From positions 1,673,836 through 1,737,835 of the forward strand of contig NZ_CP065856.1 in NCBI RefSeq assembly GCF_016065055.1: a stretch of DNA of 64,000 nt. Reading direction: 5' to 3'. A program made the translations under genes and the position numbers. How positions within the stretch are numbered: position 1 is the stretch's first letter; each line of letters opens with the position of its first letter. Positions 1 to 64,000 of the stretch are shown here, in pieces. The notes under the pieces were generated by a model, which worked only from the letters and a program-made list of their open reading frames with translations, did not search any database and was not told the origin of the DNA. The DNA is from Halosimplex litoreum (GTDB lineage Archaea > Halobacteriota > Halobacteria > Halobacteriales > Haloarculaceae).

Positions 1-317
1 ACGCGCCGCTGACGAAGGCGCTGGAAGGGTTCATCGAGCAGACCCAGACCAAAGTCACCGGGACCGTCACGGTCAAGCTCGACGGCGGGCAGGCCCGCGC
101 GGTCGGTCGCGAGAGCGAGTACGCAGTCTACAGCGAGTCGGCGGCCTCGTTCAACGAGGAGGCCGTCACCGACGACATCGAACAGGACGACGCGACGGGC
201 GTCGCGAAGTACCACGGCTTCCAGTCCCGGTTGGCCAACCGCGTCGCCGAGAACGTCGCGGCCAAGCAGGCCGAGGCCGCCACCGACGGCGGCGAAGAGA
301 CAGACACGGACGAGTAA
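1..317 (+). CDS. argG: Argininosuccinate synthase, C-terminal part (5' end outside window)
   Basis: Only the last ~104 codons are present, read in frame from base 3 and ending at TAA 315-317. The segment reads like the ArgG C-terminus (KLDGGQARAVGRESEYAVY, then KYHGFQSRLANRV). ArgG joins citrulline and aspartate using ATP to give argininosuccinate in the cytoplasm. The argH start follows one base after the stop, so the two final steps of arginine synthesis are co-transcribed. The last residues are an acidic tail typical of haloarchaeal proteins. Assignment rests on the conserved C-terminal text and on the neighbouring argH; the catalytic N-terminal domain cannot be checked here. Confidence 0.93.
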   Translation, partial: APLTKALEGFIEQTQTKVTGTVTVKLDGGQARAVGRESEYAVYSESAASFNEEAVTDDIEQDDATGVAKYHGFQSRLANRVAENVAAKQAEAATDGGEETDTDE

Positions 318-318
318 G

Positions 319-1854
319 ATGACCGACGGCGAGGACACCCCCGACGCGGGCGAGGCGGCCGAAGCGAGCGGCGCGGACGGCACCGTCGACACCGCCACCG
401 GCGGGACCGCGATCCGCCGGGATCGGTTCTCGGGTGGCCCCGCACGCGGGTTCATGTCCTCGCTGGCCGCCGACGAGCGCATCTTCGGGGCGGACCTGCA
501 GGTCGACCGCGCCCACACGGTGATGCTGGCAGAACAGGACATCGTCGGTGACGACGATGCGGCCGCGATCCTATCGGCGCTCGACGACGTGGAAGCGGCG
601 GGCCACGGCGAGTTGCCCGACGCCGAGGACGTACACGAGGCCATCGAGACCGCGGTCATCGGACGTGTCGGCCTCGAGGGTGGGCGCATGCACACTGCGC
701 GCTCGCGCAACGACGAGGTGGCGACCTGTATCCGGTATCGTCTGCGTTCGGACCTCTTCGAGGCGCTGGAGACCGTGGTCGGGGCACGCGAGCAGTTGCT
801 CGACGCCGCGGCCGAGCACACCGAGACGCTGCTGCCAGGGTTCACGCACCTGCAGTACGCCCAGCCAGTGACGGTGGCTCACTGGGTCCTCTCCTACGAG
901 GGACCACTCGCGCGTGACACGGAACGGCTGCTCGCGGCGTTCGATACGACGAACCGGTCGCCGCTGGGCGCGGCGGCGTTCGCGGGCACGCCCTTCGACG
1001 TGGATCGGGCGCGCACGGCCGAACTGCTGGGCTTCGACGGCACCGTCGCGAACTCGATGGACGCCACGTCTTCGCGGGATTTCCTCGTCGAAACGACGAG
1101 CGCCCTGACGACGCTGGCGACGACGCTCTCGGGGCTCGCGGAGGATCTGGTGGTGTACAGCGGTCGCGACTACCTGGAGATCAGCGACGACTACGCCTCC
1201 ACGTCGTCGATCATGCCCCAGAAGAAGAATCCGGACACGCTGGAGATCGTCCGCGCGACCGCCGGGGAAGCGCAGGGCGCGCTCCAGCGGTTGCTGACGA
1301 CGCTGAAGGGGCTGCCCCGCTCGTACAACATCGACCTTCAGGAGGCGACGCCGCCGGCGTGGACCGCCGTCGACTCGGTGCCGCCCGCGCTGGAGGTCGC
1401 CACGGGCGCGCTGACGACCGCCGAGTGGCACGAGGACGTGCTGGCGGGGGAAGCCGCCGCCGGGTTCTCGACGGCGACCGGCGTGGCGGACCGGCTGGCG
1501 ATGGCGGGCGTCCCCTTCCGGACGGCCCACGAAGTCGTGGCGTCGGTGGCCGAGGACCTCGATCCCGGGCAGAACGCGCCGGCGATCGACGAGCTGGAGG
1601 CCGCCGCCGAGGAAGTCCTGGGCGAGCCGCTGACGGCGTACGTCGACCGAGAGACGCTGGAATCGACGCTCGACCCGGTCGAGAGCGTGGCGATGCGCGA
1701 CTCGCCGGGTGGACCGGCGCCCGAGGCGGTCGCCGCGCAGATCGACGCGGCCCGCGAACGCCTCGCGACCGACGAGGGCGCGATCGCCGAGCGCAGCGAC
1801 GTGGTCGCGACGGGGCTCGACGAGCTCGAATCGGAGGTGGCCGACCGTGTCTGA
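319..1854 (+). CDS. argH: Argininosuccinate lyase
   Basis: A 511-residue protein, somewhat longer than bacterial ArgH (about 460) because of an acidic N-terminal extension of ~30 residues. The fumarase/aspartase superfamily signature SSIMPQKKNPD is present near residue 297, and the HTARSRNDEV substrate-binding stretch near residue 125. The enzyme splits argininosuccinate into arginine and fumarate. The ATG lies one base after the argG stop, so start choice follows from tight operon packing. The rest of the arginine genes follow after a 215-base gap with its own promoter, so argGH looks like a separate transcription unit. Confidence 0.96.
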   Translation: MTDGEDTPDAGEAAEASGADGTVDTATGGTAIRRDRFSGGPARGFMSSLAADERIFGADLQVDRAHTVMLAEQDIVGDDDAAAILSALDDVEAAGHGELPDAEDVHEAIETAVIGRVGLEGGRMHTARSRNDEVATCIRYRLRSDLFEALETVVGAREQLLDAAAEHTETLLPGFTHLQYAQPVTVAHWVLSYEGPLARDTERLLAAFDTTNRSPLGAAAFAGTPFDVDRARTAELLGFDGTVANSMDATSSRDFLVETTSALTTLATTLSGLAEDLVVYSGRDYLEISDDYASTSSIMPQKKNPDTLEIVRATAGEAQGALQRLLTTLKGLPRSYNIDLQEATPPAWTAVDSVPPALEVATGALTTAEWHEDVLAGEAAAGFSTATGVADRLAMAGVPFRTAHEVVASVAEDLDPGQNAPAIDELEAAAEEVLGEPLTAYVDRETLESTLDPVESVAMRDSPGGPAPEAVAAQIDAARERLATDEGAIAERSDVVATGLDELESEVADRV

Positions 1855-2036
1855 GCGCCGAGACGCCCGCGACCGGTCGCACACCGACCGATACCACCGA
1901 CCGCGACCGCTCCCACGACCCCGCGAGGGGAACTAACATAAAACTGATACAGTGAACGGACTGTCCACGAAATCGGGCTCGCGACGCGCTTAGCGTAGAG
2001 TCCGCGTAACTATTTTTCTCTGATAGGTTCGAAGCG

Positions 2037-2044
2037 TTTAAGTA
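2037..2044 (+). promoter_or_regulatory. TATA box of the argW operon
   Basis: TTTAAGTA is centred about 30 bases before the argW ATG at 2070, which predicts a transcript with a leader of only a few bases, typical of haloarchaea. The gap 1855-2069 is more AT-rich than its surroundings and holds no gene. This separates argGH from argWXCBDEF transcription. Confidence 0.6.
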
Positions 2045-2069
2045 GATAGCAGGGTGAGTAGGGACTACG

Positions 2070-2234
2070 ATGGCAGAATGCGTCGAGTGCGGAGCGGAAG
2101 TAACTCTGCACGACGGCATCGAGATAGGAGAGATCGTCGACTGTGGCACCTGCGGTGCGGAGCTCGAAGTCGTCGACACCGAACCTCCAGTCCTCGAGAC
2201 GGCACCCGAGCTCGAAGAGGACTGGGGTGAGTGA
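2070..2234 (+). CDS. argW: ArgW/LysW-type amino-group carrier protein
   Basis: A 54-residue acidic protein with two CxxC pairs (CVECGAEV near residue 4 and CGTCGAEL near residue 26) forming a zinc site, and the diagnostic C-terminus ending EEDWGE. In the LysW/ArgW family the terminal Glu gamma-carboxyl is joined to the amino group of glutamate, so the growing substrate stays tethered and protected until ornithine is released. The stop overlaps the GTG start of argX by four bases (GTGA), so translation is coupled. The arginine genes around it argue for ornithine rather than lysine as the product, although some archaea use one set for both. Confidence 0.95.
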   Translation: MAECVECGAEVTLHDGIEIGEIVDCGTCGAELEVVDTEPPVLETAPELEEDWGE

Positions 2235-3136
2235 GAGTGAAGGTCGGCATCCTCTACTCCCGGATCCGCCGGGACGAGAAGCTCCTGCTGAACGAGCTGC
2301 GTGAGCGCGACCACGAGGTCGTCAAAGTCGACGTGCGCAAGCAGCGCTTCGGGCTCTCGGAACCGCCCGAGGACATGCGCGGCGTCGACGTGCTCGTCGA
2401 CCGCTGTCTGGCGACGAGCCGCTCGCTGTACGCGACGGAGTTCGCCGACGCCTACGACATCCCGGTCGTCAACAGCGCCCACACGGCGGAGGTCTGTGCG
2501 AACAAGGTGAAAAACAGTCTCGCGCTGGAGAAGGCGGGCGTCCCGACGCCGGCGACCGACGTGGCGTTCACCAAAGACGCTGCCCTCGAAAGTATCGAGG
2601 ACTTCGGCTATCCGTGCGTCCTCAAGCCCGTGATCGGGTCGTGGGGGCGGCTGATGGCGAAGATCGACTCCCGGTCGGCCGCGGAGGCGATCCTCGAACA
2701 CAAGGAGACCCTGGGCCACTACGAGCACAAGGTGTTCTACATCCAGGAGTTCGTCGACAAGCCGGGCCGGGACATCCGTATCGTCGCGGTCGACGGCGAG
2801 CCGGTCGCCGGCATGGTCCGCTCGTCGGACCACTGGCTGACCAACGCCGCCAAGGGTGCCGAGACCGCGGAGATCGAGATCACGCCGGAGATGGAAGAAC
2901 TGGTGACCAAGGCCAGCGACGCCGTCGGCGGCGGGCTGCTGGGGATCGACCTCATGGAGACCGGTGTGAGCGAGGACGGCGACCCCTCGGGCTACACCGT
3001 CCACGAGGTCAACCACACCGTCGAGTTCAAGGCGCTCGACGAGGTCACCGACGTCGACGTGCCGGCGACGGTCGTCGACTGGCTGGAGACCACCGCCGGC
3101 GTCGACGAGGGCGAGACCGCAGAGGCGACGACATGA
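2231..3136 (+). CDS. argX: Glutamate--ArgW ligase (ATP-grasp, LysX/ArgX family)
   Basis: A 301-residue ATP-grasp ligase beginning at a GTG that overlaps the argW stop. The fold is visible in YPCVLKPVIGSWGR (~residue 129), IQEFVDKPGRDIR (~170) and the C-terminal metal-binding HEVNHTVEFKALDEVT. It attaches glutamate to the C-terminal Glu of ArgW, the first committed step of this arginine route. LysX and ArgX differ in substrate choice; the arg gene context supports glutamate. The stop TGA overlaps an ATG at 3133 that opens a seven-codon ORF leading into argC. Confidence 0.93.
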   Translation: MRVKVGILYSRIRRDEKLLLNELRERDHEVVKVDVRKQRFGLSEPPEDMRGVDVLVDRCLATSRSLYATEFADAYDIPVVNSAHTAEVCANKVKNSLALEKAGVPTPATDVAFTKDAALESIEDFGYPCVLKPVIGSWGRLMAKIDSRSAAEAILEHKETLGHYEHKVFYIQEFVDKPGRDIRIVAVDGEPVAGMVRSSDHWLTNAAKGAETAEIEITPEMEELVTKASDAVGGGLLGIDLMETGVSEDGDPSGYTVHEVNHTVEFKALDEVTDVDVPATVVDWLETTAGVDEGETAEATT

Positions 3137-3156
3137 ACAGCGAGGTGACGGCATGA
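3133..3156 (+). other. Seven-codon micro-ORF linking argX to argC
   Basis: ATG 3133-3135 overlaps the argX stop (ATGA), and the ORF (MNSEVTA) ends with a TGA at 3154-3156 that overlaps the argC ATG at 3153 (again ATGA). It exactly fills the gap between the two genes. It could carry terminating ribosomes from argX to argC by reinitiation. Chance cannot be excluded for so short an ORF. Confidence 0.4.
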
Positions 3157-4193
3157 GCCAGTACACCGCGTCGGTCGTCGGCGGCACGGGCTTCACGGGC
3201 GGCGAGTTGCTCCGCCTGCTCGCGGGCCACCCCGAGTTCGAAGTCGTCCAGGCAACGAGCCGCTCGAAGGAGAACAAGACGGTGGGTCACGCCCACCCGA
3301 ACCTCCGCGACCTGGACCTGCGCTTTTCATCCCCGGAGGATCTGGAGAGCGTCGACGCGCTGTTCGCCGCGACGCCACACGGCGTCTCGATGGAGCAGAT
3401 AGACGAGTTTCAGGACGCCGCGGAGACGGTCGTCGACCTCTCGGCGGACTTCCGCCTGGATACGGAAGCCCAGTACGACGAGTGGTACGACGGGCACACG
3501 CGCCCGGAGCTGCTCGACGAGTCCGTCTACGCGTTGCCCGAACTGACGCGCGACGAACTCCCGGGCGCGGATCTCGTCGCCTCGGGCGGCTGTAACGCCA
3601 CGGCGACGATCCTCGGACTCAAGCCGCTGGTCGAGGAGGGCATTCTCACCGACGACGAGCAGATAGTGGTCGACGTGAAGGTCGGCTCCTCGGAGGGCGG
3701 GGCAGGGGGCGGCGAAGCCTCCTCCCACCCCGAGCGGTCGGGCGTCGTCCGCCCGTATGCGCCGACGGGACACCGCCACGAGGCCGAGATCGAGCAGTTC
3801 CTCGGCCTGGACGTCTCCTTTACCGTCCACGCGGTGGACATGATCCGCGGCGCGAGCGCGACCTGTCACGTCTTCCCGGGCGAGCCCGTCTCGAAGGGCG
3901 ACCTGTGGGGGGCGTATCGCGGCGAGTACGAGGACGAACCGTTCGTCGAGCTCGTGGCGGGCGGCGGCGGGGTGTATCGCTACCCCGAGCCCAAGGCGGT
4001 CGCGGGGACGAATCGCGCGGAGGTCGGGTTCGAGCTCGACCCCGGAAACAGGCGTCTCGTCGTCTTCTCGGCGATCGACAACATGATGAAGGGCTCGGCG
4101 GGGCAGGCGGTCCACGCCGCCAACGTCGCCTTCGGTATCGAGGAGACCGCGGGGCTGGAGTTCGGGGGCCTCCACCCGGTCGGCGCCCCCTGA
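3153..4193 (+). CDS. argC: ArgW-glutamyl-phosphate reductase (ArgC/LysY family)
   Basis: A 346-residue NADPH-dependent semialdehyde dehydrogenase. The N-terminal Rossmann motif is VVGGTGFTGGELLRLL. The catalytic cysteine is in ASGGCNATATILGLKPLV (~residue 149), and the conserved HRHEAEIEQ and HAVDMIRGASAT stretches follow. It reduces carrier-bound glutamyl phosphate to the semialdehyde. The start is the ATG overlapping the micro-ORF stop. argB follows after 14 bases. Confidence 0.95.
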   Translation: MSQYTASVVGGTGFTGGELLRLLAGHPEFEVVQATSRSKENKTVGHAHPNLRDLDLRFSSPEDLESVDALFAATPHGVSMEQIDEFQDAAETVVDLSADFRLDTEAQYDEWYDGHTRPELLDESVYALPELTRDELPGADLVASGGCNATATILGLKPLVEEGILTDDEQIVVDVKVGSSEGGAGGGEASSHPERSGVVRPYAPTGHRHEAEIEQFLGLDVSFTVHAVDMIRGASATCHVFPGEPVSKGDLWGAYRGEYEDEPFVELVAGGGGVYRYPEPKAVAGTNRAEVGFELDPGNRRLVVFSAIDNMMKGSAGQAVHAANVAFGIEETAGLEFGGLHPVGAP

Positions 4194-4207
4194 GCAGGTG
4201 ATTTTTC

Positions 4208-5065
4208 GTGACTACAGTCGTCAAGATCGGCGGCGCTCGCGCGGTCGACCCCGCGGGCGCTCTGGCGGACGTTGCATCGTTGCGTGAGGACGGAGAGAGC
4301 GTCGCGGTCGTTCACGGCGGTTCGACGGCCGTCGACGAGACGCTCGAACGGCTCGGCATCGAACCGGAGTACGTCGAGACCCCCTCGGGCGTCGTCGGCC
4401 GGTTCACCGACGAGGACACCATGGAAGTGTTCGAGATGGTGTTCGGCCACCTCAACACGCAACTGGTCGCGGGACTGCAGAGCCAGGGCGTCGACGCCGT
4501 CGGGCTCAACGGGGTGGACGGGAAGCTCCTGTACGGGCCGCGCAAGTCCGCCGTTCGCGTGCTAGAAGACGGGACTCGCAAGATCCGCCGGGGCGACCAC
4601 TCGGGGACGATCAAGCAGGTCAACGCGGAGTTGCTGGAGACGCTGTTCGACGACGGTTACACGCCGGTCGCGAGTCCGCCGATGGCGGGCAAGGACGACG
4701 ACGAGGTCGTGCCGGTCAACACGGACGCAGACCGCTCGGCGGCCCACATCGCCGGTGCGGTCGAGGCGACGCTCGTCCTACTGACCGACGTGGAGGGTAT
4801 CTACGCGGACCCCGACGACCCCGACACACTCATCGAGTCCGTCGAGACCGGTGAGGAGTGGGCGGACCTCGAAGACGCCGCCGAAGGGTTCATGGAGCGC
4901 AAGGTGATGGCTATCGAAGAGGCCATCGAGGGCGGCGCCGAGGAAGTGGTAGTCGCGGACGCAAACGCCGGCGACCCTATCCTGTCGGCCCTGTCCGGCG
5001 GCGGGACGCACGTGTACGCGTCGGCGCTCGACACTGCGGACAGTTCGGAGGAGGATTCACAATGA
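4208..5065 (+). CDS. argB: ArgW-glutamate kinase (ArgB/LysZ family)
   Basis: A 285-residue amino-acid kinase starting at GTG. The N-terminal KIGGARA phosphate loop, the AVVHGGSTAVDETL segment, and the C-terminal NTDADRSAAHIAGAVEA and LLTDVEGIY motifs define the family. It phosphorylates carrier-bound glutamate before reduction by ArgC. The protein ends in an acidic Asp/Ser/Glu tail. Its stop overlaps the argD ATG by four bases, so the two are translationally coupled. Confidence 0.95.
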   Translation: MTTVVKIGGARAVDPAGALADVASLREDGESVAVVHGGSTAVDETLERLGIEPEYVETPSGVVGRFTDEDTMEVFEMVFGHLNTQLVAGLQSQGVDAVGLNGVDGKLLYGPRKSAVRVLEDGTRKIRRGDHSGTIKQVNAELLETLFDDGYTPVASPPMAGKDDDEVVPVNTDADRSAAHIAGAVEATLVLLTDVEGIYADPDDPDTLIESVETGEEWADLEDAAEGFMERKVMAIEEAIEGGAEEVVVADANAGDPILSALSGGGTHVYASALDTADSSEEDSQ

Positions 5066-6195
5066 GCGGATTCGTCTTTTCAGAGAAACCGATCCAGATC
5101 GAGGAGGGCGACGGCAGCCTCCTCTACGACGACAGCGGTACAGAGTACCTCGACTTCGGCGCGAGCTACGCCTGCGTCCCGCTGGGCCACGGCCACGAGG
5201 CGGTCCACGACGCGGTGACCGAGCAGTTCGAGAAGTTGACCTACGTGCAGGCGTCGTACCCCAACGCTTCGCGGACGGCGCTGTACGACCTGCTGGCCGA
5301 CACCGCGCCGGGCGACGTGGACTACACGTGGCTCTGTAACTCCGGGACCGAGGCCAACGAGGCGGCGCTGAAGTTCGCCCGTGCGGCCACCGGGAACTCG
5401 AAGATCGTCGCGACGATGCAGGGGTTCCACGGTCGGACGATGGGCGCGCTCGCGACGACCTGGAAGAGCAAGTACAAGAAGCCCTACGAGCCGCTGATGG
5501 GCGACGTAGAGTTCGTCCCGTACGGGGACAGCGAGGCGATGGCCGACGCTATCGACGACGAGACAGCCGCCGTCATCGTCGAACCCGTCCAGGGGGAGGG
5601 CGGCATCAATCCAGGGACCAGAGAGTTCCTCCAGACGGCTCGCGTCGAGACGGCGACCAGCGGTGCGGCGCTGATCTTCGACGAGGTTCAGACCGGGATG
5701 GGCCGCACGGGGACGCTGTGGGCCTCCGAGTGGGCCGACGTGGTCCCGGACATGATCACCGCGGCCAAGGGCCTCGGAAACGGGTTCCCGGTCGGCGCGA
5801 CGCTCTGTCGCGAGTGGATCGCCGACAACTACGGCTCGCACGCGTCGACGTTCTCGGGCGGCCCGGTCATCTCGGCGGCCGCGGGCGCGACCGTCTCGAC
5901 CATCGTCGAGGAAGAGATCCCGACCCACGCTCGCGAAGTCGGCGATTACATGATCGGCGAACTCGAAGCGGCCGTCGGCGACCAGGTTCGCGACGTGCGC
6001 GGCGAGGGTCTGATGATCGGCGTCGAAGTCGGTCGTGGCGCAAACCGCGCGCTGAAGGAACTCGCGATAACCCACAACGTCCTCGCACTCCCCGCGGGCC
6101 GGACCGTCGTGCGATTCCTCCCGCCGCTGACGGTCACCGAGGAGGAGGTCGATCAGGTGGTCGACGCCACGGCGGAGGTCGTCGGCGATGAGTGA
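5062..6195 (+). CDS. argD: ArgW-bound semialdehyde aminotransferase (ArgD/LysJ family)
   Basis: A 377-residue class III PLP aminotransferase. The start is the ATG at 5062 that overlaps the argB stop; the in-frame ORF continues upstream only as antisense-like text inside argB. Family markers are CNSGTEANEAALKFAR (~residue 91), LIFDEVQTGMGRTG with the PLP-contacting Asp (~200) and ITAAKGLGNGFPVGA with the Schiff-base Lys (~235). It converts the tethered semialdehyde to carrier-bound ornithine with glutamate as donor. The 3' end overlaps argE by eight bases. Confidence 0.95.
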   Translation: MSGFVFSEKPIQIEEGDGSLLYDDSGTEYLDFGASYACVPLGHGHEAVHDAVTEQFEKLTYVQASYPNASRTALYDLLADTAPGDVDYTWLCNSGTEANEAALKFARAATGNSKIVATMQGFHGRTMGALATTWKSKYKKPYEPLMGDVEFVPYGDSEAMADAIDDETAAVIVEPVQGEGGINPGTREFLQTARVETATSGAALIFDEVQTGMGRTGTLWASEWADVVPDMITAAKGLGNGFPVGATLCREWIADNYGSHASTFSGGPVISAAAGATVSTIVEEEIPTHAREVGDYMIGELEAAVGDQVRDVRGEGLMIGVEVGRGANRALKELAITHNVLALPAGRTVVRFLPPLTVTEEEVDQVVDATAEVVGDE

Positions 6196-7273
6196 GAGCG
6201 CCGGCGAACCCGAGGACGCGACCGCGTCGGTTCCCGTCGACGAGGACGCGCGCGACCTCCTGATCGACGTGGTCGACACGCCCTCGGTGACCGGGGAGGA
6301 GGCCGAGGCCGCAGAGGTGCTCGCCGACTTCTTCGAGGCCCACGACCGCGAGGTGTGGGTGGACGACGTGGGCAACGTCCGCGCGCCGGCCGACGACAGC
6401 GTCCTCCTGACCTCCCACATCGACACCGTTCCGGGCGACATCCCGGTGCGCGTCGAGGAGGGTGAGGCGGGCGAGCAGGTGCTGTGGGGTCGCGGGAGCG
6501 TCGACGCGAAGGGGCCGCTGTGCTCGATGGCCGTCGCGGCCGTCCGCACGGGCGCGTCGTTCGTCGGCGTCGTCGGCGAGGAGGTCGACTCCCGGGGCGC
6601 CCGACACCTCGTCGAGGACCGCGACGCCGAGCCCGGCGCCGTGATCAACGGCGAGCCCTCCGGCTGGGACGGTATCACGCTCGGCTATCGGGGATTGCTG
6701 GGCGGGACGTACGTCGCGACCTCGGAGTCGGGCCACTCCTCGCGACCGGAGAACAACGCGATCCAGGACGCTATCGGCTGGTGGTCGGCGGTCGAGGAGG
6801 AGTTCGGCCACGACGACTGGGTCCCGGTCTTCGAGCGGGTGACGGCCAAGCCGATCAGTTTCGAGGGCGGGATCACCGACGACGGGCTCTCGGTCGAGGC
6901 GACGGCGGACGTGCAACTGCGCGTTCCGCCCGAATACACGACCGAGGAAGTGCGAGAGATCGCAGACGGCCACCTCACCAACGGAACCGTCCACTGGCAC
7001 GACGCGGTCGAGCCGGTGATGATGAACCCGCGAACGGCTGCGGCACGAGCCTTCCGCGCGGCGGTCCGGCAGGTCGGCGGCGACCCTCGCCTGTTGCGCA
7101 AGACCGGCACAAGTGATATGAACGTCTACGCACAGGAGTGGGACTGTCCGATGGTGACCTACGGACCCGGTGATTCCGACCTGGACCACGCGCCAGACGA
7201 GCACGTCTCCCTCGCGGAGTACGACCGCGCAGTGGCCGTGTTGGAGACCGCGACGGAGCAACTCCAATCATGA
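6188..7273 (+). CDS. argE: ArgW-ornithine hydrolase (LysK/ArgE-type M20 peptidase)
   Basis: A 361-residue M20-family metallopeptidase that releases ornithine from the carrier. Metal-site motifs are LLTSHIDTVPGDIPV (~residue 75), WGRGSVDAKGPL with the bridging Asp (~100) and VGEEVDSRGARH with the catalytic Glu pair (~128). The C-terminal KTGTSDMNVYAQ is the conserved LysK ending region. The first codons overlap argD and the last overlap argF (ATGA), which keeps the operon continuous. Confidence 0.94.
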   Translation: MSESAGEPEDATASVPVDEDARDLLIDVVDTPSVTGEEAEAAEVLADFFEAHDREVWVDDVGNVRAPADDSVLLTSHIDTVPGDIPVRVEEGEAGEQVLWGRGSVDAKGPLCSMAVAAVRTGASFVGVVGEEVDSRGARHLVEDRDAEPGAVINGEPSGWDGITLGYRGLLGGTYVATSESGHSSRPENNAIQDAIGWWSAVEEEFGHDDWVPVFERVTAKPISFEGGITDDGLSVEATADVQLRVPPEYTTEEVREIADGHLTNGTVHWHDAVEPVMMNPRTAAARAFRAAVRQVGGDPRLLRKTGTSDMNVYAQEWDCPMVTYGPGDSDLDHAPDEHVSLAEYDRAVAVLETATEQLQS

Positions 7274-8160
7274 ACTTCCTCGACGTCGACGACCTCACGA
7301 CCGGTGAACTGGCGGCCGTCCTCGACCGCGCGGCGGCGATCAAGGCCGACTACCGCGACAGCGGCGCGAGCGACCTGCTCGAGGGCCAGACACTCGGCAT
7401 GATCTTCGAGAAGCCCTCCACGCGGACCAGAGTCTCCTTCGAGACCGGCATGACCCAGCTGGGCGGTCACGCCGTCTTCCTCGGTCCGGACGACATCGGC
7501 CTGCACGGTCGCGAGCCCGTGAAAGACATCGCGCGGGCGCTCGGTCGTTACGTCGACTTCGTGATGGCCCGCGTGTACGACCACGCCGACGTGGTCGAAC
7601 TCGGCGAGTACGCCGAGGTGCCCGTCATCAACGCGTTGACCGACGACGCCCACCCCTGCCAGACGCTCGCCGATCTCTTGACCATCCGGGAGCACTTCGA
7701 CGAGGACGTCTCGGTCGCGTGGGTCGGCGACGGCAACAACGTCTGTCAGTCGTTCGTCCTCGGCGCGGCGATGTCCGGGCTCGATCTCACGGTCGCCACC
7801 CCCGAGGGGTACGGCGTCGACGACGGCGTGCTCAAACGCGCCGAGGGGCTCGGCACCGCCCCGGCGACGACGACCGATCCGGAGGCCGCCATCGCCGGCG
7901 CGGACGTGGTGTACACGGACGTGTGGGTCAGCATGGGCCAGGAGGACGAGCGCGCGGAGAAACTGGAGGCCTTCGAGGGGTTCGGGATCACGCCCGAACG
8001 CCTGGGCGATCGCAAACTGATGCACTGCCTGCCGGCCCACCGCGGCGAGGAGGTCACCGACGCAGTCATCGAGCGCGACGACGCCATCGTCTGGGATCAG
8101 GCGGAGAACCGCCTGCACGCCCAGAAGGGACTGCTGGCGTGGCTTGCCGAGCAGGAATAG
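7270..8160 (+). CDS. argF: Ornithine carbamoyltransferase
   Basis: A 296-residue OTCase. The carbamoyl-phosphate motif FEKPSTRTRVSFE (~residue 49), the HPCQTLADLLTI motif (~126) and the ornithine-binding MHCLPAHRGEEV (~255) are all present. It makes citrulline from ornithine and carbamoyl phosphate, connecting the ArgW branch to argGH upstream. The ATG overlaps the argE stop by four bases. It is the last gene of the operon and is followed by a T-tract element that may end transcription. Confidence 0.96.
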   Translation: MNFLDVDDLTTGELAAVLDRAAAIKADYRDSGASDLLEGQTLGMIFEKPSTRTRVSFETGMTQLGGHAVFLGPDDIGLHGREPVKDIARALGRYVDFVMARVYDHADVVELGEYAEVPVINALTDDAHPCQTLADLLTIREHFDEDVSVAWVGDGNNVCQSFVLGAAMSGLDLTVATPEGYGVDDGVLKRAEGLGTAPATTTDPEAAIAGADVVYTDVWVSMGQEDERAEKLEAFEGFGITPERLGDRKLMHCLPAHRGEEVTDAVIERDDAIVWDQAENRLHAQKGLLAWLAEQE

Positions 8161-8167
8161 ACAGCAT

Positions 8168-8310
8168 CCGCGCGCCGTGGGCGCGCGGTTCACCGGGCCG
8201 AGCGTAGCGAGGGCCGTTTTTTCGCCACCGAGAGAGCGAAGCTCTCTCGAGCCCTGCTCCGCTTCGCTCAGCAGGACCACGTTTTTCGACGAGCGGTGCC
8301 CGCGGCGAGT
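8168..8310 (+). repeat. Dual-T intergenic element downstream of argF
   Basis: This stretch shares its left half with 44099-44170: GCAT(c/t)CGCGCGCC, a short GC-rich hairpin, TTCACCGGG, a GAG-rich spacer and a T6 tract (8217-8223). A second T5 tract follows at 8282-8286 after ACCACG. Between the tracts is a perfect hairpin at 8230-8249 that recurs identically at 53301-53320. It probably acts as a terminator for the arginine operon; the wider family suggests a mobile or duplicated element. No gene is visible in 8161-8430. Confidence 0.55.
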
Positions 8311-8430
8311 GGGCCGAGCGAGGACGAGCGGAAGGGGAGGGCGCGATAGGCTCGGATTATCGTCGGTAAGGGTTCTCGACCGGTGAGAACGATCGTCGGT
8401 GGTCAAGGTATCTCTCGGCCAATATTTCGT

Positions 8431-9243
8431 ATGGCTTCGACAGCGACGAACGCGAGCGAGCGGGGGGCAGTGAGAGCGAGCGGGGAGCAGCGGGTTCGGC
8501 GAGTCGTGGACTGGGCGGTGCCGATACTGCTCGGGCTGTACGGGCTGGCGGTAGGCTTCGGCGGGGCGGCGCTGGCGGTAGCGGCGGACCGGGACGTGAT
8601 CGCCGAGCTGGTGGCCGAGGGGACGATCGTCTCGGACGTGTTCACTGACGCGGCGCTGGTCGACGTGACCTTCGCGACGGCGCGCTGGAGCGGGGTCGGA
8701 CTCGTCGCGACGGGACTGCTGTCGTGGGTCGCGGCGGTGGCGTTCGTCGCCCATCGGCGTCGCGAGCGCGCTCGGACGCGAGGGTCCGGAGCCGCCCCGA
8801 CGTACACGTGGACCGACGCGGCGGCGGGCGGCGTGGTGACGGCGGTCACCTCGTTTTTGTTGCCGTTCGCGCCGATGCTGGGCGGGTTCGCCGGTGGCTA
8901 TCTCCACCGCAACGAGCGGACGAGCGCGACGCGAGTCGGTGGGCTGTCGGGGCTACTGGCGGTCCTGCCGCTGGCGGTGGCGCTGCTGTTCGTGACCGCG
9001 GGCGTCGCGATCGGAGCCCTGCGGGCCGACGCGGTCGGCGTCGCGCTACTGGTCGTCGGCGTCGTCCTCGTGTCGCTGCTGTTCACGGCGCTGTTCTCGG
9101 GCGGGTTCGGCGCGCTCGGTGGCTACCTCGCGGGCCGACTCCGCGAACGCGACACCGAGGACCTCGACGAGTTCGGCGGGGACCGCGAGGAGGGCAGCTT
9201 CGACGACGAACGACACGACCACGACGAATCGACCGCCGACTGA
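8431..9243 (+). CDS. Multi-pass membrane protein, DUF5518-like C-terminal half
   Basis: A 270-residue protein with one hydrophobic helix near residue 30, a second near 95, then a block of three or four helices from ~130 to ~235 separated by Gly-rich turns (GGFAGGYLHR, GALGGYLAGRL). The latter resembles the DUF5518 type of haloarchaeal membrane proteins. The C-terminus is a cytoplasm-like acidic tail ending DDERHDHDESTAD. ATG 8431 is preferred over an in-frame GTG at 8383 because the extra residues look non-conserved. No function can be assigned. Confidence 0.75.
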   Translation: MASTATNASERGAVRASGEQRVRRVVDWAVPILLGLYGLAVGFGGAALAVAADRDVIAELVAEGTIVSDVFTDAALVDVTFATARWSGVGLVATGLLSWVAAVAFVAHRRRERARTRGSGAAPTYTWTDAAAGGVVTAVTSFLLPFAPMLGGFAGGYLHRNERTSATRVGGLSGLLAVLPLAVALLFVTAGVAIGALRADAVGVALLVVGVVLVSLLFTALFSGGFGALGGYLAGRLRERDTEDLDEFGGDREEGSFDDERHDHDESTAD

Positions 9244-9373
9244 GCGGCCCTCGCACGGCCACACCGGCTCCCCCCGACGCCGCATCCGTCAGTTCTCCCG
9301 TAGAACTGTCCACGTTCGTCCACCAGACTGTCCCGAGAGCGTGCGAGAGATTGACAGTCGTATACCCTAATGA

Positions 9374-9380
9374 TTTATAA
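9374..9380 (+). promoter_or_regulatory. TATA box of the 9407 gene
   Basis: TTTATAA centred 30 bases before the ATG at 9407, predicting a leader of about three bases. The surrounding 40 bases are markedly AT-rich. Confidence 0.6.
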
Positions 9381-9406
9381 TGCAGTAGAATAATCGTGAA
9401 CTACAG

Positions 9407-9688
9407 ATGCGGATCACAGAAACGCGGCAACTGTTCACGGACTCGTGTGAGTATCCGACCGACGCGGCGACGGTCGCCGACCGGGTCGGTGACGTGGAGA
9501 TCGAAGCGCCGACGGGGGATACGACGACGGTCGAGGCGGTGCTGTCGCGGTCGAACGTCGGCACCTACGAGTCGGCCGACGACGTGTACACGGCGGTGAT
9601 GGGCAACCTCGACGACTCCTTCATCGGGCTGAAGTACTACGACGACCGCGGCGACAACCAGCCCCACCCCCACCGCACCTGGCACTGA
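9407..9688 (+). CDS. Small DUF5789-like protein
   Basis: A 93-residue acidic protein that begins MRITETRQLFTD and contains the pattern LSRSNVGTYESADDVYTAVMGNL, as seen in the haloarchaeal DUF5789 family of about 90-residue proteins. It has no membrane segment or signal. It stands alone between two intergenic gaps and has a good TATA box. The His-rich C-terminus (PHPHRTWH) is notable. Function unknown; the family assignment comes from memory of the sequence pattern. Confidence 0.7.
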   Translation: MRITETRQLFTDSCEYPTDAATVADRVGDVEIEAPTGDTTTVEAVLSRSNVGTYESADDVYTAVMGNLDDSFIGLKYYDDRGDNQPHPHRTWH

Positions 9689-9896
9689 GCCGGGGCCGGC
9701 GGCGTGACGGCGGGGAGTGTAACGGGCAGGGCCGCGGTGTGCGTCCGCAAAGGGTCTGAACGGGTAGTCCGGTCGGCGGTGGATTCGGACTCCGGGACGG
9801 GGGAGAGGCGGCGGGCCGGCGCGGCGCCCACTCGGATGTGCGACCGCCGCGCGACCGGAGAACACTGATTATCGCAGCGGCCGAACCCGTCCACCG

Positions 9897-10130
9897 ATGG
9901 CCGATCCGTCCGTCGTCGACGCCGGGGAGCTGAACGCCGACGAATTACTCGACCGGATCACGTCGGAGGGCCGGATCCGACTCCGAACGGAGTTTCTCGA
10001 CGCGGAACACGAAGTGACGCTGCGGTGGGACGGGGAGACCTACTACTGCGACACGCCGACGCGCCTGCACAGACACGACTCCGAATCCGAGATGCGGAAC
10101 TGTCTGATCGAACAGGGTTACGGGCGTTGA
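9897..10130 (+). CDS. Small conserved-type haloarchaeal protein
   Basis: A 77-residue protein, mixed charged, with a WDGETYYCDTPTRLHRH centre and a C-terminal CLIEQGYGR. A TATA-like GATTATC at 9867-9873 sits 27 bases before the ATG, so the mRNA is probably leaderless. No domain is recognised. Coding status is supported by strong third-position GC bias, the promoter spacing and acidic composition. Confidence 0.65.
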   Translation: MADPSVVDAGELNADELLDRITSEGRIRLRTEFLDAEHEVTLRWDGETYYCDTPTRLHRHDSESEMRNCLIEQGYGR

Positions 10131-10217
10131 GGGGGCTCGGTCGCGGCCGGCGGTGTAGCCCCCGTGCCGAGGCCACCGTGTCCGTTTAAGCGGCGGGAGT
10201 GCCAAGTAGGCGACACC

Positions 10218-10607
10218 ATGGTCGAGGCGGACCCTTCACCCCAGCGGTTTCGCGAGTTGATGCTCGACGAACAGCCGGGTTTCGCGGACGTGCTCGCCTG
10301 CGTCTTCAATATTCAGGAACACGAGGTTCGGACCTTCCTGACCCTGCAGGACCACTCGGGAAGCACCGTCGCCGAACTGGCCGACCAGCTCGAACGCGAC
10401 CGCAGCAACGTCAACCGCTCGCTGTCGACGCTCCGCGAGAAGGGGCTGGCCGAGCGCGAGCGGCGGCTGCTCGACGGCGGCGGCCACGTCTACCAGTACT
10501 CGGCGACGCCGCTGCCCGAAGCCCGCGAACTGATGCACGAGACACTCGACGAGTGGACCGCCTACGTCCACGAACGCATCGACGAGTTCGGCGAAGAAGA
10601 CCTCTGA
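10218..10607 (+). CDS. TrmB-like winged-helix transcriptional regulator
   Basis: A 129-residue DNA-binding protein. The helix-turn-helix is STVAELADQLERDRSNVNRS (residues ~55-75), followed by a wing with LLDGGGHVYQYSATPL, which is the usual TrmB/MarR-like arrangement with a C-terminal helix (ARELMHETLDEWTAYVHERI) for dimerisation. ATG 10218 is chosen because TTTAAG at 10185-10190 gives a four-base leader; the upstream in-frame ATG at 10164 lies before the promoter. The target is unknown. thrC lies downstream in the opposite direction. Confidence 0.8.
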   Translation: MVEADPSPQRFRELMLDEQPGFADVLACVFNIQEHEVRTFLTLQDHSGSTVAELADQLERDRSNVNRSLSTLREKGLAERERRLLDGGGHVYQYSATPLPEARELMHETLDEWTAYVHERIDEFGEEDL

Positions 10608-10680
10608 TCGGTCGTATTCTCTCCGGTGTGGCGTGTTCCTCCGACGAGCGTGAGTCGAGCGTCTCGACCCGGTCGGACGA

Positions 10681-12087
10681 CTACTCCTTCGATCGGAGCT
10701 TCCGGTAGAGGTACGCCAGACCGATCCCCCCGACGACCAGCGCCGGGAGCAGCGGCGAGTCGGCGGCCTTCGACGCCTGTCGGCGAACGGTCTCGCCGAC
10801 CGACGACCCCTCGTCGATGTGGTCCAGCACGGCTTCGGTGTCGTTGGGGACTGGCTCGGGGTCGCCGCCGGCCTCGTAGGCGGCGTCGGGGTCCTTGAGC
10901 AGGTGGCCGGTCGTGAGACAGACCACGTCCTCGTCGGCGCTAACGTCGCCGGACTCGCGGAGTTTGCGGAGGCCGGCGACGGACGCGGCGGAGGCGGGCT
11001 CGACGCCGACGCCCTCCTCGGCCAGATCACGCTGGGCCTCGGTGATCGCCTCGTCGGAGACGGCGACGGCGGTGCCGCCGGTCTCGCGGATACCCGGCAG
11101 CGCCTTCGGAGCGTTGACGGGGTTGCCGATGCGGATAGCCGTCGCGATGGTCTCGACGTCGTCCCAGCGGCGCACCTCGTCGTTGCCCTCCTCGACGGCC
11201 TCGACCATCGGCGCCGCGCCCTCGGCCTGGACGCCGGTGAGTTTCGGCACGTCCTCGGCGTCGATCGCGCCGGCCGCCCGGAGTTCGCGGAAGCACTTGT
11301 ACAGCGCGGCGGTGTTGCCGGCGTTGCCGACGGGCAGGACGATCCGGTCGGGATAGGTCCCCTCGTCGGCGTGGAACCGCTCCATAATTTCGAGGCCGAT
11401 CGTTTTCTGGCCCTCCAAGCGGAACGGATTGAGCGAGTTGAGCAGGTACGCCTCGCCGCGGGCGGCGAGGTCCTGCACGATGTCGAGACAGGAGTCGAAG
11501 TTGCCGTCGACTTCGAGGATGCGAGCGCCGTGGAGGCTCGCCTGGGCGACCTTCCCGGCTGCGACCTTGCCGGCAGGCAGGAGCACGAGCGTCTCCATCC
11601 CGCCGCGGGCGCCGTAGGCGGCGAGCGCCGCGGAGGTGTTCCCGGTCGAAGCGCAGGCCAGTCGGTCGACGCCGACCTCCTTGGCCACGCGGACGCCGAC
11701 GGTCATCCCGCGGTCCTTGAAGCTTCCCGTCGGGTTCATCCCCTCGTGTTTGATACGGAGGTTGTTCACGCCGACGTCGTCCTCGATACTCGGGACGTAG
11801 TGCAGCGGCGTCCCGCCCTCGGGCAGGGAGACGCCCTCCTCGAACGGCAGGGCGTCGGAGTAGCGCCAGACGCCGTAGGGGCCGCTCTCGGGCGAGCCGC
11901 CGGTACCGAAGTCGTCCCACGTCGGGAGGTCGGCGTAGCGGACTTCCAGCAGCCCGTCGCAGTCGTCGCAGGTATAGCGGATCTCGGCGAAGGGGTCGAA
12001 GGTCTCGCCGCACTCGATGCAGGTCAGCCAGACGCCGTCCGTCGCGACGGCCGGCTCGGACTCGTCGAGGTCCAGGTGCGCGCTCAT
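10681..12087 (-). CDS. thrC: Threonine synthase with a predicted C-terminal membrane tail
   Basis: A 468-residue PLP enzyme making threonine from O-phosphohomoserine. The N-terminus has a zinc-ribbon-like pair of CxxC motifs (LTCIECGE, YTCDDCDG) as in archaeal ThrC. The PLP lysine is in NPTGSFKDRGMTV (~residue 118) and the phosphate loop is VGNAGNTAAL. After the normal catalytic end there is a ~65-residue extension: an acidic linker, a charged segment and one hydrophobic helix (ALVVGGIGLAYLYRKLRSKE). The tail ends in positive residues, as expected for a single-pass or membrane-associated tail. This is unusual for a cytoplasmic biosynthetic enzyme. Confidence 0.93.
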   Translation of the reverse strand: MSAHLDLDESEPAVATDGVWLTCIECGETFDPFAEIRYTCDDCDGLLEVRYADLPTWDDFGTGGSPESGPYGVWRYSDALPFEEGVSLPEGGTPLHYVPSIEDDVGVNNLRIKHEGMNPTGSFKDRGMTVGVRVAKEVGVDRLACASTGNTSAALAAYGARGGMETLVLLPAGKVAAGKVAQASLHGARILEVDGNFDSCLDIVQDLAARGEAYLLNSLNPFRLEGQKTIGLEIMERFHADEGTYPDRIVLPVGNAGNTAALYKCFRELRAAGAIDAEDVPKLTGVQAEGAAPMVEAVEEGNDEVRRWDDVETIATAIRIGNPVNAPKALPGIRETGGTAVAVSDEAITEAQRDLAEEGVGVEPASAASVAGLRKLRESGDVSADEDVVCLTTGHLLKDPDAAYEAGGDPEPVPNDTEAVLDHIDEGSSVGETVRRQASKAADSPLLPALVVGGIGLAYLYRKLRSKE

Positions 12088-12199
12088 TGGCAGTGACTGA
12101 ACGCGCGGCGACCAAAAGAGGGCCGGTTACGTGGTGCGCGGCTCGGTCGGCACCGAACCCGGGCCGCTTTTTACGCGCGCCCGTCCATTCCGAACCACG

Positions 12200-12274
12200 G
12201 GGCACGTAGCTCAGTCCGGATAGAGCGTCGGACTTCTAATCCGACGGTCGTGGGTTCGAATCCCACCGTGCCCG
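12200..12274 (+). tRNA. tRNA-Arg, anticodon TCT
   Basis: The cloverleaf can be drawn by eye. The acceptor stem is 12200-12206 with 12267-12273, G12274 is the discriminator, the D-arm contains AGCTC, and the T-arm is GTGGG-TTCGAAT-CCCAC. The anticodon stem is TCGGA/TCCGA and the loop is CTTCTAA, which gives anticodon TCT at 12235-12237 (reads AGA). There is no intron and no encoded CCA. A T-rich box (CTTTTTAC) lies about 25-30 bases upstream. Confidence 0.95.
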
Positions 12275-12420
12275 TCCATCTTTTTCCCGGCCGGGTTTCC
12301 TCGGTCGCCTACGGCGACCTGCGGGAACCCGGCCGGCAAAAACATGGGTGAAAAAGCCGGACGACTCGGTCGCTTCGCTCCCTCGCGTCCGGTGAACCGC
12401 CTCGCTTCGCTCGACGGATG
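12275..12420 (+). repeat. Inverted-repeat dual-T element downstream of tRNA-Arg
   Basis: The left arm at 12275-12300 and the right arm at 12323-12348 form a 26-base inverted repeat with few mismatches (CCATcTTTTTcCCGGCCGGG against its complement). The right flank (AAAAAGCCGGACG, then CCGGTGAACCGC, to about 12420) matches the complement of the element at 44110-44160. It may terminate the tRNA transcript. The remainder, 12420-12645, shows no gene. Confidence 0.55.
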
Positions 12421-12645
12421 CTGGAACTTCTCGGATTTCTCTGTAGTGCTAGCCGGCTGGCGGCCCGAGCTTGACGATTCAGCCACCGGGTGACCTCGAT
12501 CCCGTCCCAACTGCGGCCAGTACGATACGATCGTCATCGAGCTGGCCCGCGGTCTCGGCGACACCGTGACGATGTGGTCCAACGGCCAGATCGACCGAAC
12601 TCTAACCTCCCGAAGACCCTTATCGCACGCCTCGAACGTACGGGC

Positions 12646-12930
12646 GTGGAGGATCTGCCGACGGACGTGCGGACGGTGCTCTCGCAGTTGTTCGCCGAGG
12701 GCCGGCGCGCGCTCGCCGAGGACGACGACCCTGCCACGGCGCGTGAGAGCGTGACGAGCGCCGCCTCGGTCGTCCGGAACAAACTCCCCGACGGCGAGTT
12801 CAAGCGGGAACTCCGCCACGGCTGCGAGCGGGTGGTCGACCTGCTCGACACCGGCGACGAGCCCGCCGACGCCGACGCCGCGGTGGAGTACCTGGCCGCG
12901 ATGGAGCGGCGGCTGGACGCCGTCGAGTAG
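12646..12930 (+). CDS. Small helical haloarchaeal protein
   Basis: A 94-residue acidic, mainly helical protein beginning at GTG (VEDLPTDVRTVLSQLFAEGRRALAEDD). The upstream in-frame extension is Arg-rich and not protein-like, so the GTG is preferred. The two amphipathic helix blocks (residues 1-50 and 55-94) suggest a soluble helical bundle. No known domain is recognised. It is convergent with the next gene. Confidence 0.65.
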   Translation: MEDLPTDVRTVLSQLFAEGRRALAEDDDPATARESVTSAASVVRNKLPDGEFKRELRHGCERVVDLLDTGDEPADADAAVEYLAAMERRLDAVE

Positions 12931-12957
12931 CCTGAAAACGACCCGTCCCGTGACTCC

Positions 12958-13254
12958 TCAGAACCCCTGGTTCGGGTCGGCGGCCATCGGGTCGTAGCCG
13001 GCGATGCGGTACTCCCGGGAGTCGGTGCAGTCGTCGTTGCCGTCGGCCAGGTCGCCGACGGCGTAGTCGAACCGGTGCTCGAAGTCACCGTTGTGACCCT
13101 CGGCGCGGTCGAGCACGTCCTCGACGGCCAGGTCCTCGTCGAAGTCCTCGCGGAAGGCGGCGGCGTTCTCGGCGGCCGTCGCGACGGTCTCCGCGTCGGC
13201 GTCGAACTCGGCCTCGAAGGCCGCTGCCAGTTCGGTCTCGAAGTCGTCGCTCAT
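12958..13254 (-). CDS. Acidic small protein of unknown function
   Basis: A 98-residue, strongly acidic protein (MSDDFETELAAAFEAEFDAD at the start). The C-terminal half has DYAVGDLADGNDDC, then YRIAGYDPMAADPNQGF. The second methionine (13254) is taken as the start because the first 13 codons of the longer ORF are less acidic and overlap the intergenic gap to the next gene. No domain is recognised. It lies directly downstream of the creatininase-family gene on the same strand and may share its transcript. Confidence 0.6.
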   Translation of the reverse strand: MSDDFETELAAAFEAEFDADAETVATAAENAAAFREDFDEDLAVEDVLDRAEGHNGDFEHRFDYAVGDLADGNDDCTDSREYRIAGYDPMAADPNQGF

Positions 13255-13299
13255 ATTCGGGCGATCGGAGTCCTCCAACGTGTCTCTTTCCACTCGGGC

Positions 13300-14073
13300 T
13301 CAAACGTGGTCGCGGGGCATGAGATCCTCGAAGGGCTGGTCGTCGAGCCACTCGGCGAGTTTCACCAACTGCTCCGAAGCGGCTTCGAACAGCTGCTCGC
13401 CTTTCTCCCTGGTCGCGTCGGTCTGGTCGCCGAGCACGCCGCTCTCGGTGTTGTCGATGGCGTCGTAGAAGGTGCGAGCGCCGTGCTTGCGGAGGCCCTC
13501 GAAGTGCTCGACGTCGCGGATGCCCTCGTCGCGGGCGCGCTCGAACTGGTCCTCTCGCACCAGGTCCTCGTCGATGTGGAGCATCATCGCGGTCTCCTTG
13601 GGTCCGCCGTGGGGGCCGTTGTACTCGAAGATGTCGTCGACGAGGTCGGGGATGGACTCGTCCCACATCCACTCGACGGCGTAGGCGACCTCGTCGTCGC
13701 GGACCCGACGGCCCACTTCGCGGAGGTGTTCGACGTTGCCGCCGTGGGCGTTGACGAAGATCACGCGGTCGACGCCGTGGTAGGTGAGATTCCGGGTGAG
13801 CGACTCGACGTAGTCGCGGAAGACGCCGGGCTCGACCCACATCGTGCCGTTGAACTGGCGGTGGTGGGGACTGACGCCGACGTTGATCGTGGGGGTGCAT
13901 AGATAGCCCGTCCGTTCGGCGGCCTCGCGGGCGAGCGCTTGGGCGATGCGGTGGTCGGTCGACTCGGGGAGGTGGGGGCCGTGCTGCTCGGTCGATCCGA
14001 GGGGGACGAGCGCCAGCGACTCCTCGGCGAAGTACTCGCCCAGTTCCGGCCAGGTGTGGTCTCCGAGGTACAT
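13300..14073 (-). CDS. Creatininase-family amidohydrolase (possible ArfB-type deformylase)
   Basis: A 257-residue metal-dependent hydrolase. The ligand pattern of the creatininase fold is complete: GSTEQHGPHLPESTD supplies Glu29, His31 and Asp40, VNAHGGN supplies His110, and PKETAM supplies Glu160. In archaea this family includes ArfB, which removes a formyl group in riboflavin and F420 synthesis; haloarchaea need both cofactors, so that role is plausible but not shown. The ORF extends far upstream as antisense to the methyltransferase, so the ATG at 14073 (MYLGDHTWPEL) is taken as the start. Confidence 0.85.
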   Translation of the reverse strand: MYLGDHTWPELGEYFAEESLALVPLGSTEQHGPHLPESTDHRIAQALAREAAERTGYLCTPTINVGVSPHHRQFNGTMWVEPGVFRDYVESLTRNLTYHGVDRVIFVNAHGGNVEHLREVGRRVRDDEVAYAVEWMWDESIPDLVDDIFEYNGPHGGPKETAMMLHIDEDLVREDQFERARDEGIRDVEHFEGLRKHGARTFYDAIDNTESGVLGDQTDATREKGEQLFEAASEQLVKLAEWLDDQPFEDLMPRDHV

Positions 14074-14199
14074 GTCCCATCCCGAGGGCCCGCCCGTCGT
14101 TACTGTTTCCCTCGCGGCGGTATCGCCCGCGTCGGCGAGCATGTCACCGAGAACCACACGACCCCCGTCACTGATTTGCCGGCGGGTCGACGCACCCGT

Positions 14200-14991
14200 A
14201 TGGACGACGGTTCGACCGACGAATCGCCCGGTGCGGCGACGCCCGAAACCGGCGACGCCCTCGGTGCGATGCTCCGGGAGTACCACGGGGGCGGCGAGGG
14301 CGTGGAACTGATCGAACGAGACGACGGCTGGATCGGGATCAGTGCGGGCGGCGCGTTCTACTTCGCCGACTACGACGAGTGGCCCGAGCCCGACCGGCGG
14401 GCGCTCGACCGCGTCGAGGGGCGAGTCCTCGACGTGGGCTGTGGCGCGGGTCGCGCGGCGCTGGCCCTCCAAGAGCGCGGTCACGACGTGACCGCCATCG
14501 ACGTGTCGCCAGGCGCGGTCGAGGTGGCTCGCGACCGCGGCGTCGAGGACGCTCGCGTCGTGGACATCGCCGACGTGGCCGACGAGTTCGACCCCGGCAC
14601 CTTCGACACGGTGCTCATGCTGGGCAACAACTTCGGGCTCGTGGGCACGGCCGAGACCGCGCCCGACCGCCTCCGGAATCTCGCGACGGTGGCGACCGAC
14701 GACGCGACGCTCGTCGCACAGAGCCGCGATCCGGTCGCGACCGACGACGAGGCGCACCTCGCGTACCACGAGTACAACCGCGAGCGCGGTCGGCTCCCGG
14801 GCGCGCTCCGGATGCGCGTCCGCCACGAGCGGCTCGCGACGCCGTGGTTCGACTACCTCATGGCCGCGCCCGACACGATGGCCGAGCTGACCAGCGACAC
14901 CCCCTGGGACCTCGTCGACACGATCGAACCCGAGGAGGGGCTGGACCCGGCGGGCGGCGACTACGTCGGGCTCCTGACGGTCGAACGCTGA
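14200..14991 (+). CDS. Class I SAM-dependent methyltransferase
   Basis: A 263-residue protein with the SAM-binding motif I VLDVGCGAGRAAL (~residue 78), motif II TAIDVSPGAVEVAR (~100) and a motif IV region DTVLMLGNNFGLVG. The N-terminal ~30 residues are acidic linker. The substrate is unknown; the LMLGNNFG stretch is seen in small-molecule methyltransferases. It is divergent from the creatininase-family gene with about 125 bases between starts. It may be transcribed with the coxS-coxM-xdhC set, which follows after 121 bases. Confidence 0.85.
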   Translation: MDDGSTDESPGAATPETGDALGAMLREYHGGGEGVELIERDDGWIGISAGGAFYFADYDEWPEPDRRALDRVEGRVLDVGCGAGRAALALQERGHDVTAIDVSPGAVEVARDRGVEDARVVDIADVADEFDPGTFDTVLMLGNNFGLVGTAETAPDRLRNLATVATDDATLVAQSRDPVATDDEAHLAYHEYNRERGRLPGALRMRVRHERLATPWFDYLMAAPDTMAELTSDTPWDLVDTIEPEEGLDPAGGDYVGLLTVER

Positions 14992-15112
14992 GTGGCGGAC
15001 CGGGGCGCGGCCGGCGCCGGGAGACGGACCGACTGCGGTCGGTGCCGAGCGGCGCCGGGGACCAACACTTTACTCGCTCGCCGCCGTTGTCGGGACAAGC
15101 GATCACCCTCTC

Positions 15113-15652
15113 ATGTCGACACACGAAATCTCTCTGACGGTAGACGGAACGACCGAGGACCTGACCGTCGAGTCGCGGACACTGCTGGTCCACGCGCTGC
15201 GGGACGACCTGGGCTACACGGCGCCGAACGTCGGCTGCGAGAGCGGCAAGTGCGGCGCCTGCACGGTCGAGATGGACGGCGACGCCGTCAAGTCCTGTAC
15301 GATACTCGCGGTTCAGGCCGACGGCAGCGACGTGACGACCGCCGCCGGCTACGCCGACGACGGGCTCGACCCCGTCCAGCGGGCCTTTCACGACGAACAC
15401 GGCCTGCAGTGTGGCTACTGCACGCCGGGCATGCTCGCGACGACACACCAGCTGCTCGACGAGAACCGCGAGCCCACCCGCGCCGAGATCCGACGGGCGC
15501 TGAAGGGCAACGTCTGTCGCTGTACGGGGTACGAGAGCATCGTCGACGCCGTCGAGACCGCTGCCGAGCGGCTGCGAGCGGCCGACGCCGACGGCGAGCG
15601 GCCGACGGGCGACGGGCCCGCCGACCCGCCGGAACCGGGGGCCGAGGACTGA
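15113..15652 (+). CDS. coxS: Molybdenum hydroxylase 2Fe-2S subunit (CoxS/XdhA-small type)
   Basis: A 179-residue iron-sulfur subunit. The plant-type ferredoxin cluster uses Cys42, Cys47, Cys50 and Cys62 (GCESGKCGAC then SC). The second four-helix cluster uses CGYC and CRC in LQCGYCTPGM and KGNVCRCTGY. It passes electrons from the Mo centre to FAD. The C-terminal ~25 residues are an added Pro/Asp/Gly tail. The FAD subunit follows after one base. No large Mo-binding subunit is in the window. Confidence 0.92.
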   Translation: MSTHEISLTVDGTTEDLTVESRTLLVHALRDDLGYTAPNVGCESGKCGACTVEMDGDAVKSCTILAVQADGSDVTTAAGYADDGLDPVQRAFHDEHGLQCGYCTPGMLATTHQLLDENREPTRAEIRRALKGNVCRCTGYESIVDAVETAAERLRAADADGERPTGDGPADPPEPGAED

Positions 15653-15653
15653 G

Positions 15654-16568
15654 ATGTTCCCCGCCGAGTTCGACTACGAGCGCGCCGCGTCGGTGAGCGA
15701 GGCGCTGGCCCTGCTGGACGAACACGCCGACGCGGACGTGGAGATCCTGGCCGGCGGTCACAGCCTCGTCCCGGCGATGAAGAATCGTGGGCGGGAACCG
15801 GACGTGGTCGTGGATCTGGACGTGCCGGCGCTCGACGCGGTAAACGCGCTGGACGACCGGACCGTCGTCGGTGCGCTGACGACCTACGCGACGCTCGTCG
15901 ACTCCGGCGCCGTCCGCTCGACCGTCCCGCTGGTGGCCGAGGCGGCGAGCGAGGTGGGCGACACCCAGATCCGCAATCGAGGGACGATCGGCGGGAACCT
16001 GGCGGCGGCCCACCCCGGCGCGGACCTGCCGGCGGCGGTCCTGGCGAGCGACGCGACGATACTGCTCCGCAACCGCGACGGCAAGCGCGAGGTGGGCGCG
16101 ACCGACTTCTTCCGCGGCGACGGCGAGACCGCCGTCGAACGGGGCGAACTCCTCACGGGCGTTCGCGTGCCCCACGCCGACGACGGCGGATTCGCGTACG
16201 CGAGAAAGACCCATCCAGCGACGGGCTACGCGATGGTGGGCGTCGCCGCGGTGGTCGAGACGGGCGGCGGTGGGGGCGGAGACGACGGCAGCGAGGGAGT
16301 CGTTTCGAGTGCGCGCGTCGCCGCGACCGGCGCGGTCGACCGCGCGGTTCGCCTGCCGTCCGTCGAGGACTCGCTCGTCGACGAACCGCTCGACGCGGCG
16401 ACCATCGACGCCGCGGCGAGCGAAGCGACCGACGATATCGACACCGGGCGACTGCGCTCGGACGCCCACGCTTCCGGCGAGTTCCGCGGGGAACTGCTGG
16501 AGACGTACGTCGGTCGCGCGCTGGAGACGGCCGCCGACCGGGCGGCCGGCGACACCCCGACAGCATGA
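15654..16568 (+). CDS. coxM: Molybdenum hydroxylase FAD subunit (CoxM type)
   Basis: A 304-residue FAD-binding protein of the CO dehydrogenase/xanthine dehydrogenase medium-subunit family. FAD-contacting motifs are ILAGGHSLVPAMKNR (~residue 31) and the RNRGTIGGNLAAAHPGADLP segment (~104). The C-terminal domain contains a Gly-rich linker (GGGGGGDDGSE). It accepts electrons from the 2Fe-2S subunit. The stop overlaps the xdhC ATG by four bases. The substrate of the complete enzyme cannot be inferred. Confidence 0.92.
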   Translation: MFPAEFDYERAASVSEALALLDEHADADVEILAGGHSLVPAMKNRGREPDVVVDLDVPALDAVNALDDRTVVGALTTYATLVDSGAVRSTVPLVAEAASEVGDTQIRNRGTIGGNLAAAHPGADLPAAVLASDATILLRNRDGKREVGATDFFRGDGETAVERGELLTGVRVPHADDGGFAYARKTHPATGYAMVGVAAVVETGGGGGGDDGSEGVVSSARVAATGAVDRAVRLPSVEDSLVDEPLDAATIDAAASEATDDIDTGRLRSDAHASGEFRGELLETYVGRALETAADRAAGDTPTA

Positions 16569-17758
16569 ACGGCGACCGGGCCCAGCCGGACTGGTCGGCG
16601 CCCGAGCGGGCGGTCCGCGCGACCGCCCGCGAGTGCCTCGATTCGGGCGAGCCGGCGGTCCTGACGACGGTCGTCGCCGTCGACGGGCGGGCCTACCGGC
16701 GGCCGGGCGCGAAGATGATCGTCGCGCCCGGGGGCGGTGCGACCGATTCCGAACCGACGGACAGCGCCGAGACGGAACGCGACCCGGCGACCGGTGCCGG
16801 CTCGGTGACGGCCGGCTGCCTCGCCGACTCGGTGGTCGAACTGGCCGGCGACGTGCTGGCCGACGGGTCGGCCCGCGTCGAGCGGTTCGACCTCCGCTCG
16901 GACGAGACGTGGGGCCTCGGCGTCGGCTGCGACGGCGTCGTCGACCTCCTGCTCGAACCGCTCGGGGCGGCCCATCGGCCGCTGGTCGCGCCCGACGAGG
17001 AGCTGGTGGGCGGGCGGACCGCGGCGGTCGTCGTCGAGAGCGAGGACGACCGCGTCGCGGTGGGCGACCGCTGGACCGAAGGGGACGGTCGGAGCGAGGG
17101 CGACGGCGCGGCCGGAGCGGCCACCGCGCTTCCGCCCGCAGTCGTTGCGACGGTCCCCGACGATGTCGACGGAGCCCGTTCGGTTCGAGCCGAAACGGGC
17201 GGCGGGTCGGTGCGGCTGTTCGTCGAGCGGCTGGCGCCGGCGCCGCGGCTCGTCGCAGTCGGGAGCAACGCGGACGTCCGCCCGGTCGTCGAGTCGGCGC
17301 GGTCGGCCGGCTTTCGGGTCACCGTCGTCGGCTTCCGCGGCGGCCGCGCGACGAGCGAGCGCTTCCCGCGTGCCGACCGGGTACTCGCGACCTCGCCGCG
17401 GGACCTGCGCGAGGCCGTCGGCTTCCGGCCCGAGGACTCGGTCGTGCTGATGACCCACAACTTCGTCGACGACCGCGTGGCGCTCGGGGAGTTGGTTGCG
17501 ACACCGGTCGACTACGTCGGCGTGCTGGGACCCAGCGAGCGGTTCGACCGACTGCGTGCGGCGCTGGCCGACGACGGGATCGAACTGGACGACCGGGACC
17601 GCGAGCGGATCTACGCGCCGGCCGGCCTCGACCTCGGCGGCGGGAGCCCCGCGCAGGTCGCCCACAGCGTCGTCGCCGAAGCCCTGGCGGTCCGGAACGG
17701 GCGCTCTGGCGGACATCTCCGTGCGATCGACGGCCCGATTCACTCGCGAGACACCTGA
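16565..17758 (+). CDS. xdhC: XdhC/CoxI-family molybdenum cofactor maturation protein
   Basis: A 397-residue protein with the N-terminal XdhC domain (VLTTVVAVDGRAYRRPGAKM at ~40, GLGVGCDGVVDLLLEPL at ~118) and a C-terminal Rossmann domain (PRLVAVGSNADVRPVVESA, YVGVLGPSERFDRL, GLDLGGGSPAQVAHSVVAEA). XdhC proteins bind Moco and help insert the sulfurated cofactor into the large subunit. It is translationally coupled to coxM. Its presence implies an active molybdenum hydroxylase whose large subunit is encoded elsewhere. Confidence 0.9.
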   Translation: MNGDRAQPDWSAPERAVRATARECLDSGEPAVLTTVVAVDGRAYRRPGAKMIVAPGGGATDSEPTDSAETERDPATGAGSVTAGCLADSVVELAGDVLADGSARVERFDLRSDETWGLGVGCDGVVDLLLEPLGAAHRPLVAPDEELVGGRTAAVVVESEDDRVAVGDRWTEGDGRSEGDGAAGAATALPPAVVATVPDDVDGARSVRAETGGGSVRLFVERLAPAPRLVAVGSNADVRPVVESARSAGFRVTVVGFRGGRATSERFPRADRVLATSPRDLREAVGFRPEDSVVLMTHNFVDDRVALGELVATPVDYVGVLGPSERFDRLRAALADDGIELDDRDRERIYAPAGLDLGGGSPAQVAHSVVAEALAVRNGRSGGHLRAIDGPIHSRDT

Positions 17759-17789
17759 GTGGCGACGGATTCGTGTCTCGTAGTGAGTG

Positions 17790-18260
17790 GTTCGACTCCA
17801 TTCGTGGGAGAGCGTCGAAAGCCCTCGGCGCGCTCGCTCACGGGTCGCTTCGCTCGCCGGAAGACTCGCTCCGCTTGTCTTCCGAGCCTGCGCTCACTTC
17901 GTTCGCGCAGACCCCGTTCGCGTTGACGAGGTCTCCCTGCGGTCGACCTCGCTCTCGCGGTCGCTGAGCGGGATATCGTCGCTCCCTCCGGTCGCTCCGA
18001 TAGTGCCCGCTCAGACGACTCAGTTCGCTTCACTCACCGCGAGCGCGCCTCGTCCTTTCAGTCCACCAGGTACAGCACCGCACCGCGCCACACACCTCCC
18101 CAACCGATTCGCTCGCTTCGCTCGCTCATCCGCTGTCAGAGCAAGCTCTGACAAGCCTTCGCACACACAGTTCGCGAAGACCTCGCACGGCTACGTTTCG
18201 CGGCCCTCGCTATGCTCGGGCACGCTCGACAGCGCGCGCCGGTTCAGGAGTCGGTAGTCG
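17790..18260. repeat. Long non-coding hairpin-rich intergenic element
   Basis: About 470 bases without a plausible gene between xdhC and the dehydrogenase. The text is a chain of short GC-rich inverted repeats of the CGCTTCGCTCG type, with a clean hairpin at 18134-18153 (TGTCAGAGC and its complement). Codon bias is absent in all frames. I have the impression of similar strings in other haloarchaeal genomes, but cannot check this. It may be a repetitive element or a structured RNA. Confidence 0.45.
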
Positions 18261-18269
18261 ATTCCCGCC

Positions 18270-19052
18270 CTACCGGTTGTCGAGCCGCCAGTCGGGGATG
18301 GGGACCTGACCGCCGTCGACGCGGAGTTCGTGGCCGTTGACGTAGTCGGCGGCGGGCGAGGCGAGGAAAGTGACGCCGTTGGCGATGTCTTCCGGCTGGG
18401 CGAAATAGCCCAGGGGGTTGAGGTCCTCGATCTGCTCGGTGACGGCGTCGGAGAAGCCGTCGGTCATGCGGGTGTCGACCCACCCGGGCGCGACGGCGTT
18501 GACGCGGATCCCCTCGTGGCCGAGTTCCAGCGCGAGCGACTTGGTGAGCCCGAGCAGGCTGTACTTGCCCACGTCGTACTGGGGCGACTGGCCGACGCCG
18601 TTCTTGGTGTGGATCGAGGTGATGTTGACGATCTTGCCGTAGCCGTCCTCGATCATGCCGTCGACGACGGCGCGGGTGCAGTTGATCGACCCGAAGAGGT
18701 GGACCTCGATGTTCAGCCGGAAGTCGTCGTCGTAGCCCTCGTCGAGGAACGGCCCGGCGTTGCCGACACCGGCGTTGTTGACCAGGATGTCGACGCTGCC
18801 CAACTCCTCGACGCCGTGTTCGACCATCGCCTCGACCTCGGCCTCGTCGGTCACGTCGGCGGCGACGCCGACGGCGTCGCTGTCGTCGTCGCGGTCGCGG
18901 ATGGTCGCCGCGGTATCTTTCGCCACGTCCTCGTCCAGATCGTTGACGATCACGTCGGCGCCGTGGGTCGCGAGTTCGAGGGCGATCGCGCGGCCGTTGC
19001 CCCGGCCGCCGCCGGTTACCAGTGCGGTCTGACCTGTCAGGTCGAGATCCAT
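18270..19052 (-). CDS. Short-chain dehydrogenase/reductase
   Basis: A 260-residue classical SDR. It has an NAD(P)-binding TGGGRGNGRAIA motif (residues 12-23), NNAG, and the catalytic Ser plus YDVGK pair (Tyr and Lys ~155-159), with WVDTRM and DGGQVPIPDW at the end. It resembles 3-oxoacyl-ACP reductase or glucose dehydrogenase-type SDRs; the substrate is unknown. ATG 19052 begins MDLDLTGQTALVTG; the upstream in-frame extension is antisense to the PPC gene. It is divergent from the PPC gene. Confidence 0.88.
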   Translation of the reverse strand: MDLDLTGQTALVTGGGRGNGRAIALELATHGADVIVNDLDEDVAKDTAATIRDRDDDSDAVGVAADVTDEAEVEAMVEHGVEELGSVDILVNNAGVGNAGPFLDEGYDDDFRLNIEVHLFGSINCTRAVVDGMIEDGYGKIVNITSIHTKNGVGQSPQYDVGKYSLLGLTKSLALELGHEGIRVNAVAPGWVDTRMTDGFSDAVTEQIEDLNPLGYFAQPEDIANGVTFLASPAADYVNGHELRVDGGQVPIPDWRLDNR

Positions 19053-19231
19053 GGCGCTCCGTTCGAATCCCGGCGTCTTCAAGCCCGGCGGTGGGGGAAC
19101 GACTGTCCGCTGTTCGTCGCAGCCGCGGGGGGTGGACGCGGGCTCGCGCCGGCCGAGTGACGCGTCGACCGGGGCGCGGGTTCGCGCCGACGCTCGGAAC
19201 GTTTTTTGTGGCGCCCGTCCCTCGTAGGCGT

Positions 19232-19654
19232 ATGGATTACCTGGAAGTCGAGGGCGCCCGCGAGTTCGTCGCCCGCCTGGACCACGGCGGGGACTGGCGG
19301 GCCCAGATCGAGGCCTTCGCCGCCGACGAGGGAATCGACGCCGCCTTCTTCTTCGGACTCGGCGCCGTGGGCGACGCCGAGATCCTCTACTACGACCAGG
19401 ACGACGAGGAGTATTACCCCGAGACCTTCGACGAGCCGCTGGAGATGGCCGCCTGCGTCGGCAACGTCTCCGAGCTGGACGGCGAGCCGTTCGCCCACAC
19501 CCACGCCGTCCTCTCGCGGGCGGACGGGACGACGCTGGCGGGCCACCTCGACAGCGCGACCGTCTTCGCCGGGGAGCTGTACGTTCGCGAGTTCGACGTA
19601 GCGCTCGACCGGGAGTACGACGAGGAGACCGCGCTGGACCTGTGGCCACTATGA
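19232..19654 (+). CDS. PPC-domain (DUF296) protein
   Basis: A 140-residue PPC-fold protein: FFFGLGAVGDAEILYYDQ, then the metal-site-like HTHAVLSRADGTTLAGHL (~residue 89) and FAGELYVREFDV. In plants the domain is fused to AT-hooks, while archaeal versions are stand-alone trimers of unclear function. It precedes polC with 58 bases between. Three micro-ORFs fill most of that gap, which suggests one transcript and coupled translation. A role linked to replication is only an inference from position. Confidence 0.85.
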   Translation: MDYLEVEGAREFVARLDHGGDWRAQIEAFAADEGIDAAFFFGLGAVGDAEILYYDQDDEEYYPETFDEPLEMAACVGNVSELDGEPFAHTHAVLSRADGTTLAGHLDSATVFAGELYVREFDVALDREYDEETALDLWPL

Positions 19655-19716
19655 GCCGGCCGCGGTGACCGAGGACCGATGAGCGAGACACGATGACGCC
19701 CGAGGGACGACGATGA
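19651..19716 (+). other. Chain of micro-ORFs between the PPC gene and polC
   Basis: Three tiny ORFs lie in the gap. MSRPR (19651-19668) starts in an ATGA overlap with the PPC-gene stop. MSETR (19679-19696) follows after ten bases and overlaps MTPEGRR (19693-19716) by ATGA. The latter's stop overlaps the polC ATG at 19713. A terminating ribosome could reinitiate stepwise into polC. The argX-argC gap has the same arrangement. Confidence 0.4.
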
Positions 19717-22700
19717 AACCGGAAGACGAACGCTACTTCGAACGACTGGAGTCCGGACTCGACGAGGCCTTCGAGGTGGCCGAGCGGGCCCGCGAGCGCG
19801 GCGGCGACCCAACCGACAGCGTGGAGATCCCGGTCGCTCGCGACATGGCCGACCGCGTCGAGAACATCCTCGGCATCGACGGCGTCGCCGAGCGCGTCCG
19901 CGAGTTAGAGGGCGAGATGAGCCGCGAGGAAGCGGCGCTGGAACTCGTCTCCGACTTCGTCGACGGCGACGTGGGCGACTACGACTCCCGTGCGGGCAAG
20001 GTCGAGGGCGCGGTCCGCACCGCGGTCGCGCTGCTCACGGAGGGCGTCGTCGCCGCCCCCATCGAGGGGATCGACCGCGTCGAAATTCTGGAAAACGACG
20101 ACGGCACCGAGTTCGTCAACGTCTACTACGCCGGCCCGATCCGCTCGGCCGGCGGGACCGCCCAGGCCCTCTCGGTGCTGGTCGCCGACTACGCCCGCGC
20201 GATGCTCGGCATCGACCAGTACAAGGCCCGCGACGACGAGATCGGCCGCTACGCCGAGGAGATCGACCTCTACGACAAGGAGACGGGACTGCAGTACTCC
20301 CCCAAGGAGAAAGAGAGCAAGTTCATCGCCGAGCACATGCCGATCATGCTCGACGGGGAGGCCACCGGCGACGAGGAGGTGTCGGGCTATCGGGATCTGG
20401 AACGGATCGATTCGAACTCCGCCCGCGGTGGCATGTGTCTCGTCATGGCCGAAGGGATCGCGCTGAAGGCGCCGAAGATCCAGCGCTACACCCGCAATCT
20501 CGACGAGGTCGACTGGCCGTGGCTCCAGGACCTGATCGACGGCACGATCGGGAAAGACGACGGCGAGGACGAGGCCGACGACGGAGAGGACGCCGAAGCG
20601 GAGGACGACGCCGACGACGACAGCGAGGGAGACACGGACGAGCCCGCGGGACCGCCTCGCCTGGAGCCGTCGAAGAAGTTCCTCCGGGACCTCATCGCCG
20701 GGCGGCCGGTCTTCTCCCATCCGAGCGAGGCCGGGGGCTTCCGGCTGCGCTACGGTCGGGCGCGCAACCACGGGAACGCGACCGCCGGCGTCCACCCGGC
20801 GACGATGCACCTCGTCGACGACTTCCTCGCGACGGGCACGCAGATCAAGACCGAACGGCCCGGCAAGGCCGCCGGGGTCGTCCCCGTCGACACCATCGAG
20901 GGGCCGACGGTCCGCCTGGCGAACGGCGAGGTCCGCCGCATCGACGACCCCGAGGAGGCGCTGGCGGTGCGCAACGGCGTCGAGAAGGTGATCGACCTGG
21001 GCGAGTACCTCGTCAACTACGGCGAGTTCGTCGAGAACAACCACCCGCTCGCGCCCGCCTCCTACACCGTCGAGTGGTGGGCCCAGGAGTTCGACGACGC
21101 CGGCGCCGACGTGCAGGCGATGCGCGACTCGCTCGACGTGGATCTCGCCGACCCCAGCGCCGCGGAGGCCCTGGAGTGGGCCGACGACTACGACGCGCCG
21201 CTACACCCGAAATACACCTACTGCTGGCACGACCTGTCGGTCGACGAGGTGTGCGCGCTCGCCGACGCCGTCGACGAGGGTCGTATCGCCCAGACCGACG
21301 GCGCCGTGGTGAGGGATCCGGAGGACCGCGACGACGCCGACAGCAGCCAGGGTACCCAGCACGACGCCGCGACCGACGGCCACGACCGCGACGCCGGCGC
21401 CGCGGCGGCCGGCGATCTCGTGATCCCGCGGTCGCCGGGCGTATGCGAAGCCGTCGAGCACCTCCTCGTCGAGCACACCCAGACCGAGGACACGCTCGTG
21501 ATCCCCGACTGGCGCCCGCTGGTGCGGACGCTCGGCTTCTCGGACTCGCTCGAACGCGAGTGGGCGCCCGAGGACCTCTCCGAACGGGCGAAAGCCTACG
21601 GCGGCGGCGAGGCCAGCGACGCGCAACTCGAATCCTCCGCGGCCTCCACGGAGGACGGCGCCAACGCCATCGAGGCGATAAACGAGGTCGCCCCGTTCCC
21701 CGTCCGCGAGCGCGCACCCACCCGCATCGGCAACCGGATGGGCCGCCCGGAGAAATCGGAGAAGCGCGACCTCTCGCCGGCGGTCCACACCCTCTTCCCT
21801 ATCGGCGAGGCCGGCGGCGCCCAGCGGAAGGTCGGCGACGCCGCCGTCGCCGGCGACAGCTACGACGACTCCCAGGGGAAAGTCGAACTCGAAGTCGGTC
21901 GCCAGGAGTGTACGGCGTGTGGCGAGCGAACCTACAAGCCCCGCTGTCCCGACTGCGGCGGCGTCTGCGAGGCCGTCTACGTCTGTCCGGACTGCGACCA
22001 CGAGGTCGAACCCGACGAGTCCGGCCGGGCCGAGTGTTCCCGTTGCGAGACGCTCGCCCGGCCCACCCAGACCACCGTCGTCGATATCAACTCGGAGTTC
22101 AAGTCCGCGCTCGCGAACCTCAACGAACGGCCCACCGCCTACGACGCGCTCAAAGCCGTGAAGGGCCTGTCCTCCGAGCAGAAGACGCCCGAACCCATGG
22201 AGAAGGGGGTCCTCCGCGCGAAACACGGCGTCTCGGCGTTCAAGGACGGCACCGTCCGCTACGACATGACCGACCTGCCCGTCACGGCGGTGCGCCCCTC
22301 CGAACTGGACGTGACCGCCGACGCCTTCCGCGCGCTGGGCTACGGCGAGGACATCCACGGCCAGCCGCTCCAGCACGACGACCAGCTGGTCGAGCTGAAC
22401 GTTCAGGACGTCGTCCTCTCGGAGGGCGCCGCCGAGCACATGCTCAAGACCGCCGACTTCGTCGACGACCTGCTCGAATCCTACTACGGTCTCGAACCGT
22501 TCTACGAGTTAGAGGAGCGCGACGACCTGGTGGGGGAGCTGGTCTTCGGGATGGCGCCCCACACGAGCGCGGCAACTGTCGGAAGAGTTGTGGGTTTTAC
22601 AACGGCCGCTGTCGGGTACGCACATCCATACTTTCACGCCGCTAAACGCCGGAATTGCTTCCACCCGGAGACGAAGGTGTGGTACGAAGACGAAGAAGGA

Positions 22701-24959
22701 GCGCTCAACCACGAGTCGATCGAGACCCTCGTCGAGGGGTACCTCGATCCGAGCCATGCCGAGCGCGACGACTTCGGAACGCTCGTCGACGACCTCGACC
22801 ACCTCGACGGCGAACTCTCCGTCCCCTCGTTCGACAACGGCGGTTCACAGTCGATCCAGCCCGTCGAAGCGCTCAGCAAACATCTGGCACCGGATCATCT
22901 CGTCGAGATCCGTACGGAATCCGGCCGAGAGCTGACCGTGACACCGGATCACGACGTCCACATCTACGAACCGGATCTCGGTCGGATGGTCTCTGTCCCC
23001 GCGGGGAAACTCGACGAGTCCGACTGTCTCGTCACGCCGAAGGACCTCGATAGCGCCGATCCGGCCGAAGAGCCGGAGCGGTTCGACCTCCTGAAGGAGT
23101 TCGTCGAGTCCGATGTCGTCGACGACGACCGACTGATGGTCAAGGGCCTCGACAAGGAGCGGCTGTACGAACGTTTCGAACACCGACTGGCCGACGAGTG
23201 GGATGGTCGCTTCTACCCACTCCAGAGCACTGCCGACCACCTCGGCCTCACCAAGAAGACGCTGAGTAACTACCTCTACCGCGAGAGCATCCCGGTCGCG
23301 TTGTTGAGTCACTTCTTCGACTCGACGGACGACCTGCTCGAATTCGTGCCGGAGGACGCAACCCTGGGTGTCAAACACGACAGGACTGAAATCGACCGGC
23401 ACGTCACGCTCAACGAACGGGTCGCGACGCTGCTCGGCTACTACGCCGCCGAGGGATTCGCCCGGATGCAGGACACTCCGAAGGGGACGATCCATCAGAC
23501 GACGATCTGCGGCACGGACGAGGAGGCTCGACAGTTCTTCCTCGACGTGTTGACCGAGGAGTTCGGCGCCGACCCGTACGTCGAGAATCACGCGAAGGTC
23601 ACGGCCTCGGGCAGATTGCTCCGCGGATTCTTCGACACGGTGCTGGATGCGGGCGTCTTCGCTCACACCAAGCGAGTCCCGCAGTGTATCTTCGACGCAC
23701 CTGACCGGATCGCCGGCGCCTATCTCGCAGGGTATTTCAGCGGTGACGGTACCGCTGACAACCAAGCACCCCGCGTCTCCGCGACGACTGTGAGTCCGGA
23801 ACTCAAATCCGACGTGCTCGCACTGCTGACTCGACTGGGTATCACTGCGACGGTAAATCACACTGGTCCAGTTGCACTTTCGGACGCGTTCCCGGACTTC
23901 TACCAGGAGGACGACGAGTCGCTCTCGCGCCACAGCTACGAACTAACCATCTCTCGGGACGACGCCGTCCGATTCGCCGACCGCGTCGGGTTCCACCTCA
24001 CCGAGAAGGACTATCGGCTGCGCCGACAGGTCGACGGGCGGAAGCACACCGACCGCCACGCCTACGTGTTCGACGGGGGTTCGGATGAGTACCACCTCGA
24101 TCCGGTTCAGTCGGTCTCGTACATCGAGTCGGATGTCGACCACGTGTACTGTCTCACCGTCGCCGAAACCCACTCGCTCATCGCCGAAGACCTGTCGGCA
24201 AAGCAGTGTGACGGTGACGAGGACTGCGTCATGCTTCTGATGGACGGGCTGCTCAACTTCTCGAAGCAGTTCCTCCCGGACCAGCGCGGCGGGCAGATGG
24301 ACGCCCCCCTCGTCATGTCCTCGCGGATCGACCCGGCGGAGATCGACGACGAGGCGCACAACGTCGACATCATGCGGGAGTATCCGAAGGAGTTCTACGA
24401 GGCGACCCGCGAACTCGCCGACCCGGAGGACGTCGAGGAGATCATGACCATCGCGGAGGAGACGCTGGGCACCGACGAGGAGTACACCGGCTTCGACCAC
24501 ACCCACGACACCACCAACATCGCCGCCGGGCCGGATCTCTCGGCGTACAAGACGCTGGGGTCGATGGAGGACAAGATGGACGCCCAGCTGAACCTCTCGC
24601 GGAAGATCCGGGCGGTCGACGAGACGGACGTGGCCGAGCGCATCATCGAGTACCACTTCCTGCCCGACCTCATCGGGAACCTCCGCGCGTTCTCCCGGCA
24701 GGACGTGCGCTGTCTGGACTGCGGCGAGAAGTACCGGCGGATGCCGCTGTCGGGCGACTGCCGGGAGTGTGGCGGCCGCGTGAACCTCACCGTCCACGAG
24801 GGGTCGGTCAACAAGTACATCGAGACCGCCACCCGCGTCGCCGAGGAGTTCGGCTGTCGCACCTACACGAAACAGCGCCTGGAAGTCCTCGAACGGTCGA
24901 TCAACCGCGTCTTCGAGGACGACACCAACAAGCAGTCCGGCATCGCGGACTTCATGTGA
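19713..24959 (+). CDS. polC: DNA polymerase D large subunit (DP2) with intein
   Basis: A 1748-residue precursor, about 1231 residues after removal of a 517-residue intein. DP2 is the catalytic subunit of the archaeal replicative polymerase PolD and pairs with DP1. Conserved text includes YYAGPIRSAGGTAQALSVL (~residue 134) and NHGNATAGVHPATMHLVDDF (~353). A zinc-ribbon cluster follows near 732-778 (CTACGERTY, CPDCGG, CPDCDH, CSRCE). The catalytic region RRN/CDGDEDCVMLLMDGL is interrupted by the intein. A second zinc motif CLDCGEKY...CRECGG lies near 1670, and the C-terminus is NKQSGIADFM. Two acidic low-complexity inserts (~285-313 and ~530-570) are haloarchaeal. Codons just before the intein are unusually AT-rich. 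Confidence 0.96.
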   Translation: MKPEDERYFERLESGLDEAFEVAERARERGGDPTDSVEIPVARDMADRVENILGIDGVAERVRELEGEMSREEAALELVSDFVDGDVGDYDSRAGKVEGAVRTAVALLTEGVVAAPIEGIDRVEILENDDGTEFVNVYYAGPIRSAGGTAQALSVLVADYARAMLGIDQYKARDDEIGRYAEEIDLYDKETGLQYSPKEKESKFIAEHMPIMLDGEATGDEEVSGYRDLERIDSNSARGGMCLVMAEGIALKAPKIQRYTRNLDEVDWPWLQDLIDGTIGKDDGEDEADDGEDAEAEDDADDDSEGDTDEPAGPPRLEPSKKFLRDLIAGRPVFSHPSEAGGFRLRYGRARNHGNATAGVHPATMHLVDDFLATGTQIKTERPGKAAGVVPVDTIEGPTVRLANGEVRRIDDPEEALAVRNGVEKVIDLGEYLVNYGEFVENNHPLAPASYTVEWWAQEFDDAGADVQAMRDSLDVDLADPSAAEALEWADDYDAPLHPKYTYCWHDLSVDEVCALADAVDEGRIAQTDGAVVRDPEDRDDADSSQGTQHDAATDGHDRDAGAAAAGDLVIPRSPGVCEAVEHLLVEHTQTEDTLVIPDWRPLVRTLGFSDSLEREWAPEDLSERAKAYGGGEASDAQLESSAASTEDGANAIEAINEVAPFPVRERAPTRIGNRMGRPEKSEKRDLSPAVHTLFPIGEAGGAQRKVGDAAVAGDSYDDSQGKVELEVGRQECTACGERTYKPRCPDCGGVCEAVYVCPDCDHEVEPDESGRAECSRCETLARPTQTTVVDINSEFKSALANLNERPTAYDALKAVKGLSSEQKTPEPMEKGVLRAKHGVSAFKDGTVRYDMTDLPVTAVRPSELDVTADAFRALGYGEDIHGQPLQHDDQLVELNVQDVVLSEGAAEHMLKTADFVDDLLESYYGLEPFYELEERDDLVGELVFGMAPHTSAATVGRVVGFTTAAVGYAHPYFHAAKRRNCFHPETKVWYEDEEGALNHESIETLVEGYLDPSHAERDDFGTLVDDLDHLDGELSVPSFDNGGSQSIQPVEALSKHLAPDHLVEIRTESGRELTVTPDHDVHIYEPDLGRMVSVPAGKLDESDCLVTPKDLDSADPAEEPERFDLLKEFVESDVVDDDRLMVKGLDKERLYERFEHRLADEWDGRFYPLQSTADHLGLTKKTLSNYLYRESIPVALLSHFFDSTDDLLEFVPEDATLGVKHDRTEIDRHVTLNERVATLLGYYAAEGFARMQDTPKGTIHQTTICGTDEEARQFFLDVLTEEFGADPYVENHAKVTASGRLLRGFFDTVLDAGVFAHTKRVPQCIFDAPDRIAGAYLAGYFSGDGTADNQAPRVSATTVSPELKSDVLALLTRLGITATVNHTGPVALSDAFPDFYQEDDESLSRHSYELTISRDDAVRFADRVGFHLTEKDYRLRRQVDGRKHTDRHAYVFDGGSDEYHLDPVQSVSYIESDVDHVYCLTVAETHSLIAEDLSAKQCDGDEDCVMLLMDGLLNFSKQFLPDQRGGQMDAPLVMSSRIDPAEIDDEAHNVDIMREYPKEFYEATRELADPEDVEEIMTIAEETLGTDEEYTGFDHTHDTTNIAAGPDLSAYKTLGSMEDKMDAQLNLSRKIRAVDETDVAERIIEYHFLPDLIGNLRAFSRQDVRCLDCGEKYRRMPLSGDCRECGGRVNLTVHEGSVNKYIETATRVAEEFGCRTYTKQRLEVLERSINRVFEDDTNKQSGIADFM
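22656..24206 (+). other. Intein with LAGLIDADG homing endonuclease inside DP2
   Basis: A 517-residue in-frame insertion, precursor residues 982-1498, sits between KRRN and CDGDEDCVML. It begins with Cys (CFHPETKVWYEDE, block A) and carries block B (SGRELTVTPDHDVHI). Two LAGLIDADG-type helices follow (ATLLGYYAAEGFARM and GAYLAGYFSGDGTAD). It ends VYCLTVAETHSLIAEDLSAKQ before the +1 Cys. The usual C-terminal His-Asn is Lys-Gln here. A C-terminal Gln is known for the Pyrococcus abyssi PolII intein, which splices. The endonuclease looks intact, so the element may still home. Confidence 0.93.
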
Positions 24960-25021
24960 GCGCGCCGTTTCCGCCGAGCGAAGTGAGGCGGTTCTTCCGA
25001 GCACGCCGCCGGCGCGCTCGA

Positions 25022-25198
25022 TTTTTTCGTCCACGTTTTTGGCCGAGCGGGTCGCGAACTGCGAGGGGCGACCGAACGGGAGCGCCTCGAAGGTGAGCGG
25101 CGAAGCCGCGAACGGAGCGAGCGACCCCGAGGCGAAAAACGTGGGACCGACACCAACAAGCAGTCCGGCATCACCGACTTCACGTGAGAGCGCCGTTT
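25022..25198 (+). repeat. Dual-T element followed by a copy of the polC 3' end
   Basis: The left terminus 25022-25043 has T6, CGTCCACG, T5 and GGCC. The right terminus 25131-25145 (GGCGAAAAACGTGGG) is its inverted partner. Immediately after, 25148-25198 repeats the end of polC (24920-24970, last 13 codons, stop and ten downstream bases) with 47 of 51 bases matching. The rest of 24960-25429 is non-coding, and 25300-25429 is AT-rich with T-runs, a likely terminator region for both flanking genes. Confidence 0.65.
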
Positions 25199-25429
25199 TC
25201 GCGACCGCGTTTCGTCGGACGAGCGGCGCGCCGTCGGAGATCCGTCCGCCAGAACAGAGGCGAAAACGAGCCTGACGACTCCGTCGTTTCCCTCGCCCGA
25301 CGCTCAGTACAGAGGCCGTATTCAGCAGAGTAGAGATATCGTTACAAACTGGTTCTATATTTTTTCAGCTATGTGTTTTTGTGTAACGAAAATCTGCCAT
25401 ATATAAATGCTACCGTGATGGTTACTTCA

Positions 25430-26797
25430 TCAGGAGGCGGCGAAGACGGCTGCGACGTCGGCCAGTTCGCCGAGTGAGAGGTCCCCGTCCGCGTAGTCAT
25501 CGGCCGCGGTCAGGAGTTCACTCACCGTTATTTCGCCGTCCCCGTCGGCGTCGTAGTCGGCCGCCGGGCCCGACAGGGCTTCCCCAGACGATCCAGATGC
25601 GACGCTGTACCCGTACACTTTCCCGCCGAGTTCGGGGACGTAGATCCGGTCTGCTCCGACCGCGACGTGACCGCCGCCGCCGCCCGGAATACTCCAGTAA
25701 ACGTCGCCGCTTCCGGCATCGACCGCGTAGGTCGTGTCTCCGCACGCGATGACAATATCACCGACCACGAGTGGAGACGACCGGTAGCCACTCCCGATCT
25801 CGGCCATCCACTGCTGGGACCCGTCCGTCGGATCGAGCGCGTACAGCTCGTCGTTGTGAACGTAGACGGATCCGTGTGCCACCGCGACGGTGTCCCCGAA
25901 CGGGCGTGGGAAGTTTCTGGACCACAGCTTCTCGCCCTCATCGACCCCGAGGGCGAGGAGCCTGTACTCGGACTCCTCCACGCCGACGATCACCCGCCCG
26001 TCGCTCACCGTCGGTGAACCGTTCGCCAGTCCCGTCCAGTCCCCGATATCGTAGCGCCACCGCTCGGTCCCGTCCGACCGGTTGACCGCGACGATAGCGC
26101 CCCCACCCTGGGCGGCGGGCACGTACACCGTGTCGCTTGTAACCGCCGGAGCGAACTTGATCCATCCGCCCGCGTCGAACTCCCACCGCTTCTCGCCACT
26201 GTCCGCGTCGAGCGCGTACAGGTAGCTGTCCTTCGTACCGACGTAGACCGTTCCGTCGACCACGACCGGTGACGCCCCGACTTTCTCCGACCGCCCCGGT
26301 TCGTCCGCGTGCTGTGGTTCGAACTCCCACTCGATTGTCCCCGTCTCGGCGTCGAGCGCGTACAGATGCCCGGCTGTAGCCCACAGGTCCGGCCCTGCCC
26401 CGACGTAGACCATCCCGTCGGCGACCGCTGGCGAGGTCCGTACGTCCGTATACACGTGTGTGCGCCACTTCTGGGTGCCGTCGTCCGCGTCGACCGCGTA
26501 GACGTGTTCGTTCCAGCTACCAAAATAGAGCGTCCCGTCGACCAGTGCCGGCGACGACGTCACGCGGTCCTGTACGGTATCCCCAATGTCGAACTCCCAC
26601 TCTTGGGAAACCTTGTCATCCTCTTTCGGGAGGTGGTTTGCGTCGACGAACCCGGTGTGTCGCGCGTCGACCGCGTAGGTCCGCTGGTTGAATTCCCGCT
26701 CGGTCGCCTCCGCAGTTGTAATCCCGAGGACGCTGCTCCCGGCGACTGCCATAGCCCCCCGGAGCAACTCACGCCGCGTCGCGCTCGGTCCTCGCAT
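25430..26797 (-). CDS. Tat-exported PQQ-type beta-propeller protein with dockerin-like end
   Basis: A 455-residue secreted protein. The N-terminus RRELLRGAMAVAGSSVLGITTAEA is a twin-arginine signal. About seven repeats of the form GTVYVGT...LYALDADSGEKRWEF follow, one propeller blade each, as in PQQ-like or BamB-like propellers. The C-terminus has a calcium loop DYDADGDGEITVSELL and a second helix, as in dockerin/EF-hand ends. It may act as an extracellular redox or scaffold protein; no PQQ-enzyme catalytic residues were identified. A TATA-like ATTAAA (plus strand, 26822-26827) is 27 bases from the ATG, giving a leaderless start. Confidence 0.88.
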   Translation of the reverse strand: MRGPSATRRELLRGAMAVAGSSVLGITTAEATEREFNQRTYAVDARHTGFVDANHLPKEDDKVSQEWEFDIGDTVQDRVTSSPALVDGTLYFGSWNEHVYAVDADDGTQKWRTHVYTDVRTSPAVADGMVYVGAGPDLWATAGHLYALDAETGTIEWEFEPQHADEPGRSEKVGASPVVVDGTVYVGTKDSYLYALDADSGEKRWEFDAGGWIKFAPAVTSDTVYVPAAQGGGAIVAVNRSDGTERWRYDIGDWTGLANGSPTVSDGRVIVGVEESEYRLLALGVDEGEKLWSRNFPRPFGDTVAVAHGSVYVHNDELYALDPTDGSQQWMAEIGSGYRSSPLVVGDIVIACGDTTYAVDAGSGDVYWSIPGGGGGHVAVGADRIYVPELGGKVYGYSVASGSSGEALSGPAADYDADGDGEITVSELLTAADDYADGDLSLGELADVAAVFAAS

Positions 26798-26821
26798 ACT
26801 CACACCCCGCAGAGAGAGCGG

Positions 26822-26827
26822 ATTAAA
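26822..26827 (-). promoter_or_regulatory. TATA box of the PQQ-propeller gene
   Basis: TTTAAT on the minus strand, centred 27 bases before ATG 26797; the GTG six bases further upstream would fall outside the predicted transcript. Confidence 0.55.
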
Positions 26828-27048
26828 CTTTCCCAGCGCACGTATTTTTCTGGAGATTTATTAACTCTGGACGACATCATATCAGTTCAGCTGCAAATCG
26901 GTTGCTGTATTCGCGCTGTGTATGCACCACGCTCGGTGAGACATATATCGGAACCGGCAGCTTCTCTAACAACCAGTTCGCGCACCTAACTGACCGCCGT
27001 CGCTCTCACGACCGAAGCTATATCGGGACGCGTCGCCCGAACGAAGGT

Positions 27049-28281
27049 ATGACCGACGACGCGTCCGCCCCCGTGGTGGCCTCCCTCTCGGCCGACCGCT
27101 ACGACGAGTTCCGCCGGATCGTCGACTACGCGTTCCACCCCGGAGCGGGGCCCCAGGAGTACGACGACGAGCCCGAGCGGATCGCCGACCGCTACGGGGC
27201 GTTCGTCGACGACGACCTCGTCAGCGTCTGCGGCCACTACGACTTCCGGGCGAACCTGCGTGGCGAGCGGGTCCGACTCGCCGGCCTGGCGGCCGTGGCC
27301 ACGCCGCCGGAACACCGCCGGGAGGGGTACGTCGGGGCGCTGATCGACGACGCGCTGGAGCGGTGGCGCGGCGAGTACGCGCTCGCGGCGCTGTGGCCGT
27401 TCGCGCGGTCGTACTACGAGCAGTTCGGCTGGGCGACCGCCAACACCGCGACCACCTACACCTGCCCGCCCGAGCAGCTGGCGTTCGCCCGCGGGGCTGC
27501 CGCCGGCCGAGCGCGCCCGGTCGAGCCCGACGAGTGGCGCGCCCTGCAGTCGGTCCACGAGACGGCCGCCGAGCGGACGACGCTCGCGCTCGAGCGGCGC
27601 TCGGAGACGTGGTGGCGCGAGCGGATCCTCTCCGAAGGGGGCGACGACCGCCCGTGGGCCTACGTCTGGGAGCGCGACGGCGACGCGTGCGGCTATCTCG
27701 TCTACGACTTCGAGGACGCCGGCGAGGGGTTCGAACAGCGGCGGCTCGCGGTCGACGATATGGCCGCCGTCGACCACGAGACGTGGCTCGGTCTCCTCGG
27801 ATTCCTCGCCGACCACGACTCCCAGGCGACGGAGGTCCGCTTCGCCGGCGACGGTCGGGGGGATCTGCTCGACCTCGTTCCCGACCCCGACGCGGTCGAC
27901 TGCGAGGTGGAGACGGGACCGATGGTCCGCGTCGTCGACGCCGCCGACACGCTCGAAGCGTGTCCCTATCCGGCCGAGGCGAGCGCGGACCTCACGTTCG
28001 ACGTGAGCGACGCGACCGCCGACTGGAACGACGGGCGATTCCGGCTCTCCGCCGCGGACGGGACCGGCGAGTGCGAGCGGATCGACGACGCCGACGGGGA
28101 GTCGGCGGCCACCGCGGACGCGACACTCGACGTCGGGACGCTGTCGCAGCTCGTCGTCGGGTATCACGACGCCGCGACCGCCCGCCGCGTCGGCGGTCTC
28201 GTGGTCGCCGACGAGTCGGTCGCCGACGCGCTCGCGGAGCTGTTCCCAGCGGAGCGCGTGTACCTGCGGACGTTCTTCTGA
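27049..28281 (+). CDS. Eis-like GNAT acetyltransferase
   Basis: A 410-residue protein with the three-part Eis layout. The N-terminal GNAT domain contains the acetyl-CoA loop ATPPEHRREGYVGALIDDAL (~residue 85) and the LWPFARSYYEQFGW motif (~115). A second GNAT-like domain spans ~140-290, and a C-terminal SCP2-like domain has DVGTLSQLVVGYHDAATA. The protein ends in an aromatic carboxyl end (YLRTFF), typical of Eis where the terminus is near the active site. The substrate is unknown. A TATA-like CTATATC about 27 bases before the ATG supports this start. Confidence 0.88.
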   Translation: MTDDASAPVVASLSADRYDEFRRIVDYAFHPGAGPQEYDDEPERIADRYGAFVDDDLVSVCGHYDFRANLRGERVRLAGLAAVATPPEHRREGYVGALIDDALERWRGEYALAALWPFARSYYEQFGWATANTATTYTCPPEQLAFARGAAAGRARPVEPDEWRALQSVHETAAERTTLALERRSETWWRERILSEGGDDRPWAYVWERDGDACGYLVYDFEDAGEGFEQRRLAVDDMAAVDHETWLGLLGFLADHDSQATEVRFAGDGRGDLLDLVPDPDAVDCEVETGPMVRVVDAADTLEACPYPAEASADLTFDVSDATADWNDGRFRLSAADGTGECERIDDADGESAATADATLDVGTLSQLVVGYHDAATARRVGGLVVADESVADALAELFPAERVYLRTFF

Positions 28282-28308
28282 GGGGGCGACCGTCGGCGGT
28301 GGGGCCGT

Positions 28309-28656
28309 TCACGCGTGACCGAGCCAGAGTCGCCGGATGGCTCCCTCCCGGACTTCGTAGACGGCAAGCGCCTCCATCGGGTCGTCCATCCCGGCGACCC
28401 GCTCGCGGACGGCCTCGAACGGGCCGACGGTGAGGCGCTCCGCGAACGCACAGTTCAGGTCCGGGTACGCCGCGAAGAGGTCGGCGTACTGCTCGCGAAT
28501 GGCTTCGCGGCCCTCGGCGGTAGTCTCGTCGCCCGACAGCGGCGCGATGACCGCGTCCTCGGCGAAGTGCGACGCGAACGCTTCGGCGTCGCCGTCGTTG
28601 TAGGCCGCGAGCTGTCCGTCCACGACCTCGCGCGTCTCGGTGTCGGTCTCGTCCAT
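28309..28656 (-). CDS. SnoaL/NTF2-like small protein
   Basis: A 115-residue protein with an NTF2-like pattern: VVDGQLAAYNDGDAEAFASHFAEDAVI at the N-terminus, EGREAIREQYADLFAAYPDLN in the middle and beta-strand text ending RRLWLGHA. Such domains act as small enzymes or ligand-binding folds, and the ligand cannot be predicted. ATG 28656 is selected because the upstream in-frame text overlaps the purM promoter region and is not conserved-looking. It is divergent from purM. Confidence 0.75.
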   Translation of the reverse strand: MDETDTETREVVDGQLAAYNDGDAEAFASHFAEDAVIAPLSGDETTAEGREAIREQYADLFAAYPDLNCAFAERLTVGPFEAVRERVAGMDDPMEALAVYEVREGAIRRLWLGHA

Positions 28657-28759
28657 ACCGTCGGTCCGTCTCCCGGACGTGTGGAATAGCTGTTGGGTCC
28701 GGGCCGGCCGTTCCACCCGAAACGGTGGCCTTTTGCTCGCGGCCGGCGCGCTCACAGGT

Positions 28760-29770
28760 ATGACCGACGGGGACGCGGACGACGCGGACGGGACCGACGA
28801 GGAGGGACTGACCTACGCCGAGGCGGGCGTCGACATCGCCGGCCAGGAGGCCGCGACGGCGGCGCTCGTGGGCGCCACGGGCGATTTCGAGGGCGACTAC
28901 GCCGGCCTGCTCGACATCGGCGACCGCTACCTCGCGCTGGCGGCCGACGGCGTCGGGACCAAACTGCTCGTCGCCGAGGCGCTCGACGACTACTCGACCA
29001 TCGGCATCGACTGCATCGCGATGAACGCCAACGACCTGGTCGCGGCGGGCGTCGACCCCGTCGCCTTCGTCGACTACCTCGCCGTCGAGGAGCCCGACGA
29101 CGAGACGGCCGCCGCTATCGGCGCGGGGCTGGACGAAGGCGCCGAACAGGCGGGTGTCGCGCTCGTCGGCGGCGAGACCGCCGTGATGCCCGACGTGATC
29201 AAGGGCCTCGACATCGCCGGCACCTGCGCCGGTCTCGCGCCCAAAGACGCCATCTTCCCCGGCGAGGCCGAGGCCGGCGACGTGGTCGTCGGCTGGTCCT
29301 CCTCGGGCATCCACTCCAACGGACTGACGCTGGCTCGTGAGGCCGCGACCCGGAACCACGAGTACACCGACCCGTTCCCGCCGAACCCCGACAGGTCGAT
29401 CGGCGAGGAACTGCTCGAACCGACGCGCATCTACAGCGACCTCCTGGGCCCGCTGCGCGAGATCGACACCCACGCCGCCGCCCACGTCACCGGCGGCGGC
29501 TGGACGAACCTCACCCGGATGGGCGCCTTGCGCTACGAGATCGACGACCCGTTCGACGCCCAGCCGGTTTTCGAGTTCGTCCAGCAGGAGGGCGACGTGA
29601 CCGACGAGGAGATGCACCGCACGTTCAACATGGGTACCGGGTTCGTCGCCGCGATGTCCGAAGACGACGCCGAGAAAGTCGTCGACGCGACCGACGACGG
29701 CCGGGTTATCGGTCGCGTCGAGGACGGCGACGCCGCGGTCACGGTTCGCGGACTCGAACTGACCGAGTAA
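28760..29770 (+). CDS. purM: Phosphoribosylformylglycinamidine cyclo-ligase (AIR synthetase)
   Basis: A 336-residue PurM making aminoimidazole ribotide from FGAM with ATP. Conserved text includes LTYAEAGVDIAGQE (~17), ALAADGVGTKLLVAEAL (~63), DCIAMNANDLVAAGVDP (~86), LVGGETAVMPDV (~135) and HVTGGGWTNLTRM (~242). The N-terminal ~14 residues are an acidic haloarchaeal extension. A partial copy of its 3' region lies 250 bases downstream, after a dual-T element. Confidence 0.96.
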   Translation: MTDGDADDADGTDEEGLTYAEAGVDIAGQEAATAALVGATGDFEGDYAGLLDIGDRYLALAADGVGTKLLVAEALDDYSTIGIDCIAMNANDLVAAGVDPVAFVDYLAVEEPDDETAAAIGAGLDEGAEQAGVALVGGETAVMPDVIKGLDIAGTCAGLAPKDAIFPGEAEAGDVVVGWSSSGIHSNGLTLAREAATRNHEYTDPFPPNPDRSIGEELLEPTRIYSDLLGPLREIDTHAAAHVTGGGWTNLTRMGALRYEIDDPFDAQPVFEFVQQEGDVTDEEMHRTFNMGTGFVAAMSEDDAEKVVDATDDGRVIGRVEDGDAAVTVRGLELTE

Positions 29771-29796
29771 TCGCGAGCGAACGCAGTGAGCGAGCG

Positions 29797-29928
29797 CTTT
29801 TTTGGTCCAGATTTTTTCGCCGATGGTGCCCACAGTGGCGCGAAGCGCCACGAGGACACCGGAGGCGAGAAAAGGTGGTTGCCGGCACCGGGTTCGTCGC
29901 CGCGATGTCCGAAACGGACGCCGAGTGA
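29797..29928 (+). repeat. Dual-T element followed by a partial copy of purM
   Basis: T6, GGTCCAGA, T6, CGCC at 29799-29821 pairs with 29857-29878 (CACCGGAGGCGAGAAAAGGTGG). An inner hairpin spans 29835-29851 (GTGGCGC/GCGCCAC). Right after it, 29884-29925 repeats purM 29633-29674 with 38 of 42 bases matching and then meets an in-frame TGA. The repeated segment would read GTGFVAAMSETDAE. It has no start codon of its own and is taken as a sequence relic, not a gene. Confidence 0.65.
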
Positions 29929-29930
29929 GC

Positions 29931-30920
29931 CTACGCCTCCGGCGCTCGCTCGCCGGCCCCGCGGACGACCGCGTCCTCGTCGAGGCCCAGCCAGTCGACG
30001 CTCGTCCGCCAGAGGTCGCGCTGGGCGTCGCGGTCGTAGGACGCCTCGGCCGGGCGAACGACCTCGCGGTCGTCGAAGTACTCGCCGGTGACGGTCGCTA
30101 CCTCGTGCGACCTCGCCAGGTAGGTCTGCGTTTCGGCGGACTCGGCGGCGGTGTCGACCGTCCCGGTCAGCCGCCCGACCAGGCCGAAGGCCTTCCAGCC
30201 GAGGCCGGCGAGCAGCGACCCGTTGCGCGAGAGCCCGGTCGACGGCGACACGCCCGGATGGCAGCAGTTCGCCGTCACCGACTCGGGGAGCCGTCGGGCG
30301 AGTTCGAACGTGAACAGGACGTTCGCGAGCTTCGAGTGGCCGTACGCCCCCACGCCGCTGGGCCCGTCGGGACCGCGCACGCCGTCGAGATCGAGTTCGG
30401 CTCGCCGGTGGAGGTCCGAGGAGACCGTCACGACGCGGGCGGGATCGGCCCCTGCATCGGTGTTCTCTCCATCCGCCTCCTCGGCGCGGCGCTCGCCCGT
30501 CACGGCGAGGCGGTCGGCGAGTCGGTTCGTCAGGAGGAACGTCGCGAGGTGGTTGACCGCGAAGGTCAGGTCGACGCCGTCGTCGATGCCCGGCACGGCG
30601 ACCAGCGTCCGGTCGCCCTGCCAGGTGCCGGCGTTGTTCACCAGGCAGTCCAGCCGGTCGAAGTCGGCGAGGACGGCGTCGGCGAGTCCGCGCACCTCGT
30701 CGAAGTCGGTGTAGTCGGCGGCGTAGAAGGCGTGGTCGTCCCCGGGGAGTTCGGCGACCAGCGCCTCGCCCGCCGGGCGGTCGCGACCGTGAACGACGAC
30801 CGTCGCGCCGGTTGCGGCGAGGTTGCGCGCCGTCTCCGCGCCGATCCCGCTGGTCGACCCCGTCACGAGCGCGACGTGTCCCTCGTCGAGTACCGAGTCG
30901 CCGTCGGCTGCGCCTGTCAT
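29931..30920 (-). CDS. Short-chain dehydrogenase, retinol-dehydrogenase-like
   Basis: A 329-residue SDR of the extended classical type. The cofactor motif is TGSTSGIGAETARNLA (~residue 19), with NNAG (~95) and TVSSDLHRRA carrying the catalytic Ser. YGHSK gives the Tyr/Lys pair (~195). The protein is longer than most SDRs, with an acidic insert before the catalytic Ser and a long C-terminal domain resembling WW-oxidoreductase/retinol-dehydrogenase types. The substrate is unknown. It is followed upstream on the same strand by another SDR, suggesting a two-gene unit. Confidence 0.85.
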   Translation of the reverse strand: MTGAADGDSVLDEGHVALVTGSTSGIGAETARNLAATGATVVVHGRDRPAGEALVAELPGDDHAFYAADYTDFDEVRGLADAVLADFDRLDCLVNNAGTWQGDRTLVAVPGIDDGVDLTFAVNHLATFLLTNRLADRLAVTGERRAEEADGENTDAGADPARVVTVSSDLHRRAELDLDGVRGPDGPSGVGAYGHSKLANVLFTFELARRLPESVTANCCHPGVSPSTGLSRNGSLLAGLGWKAFGLVGRLTGTVDTAAESAETQTYLARSHEVATVTGEYFDDREVVRPAEASYDRDAQRDLWRTSVDWLGLDEDAVVRGAGERAPEA

Positions 30921-31010
30921 GACCGACCGTTCGGCTCCGACCGAGTTAACCCCGCTGCCGACGCCGTGCGGTCGGGTCTGGGTCCCGCTCACCCCCTTCG
31001 GTCACCCCAG

Positions 31011-31886
31011 CTAGCGGCCGACGGCGGCGCTCGCCCGCTCGTAGCCGGCCTGGATCGCGTCGATGACCGGGGCGGGAAGCCAGTTCGCCCACCGGACGAA
31101 GCTGGCGAACCGCCCCACGGGATAGCGGGCCTTCGGGTCGTCGGCCTCGGCCGCTCGCACCACCGCGGCGGCGACGCGGTCCGGTCCCACGGCCAGCGGG
31201 TTGCCGTCGAGGATCCAGCCGTCGTCGAGGCCAGCGTAGGTCCGCGCGTAGGCGGGCGTCCGCTCGCGACCGGCCATCCGTTCCCGCGCCGCGTCGGCGA
31301 AGTCGGTCTCGACCCACGCCGGCTCGACCAGGCTCACGTCGACGCCGCTCGCACGCAACTCGACCCGCAGCGCGTCGTGCAGCGACTCGACGGCGGCCTT
31401 CCCGGCGGCGTAGGCGCCCAGCCCCGGCGAGGCGACCAGGCCCATCACGCTGGAGACGGTGACGACCCGCCCGCGACCGCGCTCGCGCATGTGCGGGAGC
31501 GCGGCCCGGGCGAGGCGGTGAGGGCCGTGGACGAGCACGTCGAACCCCTCGCGGGCGGCGTCGACGGGCACGTCCTCGACGGGACCGGCCTCGGCGTAGC
31601 CGGCGTTGTTCACCAGGCAGTCCAGCCGCCCGGTCTCGGCGACCACCTCGTCGACGACGGCCTCGCACCGCTCGTCGTCGGTCACGTCCAGCGCGCGGGT
31701 CGCACAGCGCGCGCGGACGCGCTCGGGCAGCGGCGTCGCCACGTCGGTCGCGTACACCAGCCAGCCACGCTCGGCGAACGCCAGCGCGATGGCCGACCCG
31801 ATGCCGCCGCCCCCGCCCGTGACGAGGACGACCGGTCGGCCGTCGGCCGCACCCTCCGTCGAGCGAGGCGGATCGTTCCGTGACAC
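31011..31886 (-). CDS. Short-chain dehydrogenase
   Basis: A 291-residue SDR with TGGGGGIGSAIALAFAERG near the N-terminus, NNAGYAEAGPVEDV, VSSVMGLVASPGLGAYAAGKAAVE (catalytic Ser, Tyr, Lys) and WVETDFAD. The GTG start at 31886 is chosen because upstream in-frame residues are Pro/Arg-rich and follow the TATA-like box (plus strand 31941-31950). The other SDR lies 90 bases downstream on the same strand. Substrate unknown. Confidence 0.82.
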   Translation of the reverse strand: MSRNDPPRSTEGAADGRPVVLVTGGGGGIGSAIALAFAERGWLVYATDVATPLPERVRARCATRALDVTDDERCEAVVDEVVAETGRLDCLVNNAGYAEAGPVEDVPVDAAREGFDVLVHGPHRLARAALPHMRERGRGRVVTVSSVMGLVASPGLGAYAAGKAAVESLHDALRVELRASGVDVSLVEPAWVETDFADAARERMAGRERTPAYARTYAGLDDGWILDGNPLAVGPDRVAAAVVRAAEADDPKARYPVGRFASFVRWANWLPAPVIDAIQAGYERASAAVGR

Positions 31887-32087
31887 GCCCGACCGGGCGT
31901 GTGCCGGTGAAAAAAGCGTTCCGGGCCGGACGCGAGCGGGTAAGTTAAATCGACGCCACGGATGAGGGGAAGTATCTTTGCCGGTCACGCTCGCATTCGA
32001 TCGTGTGAGCTATCTGTCCTCTCATCGGGTGACGAACGGGACGTCCGACGGCGAGCAGACCGACGAGGTGAGAGGGGTGCGTTCGCG

Positions 32088-33554
32088 GTGACGCTCGCGA
32101 ACGTCGACCGCTACGACCCCGACCGGGTCGGTGACGTTGGCGGTCGGGCGGTCGTCCTCGGCGGGAGCGTCGCGGGGCTGTGCGCGGCGCGGGTGCTCGC
32201 CGACGGCTTCGAGGAGGTCGTCGTCGTCGAGCGAGACCCGCTGCCCGACGCGCCGGTCGCCCGCGACGGTGCGCCCCAGACGAGCCACCCCCACGCGCTG
32301 CTGACGGCCGGCCAGGCGGTCCTCGAAGATCTGTTCGTCGGCTTCGGCGAGGAGCTGGTCCGCGCGGGCGGGCTCGTCGTCGACACCACACGCAGCTTCC
32401 TCGAGTACCAGCGCGGCGGGTTCGTGGCTCCCGGCACCGAGCGGACGCCGACCTACTGCGCCACCCGACCGCTGTTCGAGCACGTCGTCCGCCGCCGTCT
32501 CCGCGAGCGCGACGCCGTCCGGCTGATGAGCCCCTGCCGGTTCGTCGACTACCGGACCGACGACGACGGCCGCGCCGTAACCGGTGTCACCGTCCGCGAC
32601 GGCGACGGGCCGACGGAGTCGCTCGCCGCCGACCTCGTCGTCGACGCCACCGGCCGGGCCAGCCGGACGCCGGAGTGGCTGGACGACGCCGGCTACGACG
32701 CCCCGCCGACCGACCGCGTCGAGATCGACCTCCGATACAGTTCCGTCCGGATCGACCGCCCGCCGGGCGACCGCCGGCTGGTCAGCGTGCCGCCGGACCC
32801 GCCGCGGACCAGCGGCGCCGCGCTGATCCCCGTGGAGGGCGACCGATGGGACGTGATCCTCGCCGAGATGGGCGCCGAGGGCGGCCCGGTCGACCGCGCG
32901 GCCGTCCTCGAGTTCGCCGCGGACTTGCCGGTCGACCTGGTGGGCGACCTCCTGGCCACGCGCTCGTGGGTCTCCGACGGCGTCACGCGCTACCCCTTCC
33001 CCGCGAGCCTGCGCCGCCGCTACGAGCGGCTCGACCGGTTCCCCGAGGGGCTGGTCGTCACCGGCGACGCGCTGGCGAGCTTCAACCCCGTCTACGGCCA
33101 GGGGATGTCCGTCGCCGCCCTCGACGCGCTGGTACTCCACCGGGCGCTGGCCGACGGCGGCATCGACCGCCTCGGCCCTCGTTTCTTCGACGGCGTGGCG
33201 CCGGTGCTCGACACCCCCTGGCAGCTGGCGGTCGGCGCCGACCGCGGCTTCGCGGCGACCGACGACTCGCCCTCGGCGACCGAACGGCTGTTCGAGCGGT
33301 ACTTCGACCGCCTGCTCCGGCGGGCCCACGAGGACAGCGCCGTCGCCGCGGCCTACCAGGCGGTCGTCGGACTGGAGCGGCCGCCGACCGCCCTGCTGCG
33401 CCCCTCGGTCCTCGCCCGGGTCCTGCTCCCCGTCGGCGGGGACGGCGAGCGAACGGGGCCGCCGCGGACCGCTCCACCTACCTCAGATCAGGGGTCGGCC
33501 CTCGCCGATGACGAAGGTGCCCTCGAACGCGACCGTCCCGAGCGACCGACCTAA
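32088..33554 (+). CDS. FAD-dependent oxidoreductase (geranylgeranyl reductase/hydroxylase-like)
   Basis: A 488-residue flavoprotein. The dinucleotide-binding motif VVLGGSVAGLCAARVLAD and the VVVERDPL strand are at the N-terminus. LVVDATGRASRTPEWLDDAGY (~residue 185) and the FAD motif VVTGDALASFNPVYGQGMSVAALDAL (~325) follow. These fit the PHBH-fold group of hydroxylases and reductases. GTG 32088 is the likely start. The last ~24 codons overlap the convergent gene and look like readthrough text, so the ancestral end may have been near 33480. Confidence 0.85.
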   Translation: MTLANVDRYDPDRVGDVGGRAVVLGGSVAGLCAARVLADGFEEVVVVERDPLPDAPVARDGAPQTSHPHALLTAGQAVLEDLFVGFGEELVRAGGLVVDTTRSFLEYQRGGFVAPGTERTPTYCATRPLFEHVVRRRLRERDAVRLMSPCRFVDYRTDDDGRAVTGVTVRDGDGPTESLAADLVVDATGRASRTPEWLDDAGYDAPPTDRVEIDLRYSSVRIDRPPGDRRLVSVPPDPPRTSGAALIPVEGDRWDVILAEMGAEGGPVDRAAVLEFAADLPVDLVGDLLATRSWVSDGVTRYPFPASLRRRYERLDRFPEGLVVTGDALASFNPVYGQGMSVAALDALVLHRALADGGIDRLGPRFFDGVAPVLDTPWQLAVGADRGFAATDDSPSATERLFERYFDRLLRRAHEDSAVAAAYQAVVGLERPPTALLRPSVLARVLLPVGGDGERTGPPRTAPPTSDQGSALADDEGALERDRPERPT

Positions 33555-34244
33555 CCCGAGCCCGCGCAGGCGGTCGGCCAGCGGATTGCCGCCCAGCGCG
33601 TACGATCCCGCGACGGGGCGGGCGCCGAACGCCCCCGACAGTTCGAGCGGTTGCGCTCGGAGCCGACCGCCGGGGTCGCCGCCGGTCCCGGTCCCGTCGG
33701 TGTAACTCGTCGCCTCGACGGTCGTCCGAAACCGCGGGTTCCACGGCGTCTCGAACGTGAGGACGTGACCTCGTTCGCCTCCGATTGCCGTCCGCCGACG
33801 GTCGCCGCGGTCGGTGATCGCGACGTCGGCGACCGACTTCGGATACCCCCAGATCTCGACGCCCAGCGCGCGGGCGGGCTCGGTCGTGACCGGGAGCGCG
33901 GCGACGTATCCGCCGAGCGCTCCCGCCGGTCGGGCGAGCCCGCGACGGACGGCGCCGAGTTCGGGGACGGGGCCGGCGGCGGGCGTCGCCGCGAGGAGGG
34001 CGCCGAACTCCTCGTAGGGCGCCATCGCGTCGTCGCCGATCCGGCGGTAGTCGACCGAGAGGAGAGTGACCGCGGACCGGCCGGGAGCGATTCTGAGCGG
34101 TGCGAGCCCCTCGGGGAGCCGCTCGGCGACCGCGCCCGCGTCGGCCGTGACGACGACCGCCGTCGCCTCGGCCTCGGTCTCCAGCGGCACGGCGACTTCC
34201 TGGCCCGTCGAGAGGGTTCGCGTCTTCGGCGGCTGGTCGGACAC
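33483..34244 (-). CDS. Acetoacetate decarboxylase-family protein
   Basis: A 253-residue protein with an ADC-type beta-barrel pattern. EIWGYPKSVADV carries the Schiff-base lysine candidate Lys136, preceded by LPVTTEPARALG. The charged N-terminal half and a C-terminal VAFEGTFVIGEGRPLI end complete the family length. ADC-like enzymes include decarboxylases, aldolases and dehydratases, so the reaction is open. Its 3' end overlaps the convergent flavoprotein by 72 bases. It is separated by 51 bases from the aldo/keto reductase on the same strand. Confidence 0.82.
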   Translation of the reverse strand: MSDQPPKTRTLSTGQEVAVPLETEAEATAVVVTADAGAVAERLPEGLAPLRIAPGRSAVTLLSVDYRRIGDDAMAPYEEFGALLAATPAAGPVPELGAVRRGLARPAGALGGYVAALPVTTEPARALGVEIWGYPKSVADVAITDRGDRRRTAIGGERGHVLTFETPWNPRFRTTVEATSYTDGTGTGGDPGGRLRAQPLELSGAFGARPVAGSYALGGNPLADRLRGLGLGRSLGTVAFEGTFVIGEGRPLI

Positions 34245-34295
34245 GTCGGTCTCTCCGTGCGAGTCGGCCGAAAGGATGTCGGTGGCGCCGTTCGA

Positions 34296-35267
34296 CTACT
34301 CGTGGCCGTACACGGGAACCGGGTGATACGGTTCTTCGAGGTACTCCACGTCGGAATCGGACAGCGACACGTCCAGGGCTTCGACGGCCGCTTCGAGGTG
34401 CTCGATGCTCGACGTGCCGACGATGGGCGCGTCGACGTTGTCGTTCTGGAACTGCCAGGCCAGGGCGATCTGCGCCATCGTGACGCCCTTGTCGTCGGCC
34501 AGCTCCTCGACGCGTCCGTTGATCTCCTCGCTGCCGGGGCCCTCGTGGTAGGGCGTCCCGTAGTCGATCTCGTGCTCGCCGCGGTCGGTCGACGTGAACT
34601 CCTCGTGGGGCCGAGTCAGATAGCCCGCCGCCAGCGGCGACCACGGGATGACGCCGACGTTTTCCCGGTCGCAGACGGGGTACATCTCCCGTTCCTCCTC
34701 GCGGTAGGTCAGGTGATAGAGGTCCTGCATCGTCTCGAAGCGGGCCAGCCCCTCCTCGTCGCTGACCCGCAGAGCCTCCTGGAACTGGTGGGCCCACATC
34801 GACGAGGCGCCGATGTGCCGTACTTTGCCGCGGCGGACGGCGTCGTCGAGCGCACGCAGCGTCGTCTCGATGGGCGTATCGTAGTCCCAGCGGTGGATCT
34901 GGTACAGATCGGCGGTGTCCATGCCGAGCCGGTCGAGCGAGTGGTCGAGTTCCTGCTCGATGGTCTTCCGCGAGAGCCCCTCGGCGTTGCGGTGGTCCTT
35001 CGCGCCCGAGAAGCGGACCTTGGTGGCGACGACCTGCTCGTCGCGGTCGTAGTGAGCGAGCACGTCGCCGAGGATCTCCTCCGATTCACCCGCCGAGTAG
35101 GTGTTTGCGGTGTCGAAGAAGTTGACTCCCAGGTCGATGGCCCGCTCGACGAGTTCGCGACCCTCCTCTTCGTCGAGCATCCAACTGTCCTGGCTGCCGA
35201 AGCTCATGCAGCCGAGACAGACCTTCGAGACCTCCATGCCCGTGGATCCGAGCGTGGTGTACTCCAT
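34296..35267 (-). CDS. Aldo/keto reductase
   Basis: A 323-residue (alpha/beta)8 NADPH oxidoreductase. Its N-terminus is MEYTTLGSTGMEVSKVCLGC, and FFDTANTYSAGESEEILG (~residue 50) provides catalytic Asp and Tyr. The catalytic Lys is in VVATKVRF (~82) and His in LYQIHRWDY (~122). The cofactor-binding segment is APIVGTSSIEHLEAAVEAL. It belongs to the AKR group with YdhF/YajO-like members. The substrate is unknown. It may be co-transcribed with the ADC-family gene. Confidence 0.9.
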   Translation of the reverse strand: MEYTTLGSTGMEVSKVCLGCMSFGSQDSWMLDEEEGRELVERAIDLGVNFFDTANTYSAGESEEILGDVLAHYDRDEQVVATKVRFSGAKDHRNAEGLSRKTIEQELDHSLDRLGMDTADLYQIHRWDYDTPIETTLRALDDAVRRGKVRHIGASSMWAHQFQEALRVSDEEGLARFETMQDLYHLTYREEEREMYPVCDRENVGVIPWSPLAAGYLTRPHEEFTSTDRGEHEIDYGTPYHEGPGSEEINGRVEELADDKGVTMAQIALAWQFQNDNVDAPIVGTSSIEHLEAAVEALDVSLSDSDVEYLEEPYHPVPVYGHE

Positions 35268-35392
35268 AGCCGACCGATGGCGCGACCGGACGTAAAACGC
35301 CCGCTCTCGGAAGCTCGCGGTCCTCGTCGACGCTCGTTGGGGCGCTCAGACGGCCGCTACTTTGACAATGCGAGGCTCGAAAGGTGTAGGGC

Positions 35393-35758
35393 ATGGTAAT
35401 CGATGACGAGGGGGCGCTGGTCGAGGCCCTCCGGGAGCTGGCCGGGGACGACCTCCGCGTGGTGGCCACGTACGACCGGGACGGCTACGACCCCGTCTAC
35501 GTCGCGCCCGGCGCGGAAGAGCGGGTCCGCTCGCAGGCCGAGCGAGTCCACGACGAACTCGTCCTCCAGGGGCTGGGCCGGGGCCACCTCGAAGAGCTGT
35601 TCGCCGCCGGCGACCTGCACTGTTCGATCCACCGCTTCGACGACCTGACCGCCTTCCACTTCGCCGTCGGGGAGTTCTCCGGCCTGTTCGTCAGCGTCGA
35701 CTCCGATGCGGACCTGCCGCTGGCGACGTTCTCCGGGACGTGCAAGGAGCATCTCTGA
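35393..35758 (+). CDS. Conserved-type haloarchaeal protein, function unknown
   Basis: A 121-residue acidic protein of alternating helices and strands: DLRVVATYDRDGYDPVYVAPGAEE, then VHDELVLQGLGRGHLEELFAAGDLHCSI and FHFAVGEFSGLFVSVDSDAD. It resembles a family of small haloarchaeal proteins often annotated only by DUF number. No signal or membrane helix. Single gene between divergent and convergent neighbours. Confidence 0.75.
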   Translation: MVIDDEGALVEALRELAGDDLRVVATYDRDGYDPVYVAPGAEERVRSQAERVHDELVLQGLGRGHLEELFAAGDLHCSIHRFDDLTAFHFAVGEFSGLFVSVDSDADLPLATFSGTCKEHL

Positions 35759-35866
35759 CCGGGCAACCGTGATCCCGCCAGCACCGAGCGCCCGCACGAC
35801 CACGACGACGCGGCGGCGCAGTCGGTCGGTTCCGTTCCCCGTCGAGCGGTCGGGATCCGCGCCGGG

Positions 35867-35874
35867 TTTATATT
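35867..35874 (+). promoter_or_regulatory. TATA box of the DUF460 gene
   Basis: TTTATATT is centred 20 bases before GTG 35891 and 26-27 before the in-frame GTG at 35897. Usual spacing therefore favours 35897 as a leaderless start, two codons after the one listed. Confidence 0.6.
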
Positions 35875-35890
35875 CGCAGATTGCATACGC

Positions 35891-37876
35891 GTGCGTGTGA
35901 GCACCCGTACGAGTGCGCTGGACGCCGTCGTCTTCGGGGTGGACGTCCAGAGCGGCGACGTGCGCGGGGACGTGTCCTACGCGCTGGTGGCGTTCGACGG
36001 CGAACACGTCGACCGGGACGTGGTCTCCCGGCGGAAGCTCCGCCGGCTGATCCGCGACGAGCGACCCGCCATCGTCGCCACCGACAACATGTACGAACTC
36101 GCCGAGAACAAGGACGCGCTGGTCCACTTCCTCGGCGAACTGCCCGACGAGACGACGCTCGTCCAGGTCACCGGCGCCGAACGCCCGGAGCCGCTCTCGC
36201 GCGTCGCCAACCGCCACGACGTGCCCTACGGCAAGGACCCGATGAAGGAAGCCGAGGCCGCCGCCCGCCTGGCCGCCAACAACGTCGGCCAAGTCGTCTC
36301 CGCCTTTACCGACGAGACCGAGGTCAAGGTGTCCCGTGGTCGCTCGACCGGCGGTGGCGGCGGCTGGTCCGAGGACCGCTACACGCGCCGGATCCACGGA
36401 TCCGTCAAGAAGCGCACCCGGGAGGTCGAGTCCGACCTGCAGGAGGCGGGCCTCGACTTCGAGCGGGAGGAGACCGAGAAGTACGGCGGCTTCTCCAACG
36501 CCGTCTTCACCGTCGAGGGCCGCCCCCGGGACATCCCCGTCTCGAACGAGCGGGCGGGCGACGTACGCGTCGAGGTCGAGCGCGTCCGCCGGGACGGCAT
36601 CGAGTTCCGCCCGCTCGCCAAGCGCCGGGACCACGTCGTCGTCGGCGTCGACCCCGGCACGACTACGGCGGTCGCGATCGTCGGCCTCGACGGCGAGGTG
36701 CTGGACGTGCTGAGCACCAGAACCGCCGACAGCGCCGAGGTCACCGAGTGGATCGTCGAACGGGGACGACCGGTCATCGTCGCCGCCGACGTGACGCCGA
36801 TGCCCTCGACAGTCGAGAAACTGCGCCGCTCGTTCGACGCCGCAGGCTGGACGCCCGACCGGGACCTCCCGGTCGACGTGAAACAGCACCGCACCCGCGA
36901 GGAGGGCTACGACAACGACCACGAGCGCGACGCCATGGCCGCCGCTTTCGGCGCCTTCGACGCCCACAGGGACCAGTTCGAGCGCATCGCCGCGAAGGTC
37001 CCCCCGGGCCAGGAAGTGGGGCCAGTCGTCGCTCGTGTCGTCGCCGGCGAGGAGAGCGTCGAGACGGTCCTCGACGACCTGCGCGACGACGGTGGCGAGG
37101 CCCCCGAGGAGTCCGACCAGCCCGACAACGAACAGTCCCCCGAACAGAAGCGGATCTCACAGCTCGAATCGCAGGTCGCCCAGCTGCAGTCCCACGTCGA
37201 GAGCCTGGAAGACACGATCGACGAGAAAGACGCCGAAATCGACGATCTCGAAGGCAAGCTCACCGAGGCGCGCAGCGAGACCCGCATCGAGGCCCGCAAG
37301 GACCGAGAGGTCACCCGGCTGGAGCGGGAGAACCGCCGTCTGAAGGGCGAGGTCGACGAACGCGAGGAGCGCGTCGACGAACTCGAGGGGAAACTCGAAC
37401 GGCTGAAGGCGCTCTGGAAGCTCGACCACTCGAACTTCGCGGACATCTCCGAGAAGAAGGAGGGGCTGACGCCGGTGAAAGTCGTCGAGCAGTTCACCAG
37501 CGACGCCATCGACGACGCCGACGAGCGGTTCGGCCTCGCCGAGGACGACGTGATCCTGTTCCGCGACGCCTCCGGCGCCGGTGCCTCGACCGCCGACAAG
37601 ATCGTCGACGTCGATCCCAAGATCGTCCTCCGCGACGGCGGCCTCTCGGATATCGCAGACGAGATCCTCTTCAAACACGACGTACCGGTCGCGCCCGCCG
37701 ACATGGTCACCGTCCAGGAGGTCGACGAACTGGCCGTCGCCCGCGAGCGCGAGGTCGAGGCGGCCATCGAGGACTGGGAGGACCGCGCCGAGGAGCGCGA
37801 ACGCGAGCAGAACGCGCAGATGGTCGACCGACTCATCAGCGAACACCGCGCCGGCGACCGCGGCGAGAGCGACTGA
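35891..37876 (+). CDS. DUF460 protein: RNase H-like fold with coiled coil
   Basis: A 661-residue protein. The N-terminal domain (~1-110) begins VVFGVDVQSGDVRGDVSYAL, and a second RuvC/RNase H-like domain contains VVVGVDPGTTTAVAIVGLDG (~residue 248-267). Asp-containing strands follow, and HERDAMAAAFGAF (~345) provides the last acidic residue. Residues ~415-520 are a long coiled coil rich in LESQVAQLQSHVESLED-like heptads, followed by a small alpha/beta C-terminal domain. DUF460 proteins are archaeal and have been predicted to be nucleases. Which nucleic acid it cuts, if any, is not known. Confidence 0.88.
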   Translation: MRVSTRTSALDAVVFGVDVQSGDVRGDVSYALVAFDGEHVDRDVVSRRKLRRLIRDERPAIVATDNMYELAENKDALVHFLGELPDETTLVQVTGAERPEPLSRVANRHDVPYGKDPMKEAEAAARLAANNVGQVVSAFTDETEVKVSRGRSTGGGGGWSEDRYTRRIHGSVKKRTREVESDLQEAGLDFEREETEKYGGFSNAVFTVEGRPRDIPVSNERAGDVRVEVERVRRDGIEFRPLAKRRDHVVVGVDPGTTTAVAIVGLDGEVLDVLSTRTADSAEVTEWIVERGRPVIVAADVTPMPSTVEKLRRSFDAAGWTPDRDLPVDVKQHRTREEGYDNDHERDAMAAAFGAFDAHRDQFERIAAKVPPGQEVGPVVARVVAGEESVETVLDDLRDDGGEAPEESDQPDNEQSPEQKRISQLESQVAQLQSHVESLEDTIDEKDAEIDDLEGKLTEARSETRIEARKDREVTRLERENRRLKGEVDEREERVDELEGKLERLKALWKLDHSNFADISEKKEGLTPVKVVEQFTSDAIDDADERFGLAEDDVILFRDASGAGASTADKIVDVDPKIVLRDGGLSDIADEILFKHDVPVAPADMVTVQEVDELAVAREREVEAAIEDWEDRAEEREREQNAQMVDRLISEHRAGDRGESD

Positions 37877-37894
37877 CTGGGTCGGTCCCCGCCC

Positions 37895-38083
37895 TCAGAC
37901 CATGCCGCCCATGCCGAAGGAGGCGAGGACGTTCGTGACGACGCCGTAGAGTATCAGGCCGACGCCGGCGACGACGAGACCGATCCCGGCGGCGATCAGC
38001 GGTTCCACCGACGCGATGAGTCCGATACCGCCCAGGATCACGAGGATGCCCACGATCCCGGCGGCGCCGAGTTTGTCTATCAC
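37895..38083 (-). CDS. Small two-helix membrane protein
   Basis: A 62-residue, very hydrophobic protein (AAGIVGILVILGGIGLIASV, then LIAAGIGLVVAGVGLILYGV) with Gly-rich helix packing and a C-terminal GMGGMV. This size and pattern is common among haloarchaeal small membrane proteins of unknown role. It is convergent with the DUF460 gene. Confidence 0.75.
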   Translation of the reverse strand: MIDKLGAAGIVGILVILGGIGLIASVEPLIAAGIGLVVAGVGLILYGVVTNVLASFGMGGMV

Positions 38084-38156
38084 GTCTCCGCCTCCACTCG
38101 GCCGGGCCTTAACCGTTTCAGTCTCCGTACTTCCCAGCGACGGTCGGCGTCCGTGC

Positions 38157-38570
38157 TCAGTACGCGAAGTCGGCGTCGACGTTCTGGGCGGCCCGCACGA
38201 GTTCGGTGACGGCTTCGCGGTTGCTCAGTAGCTCCATCTCCGAGCCCTCGAACTCCAGGGAGCCGCCCATGACGGCCTCGGTGATGTCCAGGTCGTCTTC
38301 CAGCAGGTCGACCCAGACGGCGTAGGGGCCGGCCAGTCCGAAGTCGTAGTCGGCATCGGGGTCGTGCCCGCGGGCGGCCACGCAGGCGCCGTCGGCGACG
38401 ACGACGGTGAGAACGACGGGGTCGCCGTCGTAGCGGTCGTCGGGGAGGATGGCGAACCGGAACGTGGCGTCGAAGCCCGCGGCGGCCTCGGCGAAGGACT
38501 CGCGGTCGTTGAGTCGCGCCTGGAGCCGGTCGGCCCACTCGTCGGCGTCACCCGGCAGCGTCGGTGTCAT
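38157..38570 (-). CDS. SCP2 sterol-carrier-like protein
   Basis: A 137-residue acidic protein with the SCP2 pattern: FDATFRFAILPDD, PVVLTVVVADGACVAARG, an AVWVDLLEDDLDITEAVMGG turn, then ELLSNREAVTELVRAAQNV. SCP2 domains bind lipids or acyl chains. ATG 38570 (MTPTLPGDADEWADRLQ) is chosen; the upstream in-frame residues belong to the intergenic gap. It lies downstream of the EEP-family gene on the same strand, 105 bases away. Confidence 0.75.
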   Translation of the reverse strand: MTPTLPGDADEWADRLQARLNDRESFAEAAAGFDATFRFAILPDDRYDGDPVVLTVVVADGACVAARGHDPDADYDFGLAGPYAVWVDLLEDDLDITEAVMGGSLEFEGSEMELLSNREAVTELVRAAQNVDADFAY

Positions 38571-38675
38571 CGTGTGTGGTGTGGGCTTCTCCGCGGCTTT
38601 GAGCTTTCGGGTTTCGTAGGGCGTCTCGGCGCCGCCGACGAGGGGGCTCGCGTCCGGGGTCACACCCGTTCGGTC

Positions 38676-39458
38676 TCACACCCCGCCGTTGTCGAACGCC
38701 ATGACGACGGGTCGGTGGTCGGAGACCTGCACGTCGATCACGTCACAGCGGGTGGGTTCGATGTCGGGGGAGGCGAGGAAGAAATCGAGGGTGCGAGTCT
38801 CGGAGACCAGCGAGTCGAGCGGGCGCGGCGGGACCGTCTCCCCCGGGTTGTGGAGGACGAGTCCGGTCTCTTCGAGCGCCGACTCGACCTCGTCGAGGCC
38901 GTCGTAGGCGTTGAAGTCGCCGGCGACGACGACGCGCTCGCGCTCGGCGACGATGGCCGCGATCTCGTCGAGCTGCTTGCGGCGGCCACGGCCGCTCATC
39001 GCGAGGTGGACCGCGAAGATCGACAGGTCGCCGATGCGGACCTCCGTGACCAGGCGCTTGGGCCCGGTCTCCAGGTAGTGCGCCTCGATGACGGCGTCGA
39101 TGTCGTCGCGGACGAGCAGGCCGTTCGAGAGGTGCGAGAGCACGGGGAGCCGGCCGAGGACGTTACCGTCGCCGTACTTGGCGTCGGCCCGAGCGTGATA
39201 GGCCAGGCCGCGATCGGTCAGCGCCTCGGCGAGGCGGGTGACCTGCCCCTCCGTCATGGTGCGGGCCGACCCCTGGTCGACTTCGAGCAGGCACACCACG
39301 TCGGGGTGCTCCTCGGCGATCACGTCGACGAGGCGCTCGGTGGCGCGCTGTTCGGCGGCGTCGTCGCCGAGCAGTCCCCGGTGGGGTTTCAGCGCGTAGT
39401 CGCGAAGCGATCCGTCGTAATCGAGCAGGTAACCGGCGTTACACGAGAGTATCTTCAC
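38676..39458 (-). CDS. Endonuclease/exonuclease/phosphatase (EEP) family protein
   Basis: A 260-residue EEP-fold enzyme: VKILSCNAGYLL start, VDVIAEEHPDVVCLLEVDQGS with the metal Glu (~residue 60), VVVAGDFNAYDGLDE with Asp and Asn (~182) and VSDHRPVVMAF with the catalytic His (~250). The substrate could be DNA, a phospholipid or a phosphoester. GTG 39458 is the start; a TATA-like GTATAAATG (39521-39529) gives a ~40-base leader. There is no signal peptide, so it acts in the cytoplasm. Confidence 0.85.
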   Translation of the reverse strand: MKILSCNAGYLLDYDGSLRDYALKPHRGLLGDDAAEQRATERLVDVIAEEHPDVVCLLEVDQGSARTMTEGQVTRLAEALTDRGLAYHARADAKYGDGNVLGRLPVLSHLSNGLLVRDDIDAVIEAHYLETGPKRLVTEVRIGDLSIFAVHLAMSGRGRRKQLDEIAAIVAERERVVVAGDFNAYDGLDEVESALEETGLVLHNPGETVPPRPLDSLVSETRTLDFFLASPDIEPTRCDVIDVQVSDHRPVVMAFDNGGV

Positions 39459-39706
39459 ACGTTCTCCGTCGCCGTAGGTGGCGACCGACCGTCCGTTGGG
39501 GGGACAGAGCCGGTACGAGCGTATAAATGCGACGGTGACCTGTCGGTGAGCGGGCGGGTCGGCGGGCGGGCGCGCCACCGGGACGGAGATGCGACTGATG
39601 AGAAGCGAAACGCGAGTCGAGAGCCGGGCCCGCTACGGCGCCAGGGCGCCGGACGCGGCGGGCGGTCCCAAAGCGATACGGTGTGGGTCGGCGTCGGTCC
39701 GGGTCC

Positions 39707-41080
39707 TCAGAAGGTCTCGAGGTAGCGGTCGAGTTCCCAGTCGGAGACGTCGACGCGGTAGTCGTCGTACTCCTGGCTCTTCGCTTCGACGAAGTTCTCG
39801 TAGACGTGTTCGCCGAGGGCGTCCTGGATGACCTCGTCGGTCTCGAGGGCGTCGAGCGCCTCGCCGAGGTTCGACGGCAGCGTGGTGATGCCGTACTCCT
39901 CGCGCTTCTGTTCGTCGAACTCGTAGATGTTCTCGCGGACGGGGTCGTCGCAGTCGAGCTCGCGCTCGATGCCGTCGAGGCCGGCGTGGATGAGCGCGGC
40001 GAAGGCGAGATAGGGGTTACACGACGGGTCCGGGAACCGAGCCTCGATACGGGAGGCGGCCGGGACGCGCGCGGCGGGCTTGCGAATGAGCGCCGAGCGG
40101 TTCCGGTCGGACCAGGCGACGTAGACGGGCGCCTCGTAGCCCGGAACGAGTCGCTTGTAGGAGTTGACGGTCGGGTTGGAGACGGCGGCGATGGCCTCGG
40201 CGTGGTCGAGGATGCCGGCGGTGAACTGCTTGGCCGTCTCGCTCAGGTTGAACTCGTCGTCGTCGTCGTGGAAGGCGTTCTCGCCGTCCTCGGTGAACAG
40301 CGAGAGGTGGGTGTGCATGCCCGACCCGTTGATCCGCGGGATCGGCTTGGGCATGAACGTGGCGTGGAGGTCGTGTTCGGCGGCGATGGCGCGAACGACC
40401 GCGCGGAAGGTGGCGACGTTGTCGGCCGTCGACAGCGCGTCGTCGTACGTGAAGTTGATCTCGTGTTGGCCCTGGGCGACCTCGTGGTGGGAGGCCTCGA
40501 TATCGAAGCCCATGTCCTCCAGTCCGTAGATGATGTCGCGACGCACGTCCTGAGCGAGGTCCTTCGGCGCGAGGTCGAAGTAGCCACCGGCGTCGTTGGT
40601 CTTCGTCGTCGCGCGACCCTCCTCGTCTTCCTCGAAGAGGAAGAACTCGGGCTCGGGCGCGGCGTTGACGGTGTAGCCCATGTCCTCGGCGCGCTCGATG
40701 GCCCGCTTGAGCACCCCGCGCGGGTCGCCCGAGAAGGGCTGGCCGCTGGAGGTGTCGATGACGTCACAGATGAGACGGCCGGCCGCGCTCTCCTCCGTGT
40801 TGCGCCACGGGAGGACGGCAAAGGTCGACGGGTCCGGGTCCAGGCGCATGTCCGACTCCTGGATGCGGACGAAGCCGTTGATCGACGAGCCGTCGAAGTA
40901 GATACCCTCTGTGAACGCCTTCTCGGCCTGGTCGGCCGGTACCGAGACGTTCTTCACTGTCCCCAGAATGTCCGTGAACTGCAGGCGCAGGAAGTCGACG
41001 TTCTTCGCTTCGATCTCGTCGAGCACGTCCTGTGCCTCGGCGGAGAGACCCCCGTCCGGTTTCGCGTTTTCGCTTGTCAT
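39707..41080 (-). CDS. glnA: Glutamine synthetase, type I
   Basis: A 457-residue GSI. Conserved signatures include [14 protein letters not shown] (~residue 38), [19 protein letters not shown] (~62), EPEFFLF metal Glu (~129), [11 protein letters not shown] (~254), [10 protein letters not shown] (~320) and [19 protein letters not shown] (~340). It assimilates ammonium into glutamine. ATG 41080 is listed; an in-frame GTG at 41092 sits closer to 27 bases from the TATA-like box at 41111-41119, so four extra N-terminal residues are possible. It is divergent from lrp, a pairing known in haloarchaea. Confidence 0.96.
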
Positions 41081-41207
41081 GTTGATCGACACCAGAAGGG
41101 TGTGCCCCTATTATTAAAACCCTATCCATCTGCGCAAATCTTCCCCTTCGAGAGACGGAATTGCATATTCGTAAAATTCTAATGCCCCGGTGTCGTCTGT
41201 GGACGTA
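41081..41207. promoter_or_regulatory. Divergent glnA/lrp control region
   Basis: A 127-base AT-rich gap holding back-to-back promoters. TTTTAATAA on the minus strand (41111-41119) serves glnA, and an AT-rich box at about 41171-41184 serves lrp, 27 bases from its ATG. A Lrp-type regulator next to glnA suggests Lrp binds here; no operator was identified by eye. Confidence 0.55.
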
Positions 41208-41663
41208 ATGACGTACGAAAATCTGGACCGCAAGTTGGTAAATGCCCTGCTAGGTGACGGGCGCGCGAGCCTACGCAGCCTGGGCGAGGATCTGGACGTG
41301 TCTGTGACCACGGTGTCGAACCACCTCTCGGACCTGGAGGAAGACGGCATCATCGAGGGCTACACCCCGAAAGTCGACTACGACAAGCTCGGCTACGACG
41401 TGACCGCGGTCCTCCAGTTGAAGGTGGAGGGCAACGCGCTTCCGGAGGTCACCGACTCGCTGCGCGGCCACGACCAGATGATCTCCGTCTACGAGGTGAC
41501 CGGCGACTACGACATCATCGCCATCGGCAAGTTCACCGACACCGACGGCATGAACGAACACATCAAGGAGCTGCTCGTCGACCCCGAGATCAAAGAGTCC
41601 AACACGAGCGTCGTGCTCAACGCCGCCTCCGAGCACGAGCAGTTCGAACTCGACACCGAGTAG
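41208..41663 (+). CDS. lrp: Lrp/AsnC-family regulator
   Basis: A 151-residue regulator. The N-terminal helix-turn-helix is [31 protein letters not shown], and the C-terminal RAM domain contains [30 protein letters not shown], which binds amino acids. In Halobacterium salinarum an Lrp of this kind regulates glnA, so the divergent glnA is the likely first target. ATG 41208 fits the promoter spacing better than the 18-base longer ORF. Confidence 0.92.
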
Positions 41664-41827
41664 CGCGACGGCGAGCGACCCCACCCGCCCGTTCGGGCGG
41701 CGTGGTCTCCATCGGGTGTGGGCCCGCGGAGACCGGCTCCGTTTTCCGCTTCCGAAACGACCGTCAGCGGCCCGTCTGACGACGGTCTGACGGGTATTCA
41801 TGTGCCGTGAGTGGCCTTCTCACGGGT

Positions 41828-43489
41828 ATGGACAGCCGGGGTTCGGCCGGTCGACCGGTCACCGTCGAGGGCGGCGGTGGCGCGGCCGACCGGGACGTCC
41901 GGGACGTGCTCGTGGGGCTGGTCGTCGGCGACGGCGCCGGCACCGACGAGTCGCTCCGCGCGGTCGCCCGCGCCGCGGGCGGGAGCGACCGCCTCGTCCC
42001 GGAACTCCTCTCGGCCCTCGGCGACGACGCGACCGCCGTCCGGATCGGCGCCGCGTGGACGCTCTGTGCGCTGGCCGACGACCAGCCCGCCGCCGTCGGC
42101 TACCTCGCCGAACAACTCGCCGCCTGGAGCGACCGCGAGGGCGGCGCCGAACCCTTCGAGGTCGGCCAGGTGCTCTCGTACCTGCGCGGGAGCTACCCCG
42201 GGCGCGTCGCCGACGCGGTCGACTCCGCCGCGGCGCTGGGCGCGCTCGACGCCGACGGCGGGCAACGGGGTGGTGACGGACGCCCTCGCGACGGCCGGTC
42301 GACCCCCGGAGCGTCGCCCGATCCGACCGGGACGGCGAGCGACGGCCCCCCTGCCGAGCGCGTCGAAACCGACGGCGGTGTCGGCGAAACGGCGGTCGCG
42401 GACCTGGGCGACGGGCGACGGATCGTTCGCCCCTCGAACCGGCGCGGCGGCGTCCACCAGCGACCCGTCGACCCAGACGGACCGCCTCGGCGGGACAGCC
42501 CCCCGGAAGCGGTCCCCGAGACGCACCCGACCCATCCCGAGTTCGACGAGAACGACGCGAAACCGGCCCGCAGAGGCCCCGAGACGCCGACGGAGCCGAC
42601 CGGTACCGACGAGCGGACGCCCACCATCGGCACCGACGCGCCGGAGACGCCGGAGACGTTCGCGGCTATCGGCGCCCTGAGTACGTTCGACAGCCTCTCG
42701 GCCGTCGCCGAGGGCTGTGAGGACCGGTTCGCGACGGGGTATCGGTGTCGCGCCGTCGACGAGGACGAGGAGCGCGGCGTCGCGACGCGACTGTTCGAGC
42801 GCCCCGACGAGTGTGACCGCCTCGATTTCGCCGCCGATCTGACGAAGCGGCTGAGCCGCTGGCGGGCGCTGGCCGACGGCGAACGCGTCGTCGACCTCTT
42901 CGAGTGGGGCGACCGCCCGCGGCCGTGGGTCGCCACCCAGCCCGTCGACGAGTCGCTGGCCGACCGCGACCGCCCGCCGGTCGACGAGGCACTCGCTCAG
43001 GCCGAGCAACTGGCCGACGCGGTCGCTCACTGTCACCGCCACGGCACCGTCCACGCCGGCATCGACCCGAGGAGCGTCGTCTTCCGCGGCGACGCCCTCA
43101 CCGGCCTGGAGCGGCCGATGCTCGACAACGTCGGCCTGATGCACGCCTTCCGCGAGTACTTCCAGCCCGCGAACTACCTCGACCCCCGCTTCGCCGCGCC
43201 GGAGTACTTCGACACGGACTTCGGCCGCGTCGACGCCGCGACCGACGTGTACGGCCTCGGCGCGACCTGTTACTACCTCTTCACCGGCCACCCGCCCTAC
43301 AGCGGCACCTACTGCGAGATCCGCGAGGGCGTCCTCGACGGCCGCCCGCCCGCGCCCAGCGCGGTCGGTGACGCCGTTCCCGAGGAACTCGACAGCGTCC
43401 TCGGGAAAGCGATGGCGCGGGAGAAGATGAAGCGCTACGACGCCGTCGAGGGGTTCCGGAACGACCTCGACGCGGTCGGCGGCGAGTGA
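41828..43489 (+). CDS. HEAT-like plus protein-kinase-like protein (probable pseudokinase)
   Basis: A 553-residue protein in three parts. Residues ~25-140 form helical HEAT-like repeats (LVPELLSALGDDATAVRIGAAWTLCAL), ~140-275 are an Asp/Arg/Pro/Thr-rich disordered linker, and ~280-550 are kinase-like. The kinase core keeps APEYF (~456), DVYGLGATCYYLFTGHPPYSG (~472) and a C-lobe end. The catalytic loop reads HGTVHAGIDPRSVVF (~403) and so lacks the Asp and Asn of HRDxKxxN, and the DFG site reads LDNVGL. No clear Gly-rich loop is visible. It probably does not phosphorylate and may act as a scaffold or ligand sensor. Confidence 0.85.
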   Translation: MDSRGSAGRPVTVEGGGGAADRDVRDVLVGLVVGDGAGTDESLRAVARAAGGSDRLVPELLSALGDDATAVRIGAAWTLCALADDQPAAVGYLAEQLAAWSDREGGAEPFEVGQVLSYLRGSYPGRVADAVDSAAALGALDADGGQRGGDGRPRDGRSTPGASPDPTGTASDGPPAERVETDGGVGETAVADLGDGRRIVRPSNRRGGVHQRPVDPDGPPRRDSPPEAVPETHPTHPEFDENDAKPARRGPETPTEPTGTDERTPTIGTDAPETPETFAAIGALSTFDSLSAVAEGCEDRFATGYRCRAVDEDEERGVATRLFERPDECDRLDFAADLTKRLSRWRALADGERVVDLFEWGDRPRPWVATQPVDESLADRDRPPVDEALAQAEQLADAVAHCHRHGTVHAGIDPRSVVFRGDALTGLERPMLDNVGLMHAFREYFQPANYLDPRFAAPEYFDTDFGRVDAATDVYGLGATCYYLFTGHPPYSGTYCEIREGVLDGRPPAPSAVGDAVPEELDSVLGKAMAREKMKRYDAVEGFRNDLDAVGGE

Positions 43490-43510
43490 CGGAACGATAT
43501 TCGGGCGGTT

Positions 43511-43948
43511 TCACGGCTGCCCGTCGACCGCGGCCGCTCGGCCGCTCGGCGGGGAGTCGATCCCGAACGCCTCCGCGTAGCGCGCGGTGGCCGCGACCGC
43601 GAACGCGAGGCCGCTCAGCGTCGTCAGGAAGAACCCGTAGTACGGTGTGTACCCGCCCGGTGCCTCCAGCAACCTGACCGGTGGGTACGCGACGCAGAGG
43701 AACGCCGCGACGCACAGAACCCCCACCTCGATCCGTGGGAGGGAACGGCTCGCGCGAACGAGACCGTAGCTCAGCGGCGGCACGAGCACCAGCGCCCGAC
43801 CGGGATAGAATCCGTTCAGGTCCCAGGGCGGTCGCGCTCCGAGCGTCCCGACGAGATCCTGTCCCCAGTGGAGATAGACGCCGACCGCGAGCACCGCCAC
43901 CCCGAACGCGGCGGCCCGGTCGGCGAGCGAGAGCGATACATCGCGCAT
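43511..43948 (-). CDS. Four-helix membrane protein
   Basis: A 145-residue protein with hydrophobic segments near residues 12-26, 50-64, 76-92 and 105-122. The LNGFYPGRALVLVPPLSYGLV and GGYTPYYGFFLTTLSGLAF stretches suggest a haloarchaeal small membrane family. No known domain. A TATA-like CTTATGG (43971-43977) lies 26 bases before the ATG, so the mRNA is leaderless. Confidence 0.75.
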   Translation of the reverse strand: MRDVSLSLADRAAAFGVAVLAVGVYLHWGQDLVGTLGARPPWDLNGFYPGRALVLVPPLSYGLVRASRSLPRIEVGVLCVAAFLCVAYPPVRLLEAPGGYTPYYGFFLTTLSGLAFAVAATARYAEAFGIDSPPSGRAAAVDGQP

Positions 43949-44098
43949 ACTCGCGGATTGTGTCGCTTCACCATAAGCTTTCCAGCACTTGCCGAGCAGT
44001 CGCTCACCGGCCGAAAACGGAGAGAATCGCGAACTGCGGAAGCCTTGTTCGGGAGGGGCCGCAGCGGTCGAAGGCAGTACGGGAGTCGACGGGTAAGC

Positions 44099-44213
44099 AT
44101 TCGCGCGCCGAAGGCGCGCGATTCACCGGGCGCGAACGGAGTGAGCGTCCGGCTTTTTTCCCCAAGTTTTTCGCTCGGGGGTGCTCGCGAGCACCCCCGA
44201 GCGAAAAAGTGGG
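44099..44213 (-). repeat. Dual-T palindromic element at the thermosome fragment
   Basis: A near-perfect palindrome at 44161-44213 (CCCAAGTTTTTCGCTCGGGG and complement) directly abuts the stop of the thermosome fragment. A second T6 tract lies at 44153-44158, with a GC-rich hairpin and TTCACCGGGCG at 44108-44140. That left part is shared with 8168-8223 and, in the opposite orientation, with 12349-12400. It would form a strong hairpin in a transcript of either strand. Confidence 0.65.
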
Positions 44214-44215
44214 TT

Positions 44216-44779
44216 CTACATCATGCCGCCCATGCCGCCGCCCATACCGCCCATGCCGCCGCCCATGCCGCCGGGCGCGCCGCCGGGGCCGCCGGGCGCG
44301 CCGCCGTCGTCGTCGTCGCCGCCGGTGGCGCCGCCCTTCAGGTCACCGGCCGCGATGACGTCGTCGATGCGGAGGATCATGACCGCGGCCTCGGTCGCGG
44401 ACTCGACCGCCTGGGTCTTGACGCGGAGCGGCTCGACGACGCCGTCCTCGACCATGTCGACGGTGTCGCCGGTGTAGGCGTCGAGGCCGACGTTGTGGTT
44501 GCCCTTGTCGTGCTGGCTACGCAGGTCGACCAGCGAGTCGATCGGGTCGAGGCCTGCGTTCTCGGCGAGCGTTCGCGGGACGACGTCGATGGCGTCCGCG
44601 AAGGCTTCGACGGCCAGTTGCTCGCGGCCGCCGACGGAGTCGGCGAAGTCACGGAGTTCGAGGGCGAGGTGGGCCTCGGGGGCGCCGCCGCCCGGGAGGA
44701 CCTGCCCGTCTTCGAGCGTGACCGAGACGACGCCGAGCGAGTCCTCGATGGCGCGCTCAACCTCGTCGGCGACGTGTTC
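44216..44779 (-). pseudogene. Thermosome 3'-end fragment (truncated paralogue)
   Basis: 187 codons matching the C-terminal third of the complete thermosome at 49548-51242, from [18 protein letters not shown] to GGMGGMM and the stop. Protein identity is very high (for example [16 protein letters not shown] against [16 protein letters not shown]), but many third positions differ. There is no apical or equatorial N-terminal part, and the in-frame extension upstream of 44779 is unrelated. It cannot form a chaperonin subunit. It is best read as the remains of a second thermosome gene or of a duplication of the intact one. Confidence 0.9.
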
Positions 44780-45113
44780 GCGTTCTCCCTGGGATCGCGG
44801 GACACCTGGCTTGGCTTTACCGTCTCGAACGTCGTCGCGTCCGTAGTCGCGTACCTCCCGTCCGTCCGCGGGACCTGGCGCGAGGTCGACCGACCGAAGA
44901 CGAGACGCCGACGGCAATCGCGGACGACTGACCCGGGCTAGCCACCCACTGAGATCTTACCGACTATCGGTCACTTACCCCATCAGGATGTCTGACCCTG
45001 GGGTGAATCTCGGATCGAAGATGGCGTCTAACCAATAGAATTCTAAATTACTATTTAGTTTGTAGTAAAGTTAAATCGAAATATATAAATTGGACAGTAT
45101 TTGGATTACATTT
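44780..45113. other. Non-coding junction left of the AT-richer block
   Basis: 334 bases with no supported gene. Composition changes from GC-rich at 44780-44940 to AT-rich after ~45020, with a TATA-like ATATATAAAT at 45081-45090 placed 27 bases before GTG 45114. This is one edge of the block between the two thermosome copies. Confidence 0.5.
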
Positions 45114-47270
45114 GTGGCAAATCGGAAAACGAGGCGGTCCTTCATCAAAGGGTCCGCTATTGGAATAAGTGGGATTGCACTGGGTTCCAAGGGTGCAACG
45201 GCAGCATCTGTGAACACGGACGATTCGTTCTATCTCGGAACGAGTGGGCCTGCGGAAGTCTTCGAGAATACCAGCGACGGGTGGGAGCAAGTCGGGGAGA
45301 CGATTCTCAGCGATCCGGCGACCGTCACCGACCTCGCCACCTACGAAAACACCCTGTACGCCGGCGTCAGTACGGACAACAATCAGGATAGGGGAGAAGG
45401 GCAGGTGTACGCCTACGCCGACGGGCGCTGGGAGCGAGTCGCCTCCGGCCTCCAGAACGAAGTGGCCACACTCGGAGTGTACGACGGCTCGCTCTTCGCC
45501 GGAACGTCCTACGACGACGCAACGCTCCACGAATACGATGGCTCAAATTGGTCGGAGGTCGACATCTCCGTCTCTGGTTGGTACGGATTCAGCGCCTCGT
45601 ACGTCTACGACGGAAAGCTCTTCCTCGGGGATAGCCTCCACGACGTGTTCGGCTATTACGACGGGGATTCGTTCCAGGAAGAGGCCGACCAGGGTGGGAG
45701 TTGTATTTACGACTTTGCTGCCTTCGACGGCGACCTCTACGCGAGCGCGTGGAGTGGCCGGCTCTACAAACGCAACGGTGGGTCGTGGAACGAGGTGTAC
45801 GACTCGGGGTACAGCGGCATCCTGGAACTCGAGCCATACGACGGCGCACTCTACCTGGGTGAAAACAACGGTGCGCTCCGTCGCTACGAATCCGGTGGCT
45901 CCTCAACGCAGATCCACTCGTTCGACGATAGCGTCGTGGCACTCCGGACGCGCGGTGGCAATCTGTACGTTGGGACTGGACACAACGCCGTCGAATACGA
46001 AGGTAGTTATCGCGACGACGGCGTGGCGACCGTCTATCAGTACGACGGGAGTTCGATGACCAAATACTCGGCGACCGATCAGTTCGGCGGTGCGGCACAG
46101 GTCCTGGTGGTCGGCGGTGAGACGAGCAGCGATCAACCCGTCGATCTCGGCCCGACGATTCAGGAGAAGCGGGACTACGCGTCGTACCTGCAGTCGACAT
46201 CGGATGGCTTCATCGACGAGACGGCCGAGGCGAACGCGGCGCTCAACGAACTCCAGCGTGCCGCCTCCGCGGGAGACATCACCGGTGCGCGCGCTCGCGA
46301 CGCCATCGACCGGCTCAAGCTCAGTGAGTCGATGACCGAGATGACCATTGCCGGGGCGTTGCCCGGTGAGCCACGGCCGGCCTCGGATACCCAGTTCGGC
46401 GTTCCCGGGCGCGAAACGGCACTGGAGAAGGACTACAACTTCGTAGAGCTCATGGGCAAGTCCATCATCGACGCGGTCACCAACTTCGGGTTCGCAGCGA
46501 TTGGGTATTTCGAGCTACCGGTAAAACTATTAAAAGCAGTTGCGCCCGCCTCGGTGAAGTCGCTGATCCGCGTCGGCTCTGAAGGCTCGATATATAAAAC
46601 CCTAAAGTGGCTCCTCGGACGCGGGCCGATCTCCGAGTCTGACTATCTGTTGAACGACCTCCTCATCAGAGTCGACGACATCGCAACAAGGTTGTATCAG
46701 ATTGCAGAATCGACCAGCATAAACGCCGGGCGCCTGAGCAAGAAACGAGACGAACTTGTCGCCCCAGTCGTTGAAATAGCCTATGAATGGGTACTCAGCG
46801 CTATCTTCAACGGTGAGCCGTTCTATCCGTGGGAATCGCATCGTTCGGTTCCGAGTGCGCTCACCGAATTTACGAACAAGGTCAATCCTGACCGGACAGC
46901 TGGGATTGACATCTCCGGACCTCGTCAGTCAGCGATGGACCGTGCCGAGTACCGTCGGGGGGAGGTGGCCGCCCTCGCACAGAAGACAGATGGGTATGTC
47001 GACACCTTCCGCGGGCTGGCAGAGGCCGCAGGGCTTCTCGGGCCGATGCTCGAGATAGCCGGGTACGGCCTCGCGATATTTACAGGCGGGCTCGTCGCTC
47101 CGATAGCCACCGCGGTCGGCATAACCTTCGACATTGCTGCAGGGTTCCTCTCCGGCGGTGCTGCAATCTCTGCAGTCAACGGAATAAACGGCTTCAGAAA
47201 ACAACACGACGTCGCTCTGGAGGAGATCAGGACCGGTTCCTCGCTCGACGTAACCGGAGGGGGTGCCTAA
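45114..47270 (+). CDS. Tat-exported beta-propeller protein with hydrophobic C-terminal segment
   Basis: A 718-residue protein of unknown function. A twin-arginine signal (KTRRSFIKGSAIGISGIALG) is at the N-terminus. Residues ~30-350 contain about seven repeats of the type YDGSLFAGTSYDDATLHEYD and YDGALYLGENNGALRRYE, an apparent propeller. Residues ~360-620 are mainly helical. Near ~650-700 there are two hydrophobic segments (MLEIAGYGLAIFTGGLVAP and TFDIAAGFLSGGAAISAV) that may anchor it. GTG 45114 is a leaderless start by TATA spacing; the TTG at 45090 overlaps the box. Codons are less GC-biased than in neighbours. It is followed three bases later by the FIMAH-like gene. Confidence 0.8.
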   Translation: MANRKTRRSFIKGSAIGISGIALGSKGATAASVNTDDSFYLGTSGPAEVFENTSDGWEQVGETILSDPATVTDLATYENTLYAGVSTDNNQDRGEGQVYAYADGRWERVASGLQNEVATLGVYDGSLFAGTSYDDATLHEYDGSNWSEVDISVSGWYGFSASYVYDGKLFLGDSLHDVFGYYDGDSFQEEADQGGSCIYDFAAFDGDLYASAWSGRLYKRNGGSWNEVYDSGYSGILELEPYDGALYLGENNGALRRYESGGSSTQIHSFDDSVVALRTRGGNLYVGTGHNAVEYEGSYRDDGVATVYQYDGSSMTKYSATDQFGGAAQVLVVGGETSSDQPVDLGPTIQEKRDYASYLQSTSDGFIDETAEANAALNELQRAASAGDITGARARDAIDRLKLSESMTEMTIAGALPGEPRPASDTQFGVPGRETALEKDYNFVELMGKSIIDAVTNFGFAAIGYFELPVKLLKAVAPASVKSLIRVGSEGSIYKTLKWLLGRGPISESDYLLNDLLIRVDDIATRLYQIAESTSINAGRLSKKRDELVAPVVEIAYEWVLSAIFNGEPFYPWESHRSVPSALTEFTNKVNPDRTAGIDISGPRQSAMDRAEYRRGEVAALAQKTDGYVDTFRGLAEAAGLLGPMLEIAGYGLAIFTGGLVAPIATAVGITFDIAAGFLSGGAAISAVNGINGFRKQHDVALEEIRTGSSLDVTGGGA

Positions 47271-47273
47271 CTC

Positions 47274-48362
47274 ATGCCAAGCGAAAAAGTAATCAACTTG
47301 CTCGATACGTTCGAATCGGCGATCGATTCTGACCCAGTCGCCGCTACGGAGACGCTGGGCGAACTGACGGCGGCCTACGCGGATGCGAAGGTTGACGAAG
47401 AAATCCTGACGCGACGGGCAGCTGAGCTCTCGGGAAGCGTTTCGGAACAATCCGCGGGGGAACGCATCGAAGCACTAATGCAGGCCAGTGTGGGGACCGA
47501 AATGAGCCGCCCCGCCTTCCTCGCACATGGCGCTGCTGCCCTCGAGACGTCAGACGAGGCCGACGTCGAAACGTTGCGAGAGCAGGCCGCCCAGTTGCGA
47601 GCGAGGGAAACACAGTACCACGACGCAGCCGCGGAGGCAGAGTCGGCCGTGCACGAAGCGGACGTGCAGGGGATGCTTGAGCTCGTCTCGTTCTCTCCAG
47701 TGTCGGACACTGTCCCGAAGGGAAGCACAGTCGCGGTGACTGGGGTTCTCGTGAACGTCGGTGACGAACAGATCTCCGGCATCGAAAGTACCGTCGAGAC
47801 ATCAGACGGCATCGCCGTCTCGGACCGGTCCGGCCTCTCAAGCGATCTCTCCGGGGGCGCTCGCAGTGACGTGACGCTGACCGTTTCGGGGAACGCCACG
47901 GGACCCCAAGATCTCACAATCGAGTCGAGTAGCGACTCGACGATCAGCCGGACAAACCTCTCGATAACGGTCCGCGACAAACCGCAGTATCTCACCGACG
48001 CCGTCCAGATGATAGACGAACTCCTGTCGCGCATCGAGGGTGGCGATGTCCACCACGGTATCGCGAACGCGCTGTCGAAGAAACTCGAGAACGCGCGTCG
48101 CAAAGTCGTCTCCGCTCGCGACAGCGCCCGACACGGCGACGAGGATGCAGCGAACAGGGATCTTAACCCTGCTATCAATATGATCGAAGCCTTCCGAGAG
48201 CAACTGCAGAGCCTCGACGAGGGTGGCGGAAACGGGAAGGGCAAAGCCAACGGGAAGAACGGCGGCAGTGAAAAGCTCCCCCAGACTCTGCAGTTCACCC
48301 TGTCGAAGCAGTCTAAAACGTTGCTACAGGTACTAGCCAACGGCGAGCAGGCGGCCGTCTAG
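47274..48362 (+). CDS. CARDB-like plus FIMAH-like protein
   Basis: A 362-residue protein without signal peptide. Residues ~1-130 are helical. Residues ~135-235 form an Ig/CARDB-like beta sandwich (SDTVPKGSTVAVTGVLVNVG, then GPQDLTIESS). Residues ~240-310 (MIDELLSRIEGGDVHHGIAN, then LNPAINMIEAFREQLQ) resemble the FIMAH domain. A Gly/Lys/Asn linker and a short tail end the protein. It is three bases downstream of the propeller gene, so the two are likely an operon. The cargo or partner may be the propeller protein. Function unknown. Confidence 0.75.
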   Translation: MPSEKVINLLDTFESAIDSDPVAATETLGELTAAYADAKVDEEILTRRAAELSGSVSEQSAGERIEALMQASVGTEMSRPAFLAHGAAALETSDEADVETLREQAAQLRARETQYHDAAAEAESAVHEADVQGMLELVSFSPVSDTVPKGSTVAVTGVLVNVGDEQISGIESTVETSDGIAVSDRSGLSSDLSGGARSDVTLTVSGNATGPQDLTIESSSDSTISRTNLSITVRDKPQYLTDAVQMIDELLSRIEGGDVHHGIANALSKKLENARRKVVSARDSARHGDEDAANRDLNPAINMIEAFREQLQSLDEGGGNGKGKANGKNGGSEKLPQTLQFTLSKQSKTLLQVLANGEQAAV

Positions 48363-48703
48363 AGGCTGGTTCCAGAACGATTTCCCCAATTTCTTCGCGA
48401 TCTCGCACGGGACGCGTGCTCTGGTTTGGTCTCCTCCACGAGGTACGACAGCGCACCCATCAGAAGTAGAATCCCCATGCCAACGCAGAGCATGCCACCC
48501 GCCACGGAGAGGATACCCACGATCTTCGTCAGTACAAGATACGTCGTGGTCGGGCCCGAGTACGAAGGATAGTGTCTATATACGAAACCCGACAAATCTT
48601 CCGGTCGTCTCACGGTTTCTTCCCACAGTACCAGCAAGGGAATCCCAAGGCCGAAGAAGCACGCCAATAGGAAGTGAGAGATCATTGTAACGAACGCAAC
48701 CAT
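48359..48703 (-). CDS. Small two-helix membrane protein with RPED motif
   Basis: A 114-residue protein with an N-terminal helix (MISHFLLACFFGLGIPLLVL), RRPEDLSGFVYRHYPSYSG, then a second helix (IVGILSVAGGMLCVGMGILL) and an Arg-rich cytosolic tail. The RPED...helix arrangement is shared with the next gene and recalls DUF6199-type proteins. Its 3' end overlaps the convergent FIMAH-like gene by four bases. Function unknown. Confidence 0.65.
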   Translation of the reverse strand: MVAFVTMISHFLLACFFGLGIPLLVLWEETVRRPEDLSGFVYRHYPSYSGPTTTYLVLTKIVGILSVAGGMLCVGMGILLLMGALSYLVEETKPEHASRARSRRNWGNRSGTSL

Positions 48704-48812
48704 GTCCTCCAGCCCTTAGCACATGACAGTTCACACTCACGATAGAACGAGCAGTTCCTATCCGGGGAACCCGCAGGAACCCCGCGAACGGCAACGCCTC
48801 GGGACACCGGTC

Positions 48813-49046
48813 TCAGGCGATGAGAAGCAACACCCCGAACGCGAGTAGCATGAAACCACCGCCGACGGTCAGAATTCCCATTGCGACCACGAATTTACCC
48901 AGCCAGGACGGCATCTCCATCGTGGCAGAATCGTACGCGAGCTGCCAGTCGAGGACGTCTTCCGGGCGCGTGATTGCCGCGATACCGATGTAGAACAATA
49001 CTACCGCCAGTCCGATCATCGCCGCTGAAAGTAGGTTGAACGGCAT
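48813..49046 (-). CDS. Small two-helix membrane protein with RPED motif
   Basis: A 77-residue protein. Helix one is MIGLAVVLFYIGIAAI, then TRPEDVLDWQLAYDSATMEM and a second helix (VVAMGILTVGGGFMLLAFGV). It aligns with the neighbouring 48359-48703 product over the RPED segment and second helix (GILTVGGGFML against GILSVAGGMLC). The two are probably paralogues from a local duplication. No signal, no known function. Confidence 0.65.
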   Translation of the reverse strand: MPFNLLSAAMIGLAVVLFYIGIAAITRPEDVLDWQLAYDSATMEMPSWLGKFVVAMGILTVGGGFMLLAFGVLLLIA

Positions 49047-49547
49047 CTGAATCTCGTTTTATTGCCAATCACACCCCTAAAACAATTACTTTATCGAACT
49101 GCCAGGTCAGGATTCTGGGAACAGACCAGTTCGCCCCGAGAATGTCTGTGCCGACTGGACTAGAGAATCGCCATCGCGTGACGGACGTGTGACGCACGTT
49201 CATGCGGGACAGTGTCAATGATCCGCGTCGGCGTCGGGGGCCGAACTCAGTCGCTGCTGGACCGACTGGGCTGAAGAACGGGCCGTTACTCCTCGCAAAG
49301 CGCTTCGACGATGGTCTGGTGCTGTGCCTTTCGGAGCGGTCGCTCAGCGGTCGAAAACGGCAAAAATCGTGAACTTCGAGATCGGATTCGGGAGGGGTTC
49401 GCGACGGTCGGAATCGATGCGGCGGTCGACGGGCTGTGTCGGCGCGAGCGGGTGCAACCGCTTCGCCTCGCGGGTCATCCGAGGCGGCAGAGCCGCCTCT
49501 TCTTCCCCGCTCGGCAGTTCGGAGCGCTTCGCTCGCGCTCAGCGCTC
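49047..49547. other. Non-coding junction right of the block, with a partial repeat
   Basis: No gene is supported. 49047-49320 is of mixed composition. 49333-49433 resembles 43994-44093 at roughly 70 percent by eye (CGGTCGAAAACGG, TCGGGAGGGG, GTCGACGGG in the same order and orientation). Both lie downstream of a thermosome 3' end. A GC hairpin at 49523-49550 follows the intact thermosome stop. Confidence 0.5.
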
Positions 49548-51242
49548 CTACATCATGCCGCCCATGCCGCCGCCCATGCCGCCCATGCCGCCGCCCATGC
49601 CGCCGGGCGCGCCGCCGGGGCCGCCGGGGCCGCCGGCGTCGTCGTCGCCGGTGTCCGTGCCGCCGCCCTTCAGGTCGCCCGCGGCGATCACGTCGTCGAT
49701 GCGGAGGATCATGACCGCGGCCTCGGTCGCGCTCTCGACGGCCTGGGTCTTGACGCGGAGCGGCTCGACGACGCCGTCCTCGACCATGTCGACGGTGTCG
49801 CCGGAGTAGGCGTCCAGACCGACCTGGTGGTTACCGGAGTCGTGCTGGGAACGCAGGTCGACCAGCGAGTCGATCGGGTCGAGGCCGGCGTTCTCGGCGA
49901 GCGTGCGCGGGACGACGTCGATGGCGTCGGCGAACGCCTCGACGGCGAGCTGCTCGCGGCCGCCGACGGAGTCGGCGAAGTCGCGCAGCTCCAGCGCGAG
50001 GTGGGCCTCCGGGGCGCCGCCGCCGGGGAGGACCTGCCCGTCTTCGAGGGTCACGGAGACGACACCGAGGGAGTCCTCGATGGCGCGCTCGACCTCGTCT
50101 GCGACGTGCTCGGTGCCGCCGCGGAGGATCATCGTGACGGCCTTGGCGTCCTCGACGTCCTCGACGAAGATGCGCTCGTCGCCGGCGACGTCCTTCTGGG
50201 CGACGCTGCCCGCGAAGCCCAGATCGTCTTCGGTGATGTCGTCGATGTTGGAGACGATGCGGGCGCCCGTGGAGCGCGAGAGCGCCTTCATGTCGGACTT
50301 CTTCGCGCGGCGGACGGCCAGAATGCCCTCCTGGGCGAGGTAGTGCTGGGCCATGTCGTCGATGCCCTTCTGGCAGATGACGACGTCGGCGCCGGCGTCG
50401 GCGAGTTTGTCGACGTACTCCTTGAGCTGTTCCTCTTCCTGGTCGAGGAACTGCTGGAGCTGGTCGGGGTCGGTGACGTTGACCTCGGTGTCGAGCTCGG
50501 TCTCGGGCACCTCGATAGCGGTGTCGAGCAGCGCCACGTCGGCGTCCTCGACGGCGTAGGGCATGTTCTCGTGGACGCGCTCCTTGTCGATCATGACGCC
50601 CTCGACGAGCTCGGACTCGTCGATGGAGCCGCCGACGACGGTCTCGAGCTGGATGTTGTCCGTGTCGACGCCCTCGTCGTCCGCGACGGACTGGACCGCG
50701 TCGACGACGAGCGAGGAGAGGGTGTCCTTGGCGTTCTCGGCGCCCTTGCCGGTCATGGCGGTGGCGGCGATGGACTCCAGAATCTCCGTGTCGTCGGCGT
50801 CGACGTCGATGGCGATGTCCTCGAGGGCTTCCTTGGCCTTCTCGGCGGCCTGGCGGTAGCCCTGCGCGAGGATCGTGGCGTGGATGTCCTGGTCGAGGAG
50901 GTCCTCGGCCTTGCCCAGCAGCTCACCGGAGATGACGACGGCCGTCGTGGTGCCGTCGCCGACCTCGTCCTCCTGGGTCTGGGCGACCTCGACGATCATG
51001 TTGGCCGCGGGGTGCTCGATGTCCATCTCCTCGAGGATGGTCACGCCGTCGTTGGTGACGACGACCCCGCCGGAGTCGTCGACCAGCATCTTGTCCATCC
51101 CCTTCGGACCGAGTGTGGTCCGTACGGACTCCGCCACGGCCTTCCCGGCCGTGATGTTCATGGACTGTGCGTCCTTGCCCGAGGTGCGCTGGGAGTCCTC
51201 GGACATGATGATGAGGGGCTGGTTACCCATCTGCTGAGCCAT
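49548..51242 (-). CDS. Thermosome (group II chaperonin) subunit
   Basis: A 564-residue chaperonin. Equatorial-domain motifs are [15 protein letters not shown] (~42), [15 protein letters not shown] (~97) and the C-terminal [12 protein letters not shown]. The Gly/Met-rich tail ([18 protein letters not shown]) is typical of haloarchaeal CCT proteins. It folds proteins in a double-ring ATPase. ATG 51242 follows a TATA box by about 32 bases, so the leader is ~5 bases. Haloarchaea usually have two or three such genes. A fragment of a near-identical gene lies 5 kb away. Confidence 0.96.
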
Positions 51243-51268
51243 AGTCAAGAGAGAGGTTGATTGCGATT

Positions 51269-51278
51269 CTATATAAAA
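51269..51278 (-). promoter_or_regulatory. Thermosome promoter TATA box
   Basis: TTTTATATAG on the minus strand, centred about 32 bases before ATG 51242. Haloarchaeal cct promoters are heat-inducible in other species; that property cannot be read from this sequence. Confidence 0.65.
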
Positions 51279-51461
51279 GTAACGGAGGATCGCGTCGTTG
51301 GTGTCGCTGGGCGGCCGAGGATAGTGTGTGAAATGGTATCAAAGACGTATTTATATACGATCGTCGGGTGAGAACGGGTGCCAACGGGCGGAACCGGCGG
51401 CGGGCACGAGTCCGGTCGGTGCCGGGGGAGTACATTTGTCCGTCGGGAGCGTACGGATCGC

Positions 51462-52001
51462 ATGGTCGAGACACGGACGATCGGATCCGGGGGATGGGGG
51501 CGCGAGCGCGTGCTGACGATAGTCGCGGGCGTGCTGCTCGTCAACCTCGTCGGCGCGGCGCCGGCGGTGCTGTCCGGGCCGGGGTCGCCGTGGTTCCAGG
51601 CGCTGGCGAAGCCGGCGATCTACCCGCCGCCGTGGGTGTTCGGCGTCGTCTGGACGGCGCTGTTCACGCTGCTGGGCGTCGCCGTCGCGCTCGTGTGGCT
51701 GACCGACGGGCGCGGAACCGGCGGTCCGAATACGGACGGGAACGGCTGGACCGCCCGACGAGTCGCGCTGGCGGCGTTCGTTGGTCAGATGGTCCTCAAC
51801 GTCGCCTGGACGCCCGCGTTCTTCGCCGCGGAGAACCTGCTCGCCGGGCTCGTCGTGATCGTCGCGCTGTGGCCTGCGGTAGTCGCGACCATCTGGGCCT
51901 TCGACCGCGTCGACCGCCGGGCGGCCGCGCTGCTCGTGCCGTATCTCGCCTGGGTGACCTTCGCGGCGCTGTTGAACTACCGGTTCCTGGCGCTGAACTG
52001 A
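51462..52001 (+). CDS. TspO/MBR-family membrane protein
   Basis: A 179-residue five-helix membrane protein. Trp-rich family marks are WFQALAKPAIYPPPWVFGVVWTALF (~residue 45), NVAWTPAFFAAENLLAG (~112), WAFDRVD and YLAWVTFAALLNYRFLALN at the end. TspO proteins bind porphyrins and affect stress responses; in haloarchaea they may touch carotenoid or haem metabolism. ATG 51462 begins MVETRTIG. It is divergent from the thermosome gene, 219 bases between starts. Confidence 0.9.
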   Translation: MVETRTIGSGGWGRERVLTIVAGVLLVNLVGAAPAVLSGPGSPWFQALAKPAIYPPPWVFGVVWTALFTLLGVAVALVWLTDGRGTGGPNTDGNGWTARRVALAAFVGQMVLNVAWTPAFFAAENLLAGLVVIVALWPAVVATIWAFDRVDRRAAALLVPYLAWVTFAALLNYRFLALN

Positions 52002-52026
52002 GGACCGTCGAGACTCGGCGGGGCGG

Positions 52027-52926
52027 TCACTCGCCGGCCCCGTCCTTCAGGTGCCCGACCAGCGCGTCGTTGACTCGTTCGGGCTCCTCGTCGTGGACCC
52101 AGTGGGAGGCCCAGGGGACCCGTTCGAGGTGGCCGTCGGTGCAGTAGCCGACGCTCTCGGCGGCCATCTCGGGGAGCAGGGCCACGTCCTCGTCGCCCCA
52201 GACGACGAGGGTGGGCGCTTCGACGGTCTCGCGGGGCGGGTCGTCGCGGCGGCGCAGGAGGGCGCGGTACCAGTTGACGGCGCCGCGGATCGCCCCCTGT
52301 CGGCGCCAGGCGTCGCGGTAGTGGGCGAGGTCGTCGTCGGAGAACGCGCCGGGGTTGGCGCTGGCCTCCAGCATGTCGGTCACGCCGCGGGCGTCGCCGC
52401 GCCCGAGAACGGCCTCGGGCACGACCGGCAACTGGAAGAAGAGCATGTACCAGCTGCGGGCGAGCTGGCGAGGGTTCGTCATGACCGTGTGGCGCATCAC
52501 GCTCGGATGGGGGACGTTGACGATACCGAGGTGGTCGACGCGCCGGGGGTGGCGCAGCGCCAGGTCCCAGGCGACCGCGGCGCCCCAGTCGTGGCCGACC
52601 ACGTGGGCGTCGTCGCGGTTCTCGGCCTCGATCAGTTCGGCCACGTCGCCGGAGAGCTCGCGCATCCGGTAGTCGTCCAGGTCGCGGGGCTTCTCGCTGA
52701 GGTTGTAGCCGCGCTGGTCCGGGACGACGACGTAGTAGCCGGCGTCGACCAGCGCGGGGATCTGGTGGCGCCAGCCGTACCAGAAGTCGGGGAACCCGTG
52801 CAGCAGGACGACCATCGGGTTCGAGGGGTCGCCGGCCGTGACGACGTGCAGGTCGACGCCGTTGACGGTGTGGCGCGTCGACTGCGCGGATGCGAGGTCG
52901 AGCAGGCTCGCGTCGGTGGCGGTCAT
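52027..52926 (-). CDS. Alpha/beta hydrolase, epoxide-hydrolase-like
   Basis: A 299-residue alpha/beta hydrolase. HGFPDFWYGWRHQ (~residue 43) gives the oxyanion HGxP motif, VGHDWGAAVAW places nucleophile Asp113, and SHWVHDEEPERVN holds the catalytic His near the C-terminus. VVWGDEDVALLP provides the charge-relay acid. An Asp nucleophile with HGxP fits epoxide hydrolases or haloalkane dehalogenases. The substrate is unknown. It is convergent with tspO, 25 bases apart. Confidence 0.9.
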   Translation of the reverse strand: MTATDASLLDLASAQSTRHTVNGVDLHVVTAGDPSNPMVVLLHGFPDFWYGWRHQIPALVDAGYYVVVPDQRGYNLSEKPRDLDDYRMRELSGDVAELIEAENRDDAHVVGHDWGAAVAWDLALRHPRRVDHLGIVNVPHPSVMRHTVMTNPRQLARSWYMLFFQLPVVPEAVLGRGDARGVTDMLEASANPGAFSDDDLAHYRDAWRRQGAIRGAVNWYRALLRRRDDPPRETVEAPTLVVWGDEDVALLPEMAAESVGYCTDGHLERVPWASHWVHDEEPERVNDALVGHLKDGAGE

Positions 52927-53036
52927 ACCCGGACGTGCGTCCGGCAGGCCCCTGTAGATTCTGGTGAGGTGACCGGTCCGCTCCCCGCGCAGGGGTCGCC
53001 GCGCGATTTATTCCCGCCCGTCGCGTCCGCTCCAAT

Positions 53037-53192
53037 ATGGCCTACACCTGCCAGTGCGGGGCGACCCTGCGGTACAAACAGGACCTCGTCAAGGAGCAGG
53101 GCGAGGTGTACCCGACCTGGAAGTGCCGGGACTGTCTGAGCGAGGTTCCCGGCGTCCACGCCGAGCGGATCAAGCATCGGCACCCGTCGTAG
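53037..53192 (+). CDS. Small zinc-ribbon protein (51 residues)
   Basis: Short ORF (MAYTCQCGATLRYKQDL, then YPTWKCRDCLSEV, ending RHPS). CxC and CxxC pairs suggest one bound zinc. Third-position GC bias and a good ATG support coding. Such one-domain zinc ribbons are frequent in haloarchaea and mostly uncharacterised; nucleic acid or protein binding is possible. It is divergent from the hydrolase gene. Confidence 0.7.
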   Translation: MAYTCQCGATLRYKQDLVKEQGEVYPTWKCRDCLSEVPGVHAERIKHRHPS

Positions 53193-53250
53193 GAGTCGAT
53201 TTTGTCGAGAGGAGTCACTGCACCGTACCGCTCTCGTGATCGGGGCCGCG

Positions 53251-53584
53251 AACAGCGTGAAAGCCCCGGCCGTCTCGACTCCCGCGCCTCGCTGTCGTTC
53301 GAGAGAGCGAAGCTCTCTCGTGATGACGAAAGACGCCGGCGGCGTCTTTCGAACCACGCTCCTCGGTCGTTACACTCCCTGCGGTGCTTGCTTCGGCGGG
53401 GTTCGTCGAGACGGCCGCCCCTTTCATTCCCGCCCGCGTAGCTTGGCCGGTCAGTCTGTACGGGTGGGAATGAAAGGGGCCGCTATTTCCGGGAAGACGG
53501 GCGAAGCAAGCACTGGAACGAGCGGAGCGAGTGAAGCGCGCAGCGAGCCCCTCGACCGGAAATAGCGGGGGCTTTCACGCTGTT
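53251..53584. repeat. Compound inverted-repeat element
   Basis: Three nested or adjacent inverted repeats. The outer 17-base arms are 53251-53267 and 53568-53584 (AACAGCGTGAAAGCCCC and its complement). A 23-base hairpin, two mismatches, is 53414-53436 with 53461-53483. A perfect 12-base pair is 53481-53492 with 53556-53567 (CGCTATTTCCGG). It also holds the 20-base hairpin 53301-53320 that is identical to 8230-8249. No gene is visible in 53193-53668. It may be a mobile element relic or a structured RNA. Confidence 0.6.
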
Positions 53585-53668
53585 TGCGGTGAGGTTACCG
53601 GTTGTGGTCGCTCAAGCAGCGGTCTTGCTGTTCTCTACAGCCCCCTCAGGAACAGACCGACCACGTAC

Positions 53669-54718
53669 TCATCGGCCCATCCCGAAGCGGCGATGCCGGA
53701 GTTCGGGGGTGATCTGGATGCGGTCGATCTCCTGACCGGTGCGATACCAGACGAACGCCGCACGGGTGAACAGTTCCCGACACTCGATGCGGACCTCGCG
53801 GGGGATGCCCTCGCTGCGCTCGTGGATATCGCGGATCGCCGCCTCGGTGAACAGCTCGACGGGCTGGTCCTCGTAGGGCTCGTCGCGGAAGTAGGCGAAC
53901 GAACGGGCGACGTACTCGGCGATGTCCTCGGGGGCGAACGGCTCGATGCCCTCGTAGTAGCGCAGCCGCGAGTCCAGGGTCCCCCGGAGGTCGGCGACGC
54001 GCTCTTTGCCCTCGGGCGTGCCCATCAGGAACAGGCGCACGCCCATGTCGCCGGCCACCTGTAGCGTCGAGAGGATGTCGGGGGGCAGCACCTCGATCTC
54101 GTCGACGACCAGGAGGAGTGTCTTGCCGTCGGCGCGCACGTCCTCGACGAGGTCGCGGGCGGCCTCCTTGGCGTCCTCGGTGGCCCAGGGGACGCCGTCG
54201 CGGGTCTGCCAGTAGTCCCGGTCTTCGACCTCGTACCCCGCCGATTCCGCCGTGGTCTGGACGGTCGCGTACAGTTTCCGAGGTGTCGTCTCGCGTGGAT
54301 TGTCCAGCGCGGCGACGACGAAGTCGTCGTGTTCGCCGAGGTCGCGGCGGACGATCTCGCGGAAGGCGGTCTTGCCGGTGCCGTAGTGGCTGACCAGACC
54401 GATGTGTTGCTCCTGGAGGAGCCAGCCGGTCACCTGGTTGAGCATCTCGGTGTCGTGGCGGACGTACAGCGGTTCGGGCATCCGGTCGGTGCCCGCCTCC
54501 TCGGTGAACGGCAGGTCCGCGACGGTGTCGGGGTCGCCGCCGAGCGCGCAGCCGAACGATAGCAGACGCTCCTCGACCTCGGCGAGCTGGTCGAGGAGCA
54601 CACCCCGAGAGCGGTCGCCGTCGTCGTCCAGCGCCCGGATCTTCTCGACGAGGTCGCCGACGGTCTCGGTGTCGCCCGCGCGGCCCTCGGCCGTCGGCCG
54701 GTCCGTGTCGTCTGTCAT
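53669..54718 (-). CDS. Stand-alone AAA-type ATPase
   Basis: A 349-residue ATPase. An N-terminal helical region (~1-85) precedes Walker A SHYGTGKTAF (Gly113-Thr117), Walker B LLLVVDEIEV (~201-210), a sensor-like LFLMGTPEGKERVADL (~230) and an arginine-containing DSRLRYY. The last ~100 residues form a helical lid without a recognisable winged helix. The text is closer to ExeA/Cdc6-like AAA_22 ATPases than to Orc1 initiators. The role is unknown. It is followed downstream by the compound inverted repeat. Confidence 0.8.
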   Translation of the reverse strand: MTDDTDRPTAEGRAGDTETVGDLVEKIRALDDDGDRSRGVLLDQLAEVEERLLSFGCALGGDPDTVADLPFTEEAGTDRMPEPLYVRHDTEMLNQVTGWLLQEQHIGLVSHYGTGKTAFREIVRRDLGEHDDFVVAALDNPRETTPRKLYATVQTTAESAGYEVEDRDYWQTRDGVPWATEDAKEAARDLVEDVRADGKTLLLVVDEIEVLPPDILSTLQVAGDMGVRLFLMGTPEGKERVADLRGTLDSRLRYYEGIEPFAPEDIAEYVARSFAYFRDEPYEDQPVELFTEAAIRDIHERSEGIPREVRIECRELFTRAAFVWYRTGQEIDRIQITPELRHRRFGMGR

Positions 54719-54776
54719 GCTGTTCGGTCGATCGACGGAGAGTTGGCCGCCCAGTCGGATAGCTTTTCTGACGCGC

Positions 54777-56438
54777 TCACGCCGAGACGGTGAAGACGCC
54801 GACCCGCTCGTCGCTCTCGGCGAAGCCGTAGCGGACGGCCTTCGCGCGCACGGTGGTTTCGCCCTCGGGCAGGTCGACCGGACCGGTGTACAGCCGCCAG
54901 CGCGGCTCGGTGCCGTCCTCGTCGACGGTCTCGTCGGCGAACGCGTAGCACGTCGACGCGCCCTGGGTGGCGCAGTACAGCGAGAGGGTCGCCGGCCCGT
55001 CGAGTTCCAGCCCGGCCGTCCTGGCCGTTCGCTCGTCGTGGGTCGGAGCGTTGACGACGAACCGCGGGGCGGCGGTCTCGGGCTGGTCCGTCCCGCCGTA
55101 GCGCTCTCGGACCATCTCCGCCTCGGCGACGTCACCGGCGTCGCCGACCCGCTCGCGCCAGTCGTCCAACGCCCCGCGCATCCGGTCCAGTACGTCGGCG
55201 TACTCGGGGTCGTCGGCCAGGTCGTCGACCTCGTGGGGGTCGGCCCGCAGGTCGTACAGCTCTTCGGCGGGCCGATTCGTGTCGAACCACCGCTCGGCCC
55301 CCTCCAGGTCGCCCTCGCGTGCCCGGTCGAGGATCTCCCGCATGACCGGGTGGCGATTCCGGTAGGGGATCCACTGGCGGTAGGGCGTCCCGGGCCGGTA
55401 GTGGCGGACGTACTTGAACCGGTGGTCGCGGACGGCTCGCACCATGTCGTACGATTCGTCGTAGCGGTCCCTGGCCGCGAAGACGTACGCGCGGTCGTCG
55501 GCGTTCGGGCCGAAAAAGCGGCGGCCACCGACGTACTGCGGCACGTCGAGGCCGCAGGCGTCGAGCATCGTCGGGCCCAGATCCACCATGCTGACGAGGC
55601 GGTCGTCGACGCTCCCCGCGTCGATCTCGCCGGGCCAGCGGACGATCAGGGGGACGTGGATCCCCCCGTCGTAGAGCCAGCGCTTGCTGCGAGGGAGCCC
55701 CTCGCCGTGGTCGCTCCAGAGCACGACGATGGTGTCTTCGGCCAGCCCGTCGGCCTCCAGTCGGTCGAGCACGTCGCCGACCCACGCGTCCGAGCGAGCG
55801 ATATTGTCGTACTGACGGGCGATTGCGAGCCGGGTCGTCTGGGTGTCGGGGAGGTACGGGGGGACCTCGACCGCGTCGGGGTCCGTCTCGGGGTCGGCGA
55901 CCGCCCCGCCGAACTGGTCGTCGGTCCCCGGTTCGGTGGGGTCCCACTGGCCGCTCTCGTGGGTGACGCCGTTGGTGACCATCGCGAAGAACGGCTGGTC
56001 GGACTCGCGGGCGTCGTCGCGCCAGCCGGCGCCCGACCCGTGGTGGTCCCACATCGTCGCGGGCGTGCCGAACTGGTAGTCGGCCTTCGAGTCGAGCGTG
56101 GTGTAGTAGCCCGCCCGCCGGAACAGTTCGGGGACCGCCGTCACGTAGTGGGGCGGGACGGCCTCGTAGGGCGTCGGAAGCCCGGGCGCGTCGTCGCTGG
56201 TGTGAGTCGTCCGCATGTGCTGGGTGCCGATGGCGTTCTGATGGCAGCCGGTCATCACCGCGGAGCGACTGGGGGCACAGACCGGCGCGGTCGAGAAGGC
56301 GTTTGGGTAGCGCCGCCCGTCGGCCGCGAGCCCGTCGATCGCGGGCGTTCGAGCGAGATCGTCGCCGTAACACCCCAGGCGCGGTGTCGTGTCTTCCATC
56401 GCGATCCAGAGAACGTTCGGCCGGTCGGCCTCGGGCAT
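54777..56438 (-). CDS. Type I sulfatase (arylsulfatase family)
   Basis: A 553-residue sulfatase. The signature VCAPSRSAVMTG has Cys54 (CxPSR), which must be oxidised to formylglycine. Metal ligands appear in LWIAMEDTTPRLGCYG near the N-terminus and in VVLWSDHGEGLPRSK (~280). There is no signal peptide, so it is cytosolic or exported otherwise. The last ~100 residues form a beta-rich extra domain (TVRAKAVRYGFAESDERVGV). It probably releases sulfate from sulfated glycans or lipids. It lies next to a phosphate transporter and the AAA ATPase. Confidence 0.92.
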   Translation of the reverse strand: MPEADRPNVLWIAMEDTTPRLGCYGDDLARTPAIDGLAADGRRYPNAFSTAPVCAPSRSAVMTGCHQNAIGTQHMRTTHTSDDAPGLPTPYEAVPPHYVTAVPELFRRAGYYTTLDSKADYQFGTPATMWDHHGSGAGWRDDARESDQPFFAMVTNGVTHESGQWDPTEPGTDDQFGGAVADPETDPDAVEVPPYLPDTQTTRLAIARQYDNIARSDAWVGDVLDRLEADGLAEDTIVVLWSDHGEGLPRSKRWLYDGGIHVPLIVRWPGEIDAGSVDDRLVSMVDLGPTMLDACGLDVPQYVGGRRFFGPNADDRAYVFAARDRYDESYDMVRAVRDHRFKYVRHYRPGTPYRQWIPYRNRHPVMREILDRAREGDLEGAERWFDTNRPAEELYDLRADPHEVDDLADDPEYADVLDRMRGALDDWRERVGDAGDVAEAEMVRERYGGTDQPETAAPRFVVNAPTHDERTARTAGLELDGPATLSLYCATQGASTCYAFADETVDEDGTEPRWRLYTGPVDLPEGETTVRAKAVRYGFAESDERVGVFTVSA

Positions 56439-56552
56439 ACCCCACGAGCGGTCGCCGCGGCCCTAAGTGTTGTCGCGTGGTCGGTCGGCGAACGCGGAAT
56501 TCGCCGACGCTCCCCGGGTCGGGACCGTCGCGACGGACGCACCGTCTCGGCG

Positions 56553-57758
56553 TCAGCCGCCCAGGACCGCCGCGAACACCCGGTACAGTCCGAACCCGAC
56601 GGCGATCGAGGAGACGAGCGTGATGACCCAGAACGCCAGCGTCACGCCGATCTTCCGGCGGGAGACGCCCGCGGACCCGCCCGCCAGGCCGCCGCCGATG
56701 ACGCCGGAGATGATGATGTTGTTGAACGAGATCGGGATCCCCAGCGCGATGGCCAGCTGAGCGATGATAAAGCCGGGAACGAGCGCGGCGATCGACCGGC
56801 GGATGCCCAGCGAGGCGTACTCGCGGGAGGTCGCCTGCAGCAGGCGCGGTGCGCCCATCCACGCCCCGCCGAGGATGCCGACAGCCCCGATGGCGAGCAG
56901 GACGATGCCCGGCAGGTTGAGTTGGGCGCTGTAGAGGTTCTCCAGGGGACCGGTGGCAAGCCCGACCTGACTCCCGCCGCTGGAGAAGGCGACGACGCTG
57001 CCGAGGACGACGAGGAACGTCCGGATCCCCTTGTCGACGGAGTCCTGCGTCCGCTGTCGGATGAACTGAAAGCTCAGCACGGCGAACGCGACCGTCACGA
57101 CGGCGACCATCGGGTCGACGCCGGCGACGGGCGACAGGTCGACGATGTCCGCACCGAGCCCGGCCAGGGAGTTCTGCGTGGCGTCGGGGCCGGAGGGGAT
57201 GACGCTCAGCTGGACGTTGGCGACGATGGCGCCGACGACGGCCGCCAGCAGGGGGACGCCGACGGTCTCGGGGATGTCGTCCCGGCGGAGCACCGTCGCG
57301 GTCAGGTAGGCGAGTCCACCCGAAACGGGGGGCACGAGCACCCAGAACGTCGCGATCCGGCGGTAGGTGTCGAAGGCGGGGTCGCCGCCCAGCGAGAGGC
57401 CGACCCCGACCATCGCGCCCGTCGTCGCGAAGGCGGCGGGGACGGGATAGCCGGAGTAGACTCCGAAGGCCATGAACGCGGTGGCGGTGAGCAGACCGGC
57501 CGTGGCGGCCTGCGACGTGATGACGACGCCGTCGATGAGGCCCGCGCCGACGGTCTCGGAGATGGACCCTCCTTGCGTGAGCGCGCCGGCGGCGGCGAGG
57601 ATGCCGATGAGGAAGGCCGCCCGCATCGTCGAGATGGCGTTGGCGCCGATGGCGGGGGCGAACGGTGGGGAGTTGCTGTTGGCGCCCAGCGCCCACGCGG
57701 TGCCGAGGCTCACCAGCGTCGCGAGGACGACCAGCGCCCAGGAGCCGACGGCGACCAC
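56553..57758 (-). CDS. PiT-type inorganic phosphate transporter
   Basis: A 401-residue membrane protein with about ten helices. The family marks are WALGANSNSPPFAPAIGANAI (~residue 18) and, near the C-terminus, GIPISFNNIIISGVIGGGLAGG. GTG 57758 is taken as start because the text from VVAVGSWALVVLATLVSL fits the first helix. A TATA-like AATAAAC (57902-57908) would place the RNA start near 57878, so an upstream in-frame ATG at 57854 adding 32 Arg/Ser-rich residues is possible. It carries phosphate or sulfate with cations. Confidence 0.88.
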   Translation of the reverse strand: MVAVGSWALVVLATLVSLGTAWALGANSNSPPFAPAIGANAISTMRAAFLIGILAAAGALTQGGSISETVGAGLIDGVVITSQAATAGLLTATAFMAFGVYSGYPVPAAFATTGAMVGVGLSLGGDPAFDTYRRIATFWVLVPPVSGGLAYLTATVLRRDDIPETVGVPLLAAVVGAIVANVQLSVIPSGPDATQNSLAGLGADIVDLSPVAGVDPMVAVVTVAFAVLSFQFIRQRTQDSVDKGIRTFLVVLGSVVAFSSGGSQVGLATGPLENLYSAQLNLPGIVLLAIGAVGILGGAWMGAPRLLQATSREYASLGIRRSIAALVPGFIIAQLAIALGIPISFNNIIISGVIGGGLAGGSAGVSRRKIGVTLAFWVITLVSSIAVGFGLYRVFAAVLGG

Positions 57759-58093
57759 GCTACGACCCCCCGTCGACGCCGGACGGCCACTCGTCGACCG
57801 CGGACGACCACTCGTCCGCGCCGCACGGCCCGCTATCGGCGGGACGTCCCCCATCGTCGACGCGCGACTCGAACATGGGCGACACGTTGTATCGGCCGGC
57901 GAATAAACGTTCGCGCCGCGGGGGGGTCGGGCCGGTCGACGGACGTCGCGACCGACGGGCCTCGGGCGCGTCACAAGGCATTTCCGCCGACGCCCGAATA
58001 CCCGGCAATGCGATTCTCGGATGGGGTTGGACCGAGCCGACGGGCGGTGAGGCGTCGACCGTCGACGGCCGGGCAGGTTCGGACGGTGAGACG
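57759..58093. promoter_or_regulatory. Divergent gap between transporter and lipoprotein genes
   Basis: 335 bases containing the transporter promoter (AATAAAC at 57902-57908, minus-strand use). No supported gene. The right half may include the promoter of the lipoprotein gene, but no clear box is seen. Confidence 0.45.
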
Positions 58094-60328
58094 GTGACGG
58101 GGGAACGACCGACCGGCGAGGGCTCGGAGCGGTCGCCGGGGGGCGGCCCCGCCGTGACTCGCCGGACGCTGCTGGGGTCGATCGCCGCCGGGGCTGCGCT
58201 GGCCGGCTGTGGCGCCTTCGAGCGCGGTGCCGACGGGACGACCACGCCGGTGGCCGACGACCGCGCCCGCGAGCTGGCCGAGCGGTTCGCGCCCGCGCTC
58301 TACTTCGACGCCGCCGAGCGGTGGTTCCCGACCGACCCCCGCCCGTACGAGCGCGAGCGCGACGGCGAGACGGTCGTCGACGGCTTCGCGGCGCTCGACG
58401 GCTACACCGACCGGTTCGACCCCGAGTCCCCGCCCGACCCCGCGGTCTTCTACAACGCCGTCGCCTACGAGGACTCCCCGCTGGCGGTCGTCCAGTACTG
58501 GTTCTACGGCGCCTTCGACCAGTTCACGACGAACTTCCACTGGCACGACTGGGAGGTGTTGCACGTCTACGTCGACACCGAGACCGGTGATCCACAGCTC
58601 TACGTCGCCAGCTCCCACTCGCGGTCGGTGCCGAACAACGAGTACCTCGACCCAGACCCCGACCGGCGGCCGGCGGTCCTCTCTGAGCTGGGCTCCCATT
58701 CCAGCGCGCTGTCGACCAACGACGCCGTCGACGAGTTCCAGCGCTTCTCGGTCGAGGATCTGCTCGCCGACATCACCAACAGCGCCATCGAGGGGATCGA
58801 GGACGTAGCGGAACTCCCGCTGGCCTACGGGCTCCCCCGCGACGAGGGCGGCCGACTCCCGTTCGTCGTCCCCGAACTCGACGGCGCCCCGATCTACGAA
58901 CACGATCGGCTCCCTTCCGTCGAGCGGTCGGATCTGCTCCCGCCCGAACACACGATCCGGTCGTACGACGCGCTGTCGACGCCGCCCGGCGAGGTGCCCG
59001 AGCGCTCGACCGGCCTCGTGTTCGGGCCCGAGACCGAGGCCGACGTCCCGGGTCCCGCCGCCGACCCGGACGTGCCCTACGACCTCGCGCCGACCGCCGA
59101 CCTCGAACACCTCGCGGCCTTTACCGGCCCGCAACTGAGCTTCGAGTTCGCGGTCCCGCAGGCCGTCGAGGACGCCGTCGCCAGCCACCTCACGGCGCCC
59201 GAGGCCCCCTGGGAGCAACCCCGCTACGAGAACCCCGCGAACGACATCTCCGACCCGACCCACCGGCGGGCGCTCGCCGACCGCTACGACGCCGTCGGCG
59301 ACCCCGCACCGGTCAACACGCTGCTCGCGCGGGCCGTCGAGGCGGTGCCCGACCCCGACGCTCCCGACGGGAAGGGCGTGACCACCACCGAGTCCCGCGT
59401 CGAAGCGGTCGCGCTCGTCGAGAGCGACCCCGTCGCAGTCCCGACCTTCGGCGGCGTCGCCGCCGTGACCGACCTGCCCGCCGGCGAGCACCGACTCACC
59501 GTCAACGGCGCCGGTCTCGCGCCCCACAGCGAGACGGTCAGCGTGGGGGACGCGGCCACCGAGACCGCGACGACCGGGAGCGACGAGGTCGCCGCCTCCG
59601 GAACCGACGGGGCCGCCCCACCGGGTGTGACGCTGGCGGGCGCCGACGGTTCGGTCGCACTGGTCGCCCGCGAAGACGCGACGAAACTCGCCGTCGACCC
59701 GGCCGACAGCGAGGCGGAGCTGACGGACCTCGCCGTCGAAGACGACTTCGGGGGACGGCTCTACGACGCCCCGCTGTCCGGGTCCGACGCCGTCTACGTC
59801 CACCGCGGGGGCGCCTACACGGCGGAGGTCAGGGACGCCGACGACGCCGTCGGCGCCGTCCGGGTGGTCCCCGACGCCGCGGACGGGACCGACGAACGGG
59901 TCGGCGTCGAGGGCCCCGAGACCGGGAAGGCCTCGCTGGCTCGCTACGTCGCCGAAGTCGCCGCCGAGACCCGCGACGAAGTGGCCGCCGAACTCGACGA
60001 CGACAGCGACGGCGACGACGATGCGCCGGGCAACGGCAACGGCGGCGGGAACGACGGCGGCGCGCCCGGCAACTCCCTGCGCGGGTTCGTCCAGGTCCTC
60101 GAAGCCATCGCCGATGGCGCCCGGAGAGCCGCCGAACAGGCGGAATCGGGCAACGGAGAGGGCGCCGACGCGCGGATCGACGCCGTCGCGATGCGGCTCG
60201 CGCGGGCGACCGAGCGGCTCGAAGCCGCTCGCGACGGCCTGCCGCCCGGCCTCGCCGACGCCGCCGAGAACCGCTTCGCACAGCTCGACCGGCGCGCGAA
60301 ACAGGCCAGACGCTCCGAGAAGCTCTGA
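58094..60328 (+). CDS. Tat lipoprotein with HWHDWE domain
   Basis: A ~744-residue exported protein. After an N-terminal linker, VTRRTLLGSIAAGAALAGCG is a twin-arginine signal with lipobox Cys, so it is probably anchored outside the membrane. Residues ~65-400 hold YWFYGAFDQFTTNFHWHDWEVLHVYVDTETGD, which recalls the HDWE motif of NPP1-type and Vps62-type proteins. A beta-rich region (~400-600) and an acidic Gly/Asn/Asp linker follow, then a helical FIMAH-like end (LEAIADGARRAAEQAESG). The start is uncertain: GTG 58094, GTG 58154 or ATG 57875. Function unknown. Confidence 0.75.
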   Translation: MTGERPTGEGSERSPGGGPAVTRRTLLGSIAAGAALAGCGAFERGADGTTTPVADDRARELAERFAPALYFDAAERWFPTDPRPYERERDGETVVDGFAALDGYTDRFDPESPPDPAVFYNAVAYEDSPLAVVQYWFYGAFDQFTTNFHWHDWEVLHVYVDTETGDPQLYVASSHSRSVPNNEYLDPDPDRRPAVLSELGSHSSALSTNDAVDEFQRFSVEDLLADITNSAIEGIEDVAELPLAYGLPRDEGGRLPFVVPELDGAPIYEHDRLPSVERSDLLPPEHTIRSYDALSTPPGEVPERSTGLVFGPETEADVPGPAADPDVPYDLAPTADLEHLAAFTGPQLSFEFAVPQAVEDAVASHLTAPEAPWEQPRYENPANDISDPTHRRALADRYDAVGDPAPVNTLLARAVEAVPDPDAPDGKGVTTTESRVEAVALVESDPVAVPTFGGVAAVTDLPAGEHRLTVNGAGLAPHSETVSVGDAATETATTGSDEVAASGTDGAAPPGVTLAGADGSVALVAREDATKLAVDPADSEAELTDLAVEDDFGGRLYDAPLSGSDAVYVHRGGAYTAEVRDADDAVGAVRVVPDAADGTDERVGVEGPETGKASLARYVAEVAAETRDEVAAELDDDSDGDDDAPGNGNGGGNDGGAPGNSLRGFVQVLEAIADGARRAAEQAESGNGEGADARIDAVAMRLARATERLEAARDGLPPGLADAAENRFAQLDRRAKQARRSEKL

Positions 60329-60346
60329 ACCGGCCGCTGACCGCGG

Positions 60347-61660
60347 TCAGCGGTAGGGGTCCGCGGCCAGCGTCCGGTCGGACAGGTCCAGCGGTTCGAG
60401 CGGCCCGACGGTCACGTCGTCCCGCTCGCGCAGTTCGGCTGCGACCGGCTCGGAGACGACCAGCGAGTCGGGGTCCATCGTACTCGGAACGCGCGCGATC
60501 CGCAGCTCGGCGGGGTCGGCGACGCCCGTGGTCGAGGCGGCGAGCAGGAGTGCGGTCGCGTCGTCGGGCACCACGAACGGGAGCTTCGCTCGCCGGGGCT
60601 CGCCGCTGGTGACGATGTTCACGTAGGTGTCCGCGAAGTCCACGTCCGCGACGAGATCCCGGTGGACGAAGTCCGCCAGGCCGACCCCGAGGGCGTTGCC
60701 GTGGGAGGGGTCGGTCAGCGAGCGGGCGTAGACGCGAGTGATCGACGGCTCGTCGGGCTCGGCTTCGCCGTGGAAGTCGTAGCGGCCGAGGACGTTCGTG
60801 TCCATCCCGGTTCCGGACTTGTCCTTGCCCATCTCGTCGACGACCAGCAGGTCCAGGTCGTCGACGGGGAGCGTGGCGAGGTGCTCGCGAGCGAGCGCGA
60901 GCAGTTCGGGTTCGCGGTCGAGGACGGCGGCCGCCTCGACCCCCTCGATCCGCGCGGCGCGGTGGTGGGCGTTCTCGACGAGTGCGACCCCGCCGAGGAT
61001 CGGCGCCTCGCGGCGCAACACCTCGTAGCGGTCGGCGATCACGTCGGAAAAGTCCGTGGCGATAGCGGCGTTGTGCAGCGATTCCGCGCCGCGGTGCTTG
61101 CCGAGGCCGACCACGGCCATCTTCGCCAGCCCGCTCTCCACGTCGCCCCTGAAGTCGGTGTGTGGCTTGACGCGGTTGGCCAGCAGGACCGCGTCCGCGT
61201 CGAGGGCGTCGACGGCGGCGTAGACGGGCCGACCCAGGTCGTCCTCGCCGACGGCCTCGACGGCCATCGACGAGCGGATCGGACAGCCGAGCGTCTCCTC
61301 GGTGATCCCCAGCGCCGCGAGCGTCTCCCGTTGCCCGTCGGCGGTCGCGCCGCCGTGGCTCCCCATCGCCGGGACCACGAACGGCTCGAACCCCCGCTCG
61401 GCCAGCCGGTCGACCGCCGCGGCGAGGACCGACGGCATCTCCTCGATCCCGCGACTGCCGGCGGTGACCGCGACCGACGACCCGGCGTCGAGGCCGTCGA
61501 ATCCATCGATCGCGTCGACCGCTTCGCGAGCGGCCGCCGCCACGTTGGCGACGGTCTCGGGGTCGCGCTCGCGGCGCGCGACGGCGAACCGAGGGAGGTC
61601 GTCGACGGTGTGGTCGTTGGTCTCCGCGAGCGCCTCCGCGTCGGGGAACTCGATCTCCAT
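60347..61660 (-). CDS. LarA-like (DUF2088) protein, possible nickel-dependent epimerase
   Basis: A 437-residue homologue of lactate racemase LarA. The N-terminal half has VAVTAGSRGIEEMPSVLAAA and VVPAMGSHGGATADGQRE. The centre has VLLANRVKPHTDFRGDVESG and VGLGKHRGAESLH, positions that in LarA bear the nickel-pincer Lys and His ligands. LarA relatives racemise or epimerise 2-hydroxyacids. Its ATG overlaps the pdxA stop by one base, so it belongs to the DUF1537-pdxA operon, where it could interconvert isomers of a sugar acid. Confidence 0.8.
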   Translation of the reverse strand: MEIEFPDAEALAETNDHTVDDLPRFAVARRERDPETVANVAAAAREAVDAIDGFDGLDAGSSVAVTAGSRGIEEMPSVLAAAVDRLAERGFEPFVVPAMGSHGGATADGQRETLAALGITEETLGCPIRSSMAVEAVGEDDLGRPVYAAVDALDADAVLLANRVKPHTDFRGDVESGLAKMAVVGLGKHRGAESLHNAAIATDFSDVIADRYEVLRREAPILGGVALVENAHHRAARIEGVEAAAVLDREPELLALAREHLATLPVDDLDLLVVDEMGKDKSGTGMDTNVLGRYDFHGEAEPDEPSITRVYARSLTDPSHGNALGVGLADFVHRDLVADVDFADTYVNIVTSGEPRRAKLPFVVPDDATALLLAASTTGVADPAELRIARVPSTMDPDSLVVSEPVAAELRERDDVTVGPLEPLDLSDRTLAADPYR

Positions 61661-62754
61661 CAGTCGCTCCCCGCGTCCGGAGCCGAGGAGTCGTCGGGGT
61701 CGGGGGCGCCCTCGCGGCGCGCGCGGTTGCGGGCGATCCGGGCGGCCAGGTCGACCGCGTCGACCATGCTGGCCTCGCTGGCGCACCCCTCGCCGGCGAT
61801 GTCGAAGGCGGTGCCGTGGTCGACGCTCGTGCGGACGATCGGCAGGCCGACGGTGACGTTGACGCCGGAGACGGCGTCGTCGCTGGCGAACCCGAGCATC
61901 TTGATCGGGATGTGGCCCTGGTCGTGGTACATCGCGACGACGCAGTCGGAGGCGCCGCCCGCGGCCTGTGCGAAGACGGTGTCGGGCGATTCGGGGCCGT
62001 GTACGTCCAGTCCGTCCGCCTGGGCGTCCTCGACGGCTGGCTCGATCTCGCTGCCCTCGGCGATACCGAGGATACCGCCGTCGCTGGCGTGGGGGTTGAG
62101 CCCCGCGACGGCGATGGTCGGGTCGTCGATGCCCAGGTCGCGCAGCCCCTCGTGGGTCACGTCGATAGTCGTCCGGACACGGCCGCGACACACGCGGTTG
62201 CACGCCTCGGTCAGCGGGACGTGCGTGCTGACGTGCGTGACGATCAGGTCCGCGTCGACGCTCCCGTCGGCGTCGTCGGAGAGCCCCTCGACGAGCATCA
62301 TCGCGTACTCGTCGGTATCGGTGTAGTCGGCGAGCATCCCCGTGTGGCCGGCGTGGGTGCTGCCGGCACAGCGGGTCGCCTGCTTGTTGATCGGCGCGGT
62401 CGCGATGGCGTCGACGGCCCCGTCGGTCGCCAGCTCGATGGCGCGCTCGACGTATTCGAGGCTGGCCGCGCCGTAGTCCTCGCGGACCTCGCCGTAGGTC
62501 AGGGCGTCGGCGTCGACGTTGTCCAGGTCGAGCACCGGGATCGTTCCGGGGTCCGCACTCGCCGCGTTCGGCGAGTCGACGCGCTCGACGGTCAGGTCGC
62601 TGTCGCAGATATCGACGGCCGCGGCCAGTACGTCGGCGTCGCCGACGACGAGCGGCGTCGCGGCGTCGCACAGGCTCGGGTACGCTTCGACGACCACCTC
62701 GGCGCCGACGCCGGCGGGGTCGCCCATCGTCACGGCGACGGTCGGTCGCTCCAT
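61660..62754 (-). CDS. pdxA2: PdxA-family dehydrogenase (PdxA2 type)
   Basis: A 364-residue metal-dependent NAD enzyme. The conserved text is VTMGDPAGVGAEVV (~residue 8), IATAPINKQATR (~115), THAGHTGMLADYT (His, Asp metal ligands), GLNPHASDGG and MYHDQGHIPIKMLGF. PdxA proper works in vitamin B6 synthesis, but haloarchaea make PLP by another route (PdxS/PdxT). Next to a DUF1537 kinase, the PdxA2 role, oxidising four-carbon acid phosphates and releasing CO2 to give dihydroxyacetone phosphate, is more likely. Start one base after the kinase stop. Confidence 0.9.
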   Translation of the reverse strand: MERPTVAVTMGDPAGVGAEVVVEAYPSLCDAATPLVVGDADVLAAAVDICDSDLTVERVDSPNAASADPGTIPVLDLDNVDADALTYGEVREDYGAASLEYVERAIELATDGAVDAIATAPINKQATRCAGSTHAGHTGMLADYTDTDEYAMMLVEGLSDDADGSVDADLIVTHVSTHVPLTEACNRVCRGRVRTTIDVTHEGLRDLGIDDPTIAVAGLNPHASDGGILGIAEGSEIEPAVEDAQADGLDVHGPESPDTVFAQAAGGASDCVVAMYHDQGHIPIKMLGFASDDAVSGVNVTVGLPIVRTSVDHGTAFDIAGEGCASEASMVDAVDLAARIARNRARREGAPDPDDSSAPDAGSD

Positions 62755-62755
62755 G

Positions 62756-64000
62756 CTACCGACCCACCGCGTCCAGACAGTTGAGGATGGCCCTTTCCGT
62801 TCCGAAGCCGCCGGCCTTCGTGACCACCCGCGTCCCCGCCGCCGGCCCGGTCGCGACCCGACCCTCGGGGACGCCCGCGGCGACCGACTCGCCGGAAAGG
62901 CGGATCTCCTCGGCCGCCAGCGCGTCGAGGACCGCCCCCGCCACGTCGCCGCCCGTGAGAACGAGTCCGGCCGGCGGAGACGCGTCGACGGTCGCCCGCG
63001 CGGCCGCCGCGAGCGCCCCGGCGACCCGGTCGGCGGCCGCCACCGCTCCGTTCAGGCGCTCGGCCGCTCGCTCGGCCGCGGCCACGTCCTCGCGGCCGGT
63101 CGCGGCCGTGAGGACCGCCCGCCCGCGCCAGTCGAGCAGCGCCGAGAGCGACTCGGCGGCCGCGCGGCCCGCCGCCGCCGGGTCGCCGACGGCCGCGGCG
63201 GGATCGAGCGCGACGACCGCCTCGTCGTCGACCGCCGCCAGCTGGTCGAGCGTTCGCTCGTTGACGCTCCCGACGACGCCGAGGACGCCCGACCGACGGG
63301 GGTCGACCGACACGCCGGACGGCGCACCGGCCTCGCCCGGCACGGCCACCTGCGCCGCGAGCCCGCCGCTCCCCACGTAGAGCGGGGCCGTCTCGAGCGA
63401 CGCCGCGCCGGCCGCGATCGCGCCGAGGTGCTCGTCGGTACGGGCGTCACAGACCACGAGCGTCGGCCGCCTGCCCGCGGCGCCGTCGGTCAGGCGCTCG
63501 GCGACGGCCGCCGGGCCCGCCTCGACGGTGGCGATGTCGAGGCGCACGACGGGGGACTCCGAAGCGGCGAAGTACTCGCCGAGGTCCGACTCGCCGACGC
63601 CGTAGCCCGCGTCGGCCAGCGGCGTCCCGTCGACGAGGTGGCGGCCGTCCTCCGTGGTCCGGCCGGTCGCCGGGAACGCCGGCGCGACGACCGCCAGATC
63701 CGCGCCGGTCGCCGCCAGGGCCGCGTCGACTTCGGCGACGACGTTCCCGCGCAGCGTGGAGTCCACCTTCTTGTACACCAGGTCGGCGGGCTCGGTCTCG
63801 ACCGCACGGGCGACCGCCGTCGCGGCCGTCTCGGGGTCGGCGTCGCGACCGTCGGTGTCGACGACGAGCACGTCGGCGTCGGGTCCGCGGTCGGCGCCGT
63901 CGGTGTCGACCGACCGGCGAACTCGGACGCCCCGACCGCGTTCGGCGAAGCCGTGGCCCGTATCCATCGCTCCGGTGAGGTCGTCGGCGACGACCAGCGC
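62756..64000 (-). CDS. DUF1537 four-carbon acid sugar kinase (5' end outside window)
   Basis: At least 415 residues, open at the window edge. The visible N-terminus has LVVADDLTGAMDTGHGFAE, the DUF1537 substrate-binding motif, then LVYKKVDSTLRGNVVAEVDAAL and VVAPAFPATGRTTEDGRHLV. The C-terminal nucleotide-binding domain has GLVLTGGDVAGAVLDAL and VVTKAGGFGTERAIL. These kinases phosphorylate threonate or erythronate isomers before PdxA2. It is the first visible gene of the operon with pdxA2 and the LarA-like gene. Confidence 0.9.
   Translation of the reverse strand, partial: ALVVADDLTGAMDTGHGFAERGRGVRVRRSVDTDGADRGPDADVLVVDTDGRDADPETAATAVARAVETEPADLVYKKVDSTLRGNVVAEVDAALAATGADLAVVAPAFPATGRTTEDGRHLVDGTPLADAGYGVGESDLGEYFAASESPVVRLDIATVEAGPAAVAERLTDGAAGRRPTLVVCDARTDEHLGAIAAGAASLETAPLYVGSGGLAAQVAVPGEAGAPSGVSVDPRRSGVLGVVGSVNERTLDQLAAVDDEAVVALDPAAAVGDPAAAGRAAAESLSALLDWRGRAVLTAATGREDVAAAERAAERLNGAVAAADRVAGALAAAARATVDASPPAGLVLTGGDVAGAVLDALAAEEIRLSGESVAAGVPEGRVATGPAAGTRVVTKAGGFGTERAILNCLDAVGR

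Follow-up and report, generated by a model that had tools for sequence, protein, structure and literature searches.

Hairpin elements behind haloarchaeal genes and the gene-tail echoes that follow them: evidence pointing to the replacement of gene ends by small cassettes

Why should part of purM recur a short distance beyond the end of the gene, behind an inverted-repeat element with T tracts? The locus lies in a 64,000-nucleotide stretch of Halosimplex litoreum DNA (contig NZ_CP065856.1, positions 1,673,836 to 1,737,835; hereafter the window, numbered from its first base). A preliminary description of the window read the repeat as a degenerate copy of the gene's own sequence, and one of several, made by a repeatable process. 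The features of the locus are as follows, with the tail in use called A, the element E, the echo A′ and the join point X.

28760..29770, + strand: purM (phosphoribosylformylglycinamidine cyclo-ligase; TIGR00878, 309 bits, cut-off 236), its tail apparently replaced
29630..29632, + strand: purM bases ATG preceding X, which recur 3′ of E as TTG
29633..29797, + strand: A, the purM tail currently used, with a seemingly new 3′UTR and a terminator stem that extends to the T tract
29768..29770, + strand: purM stop codon, inside A
29798..29878, + strand: E (81 bp), conserved element, T6-GGTCCAGA-T6-hairpin-AAAAGGTGG
29879..29883, + strand: scar TTG+CC joining E to the purM echo
29884..29928, + strand: A′, the purM echo, putative remnant of an older tail, terminated by TGA

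The repeat is exactly as first described: purM bases 29633-29674 recur at 29884-29925 with 38 of 42 matches, and a T-tract hairpin element (E, 29798-29878) does stand between gene and echo. At the junction the echo side reads TTG-CC-GGCACC and the gene side ATG-GGTACC. The TGA of the echo (29926-29928) lies 3 bases before the stop of a convergent SDR gene. With a tandem array and a repeat common to two dehydrogenase genes excluded, two short-distance repeats stand out in the 64 kb, those of purM and DP2 (24920-24974 vs. 25148-25202). The DP2 (polC) repeat, in which 24921 recurs at 25149 behind E, bears out the claim of a second gene-element-echo case:

24921..25021, + strand: DP2 (polC) tail A, 3′UTR and terminator stem; stop codon at 24957-24959
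25022..25144, + strand: DP2 E element, T6-CGTCCACG-T5 ... GAAAAACGTGG
25145..25148, + strand: DP2 scar GAC+C
25149..25202, + strand: DP2 A′, the tail echo, with its own stop codon and the start of its own 3′UTR

A third and larger case, claimed at the thermosome, did not survive scrutiny: the E variant there (44154-44212) has no echo. The repeats at 44222 and 49554 were rejected as echoes; they belong to two separate thermosome-like genes (paralogues), which both end in CATGCC repeats. The variant element itself (TTTTTTCCCCAAGTTTTT...AAAAAGTGGG) is an almost perfect palindrome adjoining the end of a thermosome-like gene.

The purM tail is affected in the window and also at loci L016, L018, L022, L095 and L283. 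A separate observation concerns Halosimplex carlsbadense (L006:11008-11990), where about 870 bp without E lie between purM and an old purM tail of 99 bp (86%). The flank of this old tail corresponds to the undisturbed H. pelagicum locus (L005). Here the tail has been displaced without the element, at roughly the same join point.

The element follows a consensus of T5, an 8-nt box, T5, a hairpin and AAAAAGGTGG. The box occurs as CGCCCACG, GGTCCAGA, GCCCCATC and other versions. The 3′ end of E is GTGG, the base of the hairpin, within which the ends CCA..TGG pair with each other. The GAGYGGT/ACCCGA motif is conserved in hairpins of the simple class, where 10-12 of 22 sequences have inner pairs that changed on both sides with pairing intact. 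The motif is invariant across the alignment and gives the stem an unpaired pyrimidine as well as tandem G-A mismatches, a hint that the folded strand is recognized by a protein, or that E has a role as RNA. Pairing of the 8-nt box with the scar was looked for by eye, and no pattern emerged.

A search pattern derived from six copies finds about 10 E per Halosimplex genome; the reversed pattern, run as a control in the same genome searches, gave zero matches. Elements of the E type occur in 79 of the family's 96 good genomes and in 140 of 242 genomes sampled over the whole class. Rfam returned two sub-threshold matches in window positions 24880-30000, neither a likely relative of E. As the IMG/VR viral sequences contain 0 matches to the pattern, a viral carrier was rejected. 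Some copies are arranged in higher orders. One genome (G065:C1:56503-56935 and 3341567-3341999) has triple element arrays with a constant spacing of 186 bp, and in two others (G091 and G092, loci L298-L309) inverted E pairs bracket a locus of about 1-1.5 kb that is present in multiple copies. Its products are a small zinc-finger protein of the CPxCG type and another small one, SWIM-like by eye; the locus looks mobile as a whole.

Whether echoes belong to the element was determined with 234 elements, found by the searches and in fetched stretches (thus not a random sample). The 400 bp 3′ of each element were aligned against the 700 bp 5′ of its T tract, an echo being counted at an alignment score of at least 20, and shuffled pairs served as the control. 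An echo of the immediately upstream gene stands behind 100 elements (43%), against 2% in shuffled pairs; the other 57% have none. In 99 of the 100 the echo starts 0-11 nt after GTGG. In an unbiased comparison over 81 purM-neighborhood loci, echoes stand at 6 of the 21 ORF ends that have an element, against 8 of 4529 without (Fisher p = 1.3e-11), and several of these eight are the same element loci on the opposite strand. The enrichment over shuffled gene pairs that the preliminary description had called for is thus present, its proposal of a repeatable, element-linked process stands, and echoes are not equally common without the element. We count coincidence, or ordinary repeats of GC-rich DNA, as already refuted by these two comparisons and leave it a negligible chance, its only support being the shortness of the purM match.

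By sequence, the 99 events group into 51 clusters with many different genes, mostly housekeeping as judged from the tail sequences, from which purM, DP2, PheT, NusG/Spt5, gyrA, citrate synthase and others were named. The duplicated segments differ in length, with starts that lie 52-267 nt upstream of the T tract apart from one outlier at 452. Echoes end within 6 nt of the stop codon in 40% of cases, against 17% expected. Identical or neighboring join sites are used in different genera.

The join itself is precise on the side of E. GTGG is followed by three gene bases, usually by one or two extra bases, and then by gene sequence. Most of the 99 events have this scar, which is 1-2 nt long, sits behind the third base and is mostly C or T (32 C, 9 T, 8 CC, few others). 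At 28 of 29 independent sites the first base after the join (position 0) is a purine, compared with 53-60% in shifted controls, whose maximum in 2000 draws was 86%; position +3 is A at 55% of the 29, compared with 20-23%. The preferred landing site is NNN|RRnAC. Junctions inspected by eye had no apparent microhomology to GTGG at the landing site and no obvious codon-phase preference. A short target-site duplication of constant length was not found, the repeat at the join being only 3 nt. These features bear on the two processes first proposed for the repeats. Simple template switching by microhomology is unsupported, given the absence of shared bases at the GTGG join (by eye) and the landing-site consensus; tail-targeted integration comes close to the picture provided by the empty sites.

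Empty orthologous sites were located using the joined flanks of filled ones. The site in a glutaredoxin gene is filled in genomes G007, G002 and G005 and contiguous in G006, G003, G000, G004 and G001 (Halosimplex), and that in PheT is filled in G000, G006 and G004 and contiguous in G007, G003 and G005. In the glutaredoxin gene of G007, A′ and the flank that follows it (GGCAGTTAGAATCTC) are the same as the empty site of G006, but the 3′UTR of the tail currently used is a different one and leads into E. It follows that the block of A, 3′UTR, terminator and E was added here and that the echo is native. A Rieske-like gene tells the same. In G000, A′ stands nearer to relatives, at 0.885-0.891, than does A, the tail in use, at 0.825-0.842, the excess divergence of A starting at X. 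By codon position, A and A′ differ at 4/5/22 sites in G000 and 2/1/16 in G007, the pattern expected of two genes that both function; at purM, third-position differences outnumber those at first and second positions together by 16:7 (L016) and 23:7 (L018). The third-position excess in several A-A′ pairs argues that the tail in use came from a diverged homologue. For the divergent pairs we rejected, on account of this bias, the reading of the echo as a decayed pseudo-copy. The Rieske 3′UTR and E are common to G000, G004 and G007, of which G004 uses another X, so the join site was chosen anew.

It should be noted that the foreign segment can be delimited on its left side to about 30 nt at best, within a conserved stretch. 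Also, most A-A′ pairs, 57 of the 99 having 0-2 differences, are so alike that they do not prove a foreign origin. The low-divergence pairs have no third-position bias and are compatible with self-duplication, and the older pairs L183, L208, L181 and L220 have decayed without such bias. Judged from the sequences compared, then, the echo would usually be the displaced original tail with its native flank, and the tail in use the newcomer. What had been called a degenerate copy of the gene is, from the empty sites and the Rieske comparison, usually the displaced native tail.

The reading that we hold to be probable is that a tail cassette specific to the gene, with E as its 3′ end, enters by homology on the left and by a site-selective join of the E end on the right, displacing the resident tail. 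The cassette (gene tail A, stop codon, 3′UTR, terminator and E) would come from incoming DNA or a sister chromosome copy and recombine with the resident gene. On the left, ordinary gene homology would be used; on the right, an enzyme would cut and join, linking the base of the E hairpin (GTGG), with a scar of 1-2 nt, to NNN|RRnAC in the 3′ part of the resident gene. The reading frame would be kept, and the gene would now be terminated by the tail and terminator of the cassette. The resident tail, moved downstream, would become the echo, which may then decay or be homogenized by gene conversion. Horizontal transfer may be the main supply route.

Of the alternatives, duplication of the gene's own end carries the most weight, and we regard it as unlikely to be the general explanation. 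Replication or repair would stall at the E hairpin and resume farther upstream in that gene, so that [A-E][A-E] arises, with the second E lost later and the second tail decaying. Such slippage predicts a second copy of identical extent, including the downstream element. In 12 events, though not in most, a second, identical E does follow the echo, and nearly all of these 12 echoes extend to the T tract; triple arrays exist as well. In 10 others the second E behind A′ is different. The second-E events would fit a cassette entering an already occupied locus, or a sister copy. At the loci with empty sites, moreover, the second tail has its native 3′UTR and flank and not a copy of the UTR of A. Nor does slippage account for divergent pairs that differ chiefly at third positions, or for a join without apparent microhomology at a landing site with a consensus. 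The many identical A-A′ pairs, together with the unbiased low-divergence ones, are in its favor. The identity, however, is explicable by gene conversion: PheT in G000 and G006 (L155 and L157) has one shared insertion in which A resembles A′ within each genome and differs between the genomes: tail and echo have evolved in concert. Polyploid haloarchaea are known to carry out intermolecular gene conversion (PMC8223754, PMC11276520). Random tandem duplication was rejected for most events on the strength of the empty sites and the different second elements, and self-tandem duplication accounts for a minority.

More doubtful is site-specific integration, in which a tyrosine recombinase acting in trans would insert each cassette, as a tiny integrative element in the form of an A-E circle, at an attB within the gene's 3′ end and so restore the gene. 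The precise E end, the preferred join sites, their use in different genera and the L006 insert of about 870 bp, which lacks E and has moved the purM tail away from roughly the same place, all agree with it. So does the comparison of empty and filled sites, where the incoming copy restores the gene and the original end is left at the far side. In these respects, E cassettes resemble the integrative elements and islands that insert into gene 3′ ends. The latter differ in that E units are only about 100-260 bp, without an integrase gene and too short to encode one, and that one common hairpin is combined with gene-specific tails and a 1-2 nt scar. A single hairpin family serving dozens of unrelated genes implies no common attB; instead of one attB per family there are 99 events in 51 clusters. 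The other X used in G004 with the same UTR and E also counts against this alternative.

RNA-guided homing is very improbable. An OMEGA-like RNA would have E as its scaffold and A′ as its guide, and its nuclease would cut empty alleles for repair from filled ones. Gene-matching sequence does lie directly 3′ of the hairpin, and TnpB genes were present in 4 of the 4 genomes tested. However, conserved bases fall inside the would-be guide, A would be an intact target in filled alleles, and TnpB 3′ flanks are unlike E: at 24 TnpB loci of four genomes, no E-like structure was found nearby. For want of this resemblance, E as the end of a TnpB (IS605-type) transposon was also rejected.

Returning to the cassette reading, it is possible, and we offer it tentatively, that a trans-acting haloarchaeal system recognizes folded E and links the 3′ base of the hairpin to favored sites in homologous genes, so that E-capped tails move between chromosomes and species, and that this system is dedicated to the exchange of gene tails and unrelated to known integrases, transposons and integrons. 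No recombinase or nuclease was linked to E in this analysis.

Partial likenesses to known systems are several. In integrons, a hairpin site (attC) behind the 3′ end of the cassette gene is the recombining end, and IntI acts at the attI platform. The analogy with E would be the hairpin right behind the gene end; integrons, however, insert at a platform, E cassettes at native gene loci, into homologous genes, and neither an attI nor an integron integrase was seen with E. Homology-facilitated illegitimate recombination has homology on one side and a non-homologous join on the other. Its sidedness is alike, but the E join differs in having a fixed element end, a site preference and a scar. REP/BIME are, like E, abundant intergenic hairpins behind genes; we know of no description of gene-tail duplication for REPs. 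The PATEs and SMRs of Haloquadratum, short non-coding palindromic elements mostly without target duplication, have been described as IS605-derived or self-contained repeats (PMC3119063). They are like E in size and haloarchaeal host, but a gene tail travels along only with E. The open-access literature searched (subscription papers being outside its scope) held no description of E-linked tail swapping, and hairpin-marked swapping of gene tails is apparently undescribed so far.

If this reading is true, the 3′ ends and terminators of essential genes are traded as small cassettes across an archaeal family. This would provide a route for sub-gene horizontal transfer, for the movement of terminators and for mosaic C-termini in conserved proteins, and would leave directional marks of gene-end replacement. 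As the junctions bear a defined scar, they would also offer a ready assay for the joining machinery. The salt-loving archaea would thus have a way of rewriting gene ends, by which a housekeeping gene gains a new tail and the old one remains as an echo.
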